DNA from: Buttiauxella agrestis
Lineage (GTDB): Bacteria > Pseudomonadota > Gammaproteobacteria > Enterobacterales > Enterobacteriaceae
Direction: 5' to 3'
Length of the DNA: 64,000 bases
Assembly (NCBI RefSeq): GCF_900446255.1
Contig: NZ_UIGI01000001.1
Coordinates: 894,763 to 958,762, forward strand
Shown in pieces: positions 1-64,000 of the stretch (positions within the stretch are counted from its first letter, which is position 1; every line of letters starts with the position of its first letter). The translations under genes and the position numbers were made by a program. The notes beneath the pieces are model-generated. The model did not search any database, was not told the origin of the DNA, and saw only the letters and a list, made by a program, of their open reading frames with translations.

Positions 1-7
1 GGAAGAA

Positions 8-1291
8 GTGGCGATTAATCGCACCATTAAGCCGGTTTACCTGTGTGATGATGAAAGCGAGCAGGCCGAGCTGCTGGCGACGCAACTGCGCTGCTTTGGC
101 TTTATTTGTTATGTGTTTACCAATACCGCTGATTTCACCAAGGCCGTTATCTCGCAGCCGCCTTCTGTGGTGATTATGGATGTGAGTTTCCCGGAACACG
201 CCTACGGCGGCCCGCTGGCGATGTCTGATTTGAAAAAGAAAGTCGGCACACCGTTCCCGGTGCTTTATCTTTCCTGCCACAGCCATTTCCATGCCCGTAT
301 TAATGCCATTAAAGCCGGGTGCGACGGCTATTATGTTAAGCCCGCTTCCACCACCGACTTAGTCCAGGAACTGCATCGATTAACGCAGCCTTCGCTGAAA
401 AAACCGTATCAGGTTTTGTTGATTGATGACGAGCCGGAAGTCGCGCAATACAACGCTGAAATGCTGCGCATGGCAGGCATGGAAGTGCATGTTCTGACAC
501 AAGTTCCTCATTTGCTGAACGTGCTGAACACCCATCCGATTGATATCGTGCTGATGGATTTCCACATGCCGGATTACAGCGGCGAAGAGTTGACGAAACT
601 TATCCGTCAAATCCCGCAGCATATCGGTTTGCCGATTGCGTATTTGTCGAGCGAAACCAATAAAACGACTCAGTTCGGGGCGATGAGCACCGGCGCTGAA
701 GATTTTATAATCAAGCAGGCCGACCCGCAGGAGCTGATTAATGCGGTGTCGATTCGTGCGGAAAGAATGCGTACCCTGCGGGCGCGTATGTCGCAGGACA
801 GCCTGACCGGGTTGTATAACCACTCGACCACCACGCACTATCTGGAAAGCGCCATTACCGAGTCCAACTACAGCGGTATTCCCTTTAGCCTGGTGATGGT
901 CGATTTGGATCACTTCAAAAATATCAATGACACCTACGGCCACGTGGCGGGCGATCAGGTAATTTTGGGGATTTCGCAGCTGTTTTCTCATCGCTTACGC
1001 AGCACCGATATTGTCGGGCGTTACGGCGGGGAAGAGTTCGCGATAATTATGCCTGCGACCACCAAAGAACAAGCGGCGGCAGTTGTTGAAAGACTGCGTC
1101 AGGGCTTTGAAAAAATTCACTTCTCGGTGAACCAGACCCGCTTTAGCAATACCTTCAGCGCAGGCATTGCCTCCTGGCAGCCGGGCGACAAAATCGAAAG
1201 TATCCGTGAGCGTGCCGACCAGGCTCTGTATAGCGCGAAGCAGCATGGCCGCAATCGCTATTGCCTCGCCGATGATAAGGACGTCGCATGA
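8..1291 (+). CDS. Double-receiver diguanylate cyclase (REC-REC-GGDEF)
   Basis: Predicted c-di-GMP synthase controlled by phosphorylation. Two receiver domains are visible. The first is about residues 8-125, with the acidic DDE cluster and phospho-acceptor Asp58 in IMDVS. The second is about 134-255, with Asp184 in LMDFHMPD. A GGDEF domain follows (about 264-420), with active-site GGEEF at 340-344 and an inhibitory RxxD site (RSTD, 331-334) five residues before it. The listed start is a GTG whose only upstream bases are a purine run two bases away, and the frame stays open to the window edge, so the true start may lie outside. The last codons overlap the next gene (ATGA), so it is translationally linked to the CheW genes. 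The architecture recalls WspR-type outputs of chemosensory pathways. Function is inferred from domains. Confidence 0.85.
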   Translation: MAINRTIKPVYLCDDESEQAELLATQLRCFGFICYVFTNTADFTKAVISQPPSVVIMDVSFPEHAYGGPLAMSDLKKKVGTPFPVLYLSCHSHFHARINAIKAGCDGYYVKPASTTDLVQELHRLTQPSLKKPYQVLLIDDEPEVAQYNAEMLRMAGMEVHVLTQVPHLLNVLNTHPIDIVLMDFHMPDYSGEELTKLIRQIPQHIGLPIAYLSSETNKTTQFGAMSTGAEDFIIKQADPQELINAVSIRAERMRTLRARMSQDSLTGLYNHSTTTHYLESAITESNYSGIPFSLVMVDLDHFKNINDTYGHVAGDQVILGISQLFSHRLRSTDIVGRYGGEEFAIIMPATTKEQAAAVVERLRQGFEKIHFSVNQTRFSNTFSAGIASWQPGDKIESIRERADQALYSAKQHGRNRYCLADDKDVA

Positions 1292-1809
1292 GCGAGCAAC
1301 TGGAACATATTTTAAGTCACTATCAAGACGAAAACCGCGAAATCACCAACGTTGATGAACCGCAATGCAGCCTGGTGTTATTCAAACTGGCGGAGAAGAA
1401 ATTCGCGTTTTACGGCTCGCAAATCAAAGAGATTATGGCTGAACGCCCGGTTTCCTGGGTGCCGGGTTGCCCGCCTTCTCTGGAAGGGGTGATTAATTAC
1501 CGGGGGCGCGTTGAATCTGTGATTAATATTAATCAGCTGCTCGACACGCCTGCGACGGAGGCGGGTAAACGCACCATTCTGATTGGCCGTGGCCAGAAAA
1601 TGCAAAGCGGTATTCTGGTCGATAAGTTAATTGATGTGCTGGAGGTTGCCGAGAGCCAGATTCACCCGGCAGCGGACAACTTATCGGCCACTATGCAGAA
1701 AATCGTGGTCGGCATTGTGCCTGTCGGTTCCGAATATTTTGCGTTACTGGATCTGGATTTAGTCTTCGCACGTTACCTGGAAACCAGCGGCTATGACTCA
1801 AGGGCTTAG
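1288..1809 (+). CDS. CheW-domain coupling protein
   Basis: Predicted scaffold linking a chemoreceptor to a CheA-type histidine kinase. The 173 residues are essentially one CheW domain (about residues 28-165). It shows the typical start VLFKLAEKKFAFYGSQIKEI, a central INYRGRVESVINI segment, and an ILVDKLIDVLEV segment before the C-terminal ALLDLDLVF strand. It starts on the ATGA overlap with the upstream receiver-GGDEF gene and overlaps the next CheW-like gene by 17 bases, so the three are one translation unit. The partner kinase and receptor are expected upstream, outside the window. It is probably not the flagellar CheW, because no che or flagellar genes are adjacent. Confidence 0.85.
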   Translation: MSEQLEHILSHYQDENREITNVDEPQCSLVLFKLAEKKFAFYGSQIKEIMAERPVSWVPGCPPSLEGVINYRGRVESVININQLLDTPATEAGKRTILIGRGQKMQSGILVDKLIDVLEVAESQIHPAADNLSATMQKIVVGIVPVGSEYFALLDLDLVFARYLETSGYDSRA

Positions 1810-2155
1810 TCTTGCGGCGGTGCGCATCACGCTGGGAAACCAGCGCTTCTATATTCCTGCCACTCAGGTGCAGCGCTGTTCATTGGTTGTTTATGAAGCC
1901 GAAGATATTCCGCGCTTAAGCCAATGGTTAGGGTTGCCTGACGAACCTGAACAAGGGATGCATCTGCATCTGATTGTTCCAGCAAGTAATGTGGAGCAGG
2001 GGTGGTATTTGTGGGGGAAACTGGAGAATGTGTTATTGCCGCACAGTGATATTTCCCCGTTGCCGGAATTATTAAAACAGTGCTGCCAGCTTCCGGCTTT
2101 GCGGGCTTTGGTGCGCGATGAGGGGATCAGTCCACTATTAAGCTGGAAAATCTAG
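1793..2155 (+). CDS. Short CheW-like protein
   Basis: A 120-residue protein whose N-terminal half looks like the start of a CheW fold (AAVRITLGNQRFYIPATQVQ). The second half is divergent and shorter than a full CheW domain of about 150 residues. It overlaps the preceding cheW gene by 17 bases in another frame and is the last gene of the operon; 140 bases separate it from dgcP. Two CheW-type proteins of different length beside a GGDEF output resemble WspB and WspD of the Pseudomonas surface-sensing pathway. The comparison is by layout, not by alignment. The family assignment is weaker than for its neighbour. Confidence 0.6.
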   Translation: MTQGLSLAAVRITLGNQRFYIPATQVQRCSLVVYEAEDIPRLSQWLGLPDEPEQGMHLHLIVPASNVEQGWYLWGKLENVLLPHSDISPLPELLKQCCQLPALRALVRDEGISPLLSWKI

Positions 2156-2295
2156 CCACGAAATTATCAGTTATCTCTCAATCCTGCCCGTAGCCTCAAA
2201 TGCCATAAATGGCAGCGGAACTCACCTCCAAAATATGTTAAAAGTGCACATCTAAGACCGCCTCCCCGAGTTAACGAAAAAGGGTTATCTGCTTT

Positions 2296-3306
2296 ATGTC
2301 TGACAATCTTATCGAGCGCATTTCCACCGCGTTAGAATCTGAATACACGCTTGAAGGACTTGTCCGACAGTTGCTTGAGATGCTCGAATTGGTGACCAAT
2401 ATGGAGTCCACTTACCTGACCCGTATTGAGCCGGACAGCAGTTTTCAGCACATTCTGTTTGCCCGAAATACCCGCCAGATGCAGATTCCTGAAGGTCTTT
2501 CAGTGCCGTGGGGCGATACGCTTTGCAAGCGTGCACTGGATGAAGGCAAGCGTTACACCAGCGATGTGGCAAAAGTCTGGGGGGATTCGCAGGCGGCGAA
2601 AGCATTGGGGATCACGACGTATGTCAGCACCCCGGTGACGCTCGCAGATGGATCTTTATATGGCACGCTGTGCGCGGCCAGTTCTGAGCATCGCATTTTG
2701 ACAGACCGCAGCGAGCAAGTGCTGCAACTCTTTGCGCAACTGATTGCTCAACAGATTCAGAATGAACAGCTTTTGCAGCAGTTACAGCAGGCCAATGCCG
2801 CGCTCACGACCGCCAGTTACACGGATGAGCTGACCGGTTTACCCAACCGCCGCGCGGTGTTTGAACAGTTACCCAAACTCTTTTCACAGGCCCGCGACGA
2901 CGCCCGATTTGTGCTGCTGGCGTTTGCTGATCTGGATGATTTTAAAGAGATTAATGATATCCACGGCCATGAAGCAGGGGACGACTTCTTGTGTGAAATA
3001 GGCCAGCGTTTGCAAAAGGGAACGCGCCCTGACGAGATCATCGGACGCGTCGGCGGCGATGAATTTATCGTGGCGGGATTTGGGCCGTCAAATACTGACG
3101 AAGCACAACATGCTGCGCAGGCATTCAAAATTCGCCTCTCGAACTTGCTGACCGGCGAGTTTCAGCTACATTCCAGTGTGATTAATTATGCAGGCCCGAG
3201 TATCGGTGTCGTCGCGGTCAATCCGGCTGAGATTGACCACGATACGGCTTTGCGTGAAGCCGATACGGCGATGTATGTCGAAAAGGCGCATCGTCGGGCC
3301 TTTTAA
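2296..3306 (+). CDS. dgcP: GAF-GGDEF diguanylate cyclase DgcP
   Basis: Makes c-di-GMP from two GTP. The protein (336 residues; E. coli DgcP/YeaP is about 341) is close to YeaP as I recall it along its whole length. A GAF domain spans about residues 15-155 (ESTYLT, STPVTLADGSLYGTLCAASSE). A GGDEF domain follows from about 175, with SYTDELTGLPNRRA and the active site GGDEF at 253-257. The stretch before the active site reads RPDE, so the inhibitory RxxD motif is not intact, and product inhibition may be weak or absent. In E. coli yeaP is elsewhere on the chromosome, so its place next to yqeF is a difference. It appears to be transcribed alone; yqeF follows after 38 bases. Confidence 0.88.
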   Translation: MSDNLIERISTALESEYTLEGLVRQLLEMLELVTNMESTYLTRIEPDSSFQHILFARNTRQMQIPEGLSVPWGDTLCKRALDEGKRYTSDVAKVWGDSQAAKALGITTYVSTPVTLADGSLYGTLCAASSEHRILTDRSEQVLQLFAQLIAQQIQNEQLLQQLQQANAALTTASYTDELTGLPNRRAVFEQLPKLFSQARDDARFVLLAFADLDDFKEINDIHGHEAGDDFLCEIGQRLQKGTRPDEIIGRVGGDEFIVAGFGPSNTDEAQHAAQAFKIRLSNLLTGEFQLHSSVINYAGPSIGVVAVNPAEIDHDTALREADTAMYVEKAHRRAF

Positions 3307-3344
3307 ACATTCCTGGTTAGCAGTCAAACGTTGCGGAGAAAACA

Positions 3345-4526
3345 ATGAAAGATGTCGTCATCGTGGGAGCGGCACGCACGCCCATCGGCTGCTTTCAGGG
3401 GGCGCTTTCCCCGCGCAGCGCCTCAGAGCTGGGAAGTGCAGTAGTGAAAGCCTTGCTTGAACGCAGCGGTGTGAGCGAGCAGGAAGTCGATGAAGTTATT
3501 CTCGGGCAGGTTTTGACGGCAGGCGCCGGGCAAAATCCGGCGCGACAGACCGCACTGAACAGCGGTTTGCCCTGGTCTGTTTCCGCCATCACCATTAATG
3601 ACGTGTGCGGATCTGGCCTGAAAGCGCTGCATCTTGCGACGCAGGCCATTCAATGCGGTGAAGCGGATGTGGTGATTGCGGGCGGGCAGGAAAACATGAG
3701 TCGCGCGCCACACGTTTTGGCCGATAGCCGAAACGGCGCGGGGTTAGGCAATTCCCAACTCATCGACAGCCTGGTTCACGATGGTTTGTGGGACGCGTTC
3801 AATGATTACCACATGGGCGTCACCGCTGAAAACCTCGCTCGCGAATACGGTATTAGCCGTGAAAGCCAGGATGCTTACGCGTTGGCCTCGCAACACAAAG
3901 CGCGGGCGGCAATCGATGCCGGGCGTTTTAAAGATGAAATCGTCCCGGTGGCGTTTGAGTCGAATAGTGGAAAACTGGTGATTGTTGATACTGACGAACA
4001 GCCGCGCACCGATGCCAGTGCCGAAGCGTTAGCGCAGCTGCGGCCAACATTTGATATCGCCGGTAGCGTGACGGCAGGAAATGCCTCTTCAATTAATGAC
4101 GGCGCCGCAGCGGTGTTAATGATGAGCGCCAGCAAAGCCGAAGAGCTGAATTTACCGGTTCTGGCACGCATTCGGGCTTTCGCCAGCGTTGGAGTGGATC
4201 CCGCCTATATGGGGATTGCGCCAGTCACGGCGACTCAGCGGTGCCTTGAGCGTGCAGGCTGGACGCTGGAAGAGCTTGATCTTATTGAAGCCAACGAAGC
4301 CTTTGCGGCCCAGGCGCTTTCAGTGGGTAAAATGCTGGAATGGGACGAGCGCAAAGTGAATGTTAACGGTGGTGCGCTGGCACTAGGGCACCCCATTGGC
4401 GCCTCGGGCTGCCGAATTCTGGTGTCTCTGGTGCATGAAATGATCAAGCGAGACGCCAAAAAAGGACTGGCAACATTGTGTATTGGCGGCGGGCAGGGTG
4501 TTGCCCTGGCAATTGAACGAGATTAA
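3345..4526 (+). CDS. yqeF: Acetyl-CoA acetyltransferase (thiolase) YqeF
   Basis: Class II thiolase that condenses or cleaves acetyl-CoA/acetoacetyl-CoA in the cytoplasm. All catalytic elements are present: nucleophile Cys88 in NDVCGSG, ANEAFAAQ, GHPIGASG with the catalytic His, and the second Cys at about 379 in CIGGGQG. The 393-residue length is normal for AtoB/YqeF. The symbol yqeF rather than atoB is chosen from context: in E. coli yqeF follows kduI/kduD in the araE-yqeF region, and here it borders the kduD-containing pectin module. The start ATG follows GGAGAAAAC. A REP element and a strong terminator lie directly downstream. Confidence 0.85.
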   Translation: MKDVVIVGAARTPIGCFQGALSPRSASELGSAVVKALLERSGVSEQEVDEVILGQVLTAGAGQNPARQTALNSGLPWSVSAITINDVCGSGLKALHLATQAIQCGEADVVIAGGQENMSRAPHVLADSRNGAGLGNSQLIDSLVHDGLWDAFNDYHMGVTAENLAREYGISRESQDAYALASQHKARAAIDAGRFKDEIVPVAFESNSGKLVIVDTDEQPRTDASAEALAQLRPTFDIAGSVTAGNASSINDGAAAVLMMSASKAEELNLPVLARIRAFASVGVDPAYMGIAPVTATQRCLERAGWTLEELDLIEANEAFAAQALSVGKMLEWDERKVNVNGGALALGHPIGASGCRILVSLVHEMIKRDAKKGLATLCIGGGQGVALAIERD

Positions 4527-4541
4527 CAGTACCCATCACTC

Positions 4542-4586
4542 TTAAAGCGCAAGCGTAGGTCGGATAAGCGCAGCGTCATCCGACAA
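4542..4586. repeat. REP-type palindromic element
   Basis: Between the yqeF stop and its terminator lies an imperfect palindrome containing GTCGGATAAGCGCAGCGTC and CATCCGACAAA. This is the enterobacterial REP pattern (GATAAGCG...CGTCATCC). The same element occurs as an inverted pair after amiC (58134-58206). Single REP copies downstream of genes are common and may stabilise transcript 3' ends. Confidence 0.7.
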
Positions 4587-4604
4587 AAATAACCAGCGTA
4601 AATT

Positions 4605-4632
4605 AAAGCCTTCCCAGCGGAAGGCTTTTTTC
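4605..4632 (+). terminator. Rho-independent terminator after yqeF
   Basis: The stem AAGCCTTCC/GGAAGGCTT with a CAGC loop is followed by a run of T. It ends the yqeF transcript. The rest of the gap to kdgM (4633-4995) is AT-rich regulatory DNA with no credible gene. Confidence 0.85.
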
Positions 4633-4962
4633 TTTTATATAGATCACACTCTCACCCCGATTTATTTAACTGCGTCACATATTTTTATTCATTTCTCAAT
4701 TTTATTATTAAGAAATCTGCCGATTTAATTTTATTTAAGTCGGTTTGTATTTCTGTGTAAATAAACTTAAACATCGTTGAAATGCATTTTTAAAAGTGTT
4801 TTTAGCTCTTTTAATGTGATGCCTGTCGCCAAATGTCAGGCTTTGATGTTTGTTTTGTTGATAGTCATCACGAATATTGCCATGTGTGTATTTTGACATA
4901 AACATTTACGATCTCGATCACTAAAATATTGTTCATTTAAAAATAAAATCCAGTTTCATAAT

Positions 4963-4981
4963 AATGAAACGATATTTCAAT
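4963..4981 (+). promoter_or_regulatory. KdgR-type operator before kdgM
   Basis: AATGAAACGATATTTCAAT is a near-perfect palindrome (TGAAA-n5-TTTCA) matching the KdgR operator consensus, centred 24 bases before the kdgM start codon. It overlaps a second inverted repeat, GTTTCAT-aata-ATGAAAC (4953-4970). Binding here would block kdgM expression unless a pectin breakdown product (KDG in known systems) is present. The assignment is from motif and context. Confidence 0.7.
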
Positions 4982-4995
4982 GAGGGATTAGAAAC

Positions 4996-5691
4996 ATGTT
5001 GAAGAAAACTCTGGGTCTGGCAATGTTGATTGGTGCTTCTTTTGCAGCACAGGCTGTAACCGTCGACTTACGCCATGAATACATTGACGGTGGTAAGACG
5101 GATAAAACCAACGCTGACCGCGTCTCAGTTTCGCATCGTTTTGCAAATGGTTTTGGTTTCTCTGTTGAAGCGAAATGGAAATCAGGCGGTGATAATACCG
5201 ATCAGCCATTTGCTGATTTCATCGGTAATGGACATGAAGAAGCGATTAGCTGGCAATGGAAAGCCAATAAAAACTTCTCGTTAACACCAGGTTTTAATAT
5301 TGAAAGTAACGACAGTCGTACTATTTATAAGCCAAACTTGCGCGCACAATATAGCTTCGACAATGGTTTCTATGTCGCAGTCCGCTACCGTTATGACTAC
5401 ACCCGTTACCCGGCAAGCGCGAATAAAGAAGATGATAAAGTGAACCGTGGTGATGCGTGGGCTGGTTTTGTGATGGGTGACTGGCGTACAGAGCTGAACT
5501 ACGTTTATGCGCGTAGTGAAGAAGGTAACGCACGTAATAATAACAAACCTTATTCTCAAGAATATAATGTGAAGTTAGCTTATAAACTGGATAAAAACTG
5601 GGCTCCATATGGTGAAGTCGGCAACGTCGGTGTGAATGACCGTGACGATCGCCAGACCCGTTTACGCGTCGGTGTGGCATACAGTTTCTAA
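4996..5691 (+). CDS. kdgM: Oligogalacturonate-specific outer-membrane porin KdgM
   Basis: Small monomeric beta-barrel that lets acidic oligogalacturonides cross the outer membrane. The 231-residue precursor has a clear signal peptide (cleavage after AAQA, about residue 20). It continues with VDLRHEYIDGG, typical of the KdgM/NanC family, then alternating polar/aromatic strands, and ends in a terminal Phe as outer-membrane barrels do. It is near the usual KdgM length. It sits next to the divergent-facing lyase gene ogl and other oligogalacturonide genes, which favours KdgM over the sialic-acid porin NanC. A KdgR-like operator lies just upstream and a terminator just downstream, so it is monocistronic. 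Confidence 0.88.
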   Translation: MLKKTLGLAMLIGASFAAQAVTVDLRHEYIDGGKTDKTNADRVSVSHRFANGFGFSVEAKWKSGGDNTDQPFADFIGNGHEEAISWQWKANKNFSLTPGFNIESNDSRTIYKPNLRAQYSFDNGFYVAVRYRYDYTRYPASANKEDDKVNRGDAWAGFVMGDWRTELNYVYARSEEGNARNNNKPYSQEYNVKLAYKLDKNWAPYGEVGNVGVNDRDDRQTRLRVGVAYSF

Positions 5692-5731
5692 TAGCGTATT
5701 AATAACGTCATTCATTAATATCCTTTCACTG

Positions 5732-5758
5732 AGCCTCCGCTTTTGCGGGGGCTTTTTT
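5732..5758 (+). terminator. Terminator after kdgM
   Basis: The GC-rich stem GCCTCCGC/GCGGGGGC with a TTTT loop is followed by T6. It ends the kdgM transcript. Confidence 0.85.
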
Positions 5759-5801
5759 ACAGCTGAATTATGTTGGGTGTGAATTGAATGATAAATGATA
5801 T

Positions 5802-5828
5802 AAAAAAGCCCTCTCATTATGAGAGGGC
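5802..5828 (-). terminator. Terminator after ogl
   Basis: On the minus strand the perfect stem GCCCTCTCAT/ATGAGAGGGC is followed by TTTTTT. It lies about 30 bases after the ogl stop codon. Confidence 0.85.
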
Positions 5829-5858
5829 AAGGCCTACACAGGGCACACTATATTTCTA

Positions 5859-7034
5859 TCAGGCGGGAATAAATTCTGGGTTCGCAGGAATTTTTGCAAT
5901 ATACAGTGCCGGTTTACCGTCTTTATCTGAGCTAAATAATATTGCGCTGTCGTCCGGAGTAAATGAAGGATGCGGATGCGTCACCTGACGGCTATTAGCA
6001 AATGTCGCCCAGGAAGTATCGTGACGGGCAACGCGGAAATAAGCTTTCTTCGCCACGTCGAATGCATACAAATAAGGATCGTTATCGATGGTATAACCGC
6101 TGGTATCTTTAACATCGACTGGCGTACCTGAGCCATCGCCTACCAGTAGCGTGCCGTCAAAGTTGCTCATCAAGTGAGAACATGCAGGCATCTGCATCAC
6201 TTCTTCATTAATTCCGTTGTCCGGGTTGTAGCTATAAATGGTTCGGCCTTGCTGGCCTTTCAGATAAGAAACGTACATCAGCGATGAGCCGTTTGGCACC
6301 CAGAATTCATGGGTGCAGCTTTCGCCTTCGGCGTGTTCCTTAACTTTACGCACGTTGCTCCCGTCTTCGTTGACCATCCACATCCGCGCATCGACCAAGT
6401 CATGCGGGCCTTCGTGGCAGAACGCGACGGTATTGTCATCGAACGGGCGATAAATCGGGTGGCCGAGCCAGTTTTTTTCCTGATGAATAACGGCGCTTTC
6501 ACCGGTTTGCAAATCAACGCGCAGTAAGCGGCAATTTGGCCCTTTGTGGAAGAAGTCATGGAAGATTTTCCAGTCGTTCAACGGAACCCAGTCGTCTTTG
6601 GAGATTTCGATACCGACTAATTTGGTGCAATCGCTGTTCGCCACCCAAGTGCCGTAACCCACCCAGTCTTCCGGTACGCGATACACTTCGCGTTCAACTA
6701 ACGTTTCAAGATTGACTTCCAGTAACGTGCGCTCGTTCTTCACGTAATAGAGGGATTTGTCATCCGGAGAGAGGAAGCCACCGAAGGTGTTGTCGCCCGT
6801 TCCTTCAGTCAGTTGCACCGCTTCGGCGGCGGCGATATCCAGCAGATAATAATTCCAGTTGCCGTCAAACTCGCCAGCAAACAGGAGTTTACTGCCATCC
6901 TGAGTGAAGCATTTTTGATAGAAGTAATTACGATGACACGTTACTTCCGGTGGCGTTAAGCGGGTGACTTCGACGCCTGTGTCTGGGTCCTGGCTCACTT
7001 CATAAACCAGTTTAACCCGCATACCTTTAGCCAT
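5859..7034 (-). CDS. ogl: Oligogalacturonate lyase Ogl (copy 1)
   Basis: Cytoplasmic enzyme that cleaves short, including unsaturated, oligogalacturonides to 5-keto-4-deoxyuronate (DKI) and related monomers. The 391 residues start MAKGMRVKL and show the family's repeated beta-propeller blades (YLLDIAAAEAVQLTEG, SYLKGQQGRTIYSY, HPHPSFTPDDSAILFSS). Conserved His-rich segments are visible (CHEGPHD, THEFW, PACSHLMSNFDG). I chose the ATG at 7034 because AAGGAG precedes it; an in-frame ATG nine codons upstream lacks a good ribosome site. It is divergent from kduD, and the shared gap holds KdgR- and CRP-like sites. A second, related lyase gene lies at 8236-9366. Confidence 0.9.
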   Translation of the reverse strand: MAKGMRVKLVYEVSQDPDTGVEVTRLTPPEVTCHRNYFYQKCFTQDGSKLLFAGEFDGNWNYYLLDIAAAEAVQLTEGTGDNTFGGFLSPDDKSLYYVKNERTLLEVNLETLVEREVYRVPEDWVGYGTWVANSDCTKLVGIEISKDDWVPLNDWKIFHDFFHKGPNCRLLRVDLQTGESAVIHQEKNWLGHPIYRPFDDNTVAFCHEGPHDLVDARMWMVNEDGSNVRKVKEHAEGESCTHEFWVPNGSSLMYVSYLKGQQGRTIYSYNPDNGINEEVMQMPACSHLMSNFDGTLLVGDGSGTPVDVKDTSGYTIDNDPYLYAFDVAKKAYFRVARHDTSWATFANSRQVTHPHPSFTPDDSAILFSSDKDGKPALYIAKIPANPEFIPA

Positions 7035-7101
7035 GATGCTCTCCTTTAAATGGCAATTCATATCTGCCGAAAATTTACGTTCGAACTTCTGGTGTTAATT
7101 T

Positions 7102-7120
7102 ATCAAAACATTGTTTCAAT
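7102..7120 (-). promoter_or_regulatory. KdgR-type operator before ogl
   Basis: The core CAAAACATTGTTTCA (7104-7118) matches the KdgR operator at all but the outer left bases. It lies about 75 bases before the ogl start and beside a CRP-like site, the arrangement expected for a KdgR-repressed, CRP-activated pectin gene. Confidence 0.7.
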
Positions 7121-7142
7121 GTGTGTGATTGCATTCACTAAA
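7121..7142. promoter_or_regulatory. CRP-binding site, ogl-kduD intergenic
   Basis: TGTGA-TTGCAT-TCACT (7124-7139) differs at one base from the consensus TGTGA-n6-TCACA. It lies between the two KdgR-like boxes, so it could activate ogl, kduD or both. This implies catabolite control of pectin use. Confidence 0.7.
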
Positions 7143-7245
7143 CGGTGACAACATTCACAATACTTTTATCAGACTGATGGATCAGGAGGGGAAAATGGCG
7201 GGTAAGCGTGATCGGAATATCAAATTTGAAAACTATCTCTCAAAA

Positions 7246-7264
7246 GTTGAAACATCGTTTCATT
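7246..7264 (+). promoter_or_regulatory. KdgR-type operator before kduD
   Basis: TGAAACATCGTTTCA (7248-7262) is a palindrome with one central mismatch and fits the KdgR consensus closely. It lies about 165 bases before kduD. The remainder of the 391-base ogl-kduD gap holds no credible gene. Confidence 0.75.
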
Positions 7265-7425
7265 TATAATTGAAAAGAGGTTTCAACAAGATTAGTATTA
7301 CGCCATCAAAGATTACGGAACAGTGTTTTTACCGTAAGTGATTTATGAATGGCGCAGTTAGCGCAGACAAATTTTCCCCGAGATGCTTGCGCTAACAGCA
7401 AGCCCGTATAAAAAAGGAAACCTAC

Positions 7426-8187
7426 ATGATTTTGGATTCGTTCTCCCTGGAAGGTAAAGTTGCTGTTGTGACGGGTTGTGATACTGGCCTGGGCCAGGGT
7501 ATGGCTATCGGTCTGGCTGAAGCGGGCTGTGACATCGTGGGTATCAACATTGTTGAGCCAGCTGAAACCATCGAGCGCGTGACCGCGATGGGCCGTCGCT
7601 TCCTGAGCCTGACTGCTGACCTGCGTCAGATTGATGGTATTCCGTCTCTGCTGGAGCGTGCGGTTGCTGAGTTCGGCCAAATCGATATCCTGGTGAACAA
7701 CGCGGGTCTGATTCGTCGCGAAGACGCGATCAACTTCAGCGAAAAAGACTGGGACGACGTGATGAACCTGAACATCAAGAGCGTGTTCTTTATGTCTCAG
7801 GCTGTTGCGCGCCAGTTCATTGCTCAGGGCAAGGGCGGCAAAATCATCAACATCGCTTCTATGCTTTCTTACCAGGGCGGTATTCGCGTGCCTTCTTACA
7901 CCGCATCTAAGAGCGCGGTGATGGGCGTGACCCGTCTGCTGGCGAACGAGTGGGCGCAACACGGTATCAACGTGAACGCTATCGCCCCGGGTTATATGGC
8001 GACCAACAATACTCAGCAGCTGCGTGCTGACGAAGAGCGTAGCGCGGCAATCCTTGAGCGTATCCCTGCGGGTCGCTGGGGTCTGCCAGAAGATCTGAAA
8101 GGTCCAATCGTGTTCCTGGCGTCAACCGCTTCTGATTACATCAACGGTTATACCGTTGCGGTTGATGGCGGCTGGTTAGCGCGTTAA
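7426..8187 (+). CDS. kduD: 2-dehydro-3-deoxy-D-gluconate 5-dehydrogenase KduD
   Basis: Short-chain dehydrogenase that reduces 2,5-diketo-3-deoxygluconate to KDG with NADH, a late step of intracellular pectin breakdown. Its 253 residues carry the nucleotide-binding TGCDTGLGQG (about 17-26), NNAG, the catalytic Ser region INIASMLS, the YTASK active site and a PGYMATNNT segment. A KdgR-like box is upstream and a terminator directly downstream, so it is a single-gene unit. The usual partner kduI (DKI isomerase), which makes its substrate, is not in the window. Confidence 0.93.
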   Translation: MILDSFSLEGKVAVVTGCDTGLGQGMAIGLAEAGCDIVGINIVEPAETIERVTAMGRRFLSLTADLRQIDGIPSLLERAVAEFGQIDILVNNAGLIRREDAINFSEKDWDDVMNLNIKSVFFMSQAVARQFIAQGKGGKIINIASMLSYQGGIRVPSYTASKSAVMGVTRLLANEWAQHGINVNAIAPGYMATNNTQQLRADEERSAAILERIPAGRWGLPEDLKGPIVFLASTASDYINGYTVAVDGGWLAR

Positions 8188-8203
8188 TCCCCTCTACAAA
8201 ATC

Positions 8204-8231
8204 AAACCTCCTGAAATCAGGAGGTTTTTTT
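8204..8231 (+). terminator. Terminator after kduD
   Basis: The stem AAACCTCCTG/CAGGAGGTTT followed by T-rich DNA separates kduD from the convergent ogl copy 2. It lies within 50 bases of both stop codons and may act in both directions. Confidence 0.85.
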
Positions 8232-8235
8232 ATAT

Positions 8236-9366
8236 CTATACTCTCGCTAAATACAGCGCAGGCATGCCTTCTTCGTCGGAGGTGTAGAGCACCCATTGGT
8301 TATCTGGGCTAAATGACGGATGCGGATGCGTCACCTGACGGTCGCCATCCAACACTTTCCAGGAGGTGTTGTGGCTACAAACCGCTTTTTGCGTTCCTTT
8401 CTTAAGATCGAATACCCAAATGAAGGGATCGTTAAGATCGATATTTCCCGTTTTATGCGGTGCGCCATCACCAACAACCAGCGAGCCGTCGTGGTTGCTC
8501 ATTAAATGTGAGCAAGGCGGAATGGTGCGCAGTTGACGATTCTCCAGCGTTTGCGGGTCGGCGCTGCATAAATAGCGGTGCGCGTCGCCTTCTTTGTGCG
8601 CGACGTAATAGAGAGCAGACCCGTCCGGTACCCAGAATTCATGAGTAAAACTTTCACCTTGTTCGTGCTGGCGAACTTTACGCAGATTGCTGCCATCCTG
8701 GTTAATCAGCCACATGCGGGCATCGATTGCATCGCGCGGACCTTCATGGCAAAACGCGACGGTTTCGTCGTCTAGCGGTCGGTAAATCGGATGACCCAGC
8801 CAGCGTTTTTCTTGCAGGATGACTTGCTGCTCGCCGCTGTTTAAATCGATACGAATCAAACGGCATTCCGGGTTCGTGAAATAGAAATCACGGAATTTTT
8901 GCCAGGTGGTGAGCGGTGACCAGTCGCTCTTTTTGATTTCAATCCCCACCAGTTGGCTGCAATCAGAATTCGCCACCCAGGTGCCGTAGGCCACCCATTC
9001 GTCATCGACTTCATACACGACGTATTCTTCGAGCGACTCCAGATCGACGCGGCGTAATTCGCGGGTGTTTTTCACATACCACAGTGACCGGTCGTCAGCC
9101 GACAAAAATCCGCCGAAGGTGTTGTCGCCTTCGCCTTCCGTTAGCTGCGTGGCAATTTGCTTGTCTAAATCCAGCGAATAGTAATTCCAGTGGCCTTCGA
9201 ACGCGCCGCCGAAAATCAGCCGCTGCCCGTCGTGACTAAAGCATTTTTGATAGAAATAATTGCGGTGGCAAATGATGTGCGGGGGCGTTAAACGAAGCAC
9301 TTCCGTACCGGTTTCCTTGTCGCGTCGGGCGCGGAAGGAAAGTTGAATTTTCTTACCCTTAGCCAT
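8236..9366 (-). CDS. Oligogalacturonate lyase (copy 2, last gene of the tog operon)
   Basis: Second lyase of the Ogl family, 376 residues from MAKGKKIQL. It is clearly homologous to copy 1 across its length (HIICHRNYFYQKCFSHDGQRL against VTCHRNYFYQKCFTQDGSKL) but diverged. It keeps the His-rich CHEGPRD, THEFW and PPCSHLMSN segments. The start at 9366 follows AGGAG; a longer frame upstream has no ribosome site. It lies downstream of togMNAB on the same strand, separated from togB by a terminator-like hairpin. It probably degrades the imported oligogalacturonides directly, perhaps with different length or unsaturation preference from copy 1. That division of labour is inference. Confidence 0.87.
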   Translation of the reverse strand: MAKGKKIQLSFRARRDKETGTEVLRLTPPHIICHRNYFYQKCFSHDGQRLIFGGAFEGHWNYYSLDLDKQIATQLTEGEGDNTFGGFLSADDRSLWYVKNTRELRRVDLESLEEYVVYEVDDEWVAYGTWVANSDCSQLVGIEIKKSDWSPLTTWQKFRDFYFTNPECRLIRIDLNSGEQQVILQEKRWLGHPIYRPLDDETVAFCHEGPRDAIDARMWLINQDGSNLRKVRQHEQGESFTHEFWVPDGSALYYVAHKEGDAHRYLCSADPQTLENRQLRTIPPCSHLMSNHDGSLVVGDGAPHKTGNIDLNDPFIWVFDLKKGTQKAVCSHNTSWKVLDGDRQVTHPHPSFSPDNQWVLYTSDEEGMPALYLARV

Positions 9367-9385
9367 AACGATTCTCCTGAGAAAT

Positions 9386-9425
9386 CTAAAAAAATGCCCC
9401 GCCACGCGATGAAACGGGCAGGGCA
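9386..9425 (-). terminator. Hairpin with T-run between togB and ogl copy 2
   Basis: On the minus strand ATGCCCTGCCC pairs imperfectly with GGCGGGGCAT and is followed by TTTTTTT. It would stop some transcripts after togB or protect the togB 3' end, so the lyase would be made at a lower level than the binding protein. Confidence 0.7.
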
Positions 9426-9451
9426 TGAATTTCAATACTTAGGCTGAATAA

Positions 9452-10741
9452 TTAGCGCATTGCGCGTTTCAGAATACGATTACCCTGGCGTTCAAACTCA
9501 GCAGCCGTTTCTTCTACGGATTTCTGGCCATAGTCGATGTACTGCAAAGAAGTCCCAAACAGGGAAACAATCTGCGGATCGTCAAAGTATGGCGATGTCG
9601 ACAGTTTGTTTGGCAGCGATTGCGCCAGTTTCAGGCCCGCCACCGCCGGGTCGTTATCTTTGATCACGCCATCAGCCGTCAGTTGCGTAACAGCTGCTTT
9701 GCTCAATGGAACACCACGCTCCAGACCCAGCGCTTCCACGCCTGCTTTTTCGTTCAGCAAGAAGTTGATCAGCATCGCGGCTTCTTTTGGATGCTTAGTC
9801 GTTTTGCTGATTGAGAACATCTGCGCGGGTTTGAAGAACAGACCGGCATCCGTTGCACCCGGCAGCATTGGGTAAGAACCCAGTTCCAGTTTTGCTGGTG
9901 GCTTCAGGTTGTCGGAATACTTGTTAATGGTGGAGTTCCACATGTAAGTCCCCGCCCATTCGCCTTCAATCCACGGCTTCATTTCGTACATGTTGCTCTT
10001 ACCAAATGACGCATAGTATTTGGTGTCAGGCATCACGTGGCTATCGATGAGCTTTTTGTACATGCCAAAGAACTCGACCCACTGCTCTTTGCTGTAGCCA
10101 AACTGCTTTTTCGCCGTGTCGATTTCAGGAATGTTGTATTTCTGTACCATGTAAGAGCGCAGCAGAGAAAGCGTATCCTGGTGTTCTAACACCACCGGGA
10201 AGTACTGTTTGCCCAGTTTGCTTTCAAAGGTTTTGCCCGCTGCCATCAACTCTTCCCAGGTTTTAGGGTAAGAGATGCCAGCCTTTTTCCAGGTTTCGTC
10301 GTTGAAATAGAACACGCGCGCGGTCACGGAAATTGGGATCCCGTTCAGCTTGCCGTCAACCGTGGTGGATTGCAGTTCTTTCGGATCAAATTGCGCCAGA
10401 TCCAAATCGCCCTTCACGGTATTCAGGTCGTAGAACCCGGTGCCGGTTTTAGAGAAAATGGGCAGCCAGTTCCAGTTCGTTTGCATTACGTCAGGCTCAG
10501 TGCCGCCCGCGATTTGCGTCGTCAGACGGGACAAGTGGCCGTCCCAACCGGTGTATTCCGACTTCACTTTAATGTTCGGATGTTGCTTCTGGAACTCTTC
10601 AACCGCTTTCAGCGTGACCTGATGACGGCCATTACCGCCCCACCAGGACATACGTAAATCCACTTGATCTGCCGCGAATGCAGAACCGGCAGCCATTGCT
10701 AAGGTAGAGGTAATCAGGGTACTTAACAGCACTTTTTTCAT
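9452..10741 (-). CDS. togB: Oligogalacturonide ABC transporter, periplasmic binding protein TogB
   Basis: Captures oligogalacturonides in the periplasm and hands them to TogMN. It is a family 1 extracellular solute-binding protein with signal peptide MKKVLLSTLITSTLAMAAGS and cleavage after AFA. It keeps hallmark segments near the N terminus (LRMSWWGGNGRHQ) and centre (GTYMWNSTI, GLFFKPAQMFSISKTTKHPKEAA). I chose the second Met (10741), nine bases from AGGAG; an ATG two codons earlier sits only three bases from it. It lies directly after togA in a four-gene transporter operon. The pectin context separates it from general sugar-binding proteins. Confidence 0.87.
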   Translation of the reverse strand: MKKVLLSTLITSTLAMAAGSAFAADQVDLRMSWWGGNGRHQVTLKAVEEFQKQHPNIKVKSEYTGWDGHLSRLTTQIAGGTEPDVMQTNWNWLPIFSKTGTGFYDLNTVKGDLDLAQFDPKELQSTTVDGKLNGIPISVTARVFYFNDETWKKAGISYPKTWEELMAAGKTFESKLGKQYFPVVLEHQDTLSLLRSYMVQKYNIPEIDTAKKQFGYSKEQWVEFFGMYKKLIDSHVMPDTKYYASFGKSNMYEMKPWIEGEWAGTYMWNSTINKYSDNLKPPAKLELGSYPMLPGATDAGLFFKPAQMFSISKTTKHPKEAAMLINFLLNEKAGVEALGLERGVPLSKAAVTQLTADGVIKDNDPAVAGLKLAQSLPNKLSTSPYFDDPQIVSLFGTSLQYIDYGQKSVEETAAEFERQGNRILKRAMR

Positions 10742-10756
10742 TATCATAGACTCCTG

Positions 10757-11884
10757 TCAGAGTGAGATGTTTTGTTCTGTTTTAGCGTCGAAAATATGAC
10801 ATTTTTCCATGTCAAACTTGAAATACACCTTGCGGTGAAGGCCTTTCTCAATCATTGGCTTAGCTTCATCGGAAGGGATGCGGCAGGTCATTTCAAAATC
10901 AGCTACTTTCAGGTAGATGAAGAATTCGTGGCCCATATTCTCTACACGCACCATTTCACCGCTTGAATGGCTTTCAGCGAACGGTTCATCAGAGATTGAA
11001 ATAAACTCAGGACGGATGCCGAAGAAGATGTCCTGATTTTTGTACTCCGCGCAGCGCTTCTGCTGACGCTCGTTCAATGCCAGCGTATCGTTCCCGACGC
11101 TAATTTGCAGACGGCCTTCTTTTTCGATCAGTTTGCTCGGGCGAATATTCATTTCCGGCGCACCGATAAAGCCCGCCACGAACATGTTTTTCGGGTAGTG
11201 ATAAAGATTATCTGGCGTATCCACCTGCATGATGTGGCCCAGTTTCATCACGCAGATACGGTCGCCCATGGTCATCGCTTCGGTCTGATCGTGGGTAACG
11301 TACACGGTGGTCGCGGGTTTGCCGCTCTTCTTGAGCTGTTTGTGCAGGTCGGAGATACGAATACGCATCGACGCGCGCAGCTTGGCATCAAGGTTGGATA
11401 GCGGTTCGTCGAACAAGAACACATCCGGCTTTTTCACAATCGCACGGCCTACGGCCACACGTTGTGCCTGGCCGCCAGAAAGCTGACGCGGCAGGCGGTC
11501 CATCAGCTCATCCAGCTCAAGGATTTTCGCAGCCTCATTTACCTGGGACTCAATCTGCTGTTTTGGCAGCTTGCTCAGTTTCAGGCCGAACGCCAGGTTT
11601 TCGCGCACCGTCATGTGTGGATAGAGCGCGTAGTTCTGGAACACCATCGCGATACCGCGAGATTTAGGGGCCAGGTTGTTCACCACACGGTCGCCGATTC
11701 TGACTTCACCGCCGCTGATGGTTTCAAGACCCGCCAGCATGCGCAGGGTGGTTGATTTCGCACAGCCAGATGGGCCGACGATAACCATAAACTCACCGTC
11801 TTCAATCTTCAGGTCGATACCATGAACCGCCTGGAAGCCGTTGGAGTAAACTTTTTGCAATTTGTTGAAAATAACTTCAGCCAT
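10757..11884 (-). CDS. togA: Oligogalacturonide ABC transporter, ATPase TogA
   Basis: ATP-hydrolysing subunit (MalK/UgpC type, 375 residues) that powers TogMN. An ABC domain occupies about residues 1-235, with Walker A at 37-44, signature LSGGQ at 135-139, Walker B VFLFDEP and the switch His in VYVTHDQTEAM. A C-terminal OB-fold/TOBE region follows (MNIRPS, FGIRPEF). The Walker A reads GPSGCAKS: the last conserved Gly before Lys is Ala42. The rest of the domain is intact, so it is likely active, and I believe Ala occurs here in some related transporters. It lies 13 bases downstream of togN. Confidence 0.9.
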   Translation of the reverse strand: MAEVIFNKLQKVYSNGFQAVHGIDLKIEDGEFMVIVGPSGCAKSTTLRMLAGLETISGGEVRIGDRVVNNLAPKSRGIAMVFQNYALYPHMTVRENLAFGLKLSKLPKQQIESQVNEAAKILELDELMDRLPRQLSGGQAQRVAVGRAIVKKPDVFLFDEPLSNLDAKLRASMRIRISDLHKQLKKSGKPATTVYVTHDQTEAMTMGDRICVMKLGHIMQVDTPDNLYHYPKNMFVAGFIGAPEMNIRPSKLIEKEGRLQISVGNDTLALNERQQKRCAEYKNQDIFFGIRPEFISISDEPFAESHSSGEMVRVENMGHEFFIYLKVADFEMTCRIPSDEAKPMIEKGLHRKVYFKFDMEKCHIFDAKTEQNISL

Positions 11885-11897
11885 GATATTCCCTCAC

Positions 11898-12812
11898 TTA
11901 ACCTTTAATTCCGCTGCTGGTCACGCCTTGTACGAAGTAGCGTTGAGCCAGGAAGAAGATGATGATCGATGGCAGAATGGAGATGCTCGCCATTGCCAGA
12001 ATTTCGTTCCATGGAGCGCCTTCAGTCACGTCGATAGACATTTTGAGCGCCAGTGCAATGGGGTATTTGTCTACGCTGTACACATAAATCAGCGGCCCGA
12101 TAAAGTCGTTCATTGACCACATGAACTGGAACAGGGCGACAGAGATAATGGCCGGTTTCAGAATCGGCACTACCACATACCACAGCACCTGGAAGGAGTT
12201 ACAGCCGTCAATTTGCGCGGCTTCTTCCATATCGCGTGGCACGCCACGCAGGAACTGGATCAACATGAAGACAAAGAATCCCTGGGTTGCGAATGCCATT
12301 GGCAGCCACAGCGGCAGATAGCTATTCAACATGCCCATTTCACGGAACATCAGGTATTGCGGGATTAACAGCACGGTGCTTGGCAGCAGCATGGTGGTAA
12401 TCAAGGTTGCGAACCAAAACTTCTTAAACGGGATATCAAAACGGGCGAAGCCGTAAGCGACAATCGTTGAAGAGATAATGGTTAGCAGCACTTTTGGAAT
12501 CACATACTGCATGGTGTTCCACATGTAGTGACCAAAGGTGTACTCAGTACCGGTTTTCCAGCCGTTGACGAAACCGTCGCTGGTTGGGTTTGATGGCCAC
12601 AGTCCCAGCGTGGTGAAGATCTCGTGGTTCGGTTTAAACGCCGCCGAGAACATCCACACCAACGGGTAGAGCATTAACAGGCCGACCGCAATCAGCACCA
12701 CGTAACGGATAGTGCGGCTGATTTTTTCACGGCGCAAAGTCTGCGCGATCTCTTCTTCTGCAAGGTCCGTCGCATTTTTAGCCGCTAGCTGGCTTGGTTG
12801 GATATCAGCCAT
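11898..12812 (-). CDS. togN: Oligogalacturonide ABC transporter, permease TogN
   Basis: Inner-membrane permease subunit of the MalG type, 304 residues. It has six predicted membrane segments, beginning at about residue 36 (VVLIAVGLLMLYPLVWMFSAAF). The cytoplasmic EAA loop that docks on TogA is visible (MEEAAQIDGCNSFQVLWYVV). I place the start at 12812, where GGGAGG precedes ATGGCTGATATC; an in-frame extension to 13001 would run through togM and is not credible. The start overlaps the togM stop by eight bases, so the two permease genes are translationally coupled. Confidence 0.88.
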   Translation of the reverse strand: MADIQPSQLAAKNATDLAEEEIAQTLRREKISRTIRYVVLIAVGLLMLYPLVWMFSAAFKPNHEIFTTLGLWPSNPTSDGFVNGWKTGTEYTFGHYMWNTMQYVIPKVLLTIISSTIVAYGFARFDIPFKKFWFATLITTMLLPSTVLLIPQYLMFREMGMLNSYLPLWLPMAFATQGFFVFMLIQFLRGVPRDMEEAAQIDGCNSFQVLWYVVVPILKPAIISVALFQFMWSMNDFIGPLIYVYSVDKYPIALALKMSIDVTEGAPWNEILAMASISILPSIIIFFLAQRYFVQGVTSSGIKG

Positions 12813-13695
12813 TTTTGCCTCCCTTATCTGCGGAGTAGAACACCCAGTATTTCGATGACTTAAAGGCGATGGAGGCAAAGACCGCCACGACCAGGAACAG
12901 TACCCACGCCAGCGCTGCGCCATAACCCATATCGAAGTATTTGAACGCGGTGTCGTAGATGTAGAGCGAGAACAAGTAGGTGTAGTGAGTCGGGCCGCCA
13001 CCGGTGATGATGTACGGTGCGGTAAACTCCTGGAACGCCTGCGTGGTCTGCATGATGAAGTTGAAGAAGATGACTGGCGTAATCAAAGGCACGGTCACTT
13101 TCATGAACATCTGCCATTTAGACGCACCGTCGATCATTGCCGCTTCATACTGTGATTGCGGAACGTTTTGCAGAGCTGCCAGGAAGATAACCATCGCAGA
13201 ACCGAACTGCCAGACACGCAGCAGCGTAACGGACATCAGCGCCAACGAAGGCTCGCCCAGCCAGTTCACCGGGTCCAGACCGAACACACCAATAAAGCTG
13301 TTCAGCAGGCCGTCGATGGCAAACAGTGCGCGCCACAAAACTGCGATGGCGACAGAGCTACCCAGAATTGACGGGATATAATACGCAGTACGGAAGAAGC
13401 CGATGCCGCGCAGTTTAAAGTTCAGAACAAATGCGATGCCGAGTGCGAATGCGAGTTTTAACGGAATGGTTAAAAACACGTAGGCAAACGTCACGCCCAT
13501 GGATTTCCAGAAGAGTGAATCTTCGGTCAACATGTAGCGATAGTTCTCGATACCGTTAAATACCGGCGGGTTCATCAAATCGTACTCAGTAAAACTGAGG
13601 AAGAAAGATGAAACAAACGGGAAGGCAGTAAAGACTAACAACCCTATTATGTAGGGTGAAATCCATGCCAATCCCAGCATTCTGTTTTCATTCAT
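12805..13695 (-). CDS. togM: Oligogalacturonide ABC transporter, permease TogM
   Basis: Inner-membrane permease subunit of the MalF type, 296 residues, first gene of the togMNAB-ogl operon. Membrane segments start at about residue 12 (ISPYIIGLLVFTAFPFVSSFFLS). The EAA loop is visible as YEAAMIDGASKWQMFMKVTV. Together with TogN it forms the transport channel. The long upstream gap (13696-14268) carries KdgR-like boxes. The Tog designation rests on operon order M-N-A-B, adjacent lyases and operators; each subunit alone could belong to another CUT1 sugar transporter. Confidence 0.88.
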   Translation of the reverse strand: MNENRMLGLAWISPYIIGLLVFTAFPFVSSFFLSFTEYDLMNPPVFNGIENYRYMLTEDSLFWKSMGVTFAYVFLTIPLKLAFALGIAFVLNFKLRGIGFFRTAYYIPSILGSSVAIAVLWRALFAIDGLLNSFIGVFGLDPVNWLGEPSLALMSVTLLRVWQFGSAMVIFLAALQNVPQSQYEAAMIDGASKWQMFMKVTVPLITPVIFFNFIMQTTQAFQEFTAPYIITGGGPTHYTYLFSLYIYDTAFKYFDMGYGAALAWVLFLVVAVFASIAFKSSKYWVFYSADKGGKNG

Positions 13696-13810
13696 ACATA
13701 TTCATTCCCTGGTAATTGATTGATATTGAAATATTAAATCACCGTTACAGTTGCTCATCATCCATATCGATTTATAGATTTCATAAACATCCGAACCATG
13801 GTTCCTGATT

Positions 13811-13829
13811 TGTAAAACAGCGTTTTAAA
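13811..13829 (-). promoter_or_regulatory. KdgR-like palindrome, promoter-proximal in the tog gap
   Basis: TAAAACAGCGTTTTA (13813-13827) is a palindrome resembling the KdgR consensus with altered outer bases. It lies about 125 bases before togM. A perfect 12-base palindrome, GAACCATGGTTC, sits just nearer the gene (13793-13804) and is unassigned. Confidence 0.5.
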
Positions 13830-13886
13830 TAATCTTATTACGATTTGTAACTGAGTCATTCAATTCATGAAGGAAATGTGATCAAA

Positions 13887-13905
13887 GTCGAAACACTGTT
13901 TTGAT
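13887..13905 (-). promoter_or_regulatory. KdgR-type operator upstream of togM
   Basis: The core CGAAACACTGTTTTG (13889-13903) keeps GAAAC-n3-GTTTT of the KdgR operator. It is about 200 bases before togM, in the 573-base gap shared with the divergent wzz gene. Apart from this and the palindromes described separately, I see only AT-rich promoter-like DNA and no gene in the gap. Confidence 0.6.
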
Positions 13906-14268
13906 TATGTGAAGGGAACGAGGTTTTGCGCGGGACAGGGGAAAAGAGAACACGATTTTCGAAAATTTGAAAACTGCAAGAGTTGGTGGTTGTCTTTCAG
14001 ACAATTCTTGTGAATAATGGCGCTCATTAAAGGGCTCCATTTTGTGTTGTGAATTTGTTTCTTTGTTATCTGAGTGTTACATGTCATTCGGGATGTTGTA
14101 CCAGGTGGGCATTTGCGCTGGCAATGACACGAATAAGGAACAGAAGTACCTACTTTCTCACCGTTTAAATCTTACTTGCTGACCAAAAATATGACGTAGG
14201 TGTTGCGCTCACTTGTGTGAGTAACGAAAGCAGGTCTTTTTCTTAATATTTTAAAAAACTGGCTAGTT

Positions 14269-15384
14269 ATGTCTTCCATCGAAATGAAATCCAATCTATT
14301 AGAAAATACGTCTTCTTATCCGCTCATGGCCCCACAGCATGAAGAGATAGACTTATTGAGCCTCTTATCGACACTTTACGCCGCTAAAAAACAGATCGTC
14401 ACAATTACGCTTCTGTTCGCACTGTGCGGGTTGGCCGCCAGTTTCCTGCTGCCACAAAAATGGACCAGCGAGGCGGTGATCACGCCACCTGAAAATAGCA
14501 ATATTATTGAATTACGCCGTGCGGTGGTGGATTTGACCGTGCTTGGTGTCGAAACCAATCTTGATGCTGGTCGCCTCTATAATAAGTTTTTAAAGAAATT
14601 TGATTCTCAGGAAGTGCGCGAAAAATTCCTGGCTCAATCTCCTTATGTACAAACGCTGCTGAAAAACCCAAATGTAGATAAGAGTGACTTGTACCGTGCA
14701 ATTGTTGGTGTTTCAGCAAAATTCAAAGCCATCGACAACAGCGACCCTAAAAAAAGCGACAATGCACCTTATACTTCATGGACACTGAGCTTTACCGCGC
14801 CTGACGCAGATGATGCCCAGCAAGTGCTGAAAAGCTATGTTGATTTTGTTTCTGCTGAAGTGAATAAAGACATTATTACCAATGTGAAAAATGCAATCGA
14901 ACTCAAAGTTGCATTTGAAAAAAATAAGCTGGCACTCGACCGTGTTAACCTTCAGAACCAACATAATGTTAACCTGGAGCGCCTGGGATACTCATTGCAG
15001 GTGGCGAATGCTGCGGGTCTGGAAAAACCGGTATACAGCAACGGGCAGGCGGTAAAAGATGATCCTGATTACTCTGTTTCCCTTGGTTCTAAAGGGCTGA
15101 CCGAGAAGTTGAAGATTGAGCAGTCGATTAAAGATGTCGCGCAGATGAATGCATCACTACAAAACCGTGAGCATGCCCTGAGCCAATTAGAATCCATTAA
15201 CCTTGGCAATGTTGATTTCACGTCTTATCAATTGCAAATGCAGCCATCATATCCACTAAAAAAAGACGGCCCGGGTAAAGCCCTCATGATTATACTGGCG
15301 GGGTTGGTGGGGTTGATTGTTGCATCTGGTTTGGTTTTAGTTCGTGGGGCTTTGGCATCACGTATGCATATTGAAGAAATCTAA
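14269..15384 (+). CDS. FepE-type Wzz O-antigen chain-length regulator
   Basis: Inner-membrane polysaccharide co-polymerase that sets O-antigen length; FepE-type members give very long chains. The 371-residue protein has the family layout: a short cytoplasmic N terminus (EEIDLLSLLSTLYAAKKQI), a first membrane segment at about 41-61, a large periplasmic helical region with ENSNIIELRRAV, and a second segment at about 338-360 preceded by the Pro/Gly-rich motif (PSYPLKKDGPGKAL). Length fits FepE (about 377). It lies alone between the divergent tog operon and kdgF, with a terminator after it. There are no O-antigen genes nearby, as is also the case for E. coli fepE. Confidence 0.82.
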   Translation: MSSIEMKSNLLENTSSYPLMAPQHEEIDLLSLLSTLYAAKKQIVTITLLFALCGLAASFLLPQKWTSEAVITPPENSNIIELRRAVVDLTVLGVETNLDAGRLYNKFLKKFDSQEVREKFLAQSPYVQTLLKNPNVDKSDLYRAIVGVSAKFKAIDNSDPKKSDNAPYTSWTLSFTAPDADDAQQVLKSYVDFVSAEVNKDIITNVKNAIELKVAFEKNKLALDRVNLQNQHNVNLERLGYSLQVANAAGLEKPVYSNGQAVKDDPDYSVSLGSKGLTEKLKIEQSIKDVAQMNASLQNREHALSQLESINLGNVDFTSYQLQMQPSYPLKKDGPGKALMIILAGLVGLIVASGLVLVRGALASRMHIEEI

Positions 15385-15404
15385 TCGCGCATATTACGCT
15401 TCAC

Positions 15405-15435
15405 AAAACGGCTTCCTGAAAAGAAGCCGTTTTTG
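15405..15435 (+). terminator. Terminator between wzz and kdgF
   Basis: The stem AAACGGCTTC/GAAGCCGTTT with a short loop is followed by T-rich DNA. It lies nine bases before the convergent kdgF stop, so it may serve both genes. Confidence 0.85.
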
Positions 15436-15443
15436 TTTGTCCA

Positions 15444-15767
15444 TTACTTCAGAAAATCTTCGCGCATTGGGGTGAAGGTATCAAGCAGAGTACCTGCTTC
15501 CAGACAAACGCAGCCGTGCATCACATGCGGTTCTTTATACAGTGTGTCGCCTGCGGTAACGCGATGAGTTTCTTCGCCAATGGTGAATTCAAATTCACCT
15601 GACAGCACATAAGTCAGCTGTTCATGAGGGTGGTTGTGCATTGGGCCGATAGCGCCTTTTTCAAAATTAACCTGTACCGCCATCATTTTACCGTCATGCG
15701 CCAGAATACGGCGGCTCACGCCCGCACCTAAATCTTCCAGTTGAGTATCTTTAATAAAGGTGAACAT
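15444..15767 (-). CDS. kdgF: Pectin degradation protein KdgF
   Basis: Small cupin that speeds conversion of the unsaturated uronate released by pectin lyases into its linear keto form. The 107 residues are one cupin domain. Metal-site residues appear as HNHPHEQ (His44, His46, His48, Gln50 region) and a second-motif His in VMHG (His84). I chose the ATG at 15767, preceded by AAGGA. A longer in-frame opening from 15887 would run across the KdgR box and is rejected. The gene is monocistronic, separate from the lyases, and shares their operator type. Confidence 0.88.
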   Translation of the reverse strand: MFTFIKDTQLEDLGAGVSRRILAHDGKMMAVQVNFEKGAIGPMHNHPHEQLTYVLSGEFEFTIGEETHRVTAGDTLYKEPHVMHGCVCLEAGTLLDTFTPMREDFLK

Positions 15768-15784
15768 TTCTCGATCCTTAGTTA

Positions 15785-15803
15785 TGTGAAACATTGTTTC
15801 ATT
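15785..15803 (-). promoter_or_regulatory. KdgR operator before kdgF
   Basis: TGAAACATTGTTTCA (15787-15801) is the best KdgR-type palindrome in the window, identical to the consensus core as I know it. It ends 20 bases before the kdgF start, so bound repressor would block the promoter. Confidence 0.82.
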
Positions 15804-15932
15804 TAAATAATCGTATCCTGAAAAATACAATTGCGATAGTTCACCCCCGTGTTTTGTAAGGCCGATCACGCTTTCGCGTTTTGTCATCTCTCTGATATAA
15901 CCTATGGAATAAATACGAACAGGTGAAACGTG

Positions 15933-16628
15933 ATGAAAACAATTGGCTTGCTGGGCGGGATGAGCTGGGAATCGACTATCCCTTATTATCGTTTGATTAA
16001 CGAAGGCGTTAAGAACCGTTTAGGGGGCTTACACTCTGCAAAGATCCTGCTGCACAGCGTTGATTTTCACGAAATCGAAGCATGCCAGGCCAGCGGTGAA
16101 TGGGATCGGGCGGGGGATATGCTGGCGCAAGCGGCACTGGGCCTGCAAAAAGCAGGTGCTGAAGGCATCGTGCTGTGTACCAACACCATGCACAAGGTGG
16201 CGCATCATATTGAATCACAGTGCGATCTGCCGTTTTTACATATCGCAGATGCGACGGGCCGTGCCATTACGGCGCAAGGTGTCAATCAGGTTGCGCTACT
16301 CGGCACGAAATACACCATGGAACAGGATTTCTACCGGGGTCGCCTGACGGCTGAATTTGGGATCGAATCCTTAATCCCTGATGAACCGCAGCGTTTGCGC
16401 ATTAACCAGATAATTTTTGAAGAGCTGTGTCTGGGCAAAATCACCGCCGAGTCGAAGCAGTATTATCAGCAAGTTATTACCCAACTTCAGGAACAGGGCG
16501 CGCAGGGCGTGATTTTTGGCTGCACTGAAATCGGCTTGTTGCTCAATCAACAAGATTGCCCGCTCCCGGTATTCGATACCGCGGCTATTCACGCCGCTGA
16601 TGCGGTCAATTTCATGTTGGCTGAGTAA
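15933..16628 (+). CDS. ygeA: Amino-acid racemase YgeA (Asp/Glu racemase family)
   Basis: Cofactor-independent racemase interconverting L- and D-amino acids; E. coli YgeA has broad specificity. The 231 residues match YgeA closely ([20 protein letters not shown]). Both catalytic cysteines are visible, one in LCTNTMHK (about residue 82) and the other in FGCTEIGL (about residue 196). I start at the ATG, as in E. coli; a GTG immediately before it is an alternative. In E. coli the gene is next to lysR. Here an MFS gene lies between, on the same strand 86 bases downstream. Confidence 0.92.
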
Positions 16629-16714
16629 TATTTTTTTAGTTCATATTCCAAGTAATCTGGCGGCTGAGTTCACTCTCCCGCCTTTTGTTATTTCTGCAAT
16701 CTGGAGTTAATTCC

Positions 16715-17881
16715 ATGCCTGTTTCCTTACTCGCGCTGGCGATGAGTGCGTTTGCCATCGGCACGACGGAGTTCGTCATTATGGGCCTGTTGCCCGATGT
16801 CGCAGGGGATCTGTCGATTTCTATTCCTGCGGCGGGATGGCTGATTAGCGGCTATGCGCTTGGCGTGGCGATTGGCGCGCCGATCATGGCGCTGCTCACG
16901 GCAAAATTACCGCGCAAACTCTCACTCGTCTTGCTGATGGTGATTTTCATCGTCGGTAACATCCTGTGCGCGCTGGCGCTGAATTATCACTTCCTCATGC
17001 TAGCTCGCATTATTACGGCACTCTGTCACGGTGCTTTCTTCGGAATCGGCGCAGTTGTGGCGGCAAGCCTGGTGGCGCCTAATCGCAAAGCCTCGGCAGT
17101 GGCACTGATGTTCACAGGCCTGACGTTAGCCAACGTGCTGGGCGTGCCGATTGGCACCTGGTTTGGGCAATTGTACGGCTGGCGCTCGACGTTCTGGGGC
17201 GTGGCAATCATTGGCGTGGTGGCGTTTATTGCGCTGATTGTCAGTTTGCCATCGCAAAAAGAGCACACGCCGACCAATCTCAGACGCGAAGTCAGCGCGC
17301 TGGCGAACGGCAAACTGTGGCTTTCTTTGACGATGACGGTCTTTTTTGCCGCCGCGATGTTTGCTTTGTTTAGTTACATTGCGCCAATGCTTTTGCAGGT
17401 GACGGGCGTGACTCATCAGGGGGTGAGTTGGACACTGTTCCTGATGGGAGCCGGTCTGACGGTAGGGAATATTTTGGGCGGGCGCCTGGCAGACTGGAAA
17501 GTTTCTTTTAGTTTAATCCTGAGTTTTAGCCTGATTGCCATTTTCTCACTGCTGTTCCGCTGGACCAGTCACGGCCTGTGGCTGGCTGAAATTACGCTGT
17601 TTCTCTGGGCGATGGCGGCATTTGCGACGGTTCCCGCGCTGCAAATCAACGTGGTTCTGCACGGCAAAGATGCGCCGAATTTGGTTTCCACGCTCAATAT
17701 TGCCGCATTTAACGTCGGCAACGCATTAGGTGCCTGGGTTGGCGGCTCTGTGATTGCGCACGGTTTCGGACTGACGGCGGTTCCGGTCGCGGCAGCAGGG
17801 CTTGCGGCAATTGGCCTGGTTATCTGCTTGATTAACTTCAGCAATGGCACCGGGCATCAGCACCCGGCCACCGAACATTAA
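16715..17881 (+). CDS. MFS transporter, AraJ/YdhP-like efflux family
   Basis: Predicted proton-driven exporter with 12 membrane helices (388 residues). The N terminus shows the family signature (AFAIGTTEFVIMGLLPDVAGDL) and the loop 2-3 motif region is GAPIMALLTAKLPRK. It continues ARIITALCHGAFFG and NVLGVPIGTWFGQ. These recall the E. coli YdhP/AraJ drug:H+ antiporter-1 group. The start at 16715 follows GGAG; in-frame codons further upstream lack a site. It follows ygeA on the same strand and ends one base before the convergent lysR stop. In E. coli araE, an unrelated MFS, lies a few genes away. The substrate is unknown. Confidence 0.8.
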   Translation: MPVSLLALAMSAFAIGTTEFVIMGLLPDVAGDLSISIPAAGWLISGYALGVAIGAPIMALLTAKLPRKLSLVLLMVIFIVGNILCALALNYHFLMLARIITALCHGAFFGIGAVVAASLVAPNRKASAVALMFTGLTLANVLGVPIGTWFGQLYGWRSTFWGVAIIGVVAFIALIVSLPSQKEHTPTNLRREVSALANGKLWLSLTMTVFFAAAMFALFSYIAPMLLQVTGVTHQGVSWTLFLMGAGLTVGNILGGRLADWKVSFSLILSFSLIAIFSLLFRWTSHGLWLAEITLFLWAMAAFATVPALQINVVLHGKDAPNLVSTLNIAAFNVGNALGAWVGGSVIAHGFGLTAVPVAAAGLAAIGLVICLINFSNGTGHQHPATEH

Positions 17882-17882
17882 A

Positions 17883-18806
17883 TCAGGCATCCAGCAGCGC
17901 ATTTAGCGGCTCGATATAAACCTGCATATTGGTTTGTAAGTGCTCGCTAAAAGCGCTAACCAGCGCGGAAGCAGGGCGGTGCAGGGGGCGAATCAGGCTC
18001 ACGGTAAATGGCACCGCCACGCTAAAGCGCCGTGCGACAACACCGCTTGAGGCGTAATCCAGAGCCGTCAACGGATTGACGACCGACACGCCCACTCCGG
18101 CCCGCACCATCGCACAAACTGACGCTGCGCTGTGTGTTTCCATCACCATGCGCCGCTTGACGTCGTGCTCCTGAAACAGTGAATCCAGCAACTGGCGATA
18201 GCTGTCGGTGCGCGAAAGGCTGATGTAGTTTTCCCCGGCAAAATCTTGCGGCGTGAGCACTTTTTTATGGGCGAGGGGATGGCTTGCGGGCAACACGCAG
18301 ACTTCGTTGAGCGTCAGCAACGTCTGGCGTTCGGTTCCGGCGGGCGTCACGGTATTTTCGGTCAACCCTAAATCGTGGCGCTGGGCAGAAAGCCACTCTT
18401 CTAACAGCGGTGATTCTTGCGGCACGATATTGAGACTTAATTCAGGGTAACGCGCCAGAAACGGCTGCACTAATACTGGCAGAAAAGATTGTGAAAACAC
18501 CGGCAGGCAGGCAATCGACAACTCGCCCTGGCGAAATTCACGCAGGCTTTCGGCGGCATTCAGAATTCTGTCCAGTCCATACCAGGATCGCTGCACTTCT
18601 TCAAACAAGCGTAAACCCTGCACGGTGGGATGTAACCGCCCGCGGCTACGTTCAAATAATTGCAGGCCAATCAGCTTTTCAAACCGCGCCAGCTCACGGC
18701 TGACGGTTGGCTGCGACGTATGCAGCAGCCCTGCTGCTTCAGTCAGATTGCCAGCGGTCATCACCGCGTGGAAAATTTCGATATGGCGTAAGGTTATTGA
18801 GGGCAT
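17883..18806 (-). CDS. lysR: LysR, transcriptional activator of lysA
   Basis: LysR-family regulator that activates lysA when diaminopimelate is plentiful and represses itself. The 307-residue protein carries an N-terminal winged helix (RHIEIFHAVMTAGNLTEAAG, TSQPTVSRELARFE) and a periplasmic-binding-like effector domain (LSIACLPVFSQSFLPVL, HSAASVCAMVRAGVGVSVVN). It is nearly identical in these regions to E. coli LysR as I recall it. It is divergent from lysA with 113 bases between, as in E. coli. Confidence 0.95.
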   Translation of the reverse strand: MPSITLRHIEIFHAVMTAGNLTEAAGLLHTSQPTVSRELARFEKLIGLQLFERSRGRLHPTVQGLRLFEEVQRSWYGLDRILNAAESLREFRQGELSIACLPVFSQSFLPVLVQPFLARYPELSLNIVPQESPLLEEWLSAQRHDLGLTENTVTPAGTERQTLLTLNEVCVLPASHPLAHKKVLTPQDFAGENYISLSRTDSYRQLLDSLFQEHDVKRRMVMETHSAASVCAMVRAGVGVSVVNPLTALDYASSGVVARRFSVAVPFTVSLIRPLHRPASALVSAFSEHLQTNMQVYIEPLNALLDA

Positions 18807-18919
18807 AACGATCTCCTGTTTTCCATATCAGTTTTGCATAGACTCGAGAGAAATCGATATTTTTTCTTCACTTCGCGGTATGGCGTAATACAAAAAAATG
18901 AAATGTTGCCGGAGCCACC

Positions 18920-20179
18920 ATGCCACGCCCACTCAATAACACCGACACCGCGCTGAATGCGCAAAACCTGCTGGCATTGCCCGCGGAATTTGGCTGCCCG
19001 GTCTGGGTTTATGACGCTGAAATTATTCGCCAGCAGATTGCCCAGTTGCGCCAGTTTGATGTGATTCGTTTTGCGCAGAAAGCGTGTTCTAACATTCACA
19101 TTCTGCGTCTGATGCGCGAGCAGGGCGTGAAAGTGGATTCGGTTTCAGAGGGGGAAATTGTCCGTGCTTTGGCGGCGGGCTATAACCCGATGGAAAACAA
19201 AAACGATATCGTATTCACCGCCGATATGATTGATCCATCGACGCTGGCGCTGGTGGCTGAACAGCAGATTCCGGTGAACGCGGGTTCCGTGGATATGCTG
19301 CAACAGCTTGGTGAAGTGTCGCCGGGCCATCGCGTCTGGCTGCGCGTTAATCCTGGTTTCGGTCACGGCCACAGCCAGAAAACCAATACCGGTGGCGAAA
19401 ACAGTAAACACGGTATCTGGCATGCAGATTTGCCGCAGGCGTTAGAAGTTATCCAGCGCTATAAACTGCACCTGGTGGGCATTCATATGCACATTGGTTC
19501 CGGCGTGGATTATGGCCATCTCGAGCGTGTTTGTGGCGCAATGGTGCAGCAGGTGATTGATTTTGGTCAGGATCTGGAGGCGATTTCCGCAGGTGGGGGT
19601 TTGTCTATTCCGTATCGCGAAGGCGAAGAAACCATCGATACCGATCACTATTACGGCTTGTGGAATGCGGCGCGTGAGAAAATCGCTCAGCGCCTGGGGC
19701 ATCCGGTCAAGCTGGAAATCGAACCGGGGCGTTTCCTGGTGGCGGAATCCGGGGTTCTGGTGGCGCAGGTGCGCTCGGTTAAAAATATGGGGTCGCGCCA
19801 CTTCGTGCTGATTGACGCCGGGTTTAACGATTTGATGCGTCCGTCGATGTACGGCAGCTATCACCATATTTCCGCTCTGGCAGGGGACGGACGTGAACTC
19901 GCCGCACTCCCGCGGGTAGAAACTGTAGTCGCCGGGCCGCTGTGTGAGTCGGGTGATGTGTTTACCCAGCAGGAAGGCGGTAAAGTGGAAACGCGCGCGC
20001 TGCCGCCCGTGCAGGTCGGCGATTACTTAGTGCTGCACGACACCGGCGCGTATGGCGCATCGATGTCGTCCAATTACAACAGCCGCCCATTGTTGCCTGA
20101 AGTGTTATTTGATAATGGTGTGGCGCGACTGATTCGCCGCCGTCAGACCATTCAGGAATTGCTGGCGTTGGAAATGTAA
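18920..20179 (+). CDS. lysA: Diaminopimelate decarboxylase LysA
   Basis: Last step of lysine synthesis: PLP-dependent decarboxylation of meso-diaminopimelate in the cytoplasm. At 419 residues it is of normal length. Lys54 in RFAQKACSN is the PLP-binding lysine. GSGVDYGH, EPGRFLV, CESGDVF and DTGAYGASMSSNYN complete the active site of fold-III decarboxylases. Activated by the divergent LysR. The last 28 bases overlap, tail to tail, the end of the LacI-family gene of the accessory segment. Confidence 0.96.
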   Translation: MPRPLNNTDTALNAQNLLALPAEFGCPVWVYDAEIIRQQIAQLRQFDVIRFAQKACSNIHILRLMREQGVKVDSVSEGEIVRALAAGYNPMENKNDIVFTADMIDPSTLALVAEQQIPVNAGSVDMLQQLGEVSPGHRVWLRVNPGFGHGHSQKTNTGGENSKHGIWHADLPQALEVIQRYKLHLVGIHMHIGSGVDYGHLERVCGAMVQQVIDFGQDLEAISAGGGLSIPYREGEETIDTDHYYGLWNAAREKIAQRLGHPVKLEIEPGRFLVAESGVLVAQVRSVKNMGSRHFVLIDAGFNDLMRPSMYGSYHHISALAGDGRELAALPRVETVVAGPLCESGDVFTQQEGGKVETRALPPVQVGDYLVLHDTGAYGASMSSNYNSRPLLPEVLFDNGVARLIRRRQTIQELLALEM

Positions 20180-21180
20180 TACGGGCCAGGGCCGACTGAC
20201 TCGCGTAACACCAGTTTGCCGACAAACGGCGGGATAGCTTTAAGCGGCTCGCCGTTTGCCAGTTTTATCGCCTGATCGATTGCGGTGGTGATCATGCTGT
20301 CGATAGGCAGATAAACGCTGGATAACGCGGGTTCAAGCCACTGCGCGCTCGGGGCATCATCAAAACCAAACAACGAAATATCCTGCGGAATCCGCACTCC
20401 AGCCTGATGCAGCGCCTTTGAAGCGCCCAGCGCCATATCATCGTTACAGGCAAACAGGGCGCTAAATGGCACCTGGCTTTCCAGTAATTCCTGACACAAT
20501 TTATGGCCAAGCACCATGCTTGAATCGCCATATTTCACTCGGTCTTCGTTAAAAGCGATGCCATGTTTTTGCAATGCTTTTCTGTAACCCATCAGACGTG
20601 CCTGGCCGGTTGGCGTAGAAATGGGTACGGTAATGCAGGCGATATCTCGATGGCCTTGCTCAATGAGATAATCGGTCGCCTGAAACGCAGCATCCTGCTG
20701 TTCAAAGAAAACGCAGCGATCGCGCGCCTGGCTAACATCGCGGTTAATCACGACCAGCGGGACTTTGATGCTATTCATTAGCGACAATAAAGTACGTTCG
20801 TTCATAAAACGGGTGTACAGCACGATGGCATCGCAATGGCGGTCGACCAGCATTTGCACGGCTTCGAGTTCTTTTTGCGGCGTATCGTGCCCATCGGTGA
20901 CAATCAATTGCTTGCCCCAGGCTTCCGTCTGCCGTGAGGCTTGTTGCAACAGGCGGCCAAAGTAGAACCCGTCAAAAGTCGACACCACCAAACCGACACT
21001 ATTACTGCTACGGTTCGCCAGCGATCGCGCCAGAAAATTAGGGCGATAGCCCAGTTCTTCCATGGCGGTAAACACCTGCTCGCGGGTGCTCTCTTTAACT
21101 TGCCCAATTCCGTTAAGCACGCGTGATACCGTTGCTTTGGAAACGCCTGCGCGTAGCGCGACATCCAGCATTGTTACCAT
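20152..21180 (-). CDS. LacI-family regulator, AscG-like
   Basis: Predicted sugar-responsive repressor of 342 residues. An N-terminal helix-turn-helix and hinge are clear (MLDVALRAGVSKATVSRVLN and YRPNFLARSLANRSSNSVGL), followed by a periplasmic-binding-type sensor domain (CNDDMALGASKALHQAGVRI, FGFDDAP). It resembles E. coli AscG, regulator of a beta-glucoside operon. I chose the ATG at 21180, seven bases from AGGAA; the TTG just before it is unlikely. It is divergent from the PTS EIIC gene across a 295-base gap. That gap holds a repeated ATGGCGCTAG (21222, 21256) flanking ATCAC-gct-GTGAT, a possible operator. Confidence 0.85.
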   Translation of the reverse strand: MVTMLDVALRAGVSKATVSRVLNGIGQVKESTREQVFTAMEELGYRPNFLARSLANRSSNSVGLVVSTFDGFYFGRLLQQASRQTEAWGKQLIVTDGHDTPQKELEAVQMLVDRHCDAIVLYTRFMNERTLLSLMNSIKVPLVVINRDVSQARDRCVFFEQQDAAFQATDYLIEQGHRDIACITVPISTPTGQARLMGYRKALQKHGIAFNEDRVKYGDSSMVLGHKLCQELLESQVPFSALFACNDDMALGASKALHQAGVRIPQDISLFGFDDAPSAQWLEPALSSVYLPIDSMITTAIDQAIKLANGEPLKAIPPFVGKLVLRESVGPGPYYISNASNS

Positions 21181-21321
21181 CAATTCATTCCTGATTAAGA
21201 CGCTTGCCGCGTGGTCGCATAATGGCGCTAGTTTATCACGCTGTGATGATGAAACATGGCGCTAGCAGCAATTGTCGTGCCGGATCACGCTTTTGAATGA
21301 TTCAGGCAACTTATATTTATT

Positions 21322-21331
21322 TGGTATACCA
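21322..21331 (+). promoter_or_regulatory. UxuR/ExuR-like operator 1 upstream of the PTS gene
   Basis: TTTGGTATACCAGAT contains the perfect palindrome TGGTATACCA. The known UxuR/ExuR consensus is centred on TTGGTATACCAA. A UxuR-like regulator gene is three kilobases downstream in the same locus, which makes this its likely target. Not tested. Confidence 0.6.
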
Positions 21332-21339
21332 GATTATCC

Positions 21340-21357
21340 ATATTGGAATTCCAATAT
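21340..21357. promoter_or_regulatory. 18-base perfect palindrome ATATTGGAATTCCAATAT
   Basis: The palindrome lies between the two UxuR-like sites. It shares their TTGG...CCAA arms but has a longer AATT centre. It may be a third operator for the same protein or part of a promoter. Confidence 0.5.
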
Positions 21358-21405
21358 AACAATGTGGGACGTTTATCACGGAAATGTTAATGAGTTGGTT
21401 CTATT

Positions 21406-21419
21406 TTTGGCATACCAAA
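21406..21419 (+). promoter_or_regulatory. UxuR/ExuR-like operator 2 upstream of the PTS gene
   Basis: TTTGG-CATA-CCAAA repeats the operator 1 pattern 84 bases closer to the PTS gene and 56 bases before its start codon. The position would overlap or follow the promoter, as for a repressor. Confidence 0.6.
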
Positions 21420-21475
21420 TCGTTCGTTAAACATCACCCTACATAATAAAAAACGACAACACTGAGGTATACCCT

Positions 21476-22813
21476 ATGGCTTTGCAGGAAAAGTTAATCG
21501 ACTCTCTGGGAAGTTTTGCCACTAAATTCAATAGCTACCGCTATATTATGGCGATCAAAGCTTCCTTCATTACCCTGATGCCGGTGATTATCGTCGGGGC
21601 ATTTTCGGTCCTCATCTCGAATATGGTGCTGGATCCTAAAAACGGCCTCGCCAGTTTTTCTGCACTGTCGTTTCTCGCCCAACTCAAGCCGATTACCGCG
21701 GCGATTAACTACGCCACGCTTAACTTTTTAAACATTGGCGCGGTGTTCCTGATTGGTATCGAATTAGGCAGAATCAACGGCATCAAAAGTCTGTTCCCAG
21801 GCTTGCTGGCGGTTATCTGCTTTATTTGCGTGACGCCAACCACCATCGAAATGATGGTCGATGGGCAAATGCATATGGTGAAAGACATTCTGGCGCGCCA
21901 GTTTTCTGACACCCGTAGCCTGTTCCTCGGCATGTTTATCGCTATTTTGTCGGTGGAAATTTACTGCTGGCTGGAAAAGCGCGAAGGCCTGAAGATCAAA
22001 ATGCCGGATACCGTTCCGCCTAACGTTTCCGCCTCTTTCTCCGCGCTGATCCCCTCGATCATTACCGTTACCGCCATCGCGACGTTTGGTTTTGTTTTCC
22101 ACCAAACTACCGGCATGTACCTTTACGACGCGGTGTATCAGGTGGTGCAGCAACCGCTGGAGAAAGTGGTGCAAAGCCTGCCGGGAATTTTGCTGCTGAT
22201 GTTTGTCGCACAACTGTTTTGGGTTATCGGTATTCACGGTAATCAGATGATCAAACCTATCCGCGAGCCGCTGCTCCTCGGGGCGATTACCGTCAACATG
22301 AGCGCATTCGAGCAAGGCAAAGAGATCCCTAACATCATCACCATGCCGTTCTGGGATGTGTATATGAGTATTGGCGGTTCCGGTTTAACGATTGGGCTGC
22401 TGATTGCGGTGATGATTGCGACGAAGCGCAAAGAGATGAAAGAAATCGCCAAACTGTCGTTCGGCCCTGGGATCTTCAATATCAATGAGCCGGTGATTTT
22501 TGGTATGCCGATTATGCTCAACCCTATTCTGGCAATTCCTTTCATTATTACGCCGCTGGTTACCGGCTCTATTGGCTACTTCGCAACGGCAATGGGTTTT
22601 GCCGGTAAAGCCGTTGTGATGGTGCCATGGACCACGCCGCCGCTGATTAACGCCTGGCTTTCTACCGCCGGTTCGATGGGCGCGGTCGTCACGCAACTGG
22701 GCTGTATTCTGGTTTCGGTTCTGATTTACCTGCCGTTTGTGAAAATAGCCTCGCGCCGTGCTGAACAAGCGCAGTTACAGGCCGAACAGCAACAACTTGC
22801 CAAAAACGTGTGA
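21476..22813 (+). CDS. PTS EIIC, lactose/cellobiose (beta-glucoside) family
   Basis: Membrane transport subunit that takes up a beta-glucoside with phosphorylation. The 445-residue protein has about ten membrane segments. It carries the two signatures of the Lac/Cel EIIC family: GIHGNQMI (about 260) and INEPVIFGMPIMLNP. The start follows GAGG with an eight-base spacer. No EIIA or EIIB gene lies in the window, so it must borrow these from another system (a Chb-type pair is a guess). The downstream GH1 gene begins eight bases after its stop, so the two form an operon for uptake and hydrolysis. Confidence 0.9.
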   Translation: MALQEKLIDSLGSFATKFNSYRYIMAIKASFITLMPVIIVGAFSVLISNMVLDPKNGLASFSALSFLAQLKPITAAINYATLNFLNIGAVFLIGIELGRINGIKSLFPGLLAVICFICVTPTTIEMMVDGQMHMVKDILARQFSDTRSLFLGMFIAILSVEIYCWLEKREGLKIKMPDTVPPNVSASFSALIPSIITVTAIATFGFVFHQTTGMYLYDAVYQVVQQPLEKVVQSLPGILLLMFVAQLFWVIGIHGNQMIKPIREPLLLGAITVNMSAFEQGKEIPNIITMPFWDVYMSIGGSGLTIGLLIAVMIATKRKEMKEIAKLSFGPGIFNINEPVIFGMPIMLNPILAIPFIITPLVTGSIGYFATAMGFAGKAVVMVPWTTPPLINAWLSTAGSMGAVVTQLGCILVSVLIYLPFVKIASRRAEQAQLQAEQQQLAKNV

Positions 22814-22820
22814 GGAAGGC

Positions 22821-24248
22821 ATGAGCAACGTAAAAATCACTATTCCAGCAGATTTTATACTCGGTGCTGCGGCATCGGCCTGGCAAACCGAAGGCTGGAG
22901 TGGCAAAAAAGAAGGGCAGGATTCCTGGCTCGACGCCTGGTACAAAAACGACAGACATGTATGGCATGAAGGCTACGGCCCGGCGGTCGCGACGGATTTT
23001 ATCAATCGCTATCGCGAAGATGTGGCGTTGATGAAACAGGCGGGATTAACGCACTACCGCACCTCTATCAACTGGTCGCGCTTTTTCACGGACTATGAAA
23101 ATGGTGTAGTCGATGAGGAATATGCTCAGTACTACGACAACTTAATCGATGAAATGCACCGCAACGGCGTCGAACCGATGATTTGCCTTGAGCACTATGA
23201 ATTGCCTGCTGTTTTATTTGAAACCTACGGCGGCTGGGCATCGAAGAAAGTGGTCGAGCTTTTTGTCTTGTACGCTGAAAAAGTGTTTGCCCGTTACGCG
23301 CATAAAGTGAATCGCTGGTTTACATTCAACGAGCCGATTGTGGTGCAAACCCGCGTTTATCTTGACGCGTTGCGCTGGCCGTATGAGCAAAATACTCATA
23401 AGTGGATGCAGTGGAATCACCACAAAAACCTCGCCACGGCGAAAGTCGTGAAACTTTTCCGCGAAAAAGGCTACAGCGGAACCGTTGGCTGCATTCTTAA
23501 TCCAGAAGTGACTTATGCGCGCTCCAGCGCTGCCCATGACCAGCAAGCGGCACAGATATACGATCTGTTTTACAACCGCGTGTTTTTAGACCCGCTGGTG
23601 CACGGTGAGTATCCGCAGCAGCTTATCGAACTACTGGAAAAACATGATATTAAATGGGATTACACCGAACAAGAGCTGGCGATTATCCGGGAAAATACCG
23701 TCGATGAACTGGGTATCAACTTATATTATCCACATCGCGTAAAAGCGCCGTCACGCGCCTGGAACCCGGAAACGCCATTCCATCCTGCATATTATTACGA
23801 GCCGTTTGAATTGCCAGGGCGGCGTATGAATAAGTCGCGTGGCTGGGAAATCTATCCACGTATCGTTTATGACATGGCGATGCGGATAAAAACGGAATAT
23901 CGCAATATTGCGTGGTTTGTCGCAGAAAGCGGGATGGGAACAGAAAACGAAGCGCAATTCCGCAATGCTGACGGCGTGATTGAAGATAACTATCGTATCG
24001 CGTTTATCAGCGAGCATTTGTACCAGACGCTGCGCGCTCGCGAAGATGGCGCTAACTGCCAGGGTTATATGCTGTGGGCGTTTACCGACAATGTCTCGCC
24101 GATGAACGCCTTCAAAAATCGCTACGGTTTGATTGAAATTAACCTGCAAAACAATCGCCAGCGGCGGGCGAAAAAATCTGCGCATTGGTATCGGACGCTG
24201 GGTGAAACTCGCACGTTGCAGCTCAACGTTGATGATGAATGGAAATAA
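22821..24248 (+). CDS. GH1 6-phospho-beta-glycosidase
   Basis: Cytoplasmic enzyme expected to split the phosphorylated sugar delivered by the adjacent EIIC. In 475 residues the acid/base Glu171 lies in TFNEP. The nucleophile Glu369 lies in FVAESGMG, where most GH1 members have ENG. S426, K432 and Y435 (SPMNAFKNRY) fit the phosphate-binding S...K.xY loop of phospho-specific members. The start at 22821 follows GAGGAAGG; an in-frame opening from 22758 would overlap the PTS gene. Whether it prefers 6-phospho-glucosides or -galactosides cannot be read from the sequence. Confidence 0.9.
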   Translation: MSNVKITIPADFILGAAASAWQTEGWSGKKEGQDSWLDAWYKNDRHVWHEGYGPAVATDFINRYREDVALMKQAGLTHYRTSINWSRFFTDYENGVVDEEYAQYYDNLIDEMHRNGVEPMICLEHYELPAVLFETYGGWASKKVVELFVLYAEKVFARYAHKVNRWFTFNEPIVVQTRVYLDALRWPYEQNTHKWMQWNHHKNLATAKVVKLFREKGYSGTVGCILNPEVTYARSSAAHDQQAAQIYDLFYNRVFLDPLVHGEYPQQLIELLEKHDIKWDYTEQELAIIRENTVDELGINLYYPHRVKAPSRAWNPETPFHPAYYYEPFELPGRRMNKSRGWEIYPRIVYDMAMRIKTEYRNIAWFVAESGMGTENEAQFRNADGVIEDNYRIAFISEHLYQTLRAREDGANCQGYMLWAFTDNVSPMNAFKNRYGLIEINLQNNRQRRAKKSAHWYRTLGETRTLQLNVDDEWK

Positions 24249-24284
24249 TTGGGTACGGAATTTGATAAGCTAGCGGGCATAAAT

Positions 24285-24308
24285 CAGCGCCAGAACATAA
24301 TGGCGCTG
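24285..24308. terminator. Hairpin between GH1 and GntR genes
   Basis: The perfect eight-base arms CAGCGCCA/TGGCGCTG have an eight-base loop but no T-run. It may be an mRNA-stabilising or attenuating stem rather than a full terminator. Confidence 0.45.
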
Positions 24309-24333
24309 AGAATCAACAAATGCGGGTGATATC

Positions 24334-25107
24334 GTGGACAAGGTAGTGCTTTCGCCAGAAAAAAAACAATACCAGGAAATTGGTGAGGATCTGCGCGCGC
24401 AAATAATGCAGGGACTGTATCCAGTCGGTTCACGTTTGCCGCCTGAACGTAATATTGCTGAAACCTATGGCGTCAGCCGCACGATTGTTCGTGAAGCGTT
24501 GCTGATGCTCGAACTGCAAGGCACAGTCGATATTCGCCAGGGGTCCGGTGTGTATGTGATGCGCGTTCCGGCAGAAAATGAAGCGGAAGAAGAAGCCTTT
24601 TTCAGTAGCGATATTGGGCCGTTTGAAATGCTTCAGGCGCGTCAGTTGCTGGAAAGTAATATTGCGGCATTCGCCGCAAAAATGGCGACCAAAGCGGATA
24701 TCGACAACCTCAAGCGAATTCTCGAGCAAGAGCAGCGTGCTATCGCGATAAACGATCTGAGCCAGGATAACTGCAAGATGTTCCACCTGGTTCTGGCGGG
24801 CGCTTCGCAAAACCAGATGCTGCTGGCGACGGTGGAAAGTATCTGGCGCCATTTAGACAGCAGCCCAATGTGGCAGCAATTACGGGCGCATATTGATACA
24901 CGCAGCTATCGCCTGAAGTGGCTTGGCGACCTGCAAACTATTCTGGCAGCGCTGCGCCGCCGCGATGTCATGGGGTCATGGCAGGCGATGTGGCAGCATT
25001 TAGAAAACGTCAAAAACAGCCTGCTCGAGCAATCAGATTCCGATGCGCCCGATTTCGACGGCTATCTTTTCGAGTCCGTTCCCATCTTCCAGGGGAAGCT
25101 GATGTGA
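24334..25107 (+). CDS. GntR-family regulator (FadR subfamily), UxuR-like
   Basis: Predicted transcription factor of 257 residues. The N-terminal winged helix reads YQEIGEDLRAQIMQGLYPVG, LPPERNIAETYGVSRTIVRE. An FCD effector domain follows (GPFEMLQARQLLESNIAAFAA ... MWQHLENVKNSLLE, FDGYLFESVP). These regions are very close to E. coli UxuR and ExuR as I recall them. Two positions that normally bind the FCD metal look changed: Cys instead of Asp before MFH, and Leu instead of His in WLGDL. This suggests a different effector. The GTG start follows a weak GGGTGAT. It probably controls the upstream PTS-GH1 genes through the TGGTATACCA sites. Confidence 0.85.
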   Translation: MDKVVLSPEKKQYQEIGEDLRAQIMQGLYPVGSRLPPERNIAETYGVSRTIVREALLMLELQGTVDIRQGSGVYVMRVPAENEAEEEAFFSSDIGPFEMLQARQLLESNIAAFAAKMATKADIDNLKRILEQEQRAIAINDLSQDNCKMFHLVLAGASQNQMLLATVESIWRHLDSSPMWQQLRAHIDTRSYRLKWLGDLQTILAALRRRDVMGSWQAMWQHLENVKNSLLEQSDSDAPDFDGYLFESVPIFQGKLM

Positions 25108-25553
25108 AAATTCTTCCGCTTTTTCAGAAGCCGCAATATGCCGAGCAGGTTACAGACTGGATATGGCAGGCGTTTGGCACTCCTGACAGCCGGGACTTTT
25201 TCGCTTCAATTGTGGCAACCAGCCAGCGGGAAGGGGAGTTGCCTTTAACTTTTGTGGCGGTTGAGGGTAATAAGCTGGTCGGAACGGTTGGGTTATGGCG
25301 CTGCGATTTAATTAGCCGCCAGGATTTTTATCCGTGGTTAGCGGCGTTATATATCGATGAAAACCAGCGCGGACGTGGGCTTGGGGCAATGTTACAACAG
25401 CACGTTATTGAACACGCTCGCACGCTGGGCTATCCGCAGCTGTATCTCTATTCAGCGTGCAAAGATTATTACGAGCGCTTTGGCTGAGAATATATCGGCG
25501 ACGGGCTGGATTACCCGGATAAAGTGGTTCATCTTTATAAATACGTGCTTTAA
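25104..25553 (+). pseudogene. GNAT acetyltransferase with internal stop
   Basis: The frame opens at a GTG overlapping the gntR stop (ATGTGA). It encodes a GNAT fold: VAVEGNKLVGTVGLWR, LAALYIDENQRGRGLG (acetyl-CoA loop), YLYSACKDYYERFG. Codon 128 (25485-25487) is TGA. The same frame then continues EYIGDGLDYPDKVVHLYKYVL to a TAA at 25551. GNATs of this type usually have a Trp or another aromatic at that point, so one TGG-to-TGA change explains the break. Loss of the last 21 residues removes the final beta strand. It could instead be a sequencing error or an active shortened protein. Confidence 0.75.
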
Positions 25554-25571
25554 ACATTTACCACACACTAA

Positions 25572-26021
25572 TTAAGGTTTAGAAACAATAGTTTTGCAGA
25601 TTTCTGGCTTACTGGCGTAATACAGTCCAGGAACGTCCCCTTCCTCGTCACATAACGTGTAACCTAACGCCATTAATCCCAGCGGGATTATCCATGATAT
25701 GACCATGAAAAACACGAAGCATGCAAGACTAAATAATCCCCAGATATTACCAATGAGCGTTCCTTTTTTTAGGCGCTCAACGCCTTTTTGCAGAATTGTA
25801 CGGAATGCGAAAAAAAACAGATAAATATAGGTTGGTGTCGCTCCAATAGCGATGATGATTTTTCCATCATAGATAATAACATTACCTAAAGTAACCAGAG
25901 AGTATAGTCGATATTTCTCAATAAAAAACGTGGAATAATATATCATAATCAAAGATACGGCCATCAAAAAAATACCAGAAAATTTAAAGCCTATCCATTG
26001 TAATTTGGTATATGGTCTCAT
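25572..26021 (-). CDS. Small membrane protein, candidate T6SS immunity protein 2
   Basis: A 149-residue, very hydrophobic protein with three or four predicted membrane segments (about 10-32, 55-75, 92-120). It has a short C-terminal tail with two cysteines (YTLCDEE...PEIC). It is about half identical by eye to the upstream neighbour, aligning from FKFSG to the Cys tail, so the pair is a tandem duplication. It starts on the ATGA overlap with that neighbour's stop. Position after an Hcp gene and a hydrophobic-hairpin protein suggests immunity to a membrane-acting toxin. It may belong to the DUF1240-type small membrane proteins, but this is uncertain. The region is noticeably AT-rich. Confidence 0.7.
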   Translation of the reverse strand: MRPYTKLQWIGFKFSGIFLMAVSLIMIYYSTFFIEKYRLYSLVTLGNVIIYDGKIIIAIGATPTYIYLFFFAFRTILQKGVERLKKGTLIGNIWGLFSLACFVFFMVISWIIPLGLMALGYTLCDEEGDVPGLYYASKPEICKTIVSKP

Positions 26022-26458
26022 TTATTTTCTATCATCATACAAAGTTGCGGATCAGTAACATAGTACACTCTGAGTTTATCCTCATGGCATGAAGTGTAAT
26101 GTAATATCAATAACACAATAGGGATTAGATAGGATGCGACTAGCCCTAAGGCAAAAGAGAGTATGCTAAATACCCCCCAAATCTGTCCAATTACCGTTCC
26201 TTTTTTTAGAGGTGCAATTCCTTTATTTAAAACTGTACGGAGTGCAAAAAAGAACATGTAGATAACCATAGGTATGCCGCCAAGGCAGATAATAACTCTT
26301 CCATTGTATGTTATGATATCACCGAGTGTAATTAATGAATTGATGGCATAGAACTTATAGAAATAAGCCACTAGATAAATGAGGGCCATACTGGCCATCA
26401 TAAGAAATACCCCCGAAAATTTAAATATCAACCAGCGTAAGGTAGTGTATTCTTTCAT
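26018..26458 (-). CDS. Small membrane protein, candidate T6SS immunity protein 1
   Basis: 146 residues with membrane segments at about 11-33, 55-75 and 93-121 and a C-terminal tail holding two cysteines (YTSCHED...PQLC). It starts two bases after the stop of the candidate effector, preceded by GAGGG, and overlaps the next gene by four bases. It is thus tightly coupled to the toxin candidate, as immunity genes are. Paralogue of the following gene. No enzymatic motif is visible. The function is inferred from position and topology only. Confidence 0.72.
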   Translation of the reverse strand: MKEYTTLRWLIFKFSGVFLMMASMALIYLVAYFYKFYAINSLITLGDIITYNGRVIICLGGIPMVIYMFFFALRTVLNKGIAPLKKGTVIGQIWGVFSILSFALGLVASYLIPIVLLILHYTSCHEDKLRVYYVTDPQLCMMIENK

Positions 26459-26460
26459 AC

Positions 26461-27333
26461 TTAATACCCTCTACCTGGTAGTGGAGTTATATATGGAGAT
26501 AAATGTTGGTAGTCCCAGGAACTCATTTTTTGTTGCTCATTTAATGCCTGTTGTATTTTATTTTTGAGTTCTGCAGAAAACCCCAACTCATTATCCAGAA
26601 TGTTAAGCCCTATATTCAGTGCAATGCCTATAAATATTATAAGAATGGCCGTGCCAACTATTGGTGCACTAATCACTGTAAATATGCCACCCGCAATCCC
26701 AATCACAACACTTGAAACAATTATTTTTGCTACGTCCATTGTAATATCAACCAGGAAATCTTTTAGGTGATAATCAGATTTAAATATAAATTCAATCACG
26801 CGAAAGGCTAAAGAGGCATAAATACAAAACTTCATCCCTTTTACTATCGAGTTGGCGACTCCGCGCATCCCAATAGCCATTTCAAGTATTTGTGGGTTTC
26901 TTGCTCCGTAACGGGTACCAGTAAGTATGCGGCGCACGCCAGCATAACCAGTGATTTTTATATATGCCTTGCCATTAATTACGTATTCAATAGCTTTTAT
27001 TTTTAGACAATTAAAGTTGAAGACTAATTTTCCCGCAGGGCTGTAGTAAGTGGTTAATTTGCTGAGGGTGCGAAATCCATCCAGGCCATCTTTAATATTC
27101 CCAGGGCCTAATCGATAGGAGAAGAAATAATCTAAATTACCAAGCAATTCATCTGATACCCCTTGCGCTTCCTCAATAGTTAGCAACATGATGTATCGAC
27201 TCTCTGTAATAAAGCTTTCATTAATTGCAGCCATATCACGCAACACTGGATTCATACTTGGATAGGTTTGAAATTGATGCTCGTCGCGCAAGTAATCATG
27301 TGGCTTCTTCTTTGAATCTCTTAATTCAGACAT
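26461..27333 (-). CDS. Candidate T6SS cargo effector with hydrophobic hairpin
   Basis: I do not recognise a named family. The 290-residue protein has no signal peptide. It has a polar N-terminal part (1-160; LLTIEEAQGVSDELLGNL, YVINGKAYIKITGYAGVRR), a semi-hydrophobic helix (168-184), then two adjacent membrane-length segments at about 202-224 and 226-247, split by SAPIVG. A polar helix and the tail PLPGRGY follow. A long hydrophobic hairpin in an otherwise soluble protein is the hallmark of colicin-like pore formers. The start at 27333 follows a strong AGGAGG; the longer frame is rejected. It lies 30 bases after hcp and directly before two putative immunity genes, so it probably travels with that Hcp. 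Confidence 0.75.
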   Translation of the reverse strand: MSELRDSKKKPHDYLRDEHQFQTYPSMNPVLRDMAAINESFITESRYIMLLTIEEAQGVSDELLGNLDYFFSYRLGPGNIKDGLDGFRTLSKLTTYYSPAGKLVFNFNCLKIKAIEYVINGKAYIKITGYAGVRRILTGTRYGARNPQILEMAIGMRGVANSIVKGMKFCIYASLAFRVIEFIFKSDYHLKDFLVDITMDVAKIIVSSVVIGIAGGIFTVISAPIVGTAILIIFIGIALNIGLNILDNELGFSAELKNKIQQALNEQQKMSSWDYQHLSPYITPLPGRGY

Positions 27334-27363
27334 GACAACCTCCTTATTTATCAAAACTGATAT

Positions 27364-27843
27364 TTAAAAAACGCGATCATTCCACAGACTATACGCACTG
27401 GTACCTGCATCACAATGTTCCCAGGTTATCGTTTCATAGCTGAAGGTGATTTTTTCCTGGGGTTCGGCTCCATTATCCAGAAGATTGTGAGGTACAATGA
27501 ATTCATTATGCGAAATTCGAGCTCCGGTAAGTTTGACTTTATAATAAAGGTTATTCATACCAACCCGGTTGGTACGGTATAAATCCAGATCGCAGACCAG
27601 CATTTCATTATCATTTATCGCTTTGGCTAATAAAGGTGAAGATTTATCAATCGGCTTAATGATCACCATTTCATGATGATTGACGTTTTGTGCACGGGAC
27701 ATAGAATGAGTGACGGCATAAACCATAATCTGGTCGATGTGAGCGATTTGTGCTTTGTTACCAATAGAATCTAATGATGAGCATCCGGCAGAGATCAGTC
27801 CCTGTGTTTGACCATTAACGGTTAAATAGGCTAAGTTTGACAT
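27364..27843 (-). CDS. hcp: Hcp-family type VI secretion tube protein/effector carrier
   Basis: Hcp hexamers stack into the inner tube of the type VI secretion system and carry small effectors in their lumen. The 159-residue protein has the family pattern: LAYLTVNGQTQGLISAGCSS, the middle HEMVIIKPIDKSSPLLAKAI, LYYKVKLTGARI, and the C-terminal ITFSYETITWEHCDAGTSAYSLW. It begins after AAGGGA. No other T6SS structural gene is in the window, so this is an orphan hcp with its own cargo, relying on a T6SS elsewhere. The 239 bases before it to galR are AT-rich and hold the promoter. Confidence 0.9.
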   Translation of the reverse strand: MSNLAYLTVNGQTQGLISAGCSSLDSIGNKAQIAHIDQIMVYAVTHSMSRAQNVNHHEMVIIKPIDKSSPLLAKAINDNEMLVCDLDLYRTNRVGMNNLYYKVKLTGARISHNEFIVPHNLLDNGAEPQEKITFSYETITWEHCDAGTSAYSLWNDRVF

Positions 27844-28046
27844 ATTATTCCCTTAATATTATTGATGTAATTTATATGATAAAGATTTGCAAGTTTATTC
27901 ACCCGCAATCCTGGTATCAATATAAATAAAATGCAATCATAATATCTTGAAAGGTTTTGCTACTTTATTTTTATTTGTTATATGTTTTATTAATTAATAA
28001 TTAATCTGGTATTTAAAATGCGAATGGATAAGGTTGCTTATTATTT

Positions 28047-28071
28047 CCAGCCAGATGTTTTATCTGGCTGG
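28047..28071. terminator. Perfect hairpin next to the galR stop
   Basis: CCAGCCAGAT/ATCTGGCTGG with loop GTTTT lies 12 bases past the galR stop. On the plus strand it is followed by TTTTATTTT; on the minus strand by a mixed A/T run. It probably ends galR transcription and shields galR from opposing reads. Confidence 0.65.
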
Positions 28072-28082
28072 TTTTATTTTCT

Positions 28083-29090
28083 TTACTCGCCCGAATACGC
28101 AATCACCGAATGCCGACGCACAAGCGTTGGGCTAAACATATGCGTGATTTCGGGTAATTCACGTTTTTCAGCAAGTGCCAAAGCCAGTTCCGCGGCCTGT
28201 TCTGCCATGGTAATGATCGGGTAACGCACTGTTGTCAGACGTGGGCGAACGTAGCGTGAAATCAACACGTCATCAAAGCCAATCAGTGAAATTTCTTTCG
28301 GGACATCAATGCCGTTATCATTGAGAACGCCCATTGCACCTGCGGCCATGGAATCGTTGTAACAGGCGATCGCGCTGAAGTTCTTTCCGCGCCCCAGCAG
28401 TTCCGTCATTGCCTGCTCACCACCGCTTTCATCCGGTTCACCATAAGTCACTAAGCGATCATTAATCGGTAAACCATGCTCCGTTAGCGCGTCGTAATAA
28501 CCTTGCAAACGATCCTCGGCATCGGAAATTTGATGGTTGGAACACAAGTAGCCAATTTTAGTATGGCCTTGTTGAATCAGATGGCGGGTTGCAAGCCATG
28601 CGCCGTAGCGGTCATCCAGCGCCACACAACGCTGCTCAAAACCCGGCAAAATTCGGTTGATCACCACCATGCCTGGCATTTGTTTCATTAAAGAAATGAG
28701 TTCTTCGTCAGGTATTTTTTTCGCATGAACGACCAGGGCTGCGCAGCGGTGGCGAATAAGTTGTTCAATCGCCTGGCGCTCTTTTTGTTCGTTGTGATAA
28801 CCGTTACCGATCAGCAAAAAATTGCCGGTGCGATAGGCGACTTGTTCTACGGCTTTTACCATCGCGCCAAAAAATGGGTCGGAGACATCGCCCACAATCA
28901 GGCCAATGGTTTCAGTGGTTTGCTGCGCAAGTGCGCGCGCATTCGCATTGGGATGGTAATTCAGCTCTTCCATCGCGCTGCTTACCGCCAGGCGCGATGC
29001 ATCACTGGCTTTGGGGGAATCATTTATGACACGAGATACCGTGGCGACAGAAACGCCTGCCAGTTTTGCTACATCCTTAATTGTCGCCAT
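28083..29090 (-). CDS. galR: Galactose operon repressor GalR
   Basis: LacI-family repressor of galactose uptake and metabolism genes, released by galactose. The 335 residues begin MATIKDVAKLAGVSVATVSR and continue YHPNANARALAQQTTETIGL with the sensor domain GLIVGDVSDPFFGAMVKAVE. This is essentially GalR of E. coli (343 residues). It retains its neighbours OmrB/OmrA and aas on one side. On the other side lysA is displaced by the accessory segment. A GalR-type operator lies 18 bases upstream of the start, consistent with autoregulation. Confidence 0.95.
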   Translation of the reverse strand: MATIKDVAKLAGVSVATVSRVINDSPKASDASRLAVSSAMEELNYHPNANARALAQQTTETIGLIVGDVSDPFFGAMVKAVEQVAYRTGNFLLIGNGYHNEQKERQAIEQLIRHRCAALVVHAKKIPDEELISLMKQMPGMVVINRILPGFEQRCVALDDRYGAWLATRHLIQQGHTKIGYLCSNHQISDAEDRLQGYYDALTEHGLPINDRLVTYGEPDESGGEQAMTELLGRGKNFSAIACYNDSMAAGAMGVLNDNGIDVPKEISLIGFDDVLISRYVRPRLTTVRYPIITMAEQAAELALALAEKRELPEITHMFSPTLVRRHSVIAYSGE

Positions 29091-29107
29091 CGAAGATTTT
29101 CCTGAGT

Positions 29108-29123
29108 GGGTAAGCGTTTACAC
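29108..29123 (-). promoter_or_regulatory. GalR/GalS operator upstream of galR
   Basis: On the minus strand GTGTAAACGCTTACCC matches the gal operator GTGnAAnCGnTTnCAC except at one outer base. Its place just before galR points to self-repression. Confidence 0.7.
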
Positions 29124-29376
29124 AGTTTTAAGTGTTACGGAAAAGGCGCGTTACTTCAAGGGCGCAACTGTCGTCAGCGTCGCAAACCTCTCTAAAAAGA
29201 AACCAAATTCAGTGTAATCGTTACACATCCAGTACCACAGAAATCAAGCGTAGCGGCAGAAGGCGGCATGTTATGGATTTTTAAAGATTTCAGAGTAAAT
29301 CTTTGCTTACAGTTTGCATCGCGCTGTTGCTATTTCGCCATGGCGAAAAGTGACCAGGCACTGCTACATTTGAAGT

Positions 29377-29460
29377 CCCAGAGGTATTGATAGGTGATGT
29401 CAGCATCTAATGCTGATCACATGAATTACACCAACCTGCGCGGATGCGCAGGTTTTTTTT
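29377..29460 (+). ncRNA. omrB: Small RNA OmrB
   Basis: Hfq-dependent sRNA, OmpR-activated in E. coli, that represses outer-membrane protein and curli regulator mRNAs by pairing through its 5' end. The shared seed CCCAGAGGTATTGATAGGTG is present. A CACATGAATTACACCA stretch typical of OmrB follows. The terminator is AACCTGCGC/GCGCAGGTT with T8. A -10-like TACATT lies seven bases before the first base. Orientation towards aas is as in E. coli. Confidence 0.93.
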
Positions 29461-29579
29461 GTCTAAAAAATGGCAGCCTGTAACAAGACGCGATGTTTTA
29501 AACACCTGGTTGCACTTTCCGCTAATTCCCTTGCTTTTTCTCACTGGTAGCCCTGCGCTGACTGCGCCACAATTCAAGT

Positions 29580-29665
29580 CCCAGAGGTATTGATTGGTGA
29601 GAATTCTAGTTACATTGTTAAGTAAATTCTTTGCACCGACCTGCGCAGATGCGCAGGTTTTTTTT
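29580..29665 (+). ncRNA. omrA: Small RNA OmrA
   Basis: Twin of OmrB with the same seed (CCCAGAGGTATTGATTGGTG) and nearly the same terminator (ACCTGCGCAGATGCGCAGGT, T8). The GATTGGTGAGA start distinguishes OmrA. The middle part is unlike E. coli OmrA, as expected for the variable region. It lies about 110 bases before aas, which is the known order aas-omrA-omrB-galR seen from the other strand. Confidence 0.93.
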
Positions 29666-29777
29666 GCCTTTTTTTCAGACTTTGCATTCACCCAAACTAT
29701 CGCTCCTTTCCATTTAGTCATGTAATCTCCCACTACACTTAAGTACCTGCGGCTTATTCATGACAAAGGGAGTTGCT

Positions 29778-31937
29778 ATGCTATTTGGTTTTTTCCGTGC
29801 ACTTTTTCGTATTCTGTTCAGAGTGCGGCTTTATGGCTCGCAGCAATCTCTTTCTCAGCCACGCGTCCTGATTGTTCCTAACCACGTTTCCTTTATTGAC
29901 GGTATTTTGCTGGCGCTGTTTTTACCCGGCCGGCCAGTGTTTGCTGTCTATTCATCTATTAGTCAGCAGTGGTACATGCGCTGGCTAAAATCGTTGATAG
30001 ATTTCGTGCCGCTTGACCCAACCAAACCGATGTCGATTAAACATCTGGTGCGGCTGGTGGAGCAGGGCCGTCCGGTGGTTATTTTCCCGGAAGGGCGAAT
30101 TTCTGTGACTGGCTCATTGATGAAAATTTATGAAGGCGCCGGGTTTGTTGCCGCAAAATCAAACGCGACCGTTATTCCCATCCGTATTGATGGCGCGGAG
30201 CTGACATTTTTCAGCCGCCTGAAAGGCCTGGTAAAGCGGCGTTTGTTCCCGCGTATCAGCCTGCATATCCTGCCGCCGACATCCGTTCCGATGCCAGAGG
30301 CTCCACGCGCGCGTGAGCGCCGGAAAATGGCAGGGGAAATGCTGCATCAGATAATGATGGAAGCGCGAATGGCAGTACGCCCGCGTGAAACATTGTTTGA
30401 AGCGCTGCTTGCTGCGCAATATCGTTACGGTGAGCGAAAAAACTGTATCGAAGATATTAATTTCAAACCCGATACTTATCGCAGTCTGCTGACCAAGACC
30501 TTGTTTGTCGGGCGTATTCTGAATAAATACAGTGCGCCGGGCGAAACGATTGGCCTGATGCTGCCCAATGCGGCTATCAGCGCTGCGGTGATTTTTGGGG
30601 CGTCGTCCCGTGGGCGAATTCCGGCGATGATGAACTACACCGCGGGCGTGAAAGGGCTGACCAGTGCGATTACAGCCGCACAGCTCAAGACGATATTTAC
30701 TTCGCGTCAGTTCCTCGACAAAGGCAAATTATGGCATCTTCCCGAGCAGCTCACGCAGGTGCGTTGGGTCTTTCTTGAGGACTTAAAAGCCGATGTCACG
30801 TTGGCAGATAAGCTGTGGATCTTCGCGCATTTACTGATGCCGCATCTGGCTCAGGTAAAACAACAGCCAGAAGACGCCGCAATGGTGCTGTTTACTTCCG
30901 GCTCGGAAGGCAATCCAAAAGGTGTGGTGCACAGCCATAAAAGTTTGCTGGCAAACGTGGAGCAAATTCGCACGATTGCTGATTTTACGGCGAACGATCG
31001 CTTTATGTCGGCGCTGCCGTTGTTCCACTCTTTCGGCCTGACTGTGGGGTTATTTACGCCGCTGCTGACCGGTGCCGAAGTGTTCCTCTACCCAAGTCCG
31101 TTGCACTACCGCATTGTGCCGGAGCTGGTTTACGACCGTAACTGCACCGTGTTGTTTGGCACCTCGACATTCCTGGGCAACTACGCGCGTTTTGCAAATC
31201 CTTACGACTTCTTCCGCCTGCGTTATGTGGTGGCGGGCGCGGAAAAACTCCAGGAAAGCACCAAACAACTTTGGCAGGATAAATTTGGCCTGCGCGTGCT
31301 GGAAGGCTACGGCGTGACGGAATGCGCGCCCGTGGTGTCTATCAACGTTCCAATGGCGGCAAAAGTCGGCACCGTCGGGCGCATTCTGCCAGCGATGGAT
31401 GCCAGATTGTTGTCAGTACCGGGAATTGAAGAAGGTGGGCGGTTGCAACTGAAAGGGCCGAACATCATGAAGGGCTACTTGCGAGTGGAAAACCCGGGTG
31501 TTCTGGAAGCACCGAGCGCCGAAAATGAACAAGGCGAGGTGGAGCAGGGCTGGTACGACACGGGCGATATCGTCAGTTTCGATGAACACGGTTTTTGTGT
31601 GATTCAGGGGCGCGCAAAACGCTTTGCCAAAATTGCCGGTGAGATGGTTTCGCTGGAAATGGTAGAGCAACTGGCGCTCGGCGTTTCACCAGAGAAAATG
31701 CACGCTACGGTCATTAAAAGCGATGCGGCAAAAGGGGAGGCACTGGTGATGTTCACCACGGATAGTGAACTGAACCGTGAAAAACTGCTGCACTTTGCGC
31801 GCGCGAATGGGATCCCAGAATTGACGGTACCGCGTGATATTCGTTTCATGAAACAGTTGCCGGTTCTTGGGAGCGGCAAACCTGATTTTGTCAGTCTGAA
31901 AACACTGGTAGACCAGCCGGAGACAGAGCATGCGTGA
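29778..31937 (+). CDS. aas: Bifunctional lysophospholipid acyltransferase/acyl-ACP synthetase Aas
   Basis: Re-acylates lysophosphatidylethanolamine brought in by LplT, using fatty acids it first attaches to ACP. The 719 residues comprise an N-terminal PlsC-type acyltransferase with NHVSFID and FPEGRIS. A C-terminal adenylate-forming domain follows with [11 protein letters not shown] and YDTGD. The start at 29778 has GGGAG five bases upstream and matches the E. coli N terminus (MLFGFFR); an earlier in-frame ATG at 29760 is not needed. The stop overlaps the lplT start by eight bases. Confidence 0.96.
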
Positions 31938-33126
31938 TAATGCCGTAAACGATACCTCCATTTGGTCCAGAGGTATGATGGCAGTAACCTGCGCGCAATT
32001 TTTATCAGCGTTTGGTGATAACGCGTTGCTGTTTGCCACGTTGGCAGTGCTGAAACAGCAGTTTTACCCCGACTGGAGCCAGCCTGTTTTGCAGATGGTT
32101 TTTGTTGGCGCTTATATTTTATTTGCCCCGTTTGTTGGCCAGGTCGCGGACAGTTTTTCCAAAGGGCGAGTGATGATGTTTGCCAACAGTCTCAAACTGG
32201 CTGGCGCAGCGGTAATCTGTTTCGGCTTTAATCCCTTCGTCGGTTACACGCTGGTGGGGATTGGCGCAGCATCCTATTCGCCCGCTAAATACGGGATTTT
32301 AGGTGAACTGACCACGGGCGACCGTCTGGTGAAAGCCAACGGGCTGATGGAAGCCTCGACCATTGCTGCGATTTTGCTTGGTTCAATGGCAGGTGGCGTG
32401 CTGGCCGACTGGCATATTGTGGCGGCGCTTGGCGTTTGTGTGTTGGTGTACGCCGGGGCGGTTGTCGCCAATATATTTATTCCAAAACTTGCTCCTGCTC
32501 GCCCTGGTCAGTCATGGCGCTTTACCCCGATGACGCGCAGTTTTTTCACGGCCTGCCGCACGCTTTGGCAAAACGGTGAAACTCGCTTTTCGTTAGTCGG
32601 CACCAGCTTGTTTTGGGGGGCGGGCGTCACGCTGCGCTTCTTGCTGGTGTTGTGGGTTCCGGTTGCGCTGGGCATTACTGACAACGCGACGCCAACGTAT
32701 CTGAATGCCATGGTTGCCGTCGGGATTGTGGTGGGGGCGGGGGCCGCGGCGAAACTTGTGACGCTTAAAACCGTCGCACGTTGTATGCCTGCCGGGATCT
32801 TAATTGGTGTTGGCGTGTTGTTCTTCTCGCTGCAACACGCACTGCTGCCGTCTTATATATTGTTGGTGCTGATTGGTGTTCTGGGAGGGTTCTTTGTGGT
32901 GCCGCTCAATGCGCTGCTTCAGGAACGCGGCAAACATTCCGTCGGTGCAGGGAATGCGATTGCGGTGCAGAATCTCGGCGAAAATACCGCGATGTTGCTG
33001 ATGCTTGGGCTTTACTCGCTGGCGGTAAAAACCGGCGCACCGATAGTCGGAATTGGCATTGGTTTTGGCGCAGTATTTGCGCTGGCGATTGGCTGGCTGT
33101 GGGTTTGGCAGATTCGGCAGAAATAG
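31930..33126 (+). CDS. lplT: Lysophospholipid transporter LplT
   Basis: Inner-membrane MFS protein that flips 2-acyl-lysophospholipids to the cytoplasmic face for Aas. The 398 residues carry about 12 membrane segments and conserved stretches [47 protein letters not shown] and [20 protein letters not shown]. Overlap with aas gives translational coupling. A hairpin follows before the convergent tas gene. Confidence 0.96.
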
Positions 33127-33130
33127 TTTT

Positions 33131-33152
33131 CTCCTCTCCCAAAGGAGAGGAG
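33131..33152. terminator. Hairpin between lplT and tas
   Basis: CTCCTCTCC/GGAGAGGAG stem in the 35-base gap between two convergent stop codons. It is flanked by short T or A runs on either side, so it could serve both genes; strength uncertain. Confidence 0.55.
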
Positions 33153-33161
33153 ATTTCCACA

Positions 33162-34202
33162 TCACGGTGCCGGATAAGTATAAATCCGGTTCACCGCTTC
33201 TAACTCTTCAAGAACATCTTCACTCAAGTCCAGATGCAGGCTCTCAAGGTTGGTTTTTAACTGCTCAAGCGTGGTCGCGCCTAAAAGTGTGCTGGCAACA
33301 AACGGCTGACGGCGTACAAACGCCAGCGCCATTTGCGCCGGGTCGAGATTATGCCGCTTAGCAACGTCGACATAAGCCGCAACTGCATGCTGAGTTTGCT
33401 CGCCGCTGTAGCGCGTGAAACGGCTAAACAGCGTGTTGCGTGCGCCAGCAGGTTTCGCCCCATTCAGATACTTCCCGGTCAGCGTACCGAACCCCAGGCA
33501 TGAATAAGCCAGCAATTCGACACCTTCGCGCTGGGTAATTTCAGCCAATCCCACTTCAAAACTGCGATTCACCAGGCTGTACGGGTTCTGGATGGTAACG
33601 ATGCGCGGTAAATCATGCTTTTCAGCCAGTTGCAGGTAGCGCATCACGCCCCACGGCGTTTCATTGGAAACACCGATATAGCGGATTTTCCCGGCACGCT
33701 GAAATTCGGTCAGTGCTTCGAGTGTTTCCAGCAGAGTGACCGGGACGGCGTTATCGGTCCAGGTGTAGCCCAGTTTGCCAAAGCAGTTGGTGGCGCGTTG
33801 CGGCCAGTGAACCTGATAAAGATCGATATAATCGGTTTGCAAACGCTTCAGGCTGGCATCCAGCGCATCACGGATATTGCGGCGATCCAGAATTTGGTTT
33901 GGGCGAATGCCGGCATCATTGTTGCGGCTGGGGCCGCTGACTTTGGTGGCGATAACCAGCTTTTCACGATTAGCGCGCTGCTTTAACCAGTTACCGACGT
34001 AGGTTTCTGTTAGCCCCTGGGTTTCCGGGCGAGGTGGCACCGGATACATTTCTGCCACATCAATGAGGTTTACGCCCTGATGGACGGCGTAATCAAGCTG
34101 TGCATGAGCGTCGGCTTCGCTATTTTGCTCACCAAACGTCATGGTTCCCAGCCCTAGCGTACTTATTTCAAGAGAGCTGTGGGGGATACGGTGATATTGC
34201 AT
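33162..34202 (-). CDS. tas: Aldo-keto reductase Tas
   Basis: NADPH-dependent oxidoreductase of the aldo-keto family; the physiological substrate is unknown. E. coli tas was found as a suppressor of tyrosine auxotrophy. The 346-residue TIM-barrel protein has the family markers LGLGTMTFGEQNSE, LIDVAEMYP (catalytic Asp and Tyr), YIDLYQVHWP (catalytic His) and IGVSNETPWG. Length and order tas-lplT-aas match E. coli. Confidence 0.95.
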   Translation of the reverse strand: MQYHRIPHSSLEISTLGLGTMTFGEQNSEADAHAQLDYAVHQGVNLIDVAEMYPVPPRPETQGLTETYVGNWLKQRANREKLVIATKVSGPSRNNDAGIRPNQILDRRNIRDALDASLKRLQTDYIDLYQVHWPQRATNCFGKLGYTWTDNAVPVTLLETLEALTEFQRAGKIRYIGVSNETPWGVMRYLQLAEKHDLPRIVTIQNPYSLVNRSFEVGLAEITQREGVELLAYSCLGFGTLTGKYLNGAKPAGARNTLFSRFTRYSGEQTQHAVAAYVDVAKRHNLDPAQMALAFVRRQPFVASTLLGATTLEQLKTNLESLHLDLSEDVLEELEAVNRIYTYPAP

Positions 34203-34357
34203 AGCCGCTTTCCTTATTCTTCTGACTTATCAGCCAGGCACGCGCCCGACAAAAAATGGACTATAAACATGGCAGAGGGGAAGCAAAAGCGGAAGGGGGT
34301 AAACGAAGAAAAAGTGTTACAGGCCAGCGAGGCGCTGACCTTTATATGCTGGATTTA

Positions 34358-34576
34358 TTAACGTTCGATAATTTGCGAAACATCATCGCGGTTAATCTGC
34401 ATCTCGTTGCCTTGCTGATCGCGATAACTCACTAAACCCGTGTCATCATCGACCTGCGGTTTTCCGTCAGTCAGAATCATACGGCCATCTTTGGTTGCCA
34501 TCACGTAATCGCTGCTACAACCTGAAACCGCAAATGCCAGACCGACAGCGGAAATTAGAACTGCCCATTTTTTCAT
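34358..34576 (-). CDS. ygdR: Lipoprotein YgdR (DUF903)
   Basis: Small predicted outer-membrane lipoprotein of 72 residues. The signal ends in the lipobox VSGC, followed by [19 protein letters not shown]. The mature part is a small beta-rich domain. It is a paralogue of YgdI (62659-62886), sharing YVM.T.DGR, DGKPQ.D.DTG, and Q.NR.DV. I chose the second of two adjacent ATGs, as in E. coli. Function unknown. Confidence 0.92.
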
Positions 34577-34702
34577 CATTATTCGCCTCGTGTGGTATGG
34601 AATGACATATATAGTCTAGTAATAACTCGACAAAGCGCAGAAGGTAAGCAGTAAATTCTTAAAAGAAACAGAGGGGAAGCGAGAGCGCCTCCCCTAAGAT
34701 GA

Positions 34703-35416
34703 TTAAAGCGGGTTCTTTTTGTTGCGGATAAGATTCAGTGTTTCTACGGCAATGGAGAAGAACATCGCAAAATAGATGTAGCCTTTCGGCACATGAATAT
34801 CGAAGCCTTCCAGAATCAGCGTAAAGCCAACCAGCAACAAGAATGACAGCGCCAGCATTTTCACCGAAGGGTGGCGTTCTACAAAATCACCAATCGATTT
34901 AGCAGCAAACATCATGACCATCACCGCAATCACAACCGCTGCCATCATAATAAACAGATGATCGGACAGGCCTACTGCGGTAATCACCGAGTCCAGGCTG
35001 AAAATAATATCCAGCAGCATGATTTGCACGATAGCGCCGAAGAAAGAGTGAACGTTTGTTTTTATGCTCTCTTCTTCACCTTCAATGGACTCGTGAATCT
35101 CTTTGCTCGCCTTCCAGATTAAGAACAACCCACCCAATGCCAAAATAAGATCGCGTGCCGAGAATTCATGGCCCATTACGGAAAACAGCGGGTGAATTAA
35201 GTGCGTCATCCAGGCGATAGACGCCAGCAAGACCAGACGCATTATCATCGCCGCGCCGAGCCCAAGACGGCGTGCTTTAGCCTGCTGCGCTTTAGGCAGC
35301 TTCGCCACCACAAGGGAGAGGAAGATGATATTGTCGATACCCAGTACGATTTCGAGAATCGTCAGAGTGCCCAGCGCCATCCACGCGTTAGGATCGGTAA
35401 CCCATGCAAACAACAT
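34703..35416 (-). CDS. ygdQ: TerC-family membrane protein YgdQ
   Basis: Integral membrane protein of 237 residues with about seven segments. It carries the TerC signatures EIVLGIDNIIFLSL (acidic intramembrane motif) and LLDIIFSLDSVITAVG. TerC-family members have been linked to metal ion efflux; the role of YgdQ is not established. It lies 75 bases downstream of mutH on the same strand, as in E. coli, and has its own spacer. Confidence 0.93.
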   Translation of the reverse strand: MLFAWVTDPNAWMALGTLTILEIVLGIDNIIFLSLVVAKLPKAQQAKARRLGLGAAMIMRLVLLASIAWMTHLIHPLFSVMGHEFSARDLILALGGLFLIWKASKEIHESIEGEEESIKTNVHSFFGAIVQIMLLDIIFSLDSVITAVGLSDHLFIMMAAVVIAVMVMMFAAKSIGDFVERHPSVKMLALSFLLLVGFTLILEGFDIHVPKGYIYFAMFFSIAVETLNLIRNKKNPL

Positions 35417-35491
35417 TAAAAAAATCCTGCCTGAAAATTTAAAACGCCAATTATAAACGCCAGCTTAGAACTGGGTGCAAGTTAAATGAAT

Positions 35492-36178
35492 CTACAACGA
35501 GAAATGATTAGCCAGCAAAGCGGCGGTAAAGTTCTTTTTCAGGTAAAAACCGCGAGGTAACGTCAGAATTGGTGCGCCATCTGCCCCGATGGCATCGGTT
35601 AGCGCCTTGCTGTTGGCCGCTTTTGGGCGCAACTGTAGCACTTCACCATGACGGGCCGTGATGCGTTCAACTTGCCCGAGCACAATCAAATCCATCAACT
35701 CTTCCCAATCCATGCGTAACTGTTGCTCTTCTTCTTCGGACGGCGCCCACAGCAATGGTGTGCCGATATGCCGCTCAGCCAGCGGAATTTGCCGTTCACC
35801 TTCGACAGGGATCCACAATACGCGTTTCAATTTGTGGCGCACATGGCTGGTTTCCCAAACCACTCCGGTGTTACCGGTGAGAGGCGCAACACAGACAAAC
35901 GTGGTTTCCAGCGGGCGACCAAACCTATCCACGGGGATAGTTTTAAGCTCAATCCCCAATGCGGCAAAATCTTGCTCAGGTTTGCTTCCGGCGCTGGCAC
36001 CCAGCCACAGTTCAAGCAACACCCCGATCCAACCTTTGTCGCGCTTAAGATCGTTTGGGATCGACAAGTTGGCCAAAGCCGCTAACTCACCCAGCGTAAA
36101 GCCGGCCAGCTTCTGGGCCTGGGCCAGTAAAATCTGTTCATTTTCTGGAGGGTTAAGTAATGGACGTAGAGCTTGCAT
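35492..36178 (-). CDS. mutH: DNA mismatch repair endonuclease MutH
   Basis: Nicks the unmethylated strand at hemimethylated GATC sites after activation by MutS-MutL. The 228 residues keep the catalytic DX6EXK motif with Asp70, Glu77 and Lys79, at exactly the E. coli numbering. [10 protein letters not shown] and the C-terminal [10 protein letters not shown] are also present. It is divergent from rppH across a 686-base gap. Confidence 0.96.
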
Positions 36179-36371
36179 TGTGCCTGGCTGTTGATCGGTT
36201 AAAAAATAAGCGTGGTTTACCCACAGTGTGGAAATAGTTTAGCGTGTCGGGGATAAGAATGACAATCTACTGATTTTGAATCATTTTTATCGATTAAAAT
36301 TGTCATATCTGAATCCTGCAAAAACCTTTTCCCATTCTGGTCACCGGGAATGAACAGGATCTTACACCGGG

Positions 36372-36380
36372 TTATCCACA
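36372..36380 (+). promoter_or_regulatory. DnaA box, perfect (TTATCCACA)
   Basis: Consensus high-affinity DnaA site in the mutH-rppH gap. One-mismatch relatives are at 36688-36696 (ATATCCACA) and near 36219 (TTACCCACA). I recall that an E. coli genome survey listed a strong DnaA-binding region near mutH, but could not check it. Confidence 0.75.
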
Positions 36381-36490
36381 GAAAAATGGGATAACTGGTA
36401 AAAAAGCTCACTACTGGTTCGATTTACAGCCTTGACTGGGGGGTAAAACCCATTTTTTCACCAGATTGTGACTAACTTGTTGGCACATTC

Positions 36491-36499
36491 TGTGGATAA
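36491..36499 (-). promoter_or_regulatory. DnaA box, perfect, opposite strand
   Basis: TGTGGATAA is the exact complement of TTATCCACA, 110 bases from the first box and inverted to it. The gap (36179-36864) is AT-rich and contains no credible gene; the rest is probably the mutH and rppH promoters. Confidence 0.75.
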
Positions 36500-36864
36500 A
36501 AACGTCATTGGTCGATCTTTCATCAATGGAAGATCTTCATATGTGATGATCATCACACTACTGGGCTGTGAGAGAATTAATGTTTGTTTATTTAATTGAA
36601 ATTAATGAATATTTTATTTGTGCTTTGAAAGCGTATTTTAGAGTTATCCTAAGTTGTCCCGAGAGTATTAGGTAGTTCTTCACAGTTATATCCACAGAAA
36701 AAGTGAATAAACTGCCGGTTCCAAATCTACTAATGTTTATAACTCGGTCAAATTTTGTGAGTTATTCAAATGTTATTCCTTCAGGCAACCGTTACACAGT
36801 GGTTTACCGTCTAGCGCTTGTATGAAACAATCGCCCTAATCTAAGTTTGTTTTGAGGTAGTCCG

Positions 36865-37395
36865 GTGATCGATGATGATGGCTACCGCCCGAATGTTGGT
36901 ATCGTAATCTGTAATCGGCAGGGTCAAGTGATGTGGGCCAGGCGTTTTGGTCAACATTCCTGGCAGTTTCCGCAAGGTGGCATCAATCCTGGCGAATCCC
37001 CGGAACAGGCAATGTACCGGGAACTTTTCGAGGAAGTGGGGTTACAGCGAAAAGATGTCCGAATACTCGCCTCGACCCGAAACTGGTTACGTTACAAGTT
37101 ACCTAAACGTTTGGTGCGTTGGGACACAAAGCCGGTTTGTATCGGCCAGAAACAAAAATGGTTTCTCTTGCAGTTGATCAGCAGCGATAACGATATCAAT
37201 ATGCAAACCAGCAGTACCCCAGAGTTTGATGGCTGGCGCTGGGTCAGCTATTGGTATCCTGTTCGTCAGGTCGTCTCGTTTAAACGCGATGTGTATCGTC
37301 GGGTGATGAAAGAGTTTGCAAGCGTCGTAATGCCGCTACAGGAAGTTACGCCACCACGTAATAACGCGCCTGCATGGCGACGTAAAAGAGGTTAA
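36865..37395 (+). CDS. rppH: RNA pyrophosphohydrolase RppH
   Basis: Removes pyrophosphate from mRNA 5' ends, opening them to RNase E decay. The 176-residue Nudix enzyme contains the Nudix box GX5EX7REX2EEXG from [22 protein letters not shown]. It has the RppH N terminus [17 protein letters not shown] and a basic tail. The start is GTG, as in E. coli. ptsP begins 12 bases after the stop, so the two are cotranscribed. Confidence 0.96.
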
Positions 37396-37407
37396 TTCAC
37401 GCGAAAA

Positions 37408-39654
37408 ATGCTCACCCGTTTGCGAGAAATAGTCGAGAAGGTTGCCAGCGCCCCGCGCCTCAATGAGGCGCTGGATATTCTGGTTACAGATATCTGCCTT
37501 GCGATGGACACCGAGGTATGCTCGGTTTATCTCGCAGATCATGACCGGCGTTGTTTTTACCTGATGGCGACGCGTGGCCTTAAAAAGCCGCGCGGTCGAA
37601 CCATTACCCTCGCATTTGATGAAGGCATTGTCGGGCTGGTAGGGCGCCTCGCAGAGCCGATAAACCTTGCCGATGCGCAAAAACACCCAAGTTTTAAATA
37701 TGTTCCCGCTGTAAAAGAGGAGCGTTTCCGCGCGTTTCTCGGGGTTCCTATTATTCAGCGACGCCAGTTATTAGGCGTGCTGGTGGTTCAACAGCGTGAG
37801 CATCGTCAATACGATGAAAGCGAGGAGTCCTTCCTCGTCACACTCGCCACTCAAATGGCAGCCATTCTTTCTCAATCACAGCTAGCCGCGTTGTTTGGCC
37901 AATATCGCCAGACGCGAATTCGAGCATTGCCTGCATCGCCAGGTGTGGCGATTGCCGAAGGCTGGATGGACTCAACGCTTCCGTTAATGGAGCAGGTATC
38001 TGAAGCGTCAACGCTTGATACCATACTCGAGCGTGAGCGCCTGACCGCTGCCCTTGAAGAGGCTTCCAATGAGTTTCGTCGCTACAGCAAACGCTTTGCG
38101 GCGGGAGCGCAGAAAGAAACGGCAGCAATTTTTGACCTCTATTCACACCTGTTAACCGATGCCCGCCTTCGCCGTGAATTATTCGACGAAGTCGATAAAG
38201 GCTCGGTTGCAGAATGGGCGGTTAAAAAAGTCATCGAAAAGTTTGCGGAACAGTTCGCAAGTTTAAGTGACAGCTACCTGAAAGAACGAGCGGGCGATTT
38301 GCGCACGCTCGGTCAGCGTTTGTTATTCCATCTCGATGACACCATTCAAAGTCCCAATACCTGGCCTGAACGTTTTGTATTGGTGGCGGACGAGTTATCC
38401 GCAACGACACTTGCCGAACTTCCGCAAAATCGCCTTGTTGGGGTGGTGGTGCGCGATGGTGCGGCAAACTCCCATGCTGCAATTATGGTGCGGGCGCTCG
38501 GCATTCCAACCGTTATGGGCGCTGATATTCAACCTTCAGTGCTGCATCGTCGCACATTGGTTGTCGATGGTTATCGGGGTGAACTGCTCGTTGACCCGGA
38601 AACGGTGTTGTTGCAGGAATACCAGCGTCTCATCACCGAAGAGAACGAACTGACTCGTCTGGTTGAAGACGACGTTGATAGCCCTGCCGCACTGAAAAGC
38701 GGCGAGCGCGTCCAGGTCATGCTGAATGCGGGTCTTAGCCCGGAGCATGAGCAGCAACTTGGCGGCCGTATCGATGGAATTGGTCTGTATCGCACCGAAA
38801 TTCCATTTATGCTGCAAAGTGGTTTTCCGTCAGAAGAAGAACAGGTCGCCCAGTATCAGGGCATGTTGCAGATGTTTAACGAAAAACCGGTCACGCTGCG
38901 AACGCTTGATGTCGGTGCCGATAAACAATTGCCGTACATGCCTATCAGTGAAGAAAACCCGTGTCTGGGCTGGCGAGGCATTCGCATCACGCTGGACCAA
39001 CCGGAGATTTTCCTGGTGCAAGTGCGCGCCATGCTGCGTGCCAACGCGGCGACCGGCAACCTGAGCATTCTTCTGCCGATGATCACCAGCATTGACGAAA
39101 TTGATGAAGCGCGTCGCTTGATTGACCGTGCGGGGCGTGAAGTGGAAGAGGTGCTCGGTTACGAACTGCCTAAACCGCGTATTGGTGTGATGGTTGAAGT
39201 CCCTTCCATGGTCTTTATGCTGGGGCATCTTGCCAGCCGCGTTGATTTCATCTCGGTTGGCACCAATGACCTTACGCAATATTTGCTGGCAGTTGATCGT
39301 AATAACACTCGGGTGGCGAGCCTGTACGATAGTCTGCATCCGGCAATGCTTCGAGCGTTGAACCATATTGCCAAAGAAGCGGAACGTAACGGGATCGATC
39401 TTTGTTTATGTGGCGAAATGGCAGGTGACCCAATGTGTGTGGCACTGCTGGTTGGCATGGGCTATCGCCATTTATCGATGAACGGCCGTTCGGTGGCTCG
39501 CGTCAAATATCTGTTGCGCCACATTAGCCTCGAAGAAGCACAACTTCTCGCCCAGCGCAGCCTTGAGGCGCAGCTTGCGACAGAAGTGCGCCATCAGGTC
39601 GCGTCCTTCATGGAACGTCGAGGCATGGGTGGTTTGATTCGCGGCGGGCGCTAG
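37408..39654 (+). CDS. ptsP: Nitrogen-PTS enzyme I, PtsP (EI-Ntr)
   Basis: Phosphotransferase that takes phosphate from PEP and passes it to NPr (PtsO), in a regulatory, non-transporting PTS. The 748 residues consist of an N-terminal GAF domain (about 1-165; DTEVCSVYLAD, AFLGVPIIQRRQLLGVLVVQ), a phospho-His domain with GAANSHAAIMVRAL, and a PEP-binding TIM barrel (GIGLYRTEIPFM, VEVPSMVF, SVGTNDLTQY, CGEMAGDP). It is downstream of rppH, as in E. coli. Confidence 0.96.
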   Translation: MLTRLREIVEKVASAPRLNEALDILVTDICLAMDTEVCSVYLADHDRRCFYLMATRGLKKPRGRTITLAFDEGIVGLVGRLAEPINLADAQKHPSFKYVPAVKEERFRAFLGVPIIQRRQLLGVLVVQQREHRQYDESEESFLVTLATQMAAILSQSQLAALFGQYRQTRIRALPASPGVAIAEGWMDSTLPLMEQVSEASTLDTILERERLTAALEEASNEFRRYSKRFAAGAQKETAAIFDLYSHLLTDARLRRELFDEVDKGSVAEWAVKKVIEKFAEQFASLSDSYLKERAGDLRTLGQRLLFHLDDTIQSPNTWPERFVLVADELSATTLAELPQNRLVGVVVRDGAANSHAAIMVRALGIPTVMGADIQPSVLHRRTLVVDGYRGELLVDPETVLLQEYQRLITEENELTRLVEDDVDSPAALKSGERVQVMLNAGLSPEHEQQLGGRIDGIGLYRTEIPFMLQSGFPSEEEQVAQYQGMLQMFNEKPVTLRTLDVGADKQLPYMPISEENPCLGWRGIRITLDQPEIFLVQVRAMLRANAATGNLSILLPMITSIDEIDEARRLIDRAGREVEEVLGYELPKPRIGVMVEVPSMVFMLGHLASRVDFISVGTNDLTQYLLAVDRNNTRVASLYDSLHPAMLRALNHIAKEAERNGIDLCLCGEMAGDPMCVALLVGMGYRHLSMNGRSVARVKYLLRHISLEEAQLLAQRSLEAQLATEVRHQVASFMERRGMGGLIRGGR

Positions 39655-39703
39655 GCGCCTGGCCCATTAGGCATTACACATCTTTTACAAGATCCTCGAC
39701 TTA

Positions 39704-39815
39704 ACCCTAAAGCCCTTTGTGCTATGATCCGCTCCCTTCGGAGCGCATCTGCATAGATGCGTACTTGCAACTCATCGTCTATTTTCGATGGGGTAACAAT
39801 GGTTTGTGGTGACAG
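39704..39815 (+). promoter_or_regulatory. Promoter and structured leader of lgt-thyA
   Basis: An extended -10 (TGCTATGAT, 39720-39728) lies 16 bases after TTAACC, a weak -35. The roughly 85-base leader has three successive small stems: GCTCC/GGAGC (39731-39744), GCATC/GATGC (39745-39760) and CATCG/CGATG (39775-39791). The last is followed by GGGGTAACAATGG near the lgt ribosome site. The function of the stems is unknown. Confidence 0.55.
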
Positions 39816-40691
39816 ATGAATAGTGGCTATCTGCATTTCCCTGAATTTGACCCGGTGATTTTCTCCATCGGGCCAGTCTCTTTGCACTGGTATGGTGTGA
39901 TGTACCTGGTCGGCTTCGTATTCGCCATGTGGCTTGCGGGTCGTCGTGCTAATAAGCCTGGCAGCGGCTGGACGAAAAACGAAGTCGAAAACCTACTATA
40001 TGCGGGCTTCCTTGGGGTATTCCTCGGTGGGCGTCTTGGTTATGTCTTCTTCTACAATCTGCCATCTTTCCTGGCCGATCCACTCTACCTGTTTAAAGTG
40101 TGGGACGGCGGCATGTCCTTCCACGGCGGCCTGGTCGGTGTCATTTGCGTAATGATATGGTTTGCGCGCCGCACCCATCGTTCCTTCTTCCAGGTTTCTG
40201 ATTTCATCGCGCCACTGATTCCATTTGGCCTGGGCGCGGGTCGCCTTGGTAACTTTATCAATGGCGAGCTATGGGGTCGTGTTGACCCGAACTTCCAGTG
40301 GGCGATGCTGTTCCCAGGTTCCCGCAGCGAAGATATCGGTCTGCTGGCGACTCACCCTGAATGGCAGTCGCTCTTTAACACCTACGGTGTTTTGCCGCGC
40401 CACCCATCTCAGTTGTATGAAATGGTTCTGGAAGGCATCGTGCTGTTCATCATCCTGAATCTGTTTATCCGTAAACCACGTCCGATGGGGTCTGTATCTG
40501 GCCTGTTCCTGATTGGGTATGGTGCATTCCGTATCATCGTCGAATTCTTCCGCCAGCCAGATGCGCAGTTTACCGGTGAGTGGGTGCAGTACATCAGCAT
40601 GGGGCAAATCCTTTCGATTCCGATGATTGTCGCTGGTGTGGCAATGATGGTTTGGGCATATCGCCGTCGCCCACAGCAACAGCTTTCGTGA
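39816..40691 (+). CDS. lgt: Prolipoprotein diacylglyceryl transferase Lgt
   Basis: Inner-membrane enzyme that adds diacylglycerol from phosphatidylglycerol to the lipobox cysteine, the first step of lipoprotein maturation. It serves, for example, YgdR, YgdI and MltA in this window. The 291 residues form seven membrane segments with the Lgt signature [16 protein letters not shown], and [11 protein letters not shown] and GGMSFHGGL. thyA starts six bases after its stop. Confidence 0.97.
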
Positions 40692-40697
40692 GGAAAT

Positions 40698-41492
40698 ATG
40701 AAACAGTATCTTGATTTGATGAAACATGTGCTGGAAAACGGCACGCCAAAAGATGACCGTACCGGTACCGGCACATTGTCGATTTTCGGTCATCAGATGC
40801 GCTTCAATCTGCAAGATGGCTTCCCACTGGTTACCACCAAACGTTGCCATTTACGTTCCATCATTCATGAACTGCTGTGGTTCCTGAAAGGTGAGACTAA
40901 CGTTGCTTATCTGCATGAAAATAATGTCTCCATATGGGACGAATGGGCGGATGAAAACGGCGATTTAGGGCCAGTGTACGGCAAACAGTGGCGCTCATGG
41001 GCAACACCTGATGGCCGCTATATTGACCAGCTGACCACCGTAATTAACCAACTGAAAAACGATCCCGACTCGCGTCGTATAATTGTTTCGGCGTGGAACG
41101 TGGGTGAGCTGGATAAAATGGCATTGGCTCCTTGCCATGCGTTTTTCCAGTTCTACGTGGCGGATGGCAAGCTTTCCTGCCAGCTTTACCAGCGTTCATG
41201 CGATATCTTCCTCGGCCTGCCATTTAACATCGCCAGCTACGCTTTACTGGTGCATATGATGGCGCAGCAATGCGAGCTGGAAGTGGGTGATTTTGTCTGG
41301 ACAGGTGGTGATACCCACTTGTACAGCAACCACCTTGAGCAGACTCGTTTGCAATTAACGCGTGAGCCGCGCGCATTGCCGAAGCTAGTAATCAAGCGCA
41401 AACCAGCATCACTGTTTGATTACAATTTCGAAGATTTTGAAATTGAGGGTTACGATCCTCATCCTGCAATCAAAGCTCCAGTCGCTATCTAA
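40698..41492 (+). CDS. thyA: Thymidylate synthase ThyA
   Basis: Methylates dUMP to dTMP with methylene-tetrahydrofolate. It is the standard 264 residues. Catalytic Cys146 is in [27 protein letters not shown] (dUMP and folate contacts) and the C-terminal APVAI complete the active site. The start follows GAGGAAAT. Operon with lgt; a terminator follows. Confidence 0.98.
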
Positions 41493-41510
41493 CGGTTAAT
41501 AACCTGCCAT

Positions 41511-41541
41511 AACCGGTGCCCTATGTGCGCCGGTTTTTTTT
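41511..41541 (+). terminator. Terminator after thyA
   Basis: The stem AACCGG-t-GC/GC-g-CCGGTT with a CCTATGT loop ends in T8. It separates lgt-thyA from the ppd operon. Confidence 0.9.
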
Positions 41542-41676
41542 GCCTCTCTTCCGGCTTTGCGAGCCTGTTTCCAGCACTTCTGCAATTTTACGCAACAGTA
41601 AAACTTCCCTTCGAGAAGCCTCGAGAAACGAGATATTGCTTCTGGCGCGGAATTTCGCAGCTGGCACACTCCCGCC

Positions 41677-42150
41677 ATGAAAACAAAACAGTCTGGCTTC
41701 AGCCTGATAGAAATGATGGTCGTCATGGTGATTGTCGCAATGCTCAGTGCTGGCGGTGTCTACGGCTGGCAACAATGGCAGCAACAGCAGCGCTTGCGGA
41801 TAACGACTCAGCAGATTCGTCATTTACTTGAGCAGTTACGCGCCGATGCAAACTGGAATAATCGCGACCATTTGCTTGCGGTGAAGCGCTCAGGAAACTC
41901 GTGGTGTCTGGCAAGCAAACTGATTGCAGAGGGCGGCTGTAACGCCAGTCATCGCTGGTCATTGCTTCAACCATTTGCTGATGTCGATATTACAGATTCC
42001 ACGTCTGGAATGGGGTTTTACGGGCTTAGGGACACAGCGTGGCCGGGTCATATCACGCTACAAAGCTCTGCCGGAAAGTGGCGCGTTATTCTTTCAACTC
42101 AGGGAAGAATTCGCGTCTGCGAAGTTAAAGGGAGCAACAAATGCAGCTAA
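41677..42150 (+). CDS. ppdA: Prepilin peptidase-dependent protein PpdA
   Basis: Type IV-like minor pseudopilin of 157 residues. The N terminus KTKQSG-FSLIEMMVVMVIV has the prepilin peptidase site (G-F, Glu at +5) and a hydrophobic helix. The rest is a small globular domain with cysteines. It is the first gene of a pseudopilin operon overlapping ppdB by ten bases. By analogy with other minor pilins it may prime filament assembly; in E. coli the role is poorly defined. Confidence 0.92.
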   Translation: MKTKQSGFSLIEMMVVMVIVAMLSAGGVYGWQQWQQQQRLRITTQQIRHLLEQLRADANWNNRDHLLAVKRSGNSWCLASKLIAEGGCNASHRWSLLQPFADVDITDSTSGMGFYGLRDTAWPGHITLQSSAGKWRVILSTQGRIRVCEVKGSNKCS

Positions 42151-42701
42151 ACCAACAGGGCTTCACAATACTTGAAACGCTTATTGCCATGGCCTTGAGC
42201 AGTCTTGTTCTGCTGGGGGCCGGGAGGCTATTTCCAGTGCTCCAGCAGGCGGTATTGCTACAGTATCAGAAAGAGACACTGCAAGAATCGCTCTGGCAAC
42301 TGGCATTTAGTGTAGGCAAACAGCTACAACGCGCGGGCTATTGCCATGGAAGTTGCCAGGGTGAGGGGCTGGTTGTACGTAAAGAGGGCGAGTGTGTCTT
42401 GTTGCAATGGGACAATAACAGCAACGGACGCTGGGAACCGTCTGGCCATAATGAAACTGAATTAACCGGTTTTAGACTTAATGGCAACAACCTGGAAGCT
42501 TTGCGCGGCGCTTCCAGTTGTGAAGGCAATGGTTGGGAGAAAATCTCCGATCCTGCCTCAATGATGATAGAAAAATTCTCTGTTACCCGTCTGGCTCGCC
42601 ACTCACTGCCACCGTTGCTAGTTATCGAGTTGGTTGCCGCTTTTAAAAAAGAGCAAAGCCCTGTGTCTTTGCGCCATATCGTCGTCGGTTATAACCTGTG
42701 A
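42141..42701 (+). CDS. ppdB: Prepilin peptidase-dependent protein PpdB
   Basis: Minor pseudopilin of 186 residues with the processing motif NQQG-FTILETLIAMALSSL and a Cys-containing globular domain (YCHGSCQGEG, SSCEGNGW). It resembles PilW/GspJ-type minor pilins in length and position. It overlaps ppdA by ten bases and ygdB by four (GTGA). Confidence 0.9.
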   Translation: MQLNQQGFTILETLIAMALSSLVLLGAGRLFPVLQQAVLLQYQKETLQESLWQLAFSVGKQLQRAGYCHGSCQGEGLVVRKEGECVLLQWDNNSNGRWEPSGHNETELTGFRLNGNNLEALRGASSCEGNGWEKISDPASMMIEKFSVTRLARHSLPPLLVIELVAAFKKEQSPVSLRHIVVGYNL

Positions 42702-43129
42702 ATGGGCAACCAGAGAGAGGTAACGCGACCCTGGGGTTTGTGCTGCTGTTGTTTGCTTTGGGAATATTGATGCTGAGCGGGTTGCAGCAGCAGCTAAATC
42801 AACAGTGCTACCTGGTCGCCAGCGAAATTGGGTTTCTAAAACAATATGCTGCCGCTGTGTCAGCACAGGCCTGGGGTAGTCAGCTATCCTGGACGTCGAC
42901 ACCAACCTGGCAGTGCCAGCAGCAGTCAGAGCAGGGCTGGAATGCTTGCATACTAACTGTGGGGAAAAATGAATTTCTGATGGCGGCTTACGGGAATTTT
43001 CCGGGGCAACAATCACCAGTAACTCTTTGGCTGTGGGGCCAGCTTGATAACTCACGTTGGATATCAACTCCCCATGGCTGGCTCGACTTTTGCCCGTTAA
43101 CGGATGCTTCCCGATGCCAGTTACCTTAA
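42698..43129 (+). CDS. ygdB: YgdB, minor pseudopilin-operon protein
   Basis: 143 residues beginning at a GTG that overlaps the ppdB stop. It has a short basic N terminus, a hydrophobic segment (LGFVLLLFALGILMLSGL) and a C terminus WLDFCPLTDASRCQLP that matches E. coli YgdB closely. It lacks a canonical G-FxxxE site, as PilX/GspK-like components can. Its 3' end overlaps ppdC by 16 bases. Confidence 0.85.
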   Translation: MNGQPERGNATLGFVLLLFALGILMLSGLQQQLNQQCYLVASEIGFLKQYAAAVSAQAWGSQLSWTSTPTWQCQQQSEQGWNACILTVGKNEFLMAAYGNFPGQQSPVTLWLWGQLDNSRWISTPHGWLDFCPLTDASRCQLP

Positions 43130-43455
43130 TAAAAACTAGAGAGCGCGGCTTTAGTCTGATTGAGGTGCTGTGTGCTATGGCGCTGTTTTCGGTCGTTATG
43201 CTGGCATTAATGGGCTACCACCGGGTTCTCCAGCAGGGTTTTCAGTCGCAATGGCAATTCCGTCAGCTCTGGCGCTTAGCTGTAGAAATGGGGGAACCTG
43301 GATCGCCTCTGCCCACAAATGAATGGAGAGTCAGCCAGCAGCAGACATCGACGGCAGGATGTGTCAGCATCAATGTTATTATTACCAGCCCTGTCGGGCG
43401 TACCGGGCAGTTGTCGCGGTTGCATTGTTCGCAGAAAGAGAAAAGTCAGGAGTAG
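43114..43455 (+). CDS. ppdC: Prepilin peptidase-dependent protein PpdC
   Basis: 113-residue minor pseudopilin with the signal KTRERG-FSLIEVLCAMALFSV and a C-terminal AGCVSINVII...LHC domain. I start at the ATG at 43114 (MPVTLIKTRERG). An in-frame ATG at 43057 would add 19 unrelated residues inside ygdB. recC follows eight bases after the stop. Confidence 0.88.
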   Translation: MPVTLIKTRERGFSLIEVLCAMALFSVVMLALMGYHRVLQQGFQSQWQFRQLWRLAVEMGEPGSPLPTNEWRVSQQQTSTAGCVSINVIITSPVGRTGQLSRLHCSQKEKSQE

Positions 43456-43462
43456 CGTTTCT

Positions 43463-46400
43463 ATGTTGCGTGTATACCATTCCAATCGACTGGATGTGCT
43501 GGAAGCAATTATGGAGTTTATTGTGGAAAGGCAACCGCTGCCTGACCCTTTTGAGCCCGAGGTTGTACTGGTGCAAAGTACCGGTATGGCGCAATGGCTG
43601 CAAATGACGCTGGCCCAAAAATTTGGTATCGCGGCTAACATCAGTTTCCCACTTCCGGCGAGCTTTATCTGGGACATGTTTGTGCGCGTACTGCCAAATA
43701 TTCCTGAGCAAAGTGCTTTCAACAAGCAAAGCATGAGCTGGAAGTTAATGACGCTCATCCCGACGATGCTGGATCAGCCTGAATTCGCTTTGTTAAACCA
43801 GTACCTGGCAGAAGATGAAAATGGCCGAAAACTCTCTCAGTTAGCCTCAAGAATTGCAGACCTTTATGACCAATACCTGGTTTACCGCCCAGGTTGGTTA
43901 AGCCAGTGGGAGAAAGGCGAACTGGTTGATAACGTGGGCGAGGCCCAGTTATGGCAGGCTCCGCTGTGGGCCGCTTTGGTTCGCCACACGCAAGAGCTTG
44001 GGCAACCTGAATGGCACCGTGCAAACCTGTACCAACGTTTTATTAACGCTCTGGAATCAAGTAACGAATGCCCGCAAGGTTTGCCTGCCCGAGTGTTTAT
44101 TTGTGGTATTTCAGCCTTGCCTCCGGTTTATCTTCAGGCGTTACAAGCACTGGGTAAGCATATTGACGTGCATTTGCTGTTTACCAACCCGTGCCGCTAC
44201 TACTGGGGTGATATTAAAGACCCCGCTTATCTTGCGCGCTTGATCAGCCGCCGCCGTCGCAGCCATGGGCGTGAAGGTATTACTCTTCCGTTGTTTAAAG
44301 ATAGCGACACCGCGCCTTCATTATTTAATGAAGACGGTGAGCAAGATATTGGCAACCCGTTGCTGGCTTCGTGGGGGAAATTAGGACGCGATTACACGTT
44401 CATGCTTGCTGAGATGCAACGCTTTGAAGAAATTGATGTTTTCGTTGATATCGAACCAGACTGTTTATTGCACAATTTGCAATACGATTTACTCGAGCTG
44501 CAAAACAATGCGGTGACAGGTTTGACGAAGGAAGAGTTCGAGCATAGCCACAGAAAAAGAATCCTTTCACTGGATGATAATTCTGTCGCTTTCCATCAAT
44601 GCCATAGTCCTCAACGTGAAGTCGAAGTATTGCACGACCAGTTGCTGGCTATGCTGGATGCTGACCCAACCCTTACCCCGCGCGATATCATCGTGATGGT
44701 GGCGGATATTGACAGCTACAGTCCGTTTATCCAGGCGGTATTTGGCAATGCAGTAGCGGAGCGTCGATTACCCTTTGCGATTTCCGATCGCCGGGCAAGA
44801 CAAGCGCACCCGGCCCTACAGGCATTTATCTCCCTGCTTTCACTTCCTGATAGCCGTTTTGCTGCGCAAGATGTTTTGGCGTTGCTTGAAGTTCCCGCAC
44901 TGGCTGCTCGCTTCTCAATCAATGAGGAAGGGCTACGCTATTTGCGCCAGTGGGTGAATGAATCCGGAATTCGTTGGGGTATTGATGACGACAACGTCCG
45001 TGAATGGGATCTCCCGGCAACCGGGCAACATACCTGGCGCTTCGGTTTAACGCGCATGCTGTTAGGTTATGCAATGGATAGCCAGGCAGGTGAATGGCAG
45101 TCGGTTCTTCCATACGATGAATCAAACGGTTTAATTGCCGAGCTGGTTGGGCAACTGGCAGATCTTTTAATGCAGCTTAATAAATGGCGGCATGAGCTTA
45201 CCGTTGCGCGTCCGCTGGCTGAGTGGACTTCCGTTTGCCGTGACATGCTAGCCAGCTTCTTCCTGCCTGATACCGAAACTGAAGGCGCACTGGCGCTGAT
45301 TGAGCAGCAGTGGCAAGAAATCATTAAATACGGTCTGGAGTCGTGTTATCAGGAAAATGTTTCCCTGATGCTGTTACGTGATGAACTGGCGCAGCGCCTC
45401 GACCAGGAGCGCATCAGTCAGCGCTTCCTGGCGGGGCCGATAAACTTCTGCACCTTAATGCCCATGCGTTCTATCCCGTTCAAAGTGGTTTGTTTGCTGG
45501 GGATGAATGATGGCGTTTACCCACGCACGCTGGCTCCGCTCGGGTTTGATCTTATGAGCCAGAAGCCGCAGCGCGGCGACCGTAGCCGCCGTGACGATGA
45601 CCGTTACTTGTTCCTCGAAGCGCTCAACTCCGCGCAAGCGCGTTTCTATATCAGCTATATCGGGCGTTCCATTCAGGACAACAGCCAGCGTTACCCTTCA
45701 GTGTTGGTGGATGAATTATTAGATTACATCGCCCAAAGCCATTGCCTGGAACAGGACACAGAACAAACCTGTGACGAAAGCAGCGAGCGGGTAAAAAGGC
45801 ATCTGGTGCAACGGCATCACCGCACTCCATTTGAAGCCGGAAATTTTGTCTCTGGCGCATCTGCGCAAAGCTATGCCTACGAGTGGCTACCTGCCGCAAG
45901 TGAGCAAGGGCAAGCACAAGCCCCGTTTATTCAGCCACTTGAAGACAAAACGCATGACGTAATTACGTTGGATCAATTGCAACGTTTCTGGCGGCATCCT
46001 GTCCGCGCTTTTTACCAGATGCGTCTGGGCATTAACTTCCGTCTTGAAGAAACCGAATTGCCGGATGCGGAACCTTTTACCTTAGATAGCCTTGAACGTT
46101 TCCAGATGAACCAGGAATTGCTCAATACGCTAGTTCAGGAAGGCGACACGCAGCTGCTATTCAGCCGCTATCGAGCTGCGGGGATATTACCGTTTGGCGC
46201 ATTCGGTGAAATTTTATGGGAAACCCAGTTAACGGAAATGGAAGAGCTGGCGCAAAAAGTGAGAGCCGAACGACAGAATGGCACCAGCCAGGAAGTCGCA
46301 CTCCAGATTGGCGGAACAACTCTGGAAGGTTGGTTGTCGGATGTGCAGGCCGATGGTTTGCTGCGCTGGCGACCGTCTATCCTCAATTCGGCGCATGGAT

Positions 46401-46837
46401 TACAACTGTGGATTGAGCATGTTGTCTGGTGCGCGATGGGAGGAGAGGGGGAAAGTCGTCTTTATGGGCGCGATTCTACTGAGTGGAAATTCCCCTCGAT
46501 GGGGGTTGAACAGGCAAAAAGCTATCTCCAGCAACTTATTGATGGTTATCGGAAAGGATTAGTACAGCCATTGCTATTGCTACCAATAAGTGGAGGGGCA
46601 TGGATAAAAGCTTGTTACGAACCCGCGAATGATGCCATTTTATGGGATGAGCAAACGCAACAGAAAGCCAAAAGTAAGCTGTTGGCGGCCTGGGAAGGGA
46701 ATCAGCGAGTCGACGGAGAAGGCGCCGACATGTGGCTGCAACGGCTGTATCGAACGCTTGAGCCTGACTACTACGACGCGATAATCAGTGAAGCTGAGCG
46801 CTATTTACTGCCCCTGTTTCGCTTCAATAAAGCTTAA
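43463..46837 (+). CDS. recC: Exonuclease V gamma subunit RecC
   Basis: Scaffold of the RecBCD helicase-nuclease that splits the DNA strands and reads the Chi sequence. The 1124 residues (E. coli 1122) begin MLRVYHSNRLDVLEAIMEFI. The helicase-like fold lacks catalytic residues, as normal for RecC. The start at 43463 follows AGGAG; the frame stays open upstream into ppdC but those codons are not part of RecC. It is separated from ptrA by 144 bases with a promoter. Confidence 0.96.
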   Translation: MLRVYHSNRLDVLEAIMEFIVERQPLPDPFEPEVVLVQSTGMAQWLQMTLAQKFGIAANISFPLPASFIWDMFVRVLPNIPEQSAFNKQSMSWKLMTLIPTMLDQPEFALLNQYLAEDENGRKLSQLASRIADLYDQYLVYRPGWLSQWEKGELVDNVGEAQLWQAPLWAALVRHTQELGQPEWHRANLYQRFINALESSNECPQGLPARVFICGISALPPVYLQALQALGKHIDVHLLFTNPCRYYWGDIKDPAYLARLISRRRRSHGREGITLPLFKDSDTAPSLFNEDGEQDIGNPLLASWGKLGRDYTFMLAEMQRFEEIDVFVDIEPDCLLHNLQYDLLELQNNAVTGLTKEEFEHSHRKRILSLDDNSVAFHQCHSPQREVEVLHDQLLAMLDADPTLTPRDIIVMVADIDSYSPFIQAVFGNAVAERRLPFAISDRRARQAHPALQAFISLLSLPDSRFAAQDVLALLEVPALAARFSINEEGLRYLRQWVNESGIRWGIDDDNVREWDLPATGQHTWRFGLTRMLLGYAMDSQAGEWQSVLPYDESNGLIAELVGQLADLLMQLNKWRHELTVARPLAEWTSVCRDMLASFFLPDTETEGALALIEQQWQEIIKYGLESCYQENVSLMLLRDELAQRLDQERISQRFLAGPINFCTLMPMRSIPFKVVCLLGMNDGVYPRTLAPLGFDLMSQKPQRGDRSRRDDDRYLFLEALNSAQARFYISYIGRSIQDNSQRYPSVLVDELLDYIAQSHCLEQDTEQTCDESSERVKRHLVQRHHRTPFEAGNFVSGASAQSYAYEWLPAASEQGQAQAPFIQPLEDKTHDVITLDQLQRFWRHPVRAFYQMRLGINFRLEETELPDAEPFTLDSLERFQMNQELLNTLVQEGDTQLLFSRYRAAGILPFGAFGEILWETQLTEMEELAQKVRAERQNGTSQEVALQIGGTTLEGWLSDVQADGLLRWRPSILNSAHGLQLWIEHVVWCAMGGEGESRLYGRDSTEWKFPSMGVEQAKSYLQQLIDGYRKGLVQPLLLLPISGGAWIKACYEPANDAILWDEQTQQKAKSKLLAAWEGNQRVDGEGADMWLQRLYRTLEPDYYDAIISEAERYLLPLFRFNKA

Positions 46838-46853
46838 AAAAATTGTATAAAAA

Positions 46854-46882
46854 TTGCACAATCCGGCAGGTTCATCTATTAT
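46854..46882 (+). promoter_or_regulatory. Sigma-70 promoter for ptrA-recB-recD
   Basis: TTGCAC, a 17-base spacer and TATTAT form a good promoter about 100 bases before ptrA. It gives ptrA and recBD a start independent of recC. Confidence 0.65.
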
Positions 46883-46981
46883 GCGCAGCTTGCTCAGGAT
46901 TGGCGAAAAAAGAAACAACGACAATGACAGATTGTTTTAAAAGTTGTTAATGATGAGTAAGTTAGTGAATGAGGTTCGTTA

Positions 46982-49867
46982 ATGCCTAAATGCAGCACTT
47001 GGTTAAAACCGCTTTTCTTGTTAGTCGCTCTTTGGGCACCATTAAGTCAGGCAGATACGGGTTGGCAGCCTATCCAGGAAACAATCCGTAAAAGTGAAAA
47101 AGACAATCGCCAGTACCAGGCCGTACGCCTTGATAATGGTATGACGGTTCTGCTGGTTTCTGACCCGCAAGCTGTTAAGTCATTGTCTGCACTGGTTGTT
47201 CCTGTAGGATCGTTAGAGGATCCGAACGACCATCTCGGCCTTGCTCACTATCTTGAACATATGACGCTAATGGGTTCTAAGAAGTATCCAGAGCCCGACA
47301 GCCTGTCAGAGTTTCTCAAAAAGCATGGTGGCAGCCATAATGCCAGCACTGCAACCTACCGCACTGCGTTTTACCTCGAAGTGGAAAATGATGCGCTGGA
47401 AGGGGCTGTCGATCGCTTGTCGGATGCTATCGCTGAGCCGAACCTTGCGCCTGAGTACGCTGAACGTGAACGTAATGCGGTCAACGCAGAGCTGACGCTG
47501 GCGCGTGCCCGTGACGGTATGCGCATGGCGCAAGTCAGCGCCGAAACCATAAACCCAGCTCACCCTGGTTCACGTTTTTCTGGTGGCAACCTGGAAACAC
47601 TGCGTGACAAACCGGGCAGCAAACTGCTGGATGCGCTGGTGGCTTTCCGCGATAAATACTATTCCGCAAACTTAATGAAAGCAGTTATCTACAGCAATAA
47701 GCCCCTGCCTGAACTGGCAAAAATTGCGGTAGAAACCTACGGCCGGGTGCTCAATAAAAACATCGAACGTCCGGTAATTGATGTACCGGTAGTGACCGAT
47801 GCGCAAAAAGGCATTGTGATTCACTACGTGCCAGCATTGCCGCGCAAAGTGGTGCGTGTTGAGTTCCGCATCGACAACAATAGCGATAAATTCCGCAGTA
47901 AAACGGATGAGTTAATTGGCTATTTGATTGGTAATCGCAGCAATAATACTCTTTCAGATTGGCTGCAAAAACAAGGGCTTGCTGATAGCATTCGCGCTGA
48001 TTCCGATCCGTTAGTCAACGGTAATAGCGGCGTCTTTGCTATTTCGGTGTCGTTAACAGACAAAGGCCTTGCGCAGCGTGATGAAGTGGTTGCGGCAATC
48101 TTCAGTTACTTGAATAAGCTGCGCGAAAACGGCGTTGATAAAAGCTATTTCGATGAGCTTGCCCATGTTCTGGATCTCGATTTCCGTTACCCATCAATTA
48201 CGCGCGATATGGATTATGTCGAATGGCTGGCAGACACCATGTTACGTGTACCGGTCGAACATACGCTGGATGCGGTTAATATCGCGGATCAATACGATCC
48301 CGCAGCGATTAAATCTCGCCTTGATATGATGACGCCGCAGAACGCGCGTGTCTGGTATATCAGCCCGAAAGAACCGCACAACAAGACGGCATATTTTGTT
48401 GAAGCCCCTTATCAGGTCGACAAAATCACACCACAAGTCTTTGATGTCTGGAAGCAAAAAGCAGCGGCCATCAAGCTGGAATTGCCACAATTAAACCCGT
48501 ACATTCCTGACAATTTTACGTTGGTTAAACCTGATAAAACTTACGCGCATCCTGAACTGTTGGTGAAAGAACCTGGGTTACGCGTGTTGTATATGCCAAG
48601 CCATTACTTCGCGAGCGAACCTAAAGCCGACGTGACCATGGTGCTGCGTAATCCGCAAGCGATGGATAGTGCTAAGAACCAGGTGCTGTTTGCTCTCAAT
48701 GATTATCTGGCAGGAATTGCGTTAGATGAATTAAGTAATCAGGCCTCAATCGGTGGGATTGGTTTCTCGACCAATGCTAATAGCGGTTTGATGGTCAACG
48801 CCAACGGTTATACGCAACGTTTGCCACAGCTTTTTGAAGCGTTATTAAAGGGCTACTTCTCTTACACGCCAACGCAAGAGCAGTTGGATCAAGCGAAGTC
48901 CTGGTATGCCCAAATGATGGACTCGGCAGATAAAGGTAAAGCTTACGATCAGGCGATTATGCCGGTGCAAATGATCTCACAGGTGCCGTACTTCCAGCGT
49001 GAAACTCGTCGTGCTCTGTTGCCGGCGTTAACGTTGAAAGACGTGCTCGATTACCGCGATGGTTTAAAAACCAATGCTAAACCTGAGTTTTTAGTCCTCG
49101 GTAATATCACCCCACAGCAGGCTACAGACCTGGCGCATGGGGTGCAAAGCCTGCTCGGGACTAAAGGTAATGAATGGTGCCGAAATAAAGATGTGCTGGT
49201 GGATAAACAACATTTATCCATGTTTGAAAAAACCGGCAGCAGCACCGATTCCGCCTTAGCAGCTGTATACGTACCTAAAGGTTTCGATGAGACCACGAGT
49301 ACGGCTTACAGTTCGATGTTGGGGCAAATTATTCAACCGTGGTTCTACAACCAGTTGCGGACACAGGAACAGTTAGGTTATGCGGTGTTCGCATTCCCAA
49401 TGTCCGTGGGACGCCAGTGGGGCATTGGATTCTTGTTGCAAAGTAATGACAAGCAACCGGCCTATTTGTATGAACGATTCAAAGCGTTTTACCCAACAGC
49501 CGAGAAAAAGCTGCGTAGCATGAGCGCTGAAGATTTCGCGCAAATGCAGCAGGGAATGATCAGTGAAATTATGCAGGCTCCGCAGACCTTGTCCCAGGAG
49601 GCTTCACAGCTGAGCAAAGATTTTGATCGTGGAAACATGGACTTTGATTCGCGTGATAAAGTAGTCGCCGAAATTAAAAAGCTGACTCCACAAAAACTGG
49701 CTGATTTCTTCCATCAGGCTGTTATCGAACAGCAGGGAATGGCGGTGCTGTCGCAAGTTTCTGGTAGCCACAATGGTAAAGCAGACTATGCCGCTCCGGA
49801 TGGTTGGAAAACCTGGAAGGAGGTCAGCGCTCTGCAACAATCACTGCCGCTCGTAGATTCAAAGTGA
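46982..49867 (+). CDS. ptrA: Protease III (pitrilysin) PtrA
   Basis: Periplasmic zinc metalloprotease of the insulinase family, degrading small peptides. The 961-residue precursor has a signal peptide (about 1-24, ending SQA). The inverted zinc motif HYLEH is at 89-93, with the third ligand Glu in ERNAVNAEL. Four M16 domains follow the usual order. It lies between recC and recB, as in E. coli, although it has no known part in recombination. Confidence 0.97.
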   Translation: MPKCSTWLKPLFLLVALWAPLSQADTGWQPIQETIRKSEKDNRQYQAVRLDNGMTVLLVSDPQAVKSLSALVVPVGSLEDPNDHLGLAHYLEHMTLMGSKKYPEPDSLSEFLKKHGGSHNASTATYRTAFYLEVENDALEGAVDRLSDAIAEPNLAPEYAERERNAVNAELTLARARDGMRMAQVSAETINPAHPGSRFSGGNLETLRDKPGSKLLDALVAFRDKYYSANLMKAVIYSNKPLPELAKIAVETYGRVLNKNIERPVIDVPVVTDAQKGIVIHYVPALPRKVVRVEFRIDNNSDKFRSKTDELIGYLIGNRSNNTLSDWLQKQGLADSIRADSDPLVNGNSGVFAISVSLTDKGLAQRDEVVAAIFSYLNKLRENGVDKSYFDELAHVLDLDFRYPSITRDMDYVEWLADTMLRVPVEHTLDAVNIADQYDPAAIKSRLDMMTPQNARVWYISPKEPHNKTAYFVEAPYQVDKITPQVFDVWKQKAAAIKLELPQLNPYIPDNFTLVKPDKTYAHPELLVKEPGLRVLYMPSHYFASEPKADVTMVLRNPQAMDSAKNQVLFALNDYLAGIALDELSNQASIGGIGFSTNANSGLMVNANGYTQRLPQLFEALLKGYFSYTPTQEQLDQAKSWYAQMMDSADKGKAYDQAIMPVQMISQVPYFQRETRRALLPALTLKDVLDYRDGLKTNAKPEFLVLGNITPQQATDLAHGVQSLLGTKGNEWCRNKDVLVDKQHLSMFEKTGSSTDSALAAVYVPKGFDETTSTAYSSMLGQIIQPWFYNQLRTQEQLGYAVFAFPMSVGRQWGIGFLLQSNDKQPAYLYERFKAFYPTAEKKLRSMSAEDFAQMQQGMISEIMQAPQTLSQEASQLSKDFDRGNMDFDSRDKVVAEIKKLTPQKLADFFHQAVIEQQGMAVLSQVSGSHNGKADYAAPDGWKTWKEVSALQQSLPLVDSK

Positions 49868-49910
49868 TAGCAGCTAAAATACCTGCAACTTGAAAGACAA
49901 AGGGGAAAAA

Positions 49911-52900
49911 ATGACCGGAACCACGCAGCCTCTTGATCCCCTTAGCTTGCCTCTTACGGGGGAGCGGCTGATAGAAGCCTCTGCGGGGACCGGAAAGACT
50001 TTTACCATTGCGGCACTGTATTTGCGTCTGCTGTTAGGCCTGGGAGGTAAAAATGCTCATCCCAGGCCGCTTTCTGTCGAAGAGTTGCTGGTCGTAACCT
50101 TTACGCAGGCGGCGACGGAAGAGCTTCGTGGCCGCATTCGAGCCAATATCCATGAGCTACGCATCGCATGCGTACGCAATCGTACCGACAATCCTCTGTT
50201 CCAGAGTCTGCTGACTGAAATTCCTGACCTGCATCAGGCAGCACAGGTTCTTCGTCTGGCCGAACAGCAAATGGATGAAGCGGCGATATTCACCATTCAC
50301 GGCTTCTGCCAAAGAATGCTGAGTCTGAATGCCTTTGAATCAGGCATGTTGTTTGAACAACAACTCATCGAAGATGAATCACTGTTACGTCGCCATGCTT
50401 GTGCTGATTTCTGGCGCCGCCATTGTTACCCGTTGCCTAAACCTGTCGCCCAAGTGATGGCAGAAGAGTGGGCTGGGCCGGAAGAACTGCTCAGAGATAT
50501 CAACAGCTGGCTGCAAGGTGAACAACCCATTCTGAAACAGCCTCCGGCCGATGATGAAACGCTGCTTGCTCGTCATCAAAAAATCATTAATGCCATTGAA
50601 GATGTAAAAGCGCAATGGCGAGACTGCGCGGATGACATCGCGCAGATTCTGAGTGTGGCGAAGATTGACCGCCGCAGCTATAGCAGTAAAAACTTACCGA
50701 ACTGGCTGAATATTGTTGGTGTGTGGGCGCATACAGAAACCACGACCTATAAATTACCCGATCAGCTGGAGCGTTTTTCTCAGTCGATGCTTGATGAGAA
50801 AACCAAAGAAGGCCAACCGCCGCAGCATCCTGTTTTCCGGGCGATTAACGATCTGCTGGGCGAACCGCTGACCCTGCGTGATTTAGTCATTGCCCGCGCG
50901 ATGGCTGAAATCCGCTACACCGTGCAGCAGGAAAAACGCCGCCGTGGCGAACTCGGGTTTGACGATATGTTAACCCGCCTTGATGAAGCGTTGCATAAAC
51001 CCGGCGGGGATGCGCTGGCAGCCGCTATCCGCAGCCGTTTCCCTGCGGCAATGATTGATGAATTTCAGGACACCGACCCGCAGCAATATCGTATTTTCAG
51101 ACGTTTGTATATCAATCAGCCTGATACCGCATTGTTGCTTATCGGTGACCCAAAACAGGCGATTTACGCCTTCCGTGGCGCTGATATTTTTACCTACATG
51201 AAAGCCCGCCATGAGGTAAGCGCCCACTACACACTGGACACCAACTGGCGCTCATCACCGGCGATGATAAACAGCGTAAATACCCTGTTCCAGCAGTTGG
51301 ATAACCCCTTCTTATTCGCGCAAATTCCATTCTTAGCGGTGAAAGCCGCCCAGAAGAACAATGGCTTACGTTTTACCCTGAAAGGGAAAAACCAGGCGGC
51401 AATGTCGTTCTGGGCGCAATCGGGTGATGGCTGTGGTGTGAGTGATTACCAACAAACTATGGCCATGCAGTGCGCACAACAAATTCGGGAATGGTTGAGT
51501 GCCGGGCAGCGTGGCGAAGCATTGCTGTGGAAAGGCGAAGAGTCACGCCCGGTACAGTCGTCTGACATCACCATTCTGGTTCGTAGTCGCGGTGAAGCAT
51601 CGATTGTGCGTGAAGCGTTGAGCGCCCTGAATATCCCTTCGGTTTATCTTTCAAACCGCGACTCAGTATTCGCAACGCCGGAATCTCGAGAGATTCTGTG
51701 GATTTTGCAGGCGGTACTGGCCCCAGAAATAGAAACGGCGCTGCGCAGCGCCGTCGCCACGAGCATGTTGGGGCTGGATGCCCGAATGATAGAAGCGCTA
51801 AACAATGACGAAAATGCCTGGGATAGCCTGGTTGAAGAGTTTTCTGAGTATCGGCAAATTTGGCTGCGTCGTGGCGTGATGCCGATGTTACGCGCACTTA
51901 TCGCACGACGTCAGGTTGCCGAAAACTTACTGGCAACACCGGGTGGCGAGCGGCGTCTGACCGATATATTGCATATCAGCGAGCTGTTGCAAGAAGAAGC
52001 CGCGCAAACTGACAGTGAACATGCGCTGGTGCGTTGGCTGGCTCAGCAGGTTGCGGAACCTGACAGTAACGCCTATAGCCAGCAACTGCGTCTCGAAAGC
52101 GACCGACACCTGGTTCAGGTGGTCACTATCCATAAATCAAAAGGGCTGGAGTACCCGCTGGTTTGGTTGCCGTTCATCGCCAACTATCGGGCGCAAAACA
52201 GCGGCCTGTACCATGATCGCTCGACCTTCTCGCCTTTGCTGGATTTAAGTGATGACGCGGAAAGCCTGAGTCTGGCCGAAGAAGAGCGCCTGGCGGAAGA
52301 CTTACGCCTGTTGTACGTCGCGTTGACGCGCTCCATCTGGCATTGCAGTCTCGGCGTCGCACCGTTGTTTAAAGGTAATCGCGCTAAAAAAGGGAACAGC
52401 GATCTGCACCTCGGGGCGTTGGGTTATCTTTTACAAAAAGGCGAAGCGAAAGATGCTGCGGGATTACAAATTTCCTTGCAGGAACTGGCGAGCGAGTCGA
52501 TTAGCGTCGAAGAGCCTAAGTCAGATGATTACACTCCGTGGCAGCCAGTGAGTGAAGCGTTGCCCGAACTTAGCGCACGCACGATGACAAGGCAGGTGGC
52601 TGATAACTGGCGAGTCACCAGTTATTCAGGTTTACAGCAGCATGGTAGCAGCCAGGCTCTGGATTTATTGCCGCGCCTGGATGTCGATGCCGCAGGCGCT
52701 GCGCCGACACAAAGTGAGCCATTACTTACTCCGCACACCTTTCCACGTGGGGCGGGGCCGGGCACATTTTTGCATAGCTTGTTCGAAGGCATTGATTTTA
52801 CGCAGCCAATAGATGAAGCGTGGATTGCAAAGCAGTTAAGCGAGCAAGGGTTTGGTGAGCAGTGGCAGCCAATTGTCACCGAGTGGTTGCACACTATTTT

Positions 52901-53453
52901 GCAGGCACCATTGAATGACACGGGCGTGTCGCTTAGCCAGTTAACTCCGCGAGACAGGCAGGTCGAAATGGAATTCTATTTGCCGATAGAGAGTGATTTG
53001 CAGGCAGCACATTTAGATGCCCTCGTACGGGAATATGACCCGTTATCAAAAGGTTGTCCGCCGTTAAACTTCAAGCAAGTGCGCGGCATGCTGAAAGGGT
53101 TTATTGACCTGGTGTTCCGCTGGAAGGGGCGCTACTACCTGCTGGATTACAAATCGAACTGGCTGGGCGAAGACAGCAGCGCTTACACCGGGGAAGCGAT
53201 GGCGGCGGCGATGCAATCTCATCGGTATGATCTGCAATATCAACTGTATACGCTGGCATTGCACCGTTATTTACGGCACAGAATTCCTGATTATGACTAC
53301 CAGACTCACTTCGGCGGCGTTATCTACCTCTTCTTACGTGGCATCGAAAGTAACGGCTCCTCACAAGGTATATTTTCAACGTGCCCGGATGAGCAACTGA
53401 TTGCGAAGATGGATGCACTATTCGCGGCGCAAAAGGACGAGGTGATGCCATGA
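49911..53453 (+). CDS. recB: Exonuclease V beta subunit RecB
   Basis: 3'-5' helicase and the only nuclease of RecBCD; loads RecA after Chi. The 1180 residues include Walker [12 protein letters not shown] near the N terminus, the UvrD-like motifs [29 protein letters not shown] and [14 protein letters not shown], and the C-terminal nuclease site GFIDLVF...[11 protein letters not shown] chose the ATG at 49911 after AGGGG. It overlaps recD by four bases (ATGA). Confidence 0.97.
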
Positions 53454-55285
53454 AAATGTCTGAGCTTTTACAGCAGGCGGTTGAGCAAAAGTTATTGCGT
53501 GCCCTGGATGCACAGTTTGCCATGATGATTGCCAGTGATGATCAGCCCGCGGTGATGCTGGCGGCGGCATTGGTCAGCCACGATGCGGGTGAAGGGCATG
53601 TCTGCATTCCGCTTTCACGTTTAGTTCCGGAGTTCTGTTTTTCCGGGCGTCAGCCAGATTTAGCAGCACAACTTTTTGCGCTTGCCGACCTGAAAAGCGG
53701 CTGGCGTGAGACATTGCTGGCTTCCAATGCGGTGAGTGAATACGAAGGGGCGACCCCGCTAAAGTTGATTAGCGAGCGTTTATATCTCAACCGAATGTGG
53801 CAAAACGAACAGTCCATTGCACAGTTTTTTGTGCAGGAAAATCGACCCATTGCGCTTAATGAATCGCAGGTCATTAACGTACTCAATCAGCTTTTTGATC
53901 CGCTACCCGAGACTGACTGGCAAAAAGTGGCCGCAGCCGTGGCATTAACCCGTCGTATATCGGTGATTTCAGGTGGGCCGGGGACCGGTAAAACCACCAC
54001 GGTGGCGAAATTGCTCGCCGCGCTAGTCCAGCTTTCGGATGCCCCGTCTTTGCGGATTCAACTCGCCGCGCCGACGGGGAAAGCCGCAGCCCGCTTAACG
54101 GAATCATTGGGTTCGGCGTTGCGCCGCTTGCCGTTAGATGAAGCGCAAAAAGCCTCATTACCCAACGATGCCTGCACATTGCACCGTTTGTTAGGTGCGC
54201 AACCGAACAGCCAACGCTTGCGCTACCATGCTGGAAACCCTTTGCACCTTGATGTGCTGGTGGTGGATGAAGCCTCGATGGTGGATTTGCCGATGATGGC
54301 AAAACTGATCAATGCGATGCCTCCTCATGCGCGAGTGATTTTCTTAGGCGACCGCGACCAGTTGGCGTCGGTTGAAGCAGGGGCCGTGCTCGGGGATATT
54401 TGCCACTATGTCACGCATGGGTATTCACCTGAGCGTGCGGCGGAGCTGAGTCTGCTCACTGGCTATACGCTTTCAGCGGGAGAAGGTAGCGGCGCGAGCG
54501 CGTTGCGTGATGGCTTGTGTTTACTGCAAAAAAGCTACCGCTTTGACAGTAAATCCGGCATCGGGCAACTGGCATTTGCGGTCAATGCCAGCGATATTAA
54601 GCGCGTCAAAACCGTATTTAGCGAAGGTTTTAGCGATATTACTAAACAACCACTGCGTGAAACGGCGGACTACGCCACGATGATTGACGATGCGGTGGAA
54701 GGGTATCGACCATACCTGGACTTGATTCGCAATCAGGCAGAGCCAGCTTCTATTCTTGAAGCTTTCGGGCGTTATCAAATGCTATGTGCATTGCGTGAAG
54801 GTCCGTTTGGCGTCAGCGGTTTGAATAGCCGCATCGAGCTGGCATTGATTCAAAAACGGTTAATTGAGCGGCCAAATCAGGCGACATCGCGCTGGTATAA
54901 CGGCAGGCCGATTATGGTTTCTCGTAACGATAGTTCGTTGGGGCTGTTTAACGGGGATATTGGTATTGCGCTGGATAGAGGCGAGGGGTTAAGGGTCTGG
55001 TTCCCGATGCCGGATGGCACCATTAAATCCGTACAGCCAAGTCGTTTACCGGGACACGATACGGCATACGCCATGACGGTGCATAAATCGCAGGGTTCTG
55101 AGTTTGACCACGCCGCGCTGGTGCTGCCAAACCAGTACACCGCTGTGGTGACGCGTGAACTGGTGTACACGGCGATTACTCGCGCTCGAAATAAGCTGTC
55201 GCTGTATGCCGATGATCGGGTGTTAGAAAAGGCAATTGTGACCAGAACTGAACGGCGTAGCGGGTTGATGGAAAGTTTTAGCTAG
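53450..55285 (+). CDS. recD: Exonuclease V alpha subunit RecD
   Basis: 5'-3' helicase of RecBCD and regulator of its nuclease. The 611-residue SF1B protein has Walker [12 protein letters not shown] at about 173-183, [39 protein letters not shown] and the C-terminal [12 protein letters not shown]. Its ATGA start within recB couples subunit synthesis. The stop codon lies inside the stem of the terminator that follows. Confidence 0.97.
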
Positions 55286-55305
55286 CCCAGAAGGGCTAGC
55301 TTTTT
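55281..55305. terminator. Terminator between recD and argA
   Basis: GCTAGCCC/GGGCTAGC with loop AGAA and T5 overlaps the recD stop codon. It lies just before the convergent argA stop. Confidence 0.88.
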
Positions 55306-55307
55306 AA

Positions 55308-56639
55308 CTATGCTAAATCTGCCATCAACACTTTTGAACGGCGCTGATAGTTGTACATCTCTTTTTTGCTTTCCGGCAGCAGTTCGACATCCACTGGCAT
55401 AAACCCGCGTTCCTGGAACCAGTGAATACTGCGGGTTGTTAGCACGAACAACTTGCTTAACCCCATTTGCCGCGCTTGCGTGGCAATGCGTTGCAGCAAT
55501 ACTTCACCGCGTGATGAACTGCGGTAATCCGGATGAACCGCAACACACGCCATTTCACCAATCCCTTCTTCCTGGAATGGATACAGCGCCGCACAAGCGA
55601 TAGTCAGGTTATCGCGTTGGATGATGGTGAACTTGTCGATCTCCATTTCCAGTTGTTCACGCGAGCGGCGCACCAGAATGCCTTGCTGCTCCAGCGGGCG
55701 AATCAACTCCAGAATGCCGCCGATATCATTAATAGTGGCGCGACGAATTTGTTCCGCACTCTCCATCACGATTTGTGTCCCGATACCATCGCGTGAGAAG
55801 AGTTCTTGCAACAGCGCCCCGTCTTCCTGATAGCTAATTAAGTGGCTACGGCGCACGCCGCTGCGGCAGGCTTTCACCGCGCCACGCAGAAAACGCACGG
55901 TGCCAGAGTGGTAATCACCCGCTTCTTCCAGCTCTTCAATGCGTTTTTGTGCATCATTGGGGAACAGTTCTGAAACGATATTGCCGTTGTCGTCGATAAC
56001 GCCCTGAGAAGAACAGAAGCCGATCATCTTCTCGGCCTTTAGTTTGACCGCCAGTTGCGTGGCAATCTCTTCAGACGTGAGGTTGAAGCTTTCGCCAGTG
56101 ACGGAAACCGCCACCGGGCCCATCAATACAATTGCACCGTTATCAAGCTGACGATGAATGGCTTCTTCGTCGATGCGACGCACGCGCCCGCTGTGGCAAT
56201 AATCCACGCCGTCGTCCACGCCAAGAGGCTGAGCGATAATAAAATTACCGCTAACGACATTGATGTGTGCACCTTGCAACGGCGTGTTGCCGAGGCTCAT
56301 GGACAAACGCGCTGTGATATCTAACTGCAACAAACCGGCGGCCTGTTTGACCAGTTCCAGCGTTTTGGCATCGGTGACGCGCGTATGTTTGTGATAGATA
56401 GGCTCATGATTATGCGAAGCCAGATTGGCATCAATCTGTGGACGCGCGCCGTAGACCACCACCAGACGAATTCCCAGGCTGTGCAACAGCCCAATATCGC
56501 TAACGATACTGGAAAAGTTCTCGTGTTCAATGGCTTCGCCGCCAAGCATAATGACAAACGTTTTTCCCCGATGGGCATTTATATAGGGGACAGAATGGCG
56601 GAATCCCTGTACCAGTTCGGTTCTACGTTCCTTCACCAC
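55308..56639 (-). CDS. argA: N-acetylglutamate synthase ArgA
   Basis: First step of arginine synthesis: acetylates glutamate with acetyl-CoA; inhibited by arginine in E. coli. The 443 residues join an amino-acid-kinase-like domain (about 25-290; [35 protein letters not shown]) to a C-terminal GNAT domain ([17 protein letters not shown]). It is divergent from amiC; tandem ARG boxes overlap its promoter. Confidence 0.97.
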
Positions 56640-56650
56640 GGCAAGCCCTC

Positions 56651-56689
56651 ACTGCATGATTATTCGTAATTTCTGTATTTTTATTCTTT
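56651..56689 (-). promoter_or_regulatory. Tandem ARG boxes (ArgR operator) of argA
   Basis: Two 18-base boxes, 56651-56668 (core TGCATGATTATTCG) and 56672-56689 (core TGTATTTTTATTCT), approximate TGAAT-n4-ATTCA. They are separated by three bases, the spacing typical of ArgR operators. They start 12 bases upstream of the argA codon. Confidence 0.7.
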
Positions 56690-56873
56690 TATTGCCTCAG
56701 GCGCAAGCAGCAATTGCCACAAAGCAGAAATTTCTGCATCCACGTAGCCAGGTGCTTGATTGCGAATGTTTACCCTTTAAAGGGTGACAGCCCGAGTGTG
56801 TTTCGCTAAAGTTTTCGGCTCAAAAAATAAAATTGGTTATTTGTTTCACGGAAACACACCGCTCAGGAGAGCT

Positions 56874-58130
56874 ATGTCAGATTCCCGTTCATTAATTAGT
56901 CGTCGCCGCTTATTGCAGGGCGCAGGCGCTATGTGGCTACTGAGTGTCAGCCAGGTTGGCTTTGCTGCCTCAAGCCTGGTGGTTGCGGTGCGCGTCTGGC
57001 CCGCTTCGTCATACACTCGTGTCACGCTGGAATCGAACAAGCAGCTAAAGTATAAGCAGTTTGCATTGAGCAACCCCGATCGCGTGGTTGTCGACATAGA
57101 AGGTGTGAATTTAAATTCAGTTTTGAAAGGAATTGGCGGCCAGATTCGTGGCGACGATCCTTTCATCAAGTCAGCACGTGTTGGGCAGTTTGATCCACAA
57201 ACGGTGCGCATGGTTTTTGAACTCAAGCAGAATGTGACTCCGCATCTTTTTGCGCTGGCACCGGTTGCTGAATTTAAAGAACGCCTGGTCATGGATTTGT
57301 ATCCGGCCAATATGAACAGCGAGCAGGATCCTCTTTTGGCGCTGCTCGAAGATTACAATAACGGCAAGCTGGATAAGGATACGCCTCCGTCTCCGGAGCA
57401 AGGGCCGCAGCCCGGCAAGGCAGGGCGTGACAGGCCAATTGTTATCATGCTCGATCCCGGCCACGGCGGGGAAGATCCCGGAGCCATTGGGCCAAATAAA
57501 ACGCGTGAAAAAGACATCGTGCTCAAAATTGCACGCCGCCTGAAAGCGTTGATTGATAAAGAAGCGAATATGAAAGCCTACATGACGCGCAATGAGGATG
57601 TGTTTATCCCGTTAAAAGTCAGGGTGGCAAAAGCGCAGAAGCAGCGTGCGGATCTTTTTGTTTCTATTCATGCGGATGCGTTTACGTCCGGAGCCGCTCG
57701 CGGATCGTCAGTATTTGCACTCTCAACCAAAGGTGCCACCAGTACGGCAGCAAAATTCCTCGCCCAAACGCAGAACGCCGCCGACTTAATTGGTGGAGTG
57801 AGTAAGAGTGGCGACAGATATCTCGACCATACGATGTTCGATATGGTGCAGTCGCTGACGATTAACGACAGTCTTAAATTTGGTAAAGAAGTGCTGGCCA
57901 GATTAGGCAAAGTGAACAAGCTGCATAAAAATAGCGTCGATCAGGCTGGATTCGCGGTACTGAAAGCCCCGGATATTCCCTCTATTCTGGTCGAGACCGC
58001 GTTTCTGAGTAATGTTGAGGAAGAGCGCAAGCTACGTACTGCGACGTTCCAGCAGGAAGTGGCGGAGTCTATTCTGGCAGGCATCAAGGCGTATTTTGCG
58101 GATAGCTCGCGGCTGGCGCGGCGCGGATAA
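56874..58130 (+). CDS. amiC: N-acetylmuramoyl-L-alanine amidase AmiC
   Basis: Periplasmic zinc amidase that splits septal peptidoglycan during cell separation; activated by NlpD in E. coli. The 418 residues begin with a Tat signal ([13 protein letters not shown], cleavage near GFA). An AMIN septum-targeting domain (about 35-140) follows, then a linker and an Amidase_3 catalytic domain with [18 protein letters not shown] and LVETAFLSN. The start at 56874 follows AGGAGAG; longer in-frame codons upstream are not conserved. Confidence 0.96.
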
Positions 58131-58133
58131 TAC

Positions 58134-58206
58134 TTTGTCGGATGGCGCTTACGCTTATCCGACCTACAACGGCATTTCGTAGAGTGGATAAGCGTAAGCG
58201 TCATCC
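58134..58206. repeat. Inverted pair of REP elements (BIME)
   Basis: Two REP units face each other after amiC. The first contains GTCGGATGGCGCTTACGC and CTTATCCGAC, the second GTGGATAAGCGTAAGCGTC and ATCCAC. Same family as the copy at 4542. The position between amiC and the tRNA terminator is typical. Confidence 0.82.
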
Positions 58207-58231
58207 ACCAAATAACCCAAATTTCAGATAC

Positions 58232-58259
58232 AAAAAAAGCACTCCTGAGAGTGCTTTAA
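58232..58259 (-). terminator. Terminator of the initiator tRNA operon
   Basis: On the minus strand AAAGCACTCTC/GAGTGCTTT ends in TTTTTTT directly after the third tRNA. Confidence 0.88.
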
Positions 58260-58263
58260 ATGT

Positions 58264-58340
<77 letters not shown>

Positions 58341-58402
58341 TCCGTAAACTTCTTTGTTACCCAAATGACTTTCATCATTGCGCGAATACTCAGCGACTTA
58401 GT

Positions 58403-58479
<77 letters not shown>

Positions 58480-58548
58480 TCCGTATAACTATTTACTACT
58501 CACTGCTAGTGATTTTCATCACCGCGCTAAACTCAGCGACTTTTTAAT

Positions 58549-58625
<77 letters not shown>

Positions 58626-58638
58626 TCCGTGGAAGCGC

Positions 58639-58666
58639 ACTATACTCTGCTCGGCTTTTGATGCAA
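58639..58666 (-). promoter_or_regulatory. Promoter of the initiator tRNA operon
   Basis: On the minus strand TTGCAT, a 16-base spacer and TATAGT are followed by the GC-rich discriminator GCGC. This is typical of stringently controlled tRNA promoters. The rest of the gap to mltA (58667-58832) holds the mltA promoter and no gene. Confidence 0.75.
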
Positions 58667-58832
58667 CCCTTTTTTTAAAAAATACCCGATTTGTCTCATC
58701 TAACTGATAATAATTTAATTTAAGTACAAATAACGAACACATCTGGGCTGCGCAAGGCGCAACACGTTTAAATCTTGCAGCGTGTTTGCTATCTTCGCGT
58801 GGGATAAAGCGGCGTAACCGGGCGAGGAAGTA

Positions 58833-59933
58833 ATGATAGGACGTTGGACGAAGTACATTGTAACTGGGGTAGTGGTTGCCATTCTGGCGGGCTGCTCCTC
58901 AAAACCGACAGATAAAGGTCAGCAATATAAAGACGGGAAGTTTACCCAGCCTTTCTCCCTCGTAAACCAACCGGATGCGGTGGGAGCACCCATTAACGGT
59001 GGTGACTTTGCTGAGCAAGTTAACCAGATTCGTTCTGCTTCTCCTCGCCTCTATAATAGTAAGAGCGATGTTTACGGTGCCGTTCAACAGTGGCTGCATG
59101 CCGGTGGCGATACCAGCAAGCTAAGTCAGTACGGTCTTGATGCCTGGCAAATGGAAGGTGCTGACAACTACGGCAACGTGCAATTCACCGGCTACTACAC
59201 GCCAGTTGTACAGGCGCGTTATACCCGCCAGGGCGAGTTCCAGTATCCAATCTACCGTATGCCACCAAAACGCGGCCGTCTGCCGTCTCGTGCGGAGATT
59301 TACCGGGGTGGGTTGAGCGACAGCTACATTATTGCTTACAGCAACTCCTTAATGGATAACTTCATTATGGATGTGCAGGGCAGCGGCTATATCGATTTCG
59401 GCGACGGGCAGCCACTAACCTTCTTCGGATATTCGGGCAAAAATGGCCACGCTTACCGCAGTATCGGCAAAGTGCTTATCGATCGTGGCGAAGTAAAGAA
59501 AGAAGATATGTCGATGCAGGCGATTCGCCATTGGGGGGAAACGCACAGCCAGGCTGAAGTGCAGGAGCTGCTCGAACAGAATCCATCGTTCGTCTTCTTT
59601 AAACCTGCAAGCTTCGCGCCGGTGAAAGGAGCGAGTGCGGTGCCGTTGGTTGGTCGTGCGTCGGTTGCGTCTGATCGTTCAATTATTCCGGCGGGCACCA
59701 CTATTCTTGCGGAAGTGCCGTTACTTGATAACAACGGTAAATTCAGTGGGCAATATGAATTACGCGTGATGGTGGCGCTGGATGTTGGCGGTGCGATTAA
59801 AGGTCAGCACTTTGATATTTACCAGGGCATCGGGGCTGACGCCGGGCATCGCGCAGGTTGGTACAATCACTATGGTCGCGTTTGGGTGCTGAAAAATGCG
59901 CCGGGCACGACCAACAGCGTATTCACGGGTTAA
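58833..59933 (+). CDS. mltA: Membrane-bound lytic transglycosylase A, MltA
   Basis: Outer-membrane lipoprotein that cleaves peptidoglycan glycan strands, forming 1,6-anhydro ends. The 366-residue precursor has the lipobox LAGC (Cys21). The MltA domain includes FTGYYTPVVQARY, IYRMPPKRGRLPSR and GYSGKNGHAYRS. A 3D barrel part holds the catalytic Asp in VALDVGGAIKGQHFDIYQG. E. coli MltA is about 365 residues. Confidence 0.96.
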   Translation: MIGRWTKYIVTGVVVAILAGCSSKPTDKGQQYKDGKFTQPFSLVNQPDAVGAPINGGDFAEQVNQIRSASPRLYNSKSDVYGAVQQWLHAGGDTSKLSQYGLDAWQMEGADNYGNVQFTGYYTPVVQARYTRQGEFQYPIYRMPPKRGRLPSRAEIYRGGLSDSYIIAYSNSLMDNFIMDVQGSGYIDFGDGQPLTFFGYSGKNGHAYRSIGKVLIDRGEVKKEDMSMQAIRHWGETHSQAEVQELLEQNPSFVFFKPASFAPVKGASAVPLVGRASVASDRSIIPAGTTILAEVPLLDNNGKFSGQYELRVMVALDVGGAIKGQHFDIYQGIGADAGHRAGWYNHYGRVWVLKNAPGTTNSVFTG

Positions 59934-59944
59934 TCTTCCCGCAG

Positions 59945-59966
59945 ACGGGCTGTATAATCAGCCCGT
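59945..59966 (+). promoter_or_regulatory. Inverted repeat enclosing TATAAT before tcdA
   Basis: ACGGGCTG and CAGCCCGT are perfect arms around exactly TATAAT. This looks like a -10 box in the loop of a palindrome, 12 bases after mltA. It may be the tcdA promoter, the mltA terminator stem (no T-run) or an operator. Confidence 0.45.
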
Positions 59967-60014
59967 CATCTATATCTGCAATAACACCCGCAAAGATTTT
60001 CCGAGGATAACGTA

Positions 60015-60827
60015 ATGTCTGTAGTTTTGACCGATGCCTGGCTGCAACGCTTTGGCGGCACGGCCCGTTTGTATGGCCGTGATGCTCTGCAACTGTTTGC
60101 TGATGCGCATGTTTGCGTAATTGGCATTGGGGGCGTTGGCTCATGGGCCGCAGAGGCGCTGGCTCGTACCGGTATCGGCGCGATTACGCTTATCGACATG
60201 GATGATGTGTGTGTCACTAACACTAACCGCCAGATTCATGCCTTGCGGGACACTGTCGGCCAGGCCAAAACCGAAGTGATGGCGGCGCGCATTCGTGAAA
60301 TTAACCCGGAATGCCGCGTCACGGTGGTGGATGATTTTATCACTGCTGAAAACACCGCCCAGTTGCTTAATCAGGGTTTTAGTTATGTGATTGACGCCAT
60401 CGACAGCGTGCGCCCTAAAGCCGCACTGATCGCGTATTGCCGTCGTTATAAGATCCCATTAGTGACAACCGGCGGGGCGGGCGGGCAGATCGATCCTACG
60501 CAAATTCAGGTTTCCGATCTGGCGAAAACGATTCAGGATCCGCTGGCGGCAAAACTGCGTGAAAGATTAAAAAGCGATTTTGGCGTGGTGAAGAACAGTA
60601 AAGGCAAGCTGGGGATCGATTGTGTGTTTTCCACCGAAGCACTGGTTTACCCGCAGGCTGATGGTTCGGTCTGCGCAATGAAAAGTACGGCTGATGGCCC
60701 GAAACGTATGGATTGCGCCTCTGGATTTGGTGCGGCAACCATGGTCACCGCCAGCTTTGGTTTTGTGGCGGTATCCCATGTTTTAAAGAAAATGATGGCG
60801 AAAGCGGCGCGAATTCAGACTGCCTGA
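60015..60827 (+). CDS. tcdA: tRNA threonylcarbamoyladenosine dehydratase TcdA (CsdL)
   Basis: ATP-dependent enzyme that cyclises t6A37 of tRNA to ct6A. The 270-residue E1/ThiF-like protein has the nucleotide loop [31 protein letters not shown] and [11 protein letters not shown]. Works with the CsdA-CsdE sulfur system encoded next to it. Its last 13 bases overlap the convergent csdE. Confidence 0.95.
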
Positions 60828-61258
60828 GCCGCAACGTGCACGGCTTGCGCTAATGCTGCCAGTCCGCTGCTGCGAGACGCGCTTAATTGGTTACGCAGCC
60901 CTAAATCGTCAAACAGTGCGAGTGGGTCTTCATTCAGCAACTGTTCAGCTGTTTTCCCTTCAATGGCGGTGAGCAACACCGCCAGCAAACCCCGAACGAT
61001 TCGCCCTTCGCTGTCACCATAAAAATGCAGCGTGCCATTCGCCTGAAGAGAATGCCCTAACCAGACGCGGTTTTCACACCCGGCAATTTCGATATTTTCC
61101 TGCTTTAAATCAGCAGGCAGCGCCGGAAGCTGCTTCCCTAAAAGAATCAGCTGGCGGTATTTATCTTCCCATTGCTGCAATGGCGCAAACGTAGAACGCA
61201 GGTTATCGGCGGTAATTGAAGTGCCAAAAGGGTGACCGGCTAAAAATCCACTTGTCAT
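60815..61258 (-). CDS. csdE: Cysteine desulfurase sulfur acceptor CsdE
   Basis: SufE-like protein of 147 residues that accepts persulfide sulfur from CsdA on Cys61 (EIAGC), at E. coli numbering. [14 protein letters not shown] and the [16 protein letters not shown] helix are typical. Its ATG directly abuts the csdA stop codon, giving translational coupling. Confidence 0.95.
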
Positions 61259-62464
61259 TTAATCCCCCAGAATTTCCAGTGCATTGTCGATGGCTTTAAT
61301 CAGGGCATCGACGTCGCTTTGTGTATTGTATGGCGCAAATGAAGCACGCAAAGTGCCGCTGACACCTAACGCGGCGAGCAACGGTTGCGCACAGTGCTGC
61401 CCGGCGCGCAGCGATATTCCGGCTTCGGCCAGCAACGTCACCATATCGTTATGGTGAATATCGGCGAAATCGAATGCTAACAGGCTTGAGTCCTGGCAGC
61501 GGAAACTGCGAAAACCAGGGCGTTTCGCCAGCTCGGCTTCTGCAAGTGTTGCAAGCCCACGGCTATAAGCCTCAGCTTCTTGTAAATCAACAGAGTCCAG
61601 CCACTCAAGAGCGGCACTCAGGCCAATCACACCCGCGACGTTTGGCGTACCGGCTTCAAAACGATACGGCACTGGCTGAGTTTTGAATCCTTCAAACGAG
61701 ACATGAGTGATCATCTTGCCGCCGCCAAGCCACGGCGACATCTCTTCGAGCAACTCAGTTTTACCGTACAGCGCACCGATGCCGGTCGGGCCGTAAAGTT
61801 TGTGTGCCGAGAAGGCGTAAAAATCGATATCCAGTGCTTGTATATCCGGTGGGCAATGGACCACACCTTGTGCACCATCAACCATAACCACCGCGCCCGC
61901 TGCATGAGCAAGCGTAATCGCTTTTTCCAGATTCGGGCAGCCGCCTGTGACGTTAGACATTTGGCCTAACGCCAGAATTTTTGTGCGCGCGTTAAGAAGC
62001 TCAGGGAGTTTGCTTAAATCTGCGAGGTAATCTTTGCCCAGCGGCAATTTTACAATCTTCGCGCCAGTCTGCTCTGCGACCATTAACCACGGCACAAAGT
62101 TTGCGTGATGTTCTGCTTCGCTAACGATAATTTCGTCGCCGGGTTGTAGACGCGGACGGGCATAACATTGCGCCACGAGGTTAATGGCTTCAGTGGTGCC
62201 ACGCGTCCAGACAATATCTTTAGCGCATGGCGCGTTAAGCAAACCAGCCACGCTATCGCGAGCGGCTTCATATCGTTCTGTCAGGCGTTGGGCTTCGGCA
62301 AATTGACTGCGATGAACATTCCCGGCGCTCAGGCTATAAAACTGCCTGGTGGCTTCAATCACCGCGAGGGGTTTAAGTGTGGTTGCTGCGCTGTCGAGAT
62401 AGACACCGGCATCAGCCAGAGCCGGAAACTGGCTGCGAAATTCGGCTGGATTAAATGATTTCAT
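61259..62464 (-). CDS. csdA: Cysteine desulfurase CsdA
   Basis: PLP enzyme that takes sulfur (or selenium) from cysteine and passes it to CsdE. The 401 residues contain SAHKLYGPTG with the PLP Lys, AEHHANFVPW, DGAQG and the reactive Cys in RAGQHCAQPLL. The start at 62464 follows AGGAAAATC; codons upstream (MDTRKI) are not conserved. Confidence 0.95.
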   Translation of the reverse strand: MKSFNPAEFRSQFPALADAGVYLDSAATTLKPLAVIEATRQFYSLSAGNVHRSQFAEAQRLTERYEAARDSVAGLLNAPCAKDIVWTRGTTEAINLVAQCYARPRLQPGDEIIVSEAEHHANFVPWLMVAEQTGAKIVKLPLGKDYLADLSKLPELLNARTKILALGQMSNVTGGCPNLEKAITLAHAAGAVVMVDGAQGVVHCPPDIQALDIDFYAFSAHKLYGPTGIGALYGKTELLEEMSPWLGGGKMITHVSFEGFKTQPVPYRFEAGTPNVAGVIGLSAALEWLDSVDLQEAEAYSRGLATLAEAELAKRPGFRSFRCQDSSLLAFDFADIHHNDMVTLLAEAGISLRAGQHCAQPLLAALGVSGTLRASFAPYNTQSDVDALIKAIDNALEILGD

Positions 62465-62658
62465 GATTTTCCTCGTATCCAATGCCGCCGATCGTCGCGC
62501 ATTTGTCTTAATCGCACAAGGAATACGTAACCTTCGGAATAGTCTGCTTAATCTGGCAAAGTCCGAAAAGACGGTTATGCTAATTAATGTTAGGTGAATC
62601 TTTCACCGTGTTTATTTTGAAGTACAAATCAGCATTAAACGCTACTAAGGAGAAGAAT

Positions 62659-62886
62659 ATGAACAAGGCAGCCGCAGCAGTATTAGCAGGTGTTATGGTT
62701 TTTGGTCTTTCAGCATGTTCAGGCCCTAATTACGTGATGCACACTAACGATGGTCGGACTATCGTAGCCGATGGCAAACCGCAAACCGATGAAGATACAG
62801 GGATGATTCAGTACAAAGACGCTAATGGGAATAAACAGCAGATTAACCGTACTGACGTGAAAGAGATGGTTGAGTTAGATAAGTAA
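62659..62886 (+). CDS. ygdI: Lipoprotein YgdI (DUF903)
   Basis: Predicted 75-residue lipoprotein with lipobox LSAC and mature SGPNYVMHTNDGRTIVADGK, nearly the same as E. coli YgdI. It is a paralogue of YgdR at 34358-34576. The start at 62659 follows AAGGAG; the longer frame from 62587 is not conserved. Function unknown. Its stop lies nine bases before the GcvB terminator, in convergent orientation. Confidence 0.93.
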   Translation: MNKAAAAVLAGVMVFGLSACSGPNYVMHTNDGRTIVADGKPQTDEDTGMIQYKDANGNKQQINRTDVKEMVELDK

Positions 62887-62895
62887 ATTTAGAGC

Positions 62896-63101
62896 AAAAA
62901 AAAGCACCGCAATTTGCGGTGCTACATTAATCACTATGGACAGACAGGGTAAATGTACAGGAAGTGAAAAAGGGGTAGCTAAGCTACCGGGGTCTGGAAT
63001 GCCAGACCAATTGCAAACACAACAACACAACATCACAACCGTAAGCCAAAAGCCCTCCGAAACACGCATTTCAGATAACTTTTCGTTCCGGCTCAGGAAG
63101 T
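62896..63101 (-). ncRNA. gcvB: Small RNA GcvB
   Basis: Hfq-dependent 206-base sRNA that represses many amino-acid and peptide uptake mRNAs. The 5' end ACTTCCTGAGCCGGAACG, the G/U-rich seed region R1 (TGTGATGTTGTGTTGTTGTG), the GGTAGCTTAGCTACC stem and the terminator GCACCGCAAATTGCGGTGC with T8 are all visible. It is divergent from gcvA, as in E. coli, where GcvA and GcvR control it. Confidence 0.97.
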
Positions 63102-63107
63102 GACGCC

Positions 63108-63136
63108 ACTATAGGTATTTGCTGGTGCATCCTCAA
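63108..63136 (-). promoter_or_regulatory. Promoter of gcvB
   Basis: On the minus strand TTGAGG, a 17-base spacer and TATAGT place the start seven bases before the GcvB 5' end. The 128-base gcvB-gcvA gap should also hold GcvA sites; I do not define them. Confidence 0.7.
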
Positions 63137-63229
63137 CGGACAATTTATAATGGCTCAGATAAAAAAAACTAATAGGTTAACTAAGTTCACCTGTTTGTTA
63201 ATAGACTTTAACATTTAAGCCAATCAACT

Positions 63230-64000
63230 ATGTCCAAGCGTTTGCCACCTTTAAATGCCTTACGGGTATTTGACGCCGCTGCTCGTCACCTGAGTTTTAC
63301 TAAAGCGGCCGATGAACTGTTCGTGACTCAGGCCGCCGTCAGCCACCAGATTAAGTCGCTGGAAGATTTCCTCGGCCTTAAATTGTTCCGCCGTCGGAAC
63401 CGCTCTTTGCTGTTGACTGAAGAGGGGCAGAGTTACTATCTGGACATCAAAGAGATTTTTTCGCAGCTCACCGAAGCCACGCGTAAGCTACAGGCGCGTA
63501 GTGCAAAAGGCGCCTTAACTGTTAGTCTGTTGCCGAGTTTTGCCATTCATTGGCTCGTCCCTCGTCTTACTAGCTTTAATACAGCTTATCCGGGAATCGA
63601 TGTCCGAATTCAGGCGGTTGACCGTCAGGAAGATAAACTTTCGGATGATGTCGACGTTGCGATTTTTTACGGGCGAGGAAACTGGCCTGGCTTGCGTGTG
63701 GAAAAATTATACGCAGAATACTTGCTACCGGTCTGCTCACCAATGCTGTTGACCGGCGAGAAACCGATTAAAACACCTGAAGATTTAGCGCATCATACTT
63801 TATTGCATGATGCGTCTCGTCGTGACTGGCAAACCTACACGCGCCAGTTGGGGGTGAGCCATATTAATGTGCAGCAAGGTCCAATCTTTAGCCACAGCGC
63901 GATGGTGCTCCAGGCTGCTATTCACGGGCAAGGTATTGCGCTGGCAAACAATGTGATGGCGCAATCGGAAATTGAAGCGGGACGTTTAGTTTGCCCGTTT
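63230..64000 (+). CDS. gcvA: Glycine cleavage regulator GcvA (cut by window end)
   Basis: LysR-family regulator of the glycine cleavage operon and gcvB. 257 codons are present of about 305. The N-terminal helix-turn-helix reads LPPLNALRVFDAAARHLSFT and TQAAVSHQIKSLEDFLGLKL. The effector domain begins at about residue 90 (LTVSLLPSFAIHWLVPRL). The frame is open to the last base. It is divergent from gcvB. Confidence 0.95.
   Translation, partial: MSKRLPPLNALRVFDAAARHLSFTKAADELFVTQAAVSHQIKSLEDFLGLKLFRRRNRSLLLTEEGQSYYLDIKEIFSQLTEATRKLQARSAKGALTVSLLPSFAIHWLVPRLTSFNTAYPGIDVRIQAVDRQEDKLSDDVDVAIFYGRGNWPGLRVEKLYAEYLLPVCSPMLLTGEKPIKTPEDLAHHTLLHDASRRDWQTYTRQLGVSHINVQQGPIFSHSAMVLQAAIHGQGIALANNVMAQSEIEAGRLVCPF

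Follow-up and report, generated by a model that had tools for sequence, protein, structure and literature searches.

Tme/Tmi modules and the arrangement of the locus

The closest described systems are the Tme toxins and their Tmi immunity proteins; the members tested by Fridman et al. (2020, PMC7046647), Tme1 and Tme2, come from Vibrio parahaemolyticus. According to the account given there, Tme proteins are toxic in the periplasm, depolarising and permeabilising the membrane, and carry a conserved C-terminal region in which a DxxK motif is followed by a hydrophobic helix and then by D. In about 70% of Tme, a T6SS-related gene lies immediately upstream, and the Tmi immunity family consists of DUF1240 and DUF1240-like proteins. 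The mechanism of Tmi protection was named in this founding paper as future work.

The locus analyzed here lies in a 64,000-nucleotide stretch of Buttiauxella DNA, closest to B. agrestis (the window, meaning the whole of that stretch). It shares with Tme/Tmi, as described in PMC7046647, the C-terminal DxxK–hydrophobic helix–D arrangement, a T6SS-related gene upstream of the toxin (here hcp, at a distance of 30 bases) and DUF1240-like immunity downstream. Unlike the Tme/Tmi members tested in that paper, the window toxin has an hcp of its own in front, with no T6SS part seen around it, and is accompanied by two immunity genes. The immunity arrays formed by effector displacement in Vibrio cholerae, as outlined by Kirchberger et al. 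(2017, PMC5361080), likewise have a new pair in front and another immunity gene behind; in the window, unlike in those arrays, a homologous toxin would have had its tail exchanged, and the hcp in front of it has no T6SS cluster seen around it. The ion-selective pore effectors Ssp6/Sip6, likened here by their description in PMC6889166, also combine an antibacterial membrane toxin with membrane immunity, and some of them lie beside an orphan hcp; Ssp6 itself is described as unlinked to T6SS genes, and Sip6 has two predicted helices, whereas each of the window immunity proteins has several hydrophobic segments. Judged from sequence, the kind of module appears to be the known Tme/Tmi-like one, and the new element would be a member that follows an hcp around which no T6SS cluster was seen. 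We regard it as likely that the locus is an auxiliary T6SS module with an Hcp-carried Tme toxin, a cognate immunity gene (imA), a retained second immunity gene (imB) and a toxin tail exchanged together with imA.

Four minus-strand genes form the locus: hcp (tssD; 27364..27843), encoding the 159-residue T6SS tube protein, the presumed toxin carrier; tme (26461..27333), encoding the predicted toxin; and imA (26018..26458; 146 residues) and imB (25572..26021; 149 residues), encoding membrane proteins A and B. Their order and the gaps of 30, 2 and −4 bases, given in the initial annotation, were reproduced from the open reading frames. The tme product is 290 residues long when started at ATG and 297 residues long when started at an upstream TTG. 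The locus had also been called AT-rich compared with its flanks, which was confirmed by a G+C content of 0.368 (26–27 kb) and 0.365 (27–28 kb) vs. 0.42–0.56 elsewhere in the window (1-kb steps). In agreement with the same annotation, no other T6SS part was found among the 19 of the 51 other ORFs with at least 150 residues, scanned at E 1e-10; these neighbors were metabolic, regulatory and other non-T6SS genes.

An AT-rich leader between galR and hcp (27844..28082, minus strand) is, by its position, the presumed promoter region. Consensus promoter matches between 25480 and 28120 were not enriched (9 vs. 11.0 in shuffles), and terminator-like sites numbered 6 vs. 2.1 expected. An acetyltransferase-like frame on the plus strand (25104–25487), which we take to be GNAT, adjoins imB and ends at an in-frame TGA (25485–25487); the frame was longer and uninterrupted in three relatives.

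The predicted toxin and its presumed connection with Hcp

An Hcp domain was present in the 159-residue protein (PF05638, E 2.2e-20; TIGR03344, E 1.7e-57; PDB Hcp3 chain, E 2e-19). The 290-residue protein, consisting of an N-terminal part and a Tme-like C-terminal region, was covered by no library profile and had no Pfam match above the cut-off. Weak PHROG and NCBIfam matches to it (E 0.08 and 0.06, respectively) were judged to be due to chance. The hydrophobic hairpin, previously estimated at about residues 202–247, was recovered by hydropathy analysis: 19-residue segments with a mean of at least 1.6 covered residues 193–248, with peaks at 193–211 and 217–235. A DxxK motif made up of D200 and K203 falls within the first part of the hairpin, which ends with D247. 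These three residues, together with G121, G155, G158 and R178, did not vary among the 32 proteins aligned (the window toxin plus 31 of 34 relatives; L007, L013 and L023 were omitted); in a second set of 28 proteins, D200 and K203 were invariant and D247 was conserved in at least 90%. By the published signature and gene context, the 290-residue protein is predicted to be a Tme-family membrane toxin, with Tme1 and Tme2 compared by description only.

The hairpin had been described as colicin-like. Its hydrophobic character stood, while a relation to colicins was found neither by Pfam nor by sequence search of the PDB (no related solved structure at E 1) nor by fold search. AlphaFold2 models of the whole toxin and of its last 191 residues had mean pLDDT values of 59.6 and 64.4, respectively, and neither of these weak models gave a Foldseek match at E 0.001; since the models were weak, the empty fold search is an absence of support for a colicin pore domain and no disproof of it. 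A true pore-forming domain of the colicin type would account for the hairpin near the C-terminus and for the long helices predicted around it in both models. Against these features stand the three empty searches, and we consider such a domain very improbable.

Of 392 family genomes, 52 carried a relative of the toxin, spread over 30 of 154 genera. The nearest named genomes by toxin identity were Buttiauxella agrestis ATCC 33320 (81%), B. gaviniae (77%) and B. izardii (71%); within Buttiauxella, the toxin was matched in 7 of 12 genomes, in one case by no more than a fragment. Many distant relatives matched only from residues 97–111 to near residues 255–277, as would be expected if the toxin region is C-terminal and can be joined to different N-termini. 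In the Lelliottia relative (L033), an N-terminal PAAR was fused to Tme inside a T6SS cluster. Origin from a phage was rejected (no match in the phage collection; only three viral-contig loci, at 31–39% identity), as was origin from a plasmid (13 plasmid records, none reaching 60% identity).

The initial annotation expected homologues of the hairpin protein to be accompanied by hcp and by the small membrane proteins. An adjacent hcp was found in 22 of 55 relatives: in 18 of the 20 close ones, defined as having at least 44% identity over at least 200 residues (a threshold chosen after the loci were inspected), and in 4 of the 35 distant ones. The expectation regarding hcp was thus borne out by close relatives and not by distant ones. 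The two close relatives without an adjacent hcp were L050, the second toxin in an hcp-headed array, and L046, which adjoins rhaT. Co-occurrence with membrane proteins was confirmed, a DUF1240-matching protein (E 0.01) following the toxin in 41 of 53 relatives, or in 43 of 55 first-downstream ORFs when the two window proteins are included. These ORFs were drawn from 53 of 56 relative loci with all near-identical loci kept; L056 (without a full toxin), L043 (an 85-residue remainder only) and L069 (without a downstream ORF) were omitted. The proposal of an inner-membrane toxin with membrane immunity behind hcp gained support from the Tme signature and the DUF1240-like proteins, as far as sequence comparison can indicate.

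TssB was encoded in 50 of 52 toxin-positive and in 182 of 340 toxin-negative genomes (Fisher p 1.5e-10; lists matched by eye), the latter including reduced genomes with neither toxin nor TssB. Neither TssC nor TssK was matched in the two toxin-positive genomes without TssB (G001 and G263), which had 8 and 4 hcp matches, respectively. The former, the nearest genome to the window and taken to be B. agrestis, also contained five Phage_GPD (VgrG-like) matches. With TssB, TssC and TssK all unmatched in this nearest genome, delivery of the toxin by the window's own strain can only be presumed. The hcp and Phage_GPD matches left there without these three components would suit a module that is a decaying remnant in a lineage without its former T6SS, retained at most for immunity, and the disruption of the immunity genes in B. 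gaviniae (see below) points the same way; however, all four window genes are open and TssC was found in 10 of 12 Buttiauxella genomes, so that we consider this explanation unlikely.

According to the preferred reading, an auxiliary T6SS module, the Hcp tube ring would bind the 290-residue protein and carry it into a neighboring bacterium. In the target periplasm, the hairpin of the Tme region would insert into the inner membrane, dissipating its potential and making it leaky, as suggested by what has been published on Tme1 and Tme2 activity, and the downstream DUF1240-like membrane proteins, to judge by their family, would shield the producer.

Probable immunity genes and a proposed exchange of the toxin tail

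The products of imA and imB matched DUF1240 (PF06836) with E 1.1e-4 (23.3 bits) and E 1.2e-3 (19.9 bits), respectively, both below the Pfam cut-off of 24.3 bits, and are therefore called DUF1240-like only. A C-terminal C...C pattern was shared by the family: both cysteines were present in 54 of the 55 first-downstream proteins, the exception being a 79-residue frame. The homology of the two membrane proteins, claimed in the initial annotation, was verified by two-sequence blastp (48% identity over 148 columns, E 1e-50). ImB was 90% identical to the sole immunity protein at the B. agrestis locus. A recent local duplication was rejected on these two identity values. The two genes may go back to an older local duplication, since imA was sister to the imB group in the tree (support 98/91).

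The genes differed in their distribution. DNA of imB was found at the locus in all four species compared (the window and B. agrestis, B. gaviniae and B. izardii), whereas B. agrestis and B. izardii lacked the DNA of imA, which the window shares with B. gaviniae; the only full-length alignment of imA was with B. gaviniae (0.786 identity, frame disrupted).

Informative sites in the same four species were sorted into those grouping the window with B. agrestis, with B. gaviniae or with B. izardii, given here in this order. The first grouping prevailed in galR (45, 0 and 3), the leader (13, 3 and 2), hcp (30, 1 and 1), toxin residues 1–100 (17, 3 and 0) and, by a smaller margin, residues 101–180 (7, 0 and 5), as well as in imB (23, 6 and 3), the downstream DNA (35, 5 and 2) and gntR (34, 1 and 1). 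In the toxin tail (residues 181–290; 26464..26793, minus strand), the counts were 2, 31 and 3, and the change of grouping ran through all of its parts: residues 181–205 (0, 3 and 1), 206–250 (0, 14 and 2) and 251–290 (2, 14 and 0). The ratio of window–gaviniae to window–agrestis sites was 31:2 in the tail and 2:109 in hcp, galR and gntR together (Fisher p 9e-27; tail vs. imB, p 2e-9), p values that overstate the case because linked sites are not independent. The tail thus has a history different from that of the DNA around it.

At hcp and at the flanking genes galR and gntR, DNA identity between the window and B. agrestis was 0.97; in the tail, it fell to 0.685. Between B. agrestis and B. izardii, it was 0.855 in the tail, 0.856 at hcp and 0.866 at galR (0.856–0.901 over hcp, galR and gntR), as vertical inheritance would give; since this value is maintained where the window–agrestis identity falls, the recipient is more likely to have been the window lineage. 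Between the window and B. gaviniae, identity was 0.752 in the tail, below the 0.842–0.898 at galR, hcp and gntR, which argues that B. gaviniae itself was not the donor. Residues 206–250 of the window protein were about equally distant from B. gaviniae (0.58) and B. agrestis (0.60), which speaks against a simple picture of two types. The tails of the window and B. gaviniae therefore resemble each other only loosely, and their grouping rests largely on the likeness of B. agrestis to B. izardii; placing the two in one tail type is an interpretation.

As imA accompanies one of the two tail groups and is missing from the other, and imB DNA occurs in all four species, imA is probably the cognate antidote, partnering the present tail, and imB is probably a retained antidote, kept against kin with the other tail. 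The earlier claim that the tandem pair protects the producer thus keeps its support from the DUF1240-like immunity family, but the genes do not appear equivalent, only imA tracking the tail. There is a good case, as read from these comparisons, for an exchange of the tail with one immunity gene while the second was retained. The tail and imA would have been swapped together by recombination between conserved sequences upstream (hcp and the head of the toxin) and downstream (imB and its flank).

Alternatively, imA and imB could both act against the same toxin, as a matter of dosage or as a heteromer, after local duplication, the absence of imA from B. agrestis and B. izardii being an incidental loss. 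Their position as sister branches, their 48% identity, their 4-base overlap, the tandem immunity genes found elsewhere (e.g., Rahnella L031, L049 and L053) and the limited likeness of the window and B. gaviniae tails agree with this, but imA tracks the tail grouping and imB DNA is constant, in four species only; we find this alternative somewhat unlikely. As for the exchange, it is possible, at slightly less than an even chance, that the locus forms a two-type polymorphism among Buttiauxella species, in which a membrane-inserting tail and one immunity gene are swapped as a unit within an otherwise vertical block, the window type is immune to both toxins, and tail–immunity cassettes of relatives supply the variation. 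In that case, the hairpin tail would be the seat of specificity.

In B. gaviniae (L043, 6876–7340), imA was frameshifted and imB stopped early, with hcp and the toxin open, which reflects either decay or an assembly error. If immunity were strictly required, such broken genes would not be expected, barring an assembly error or a toxin that is not delivered.

Extra partial toxin frames were found in some Rahnella, Trabulsiella and Superficieibacter loci: L045 (two), L050, L053 and L055. Four of the five frames were followed by a recognized immunity gene, the exception being that of L055. Arrays of toxin, immunity genes, partial toxin frames and further immunity genes stood behind a single hcp in L045, L050 and L053. 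It is plausible that such frames in relatives serve as a store of tails.

Allelic variation and the relative in Escherichia coli

The window and B. agrestis provide natural toxin alleles in a nearly identical background (97% at hcp, galR and gntR) with one immunity gene present or absent, so that the part of a Tme toxin recognized by its immunity protein becomes open to experiment. No DNA match to the window locus was found in E. coli genomes. The E. coli relative of the toxin had the gene order tssM–hcp–toxin. Its neighbor YkfM, an uncharacterized protein of E. coli K-12, is, on sequence grounds, probably an orphan Tme immunity protein, and the window locus extends the suggested immunity role to it.

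YkfM had no Pfam match at E 0.001; its two cysteines were present. Of 5426 complete genomes, 2535 matched the DNA of the E. coli hcp, toxin and ykfM (L034, 4415–6344) across 80% or more of that stretch. In K-12 MG1655 (NC_000913.3, 238257–239084; L088), ykfM was kept beside the pseudogene yafU, and the shared DNA, 98.9% identical, started inside the toxin gene.
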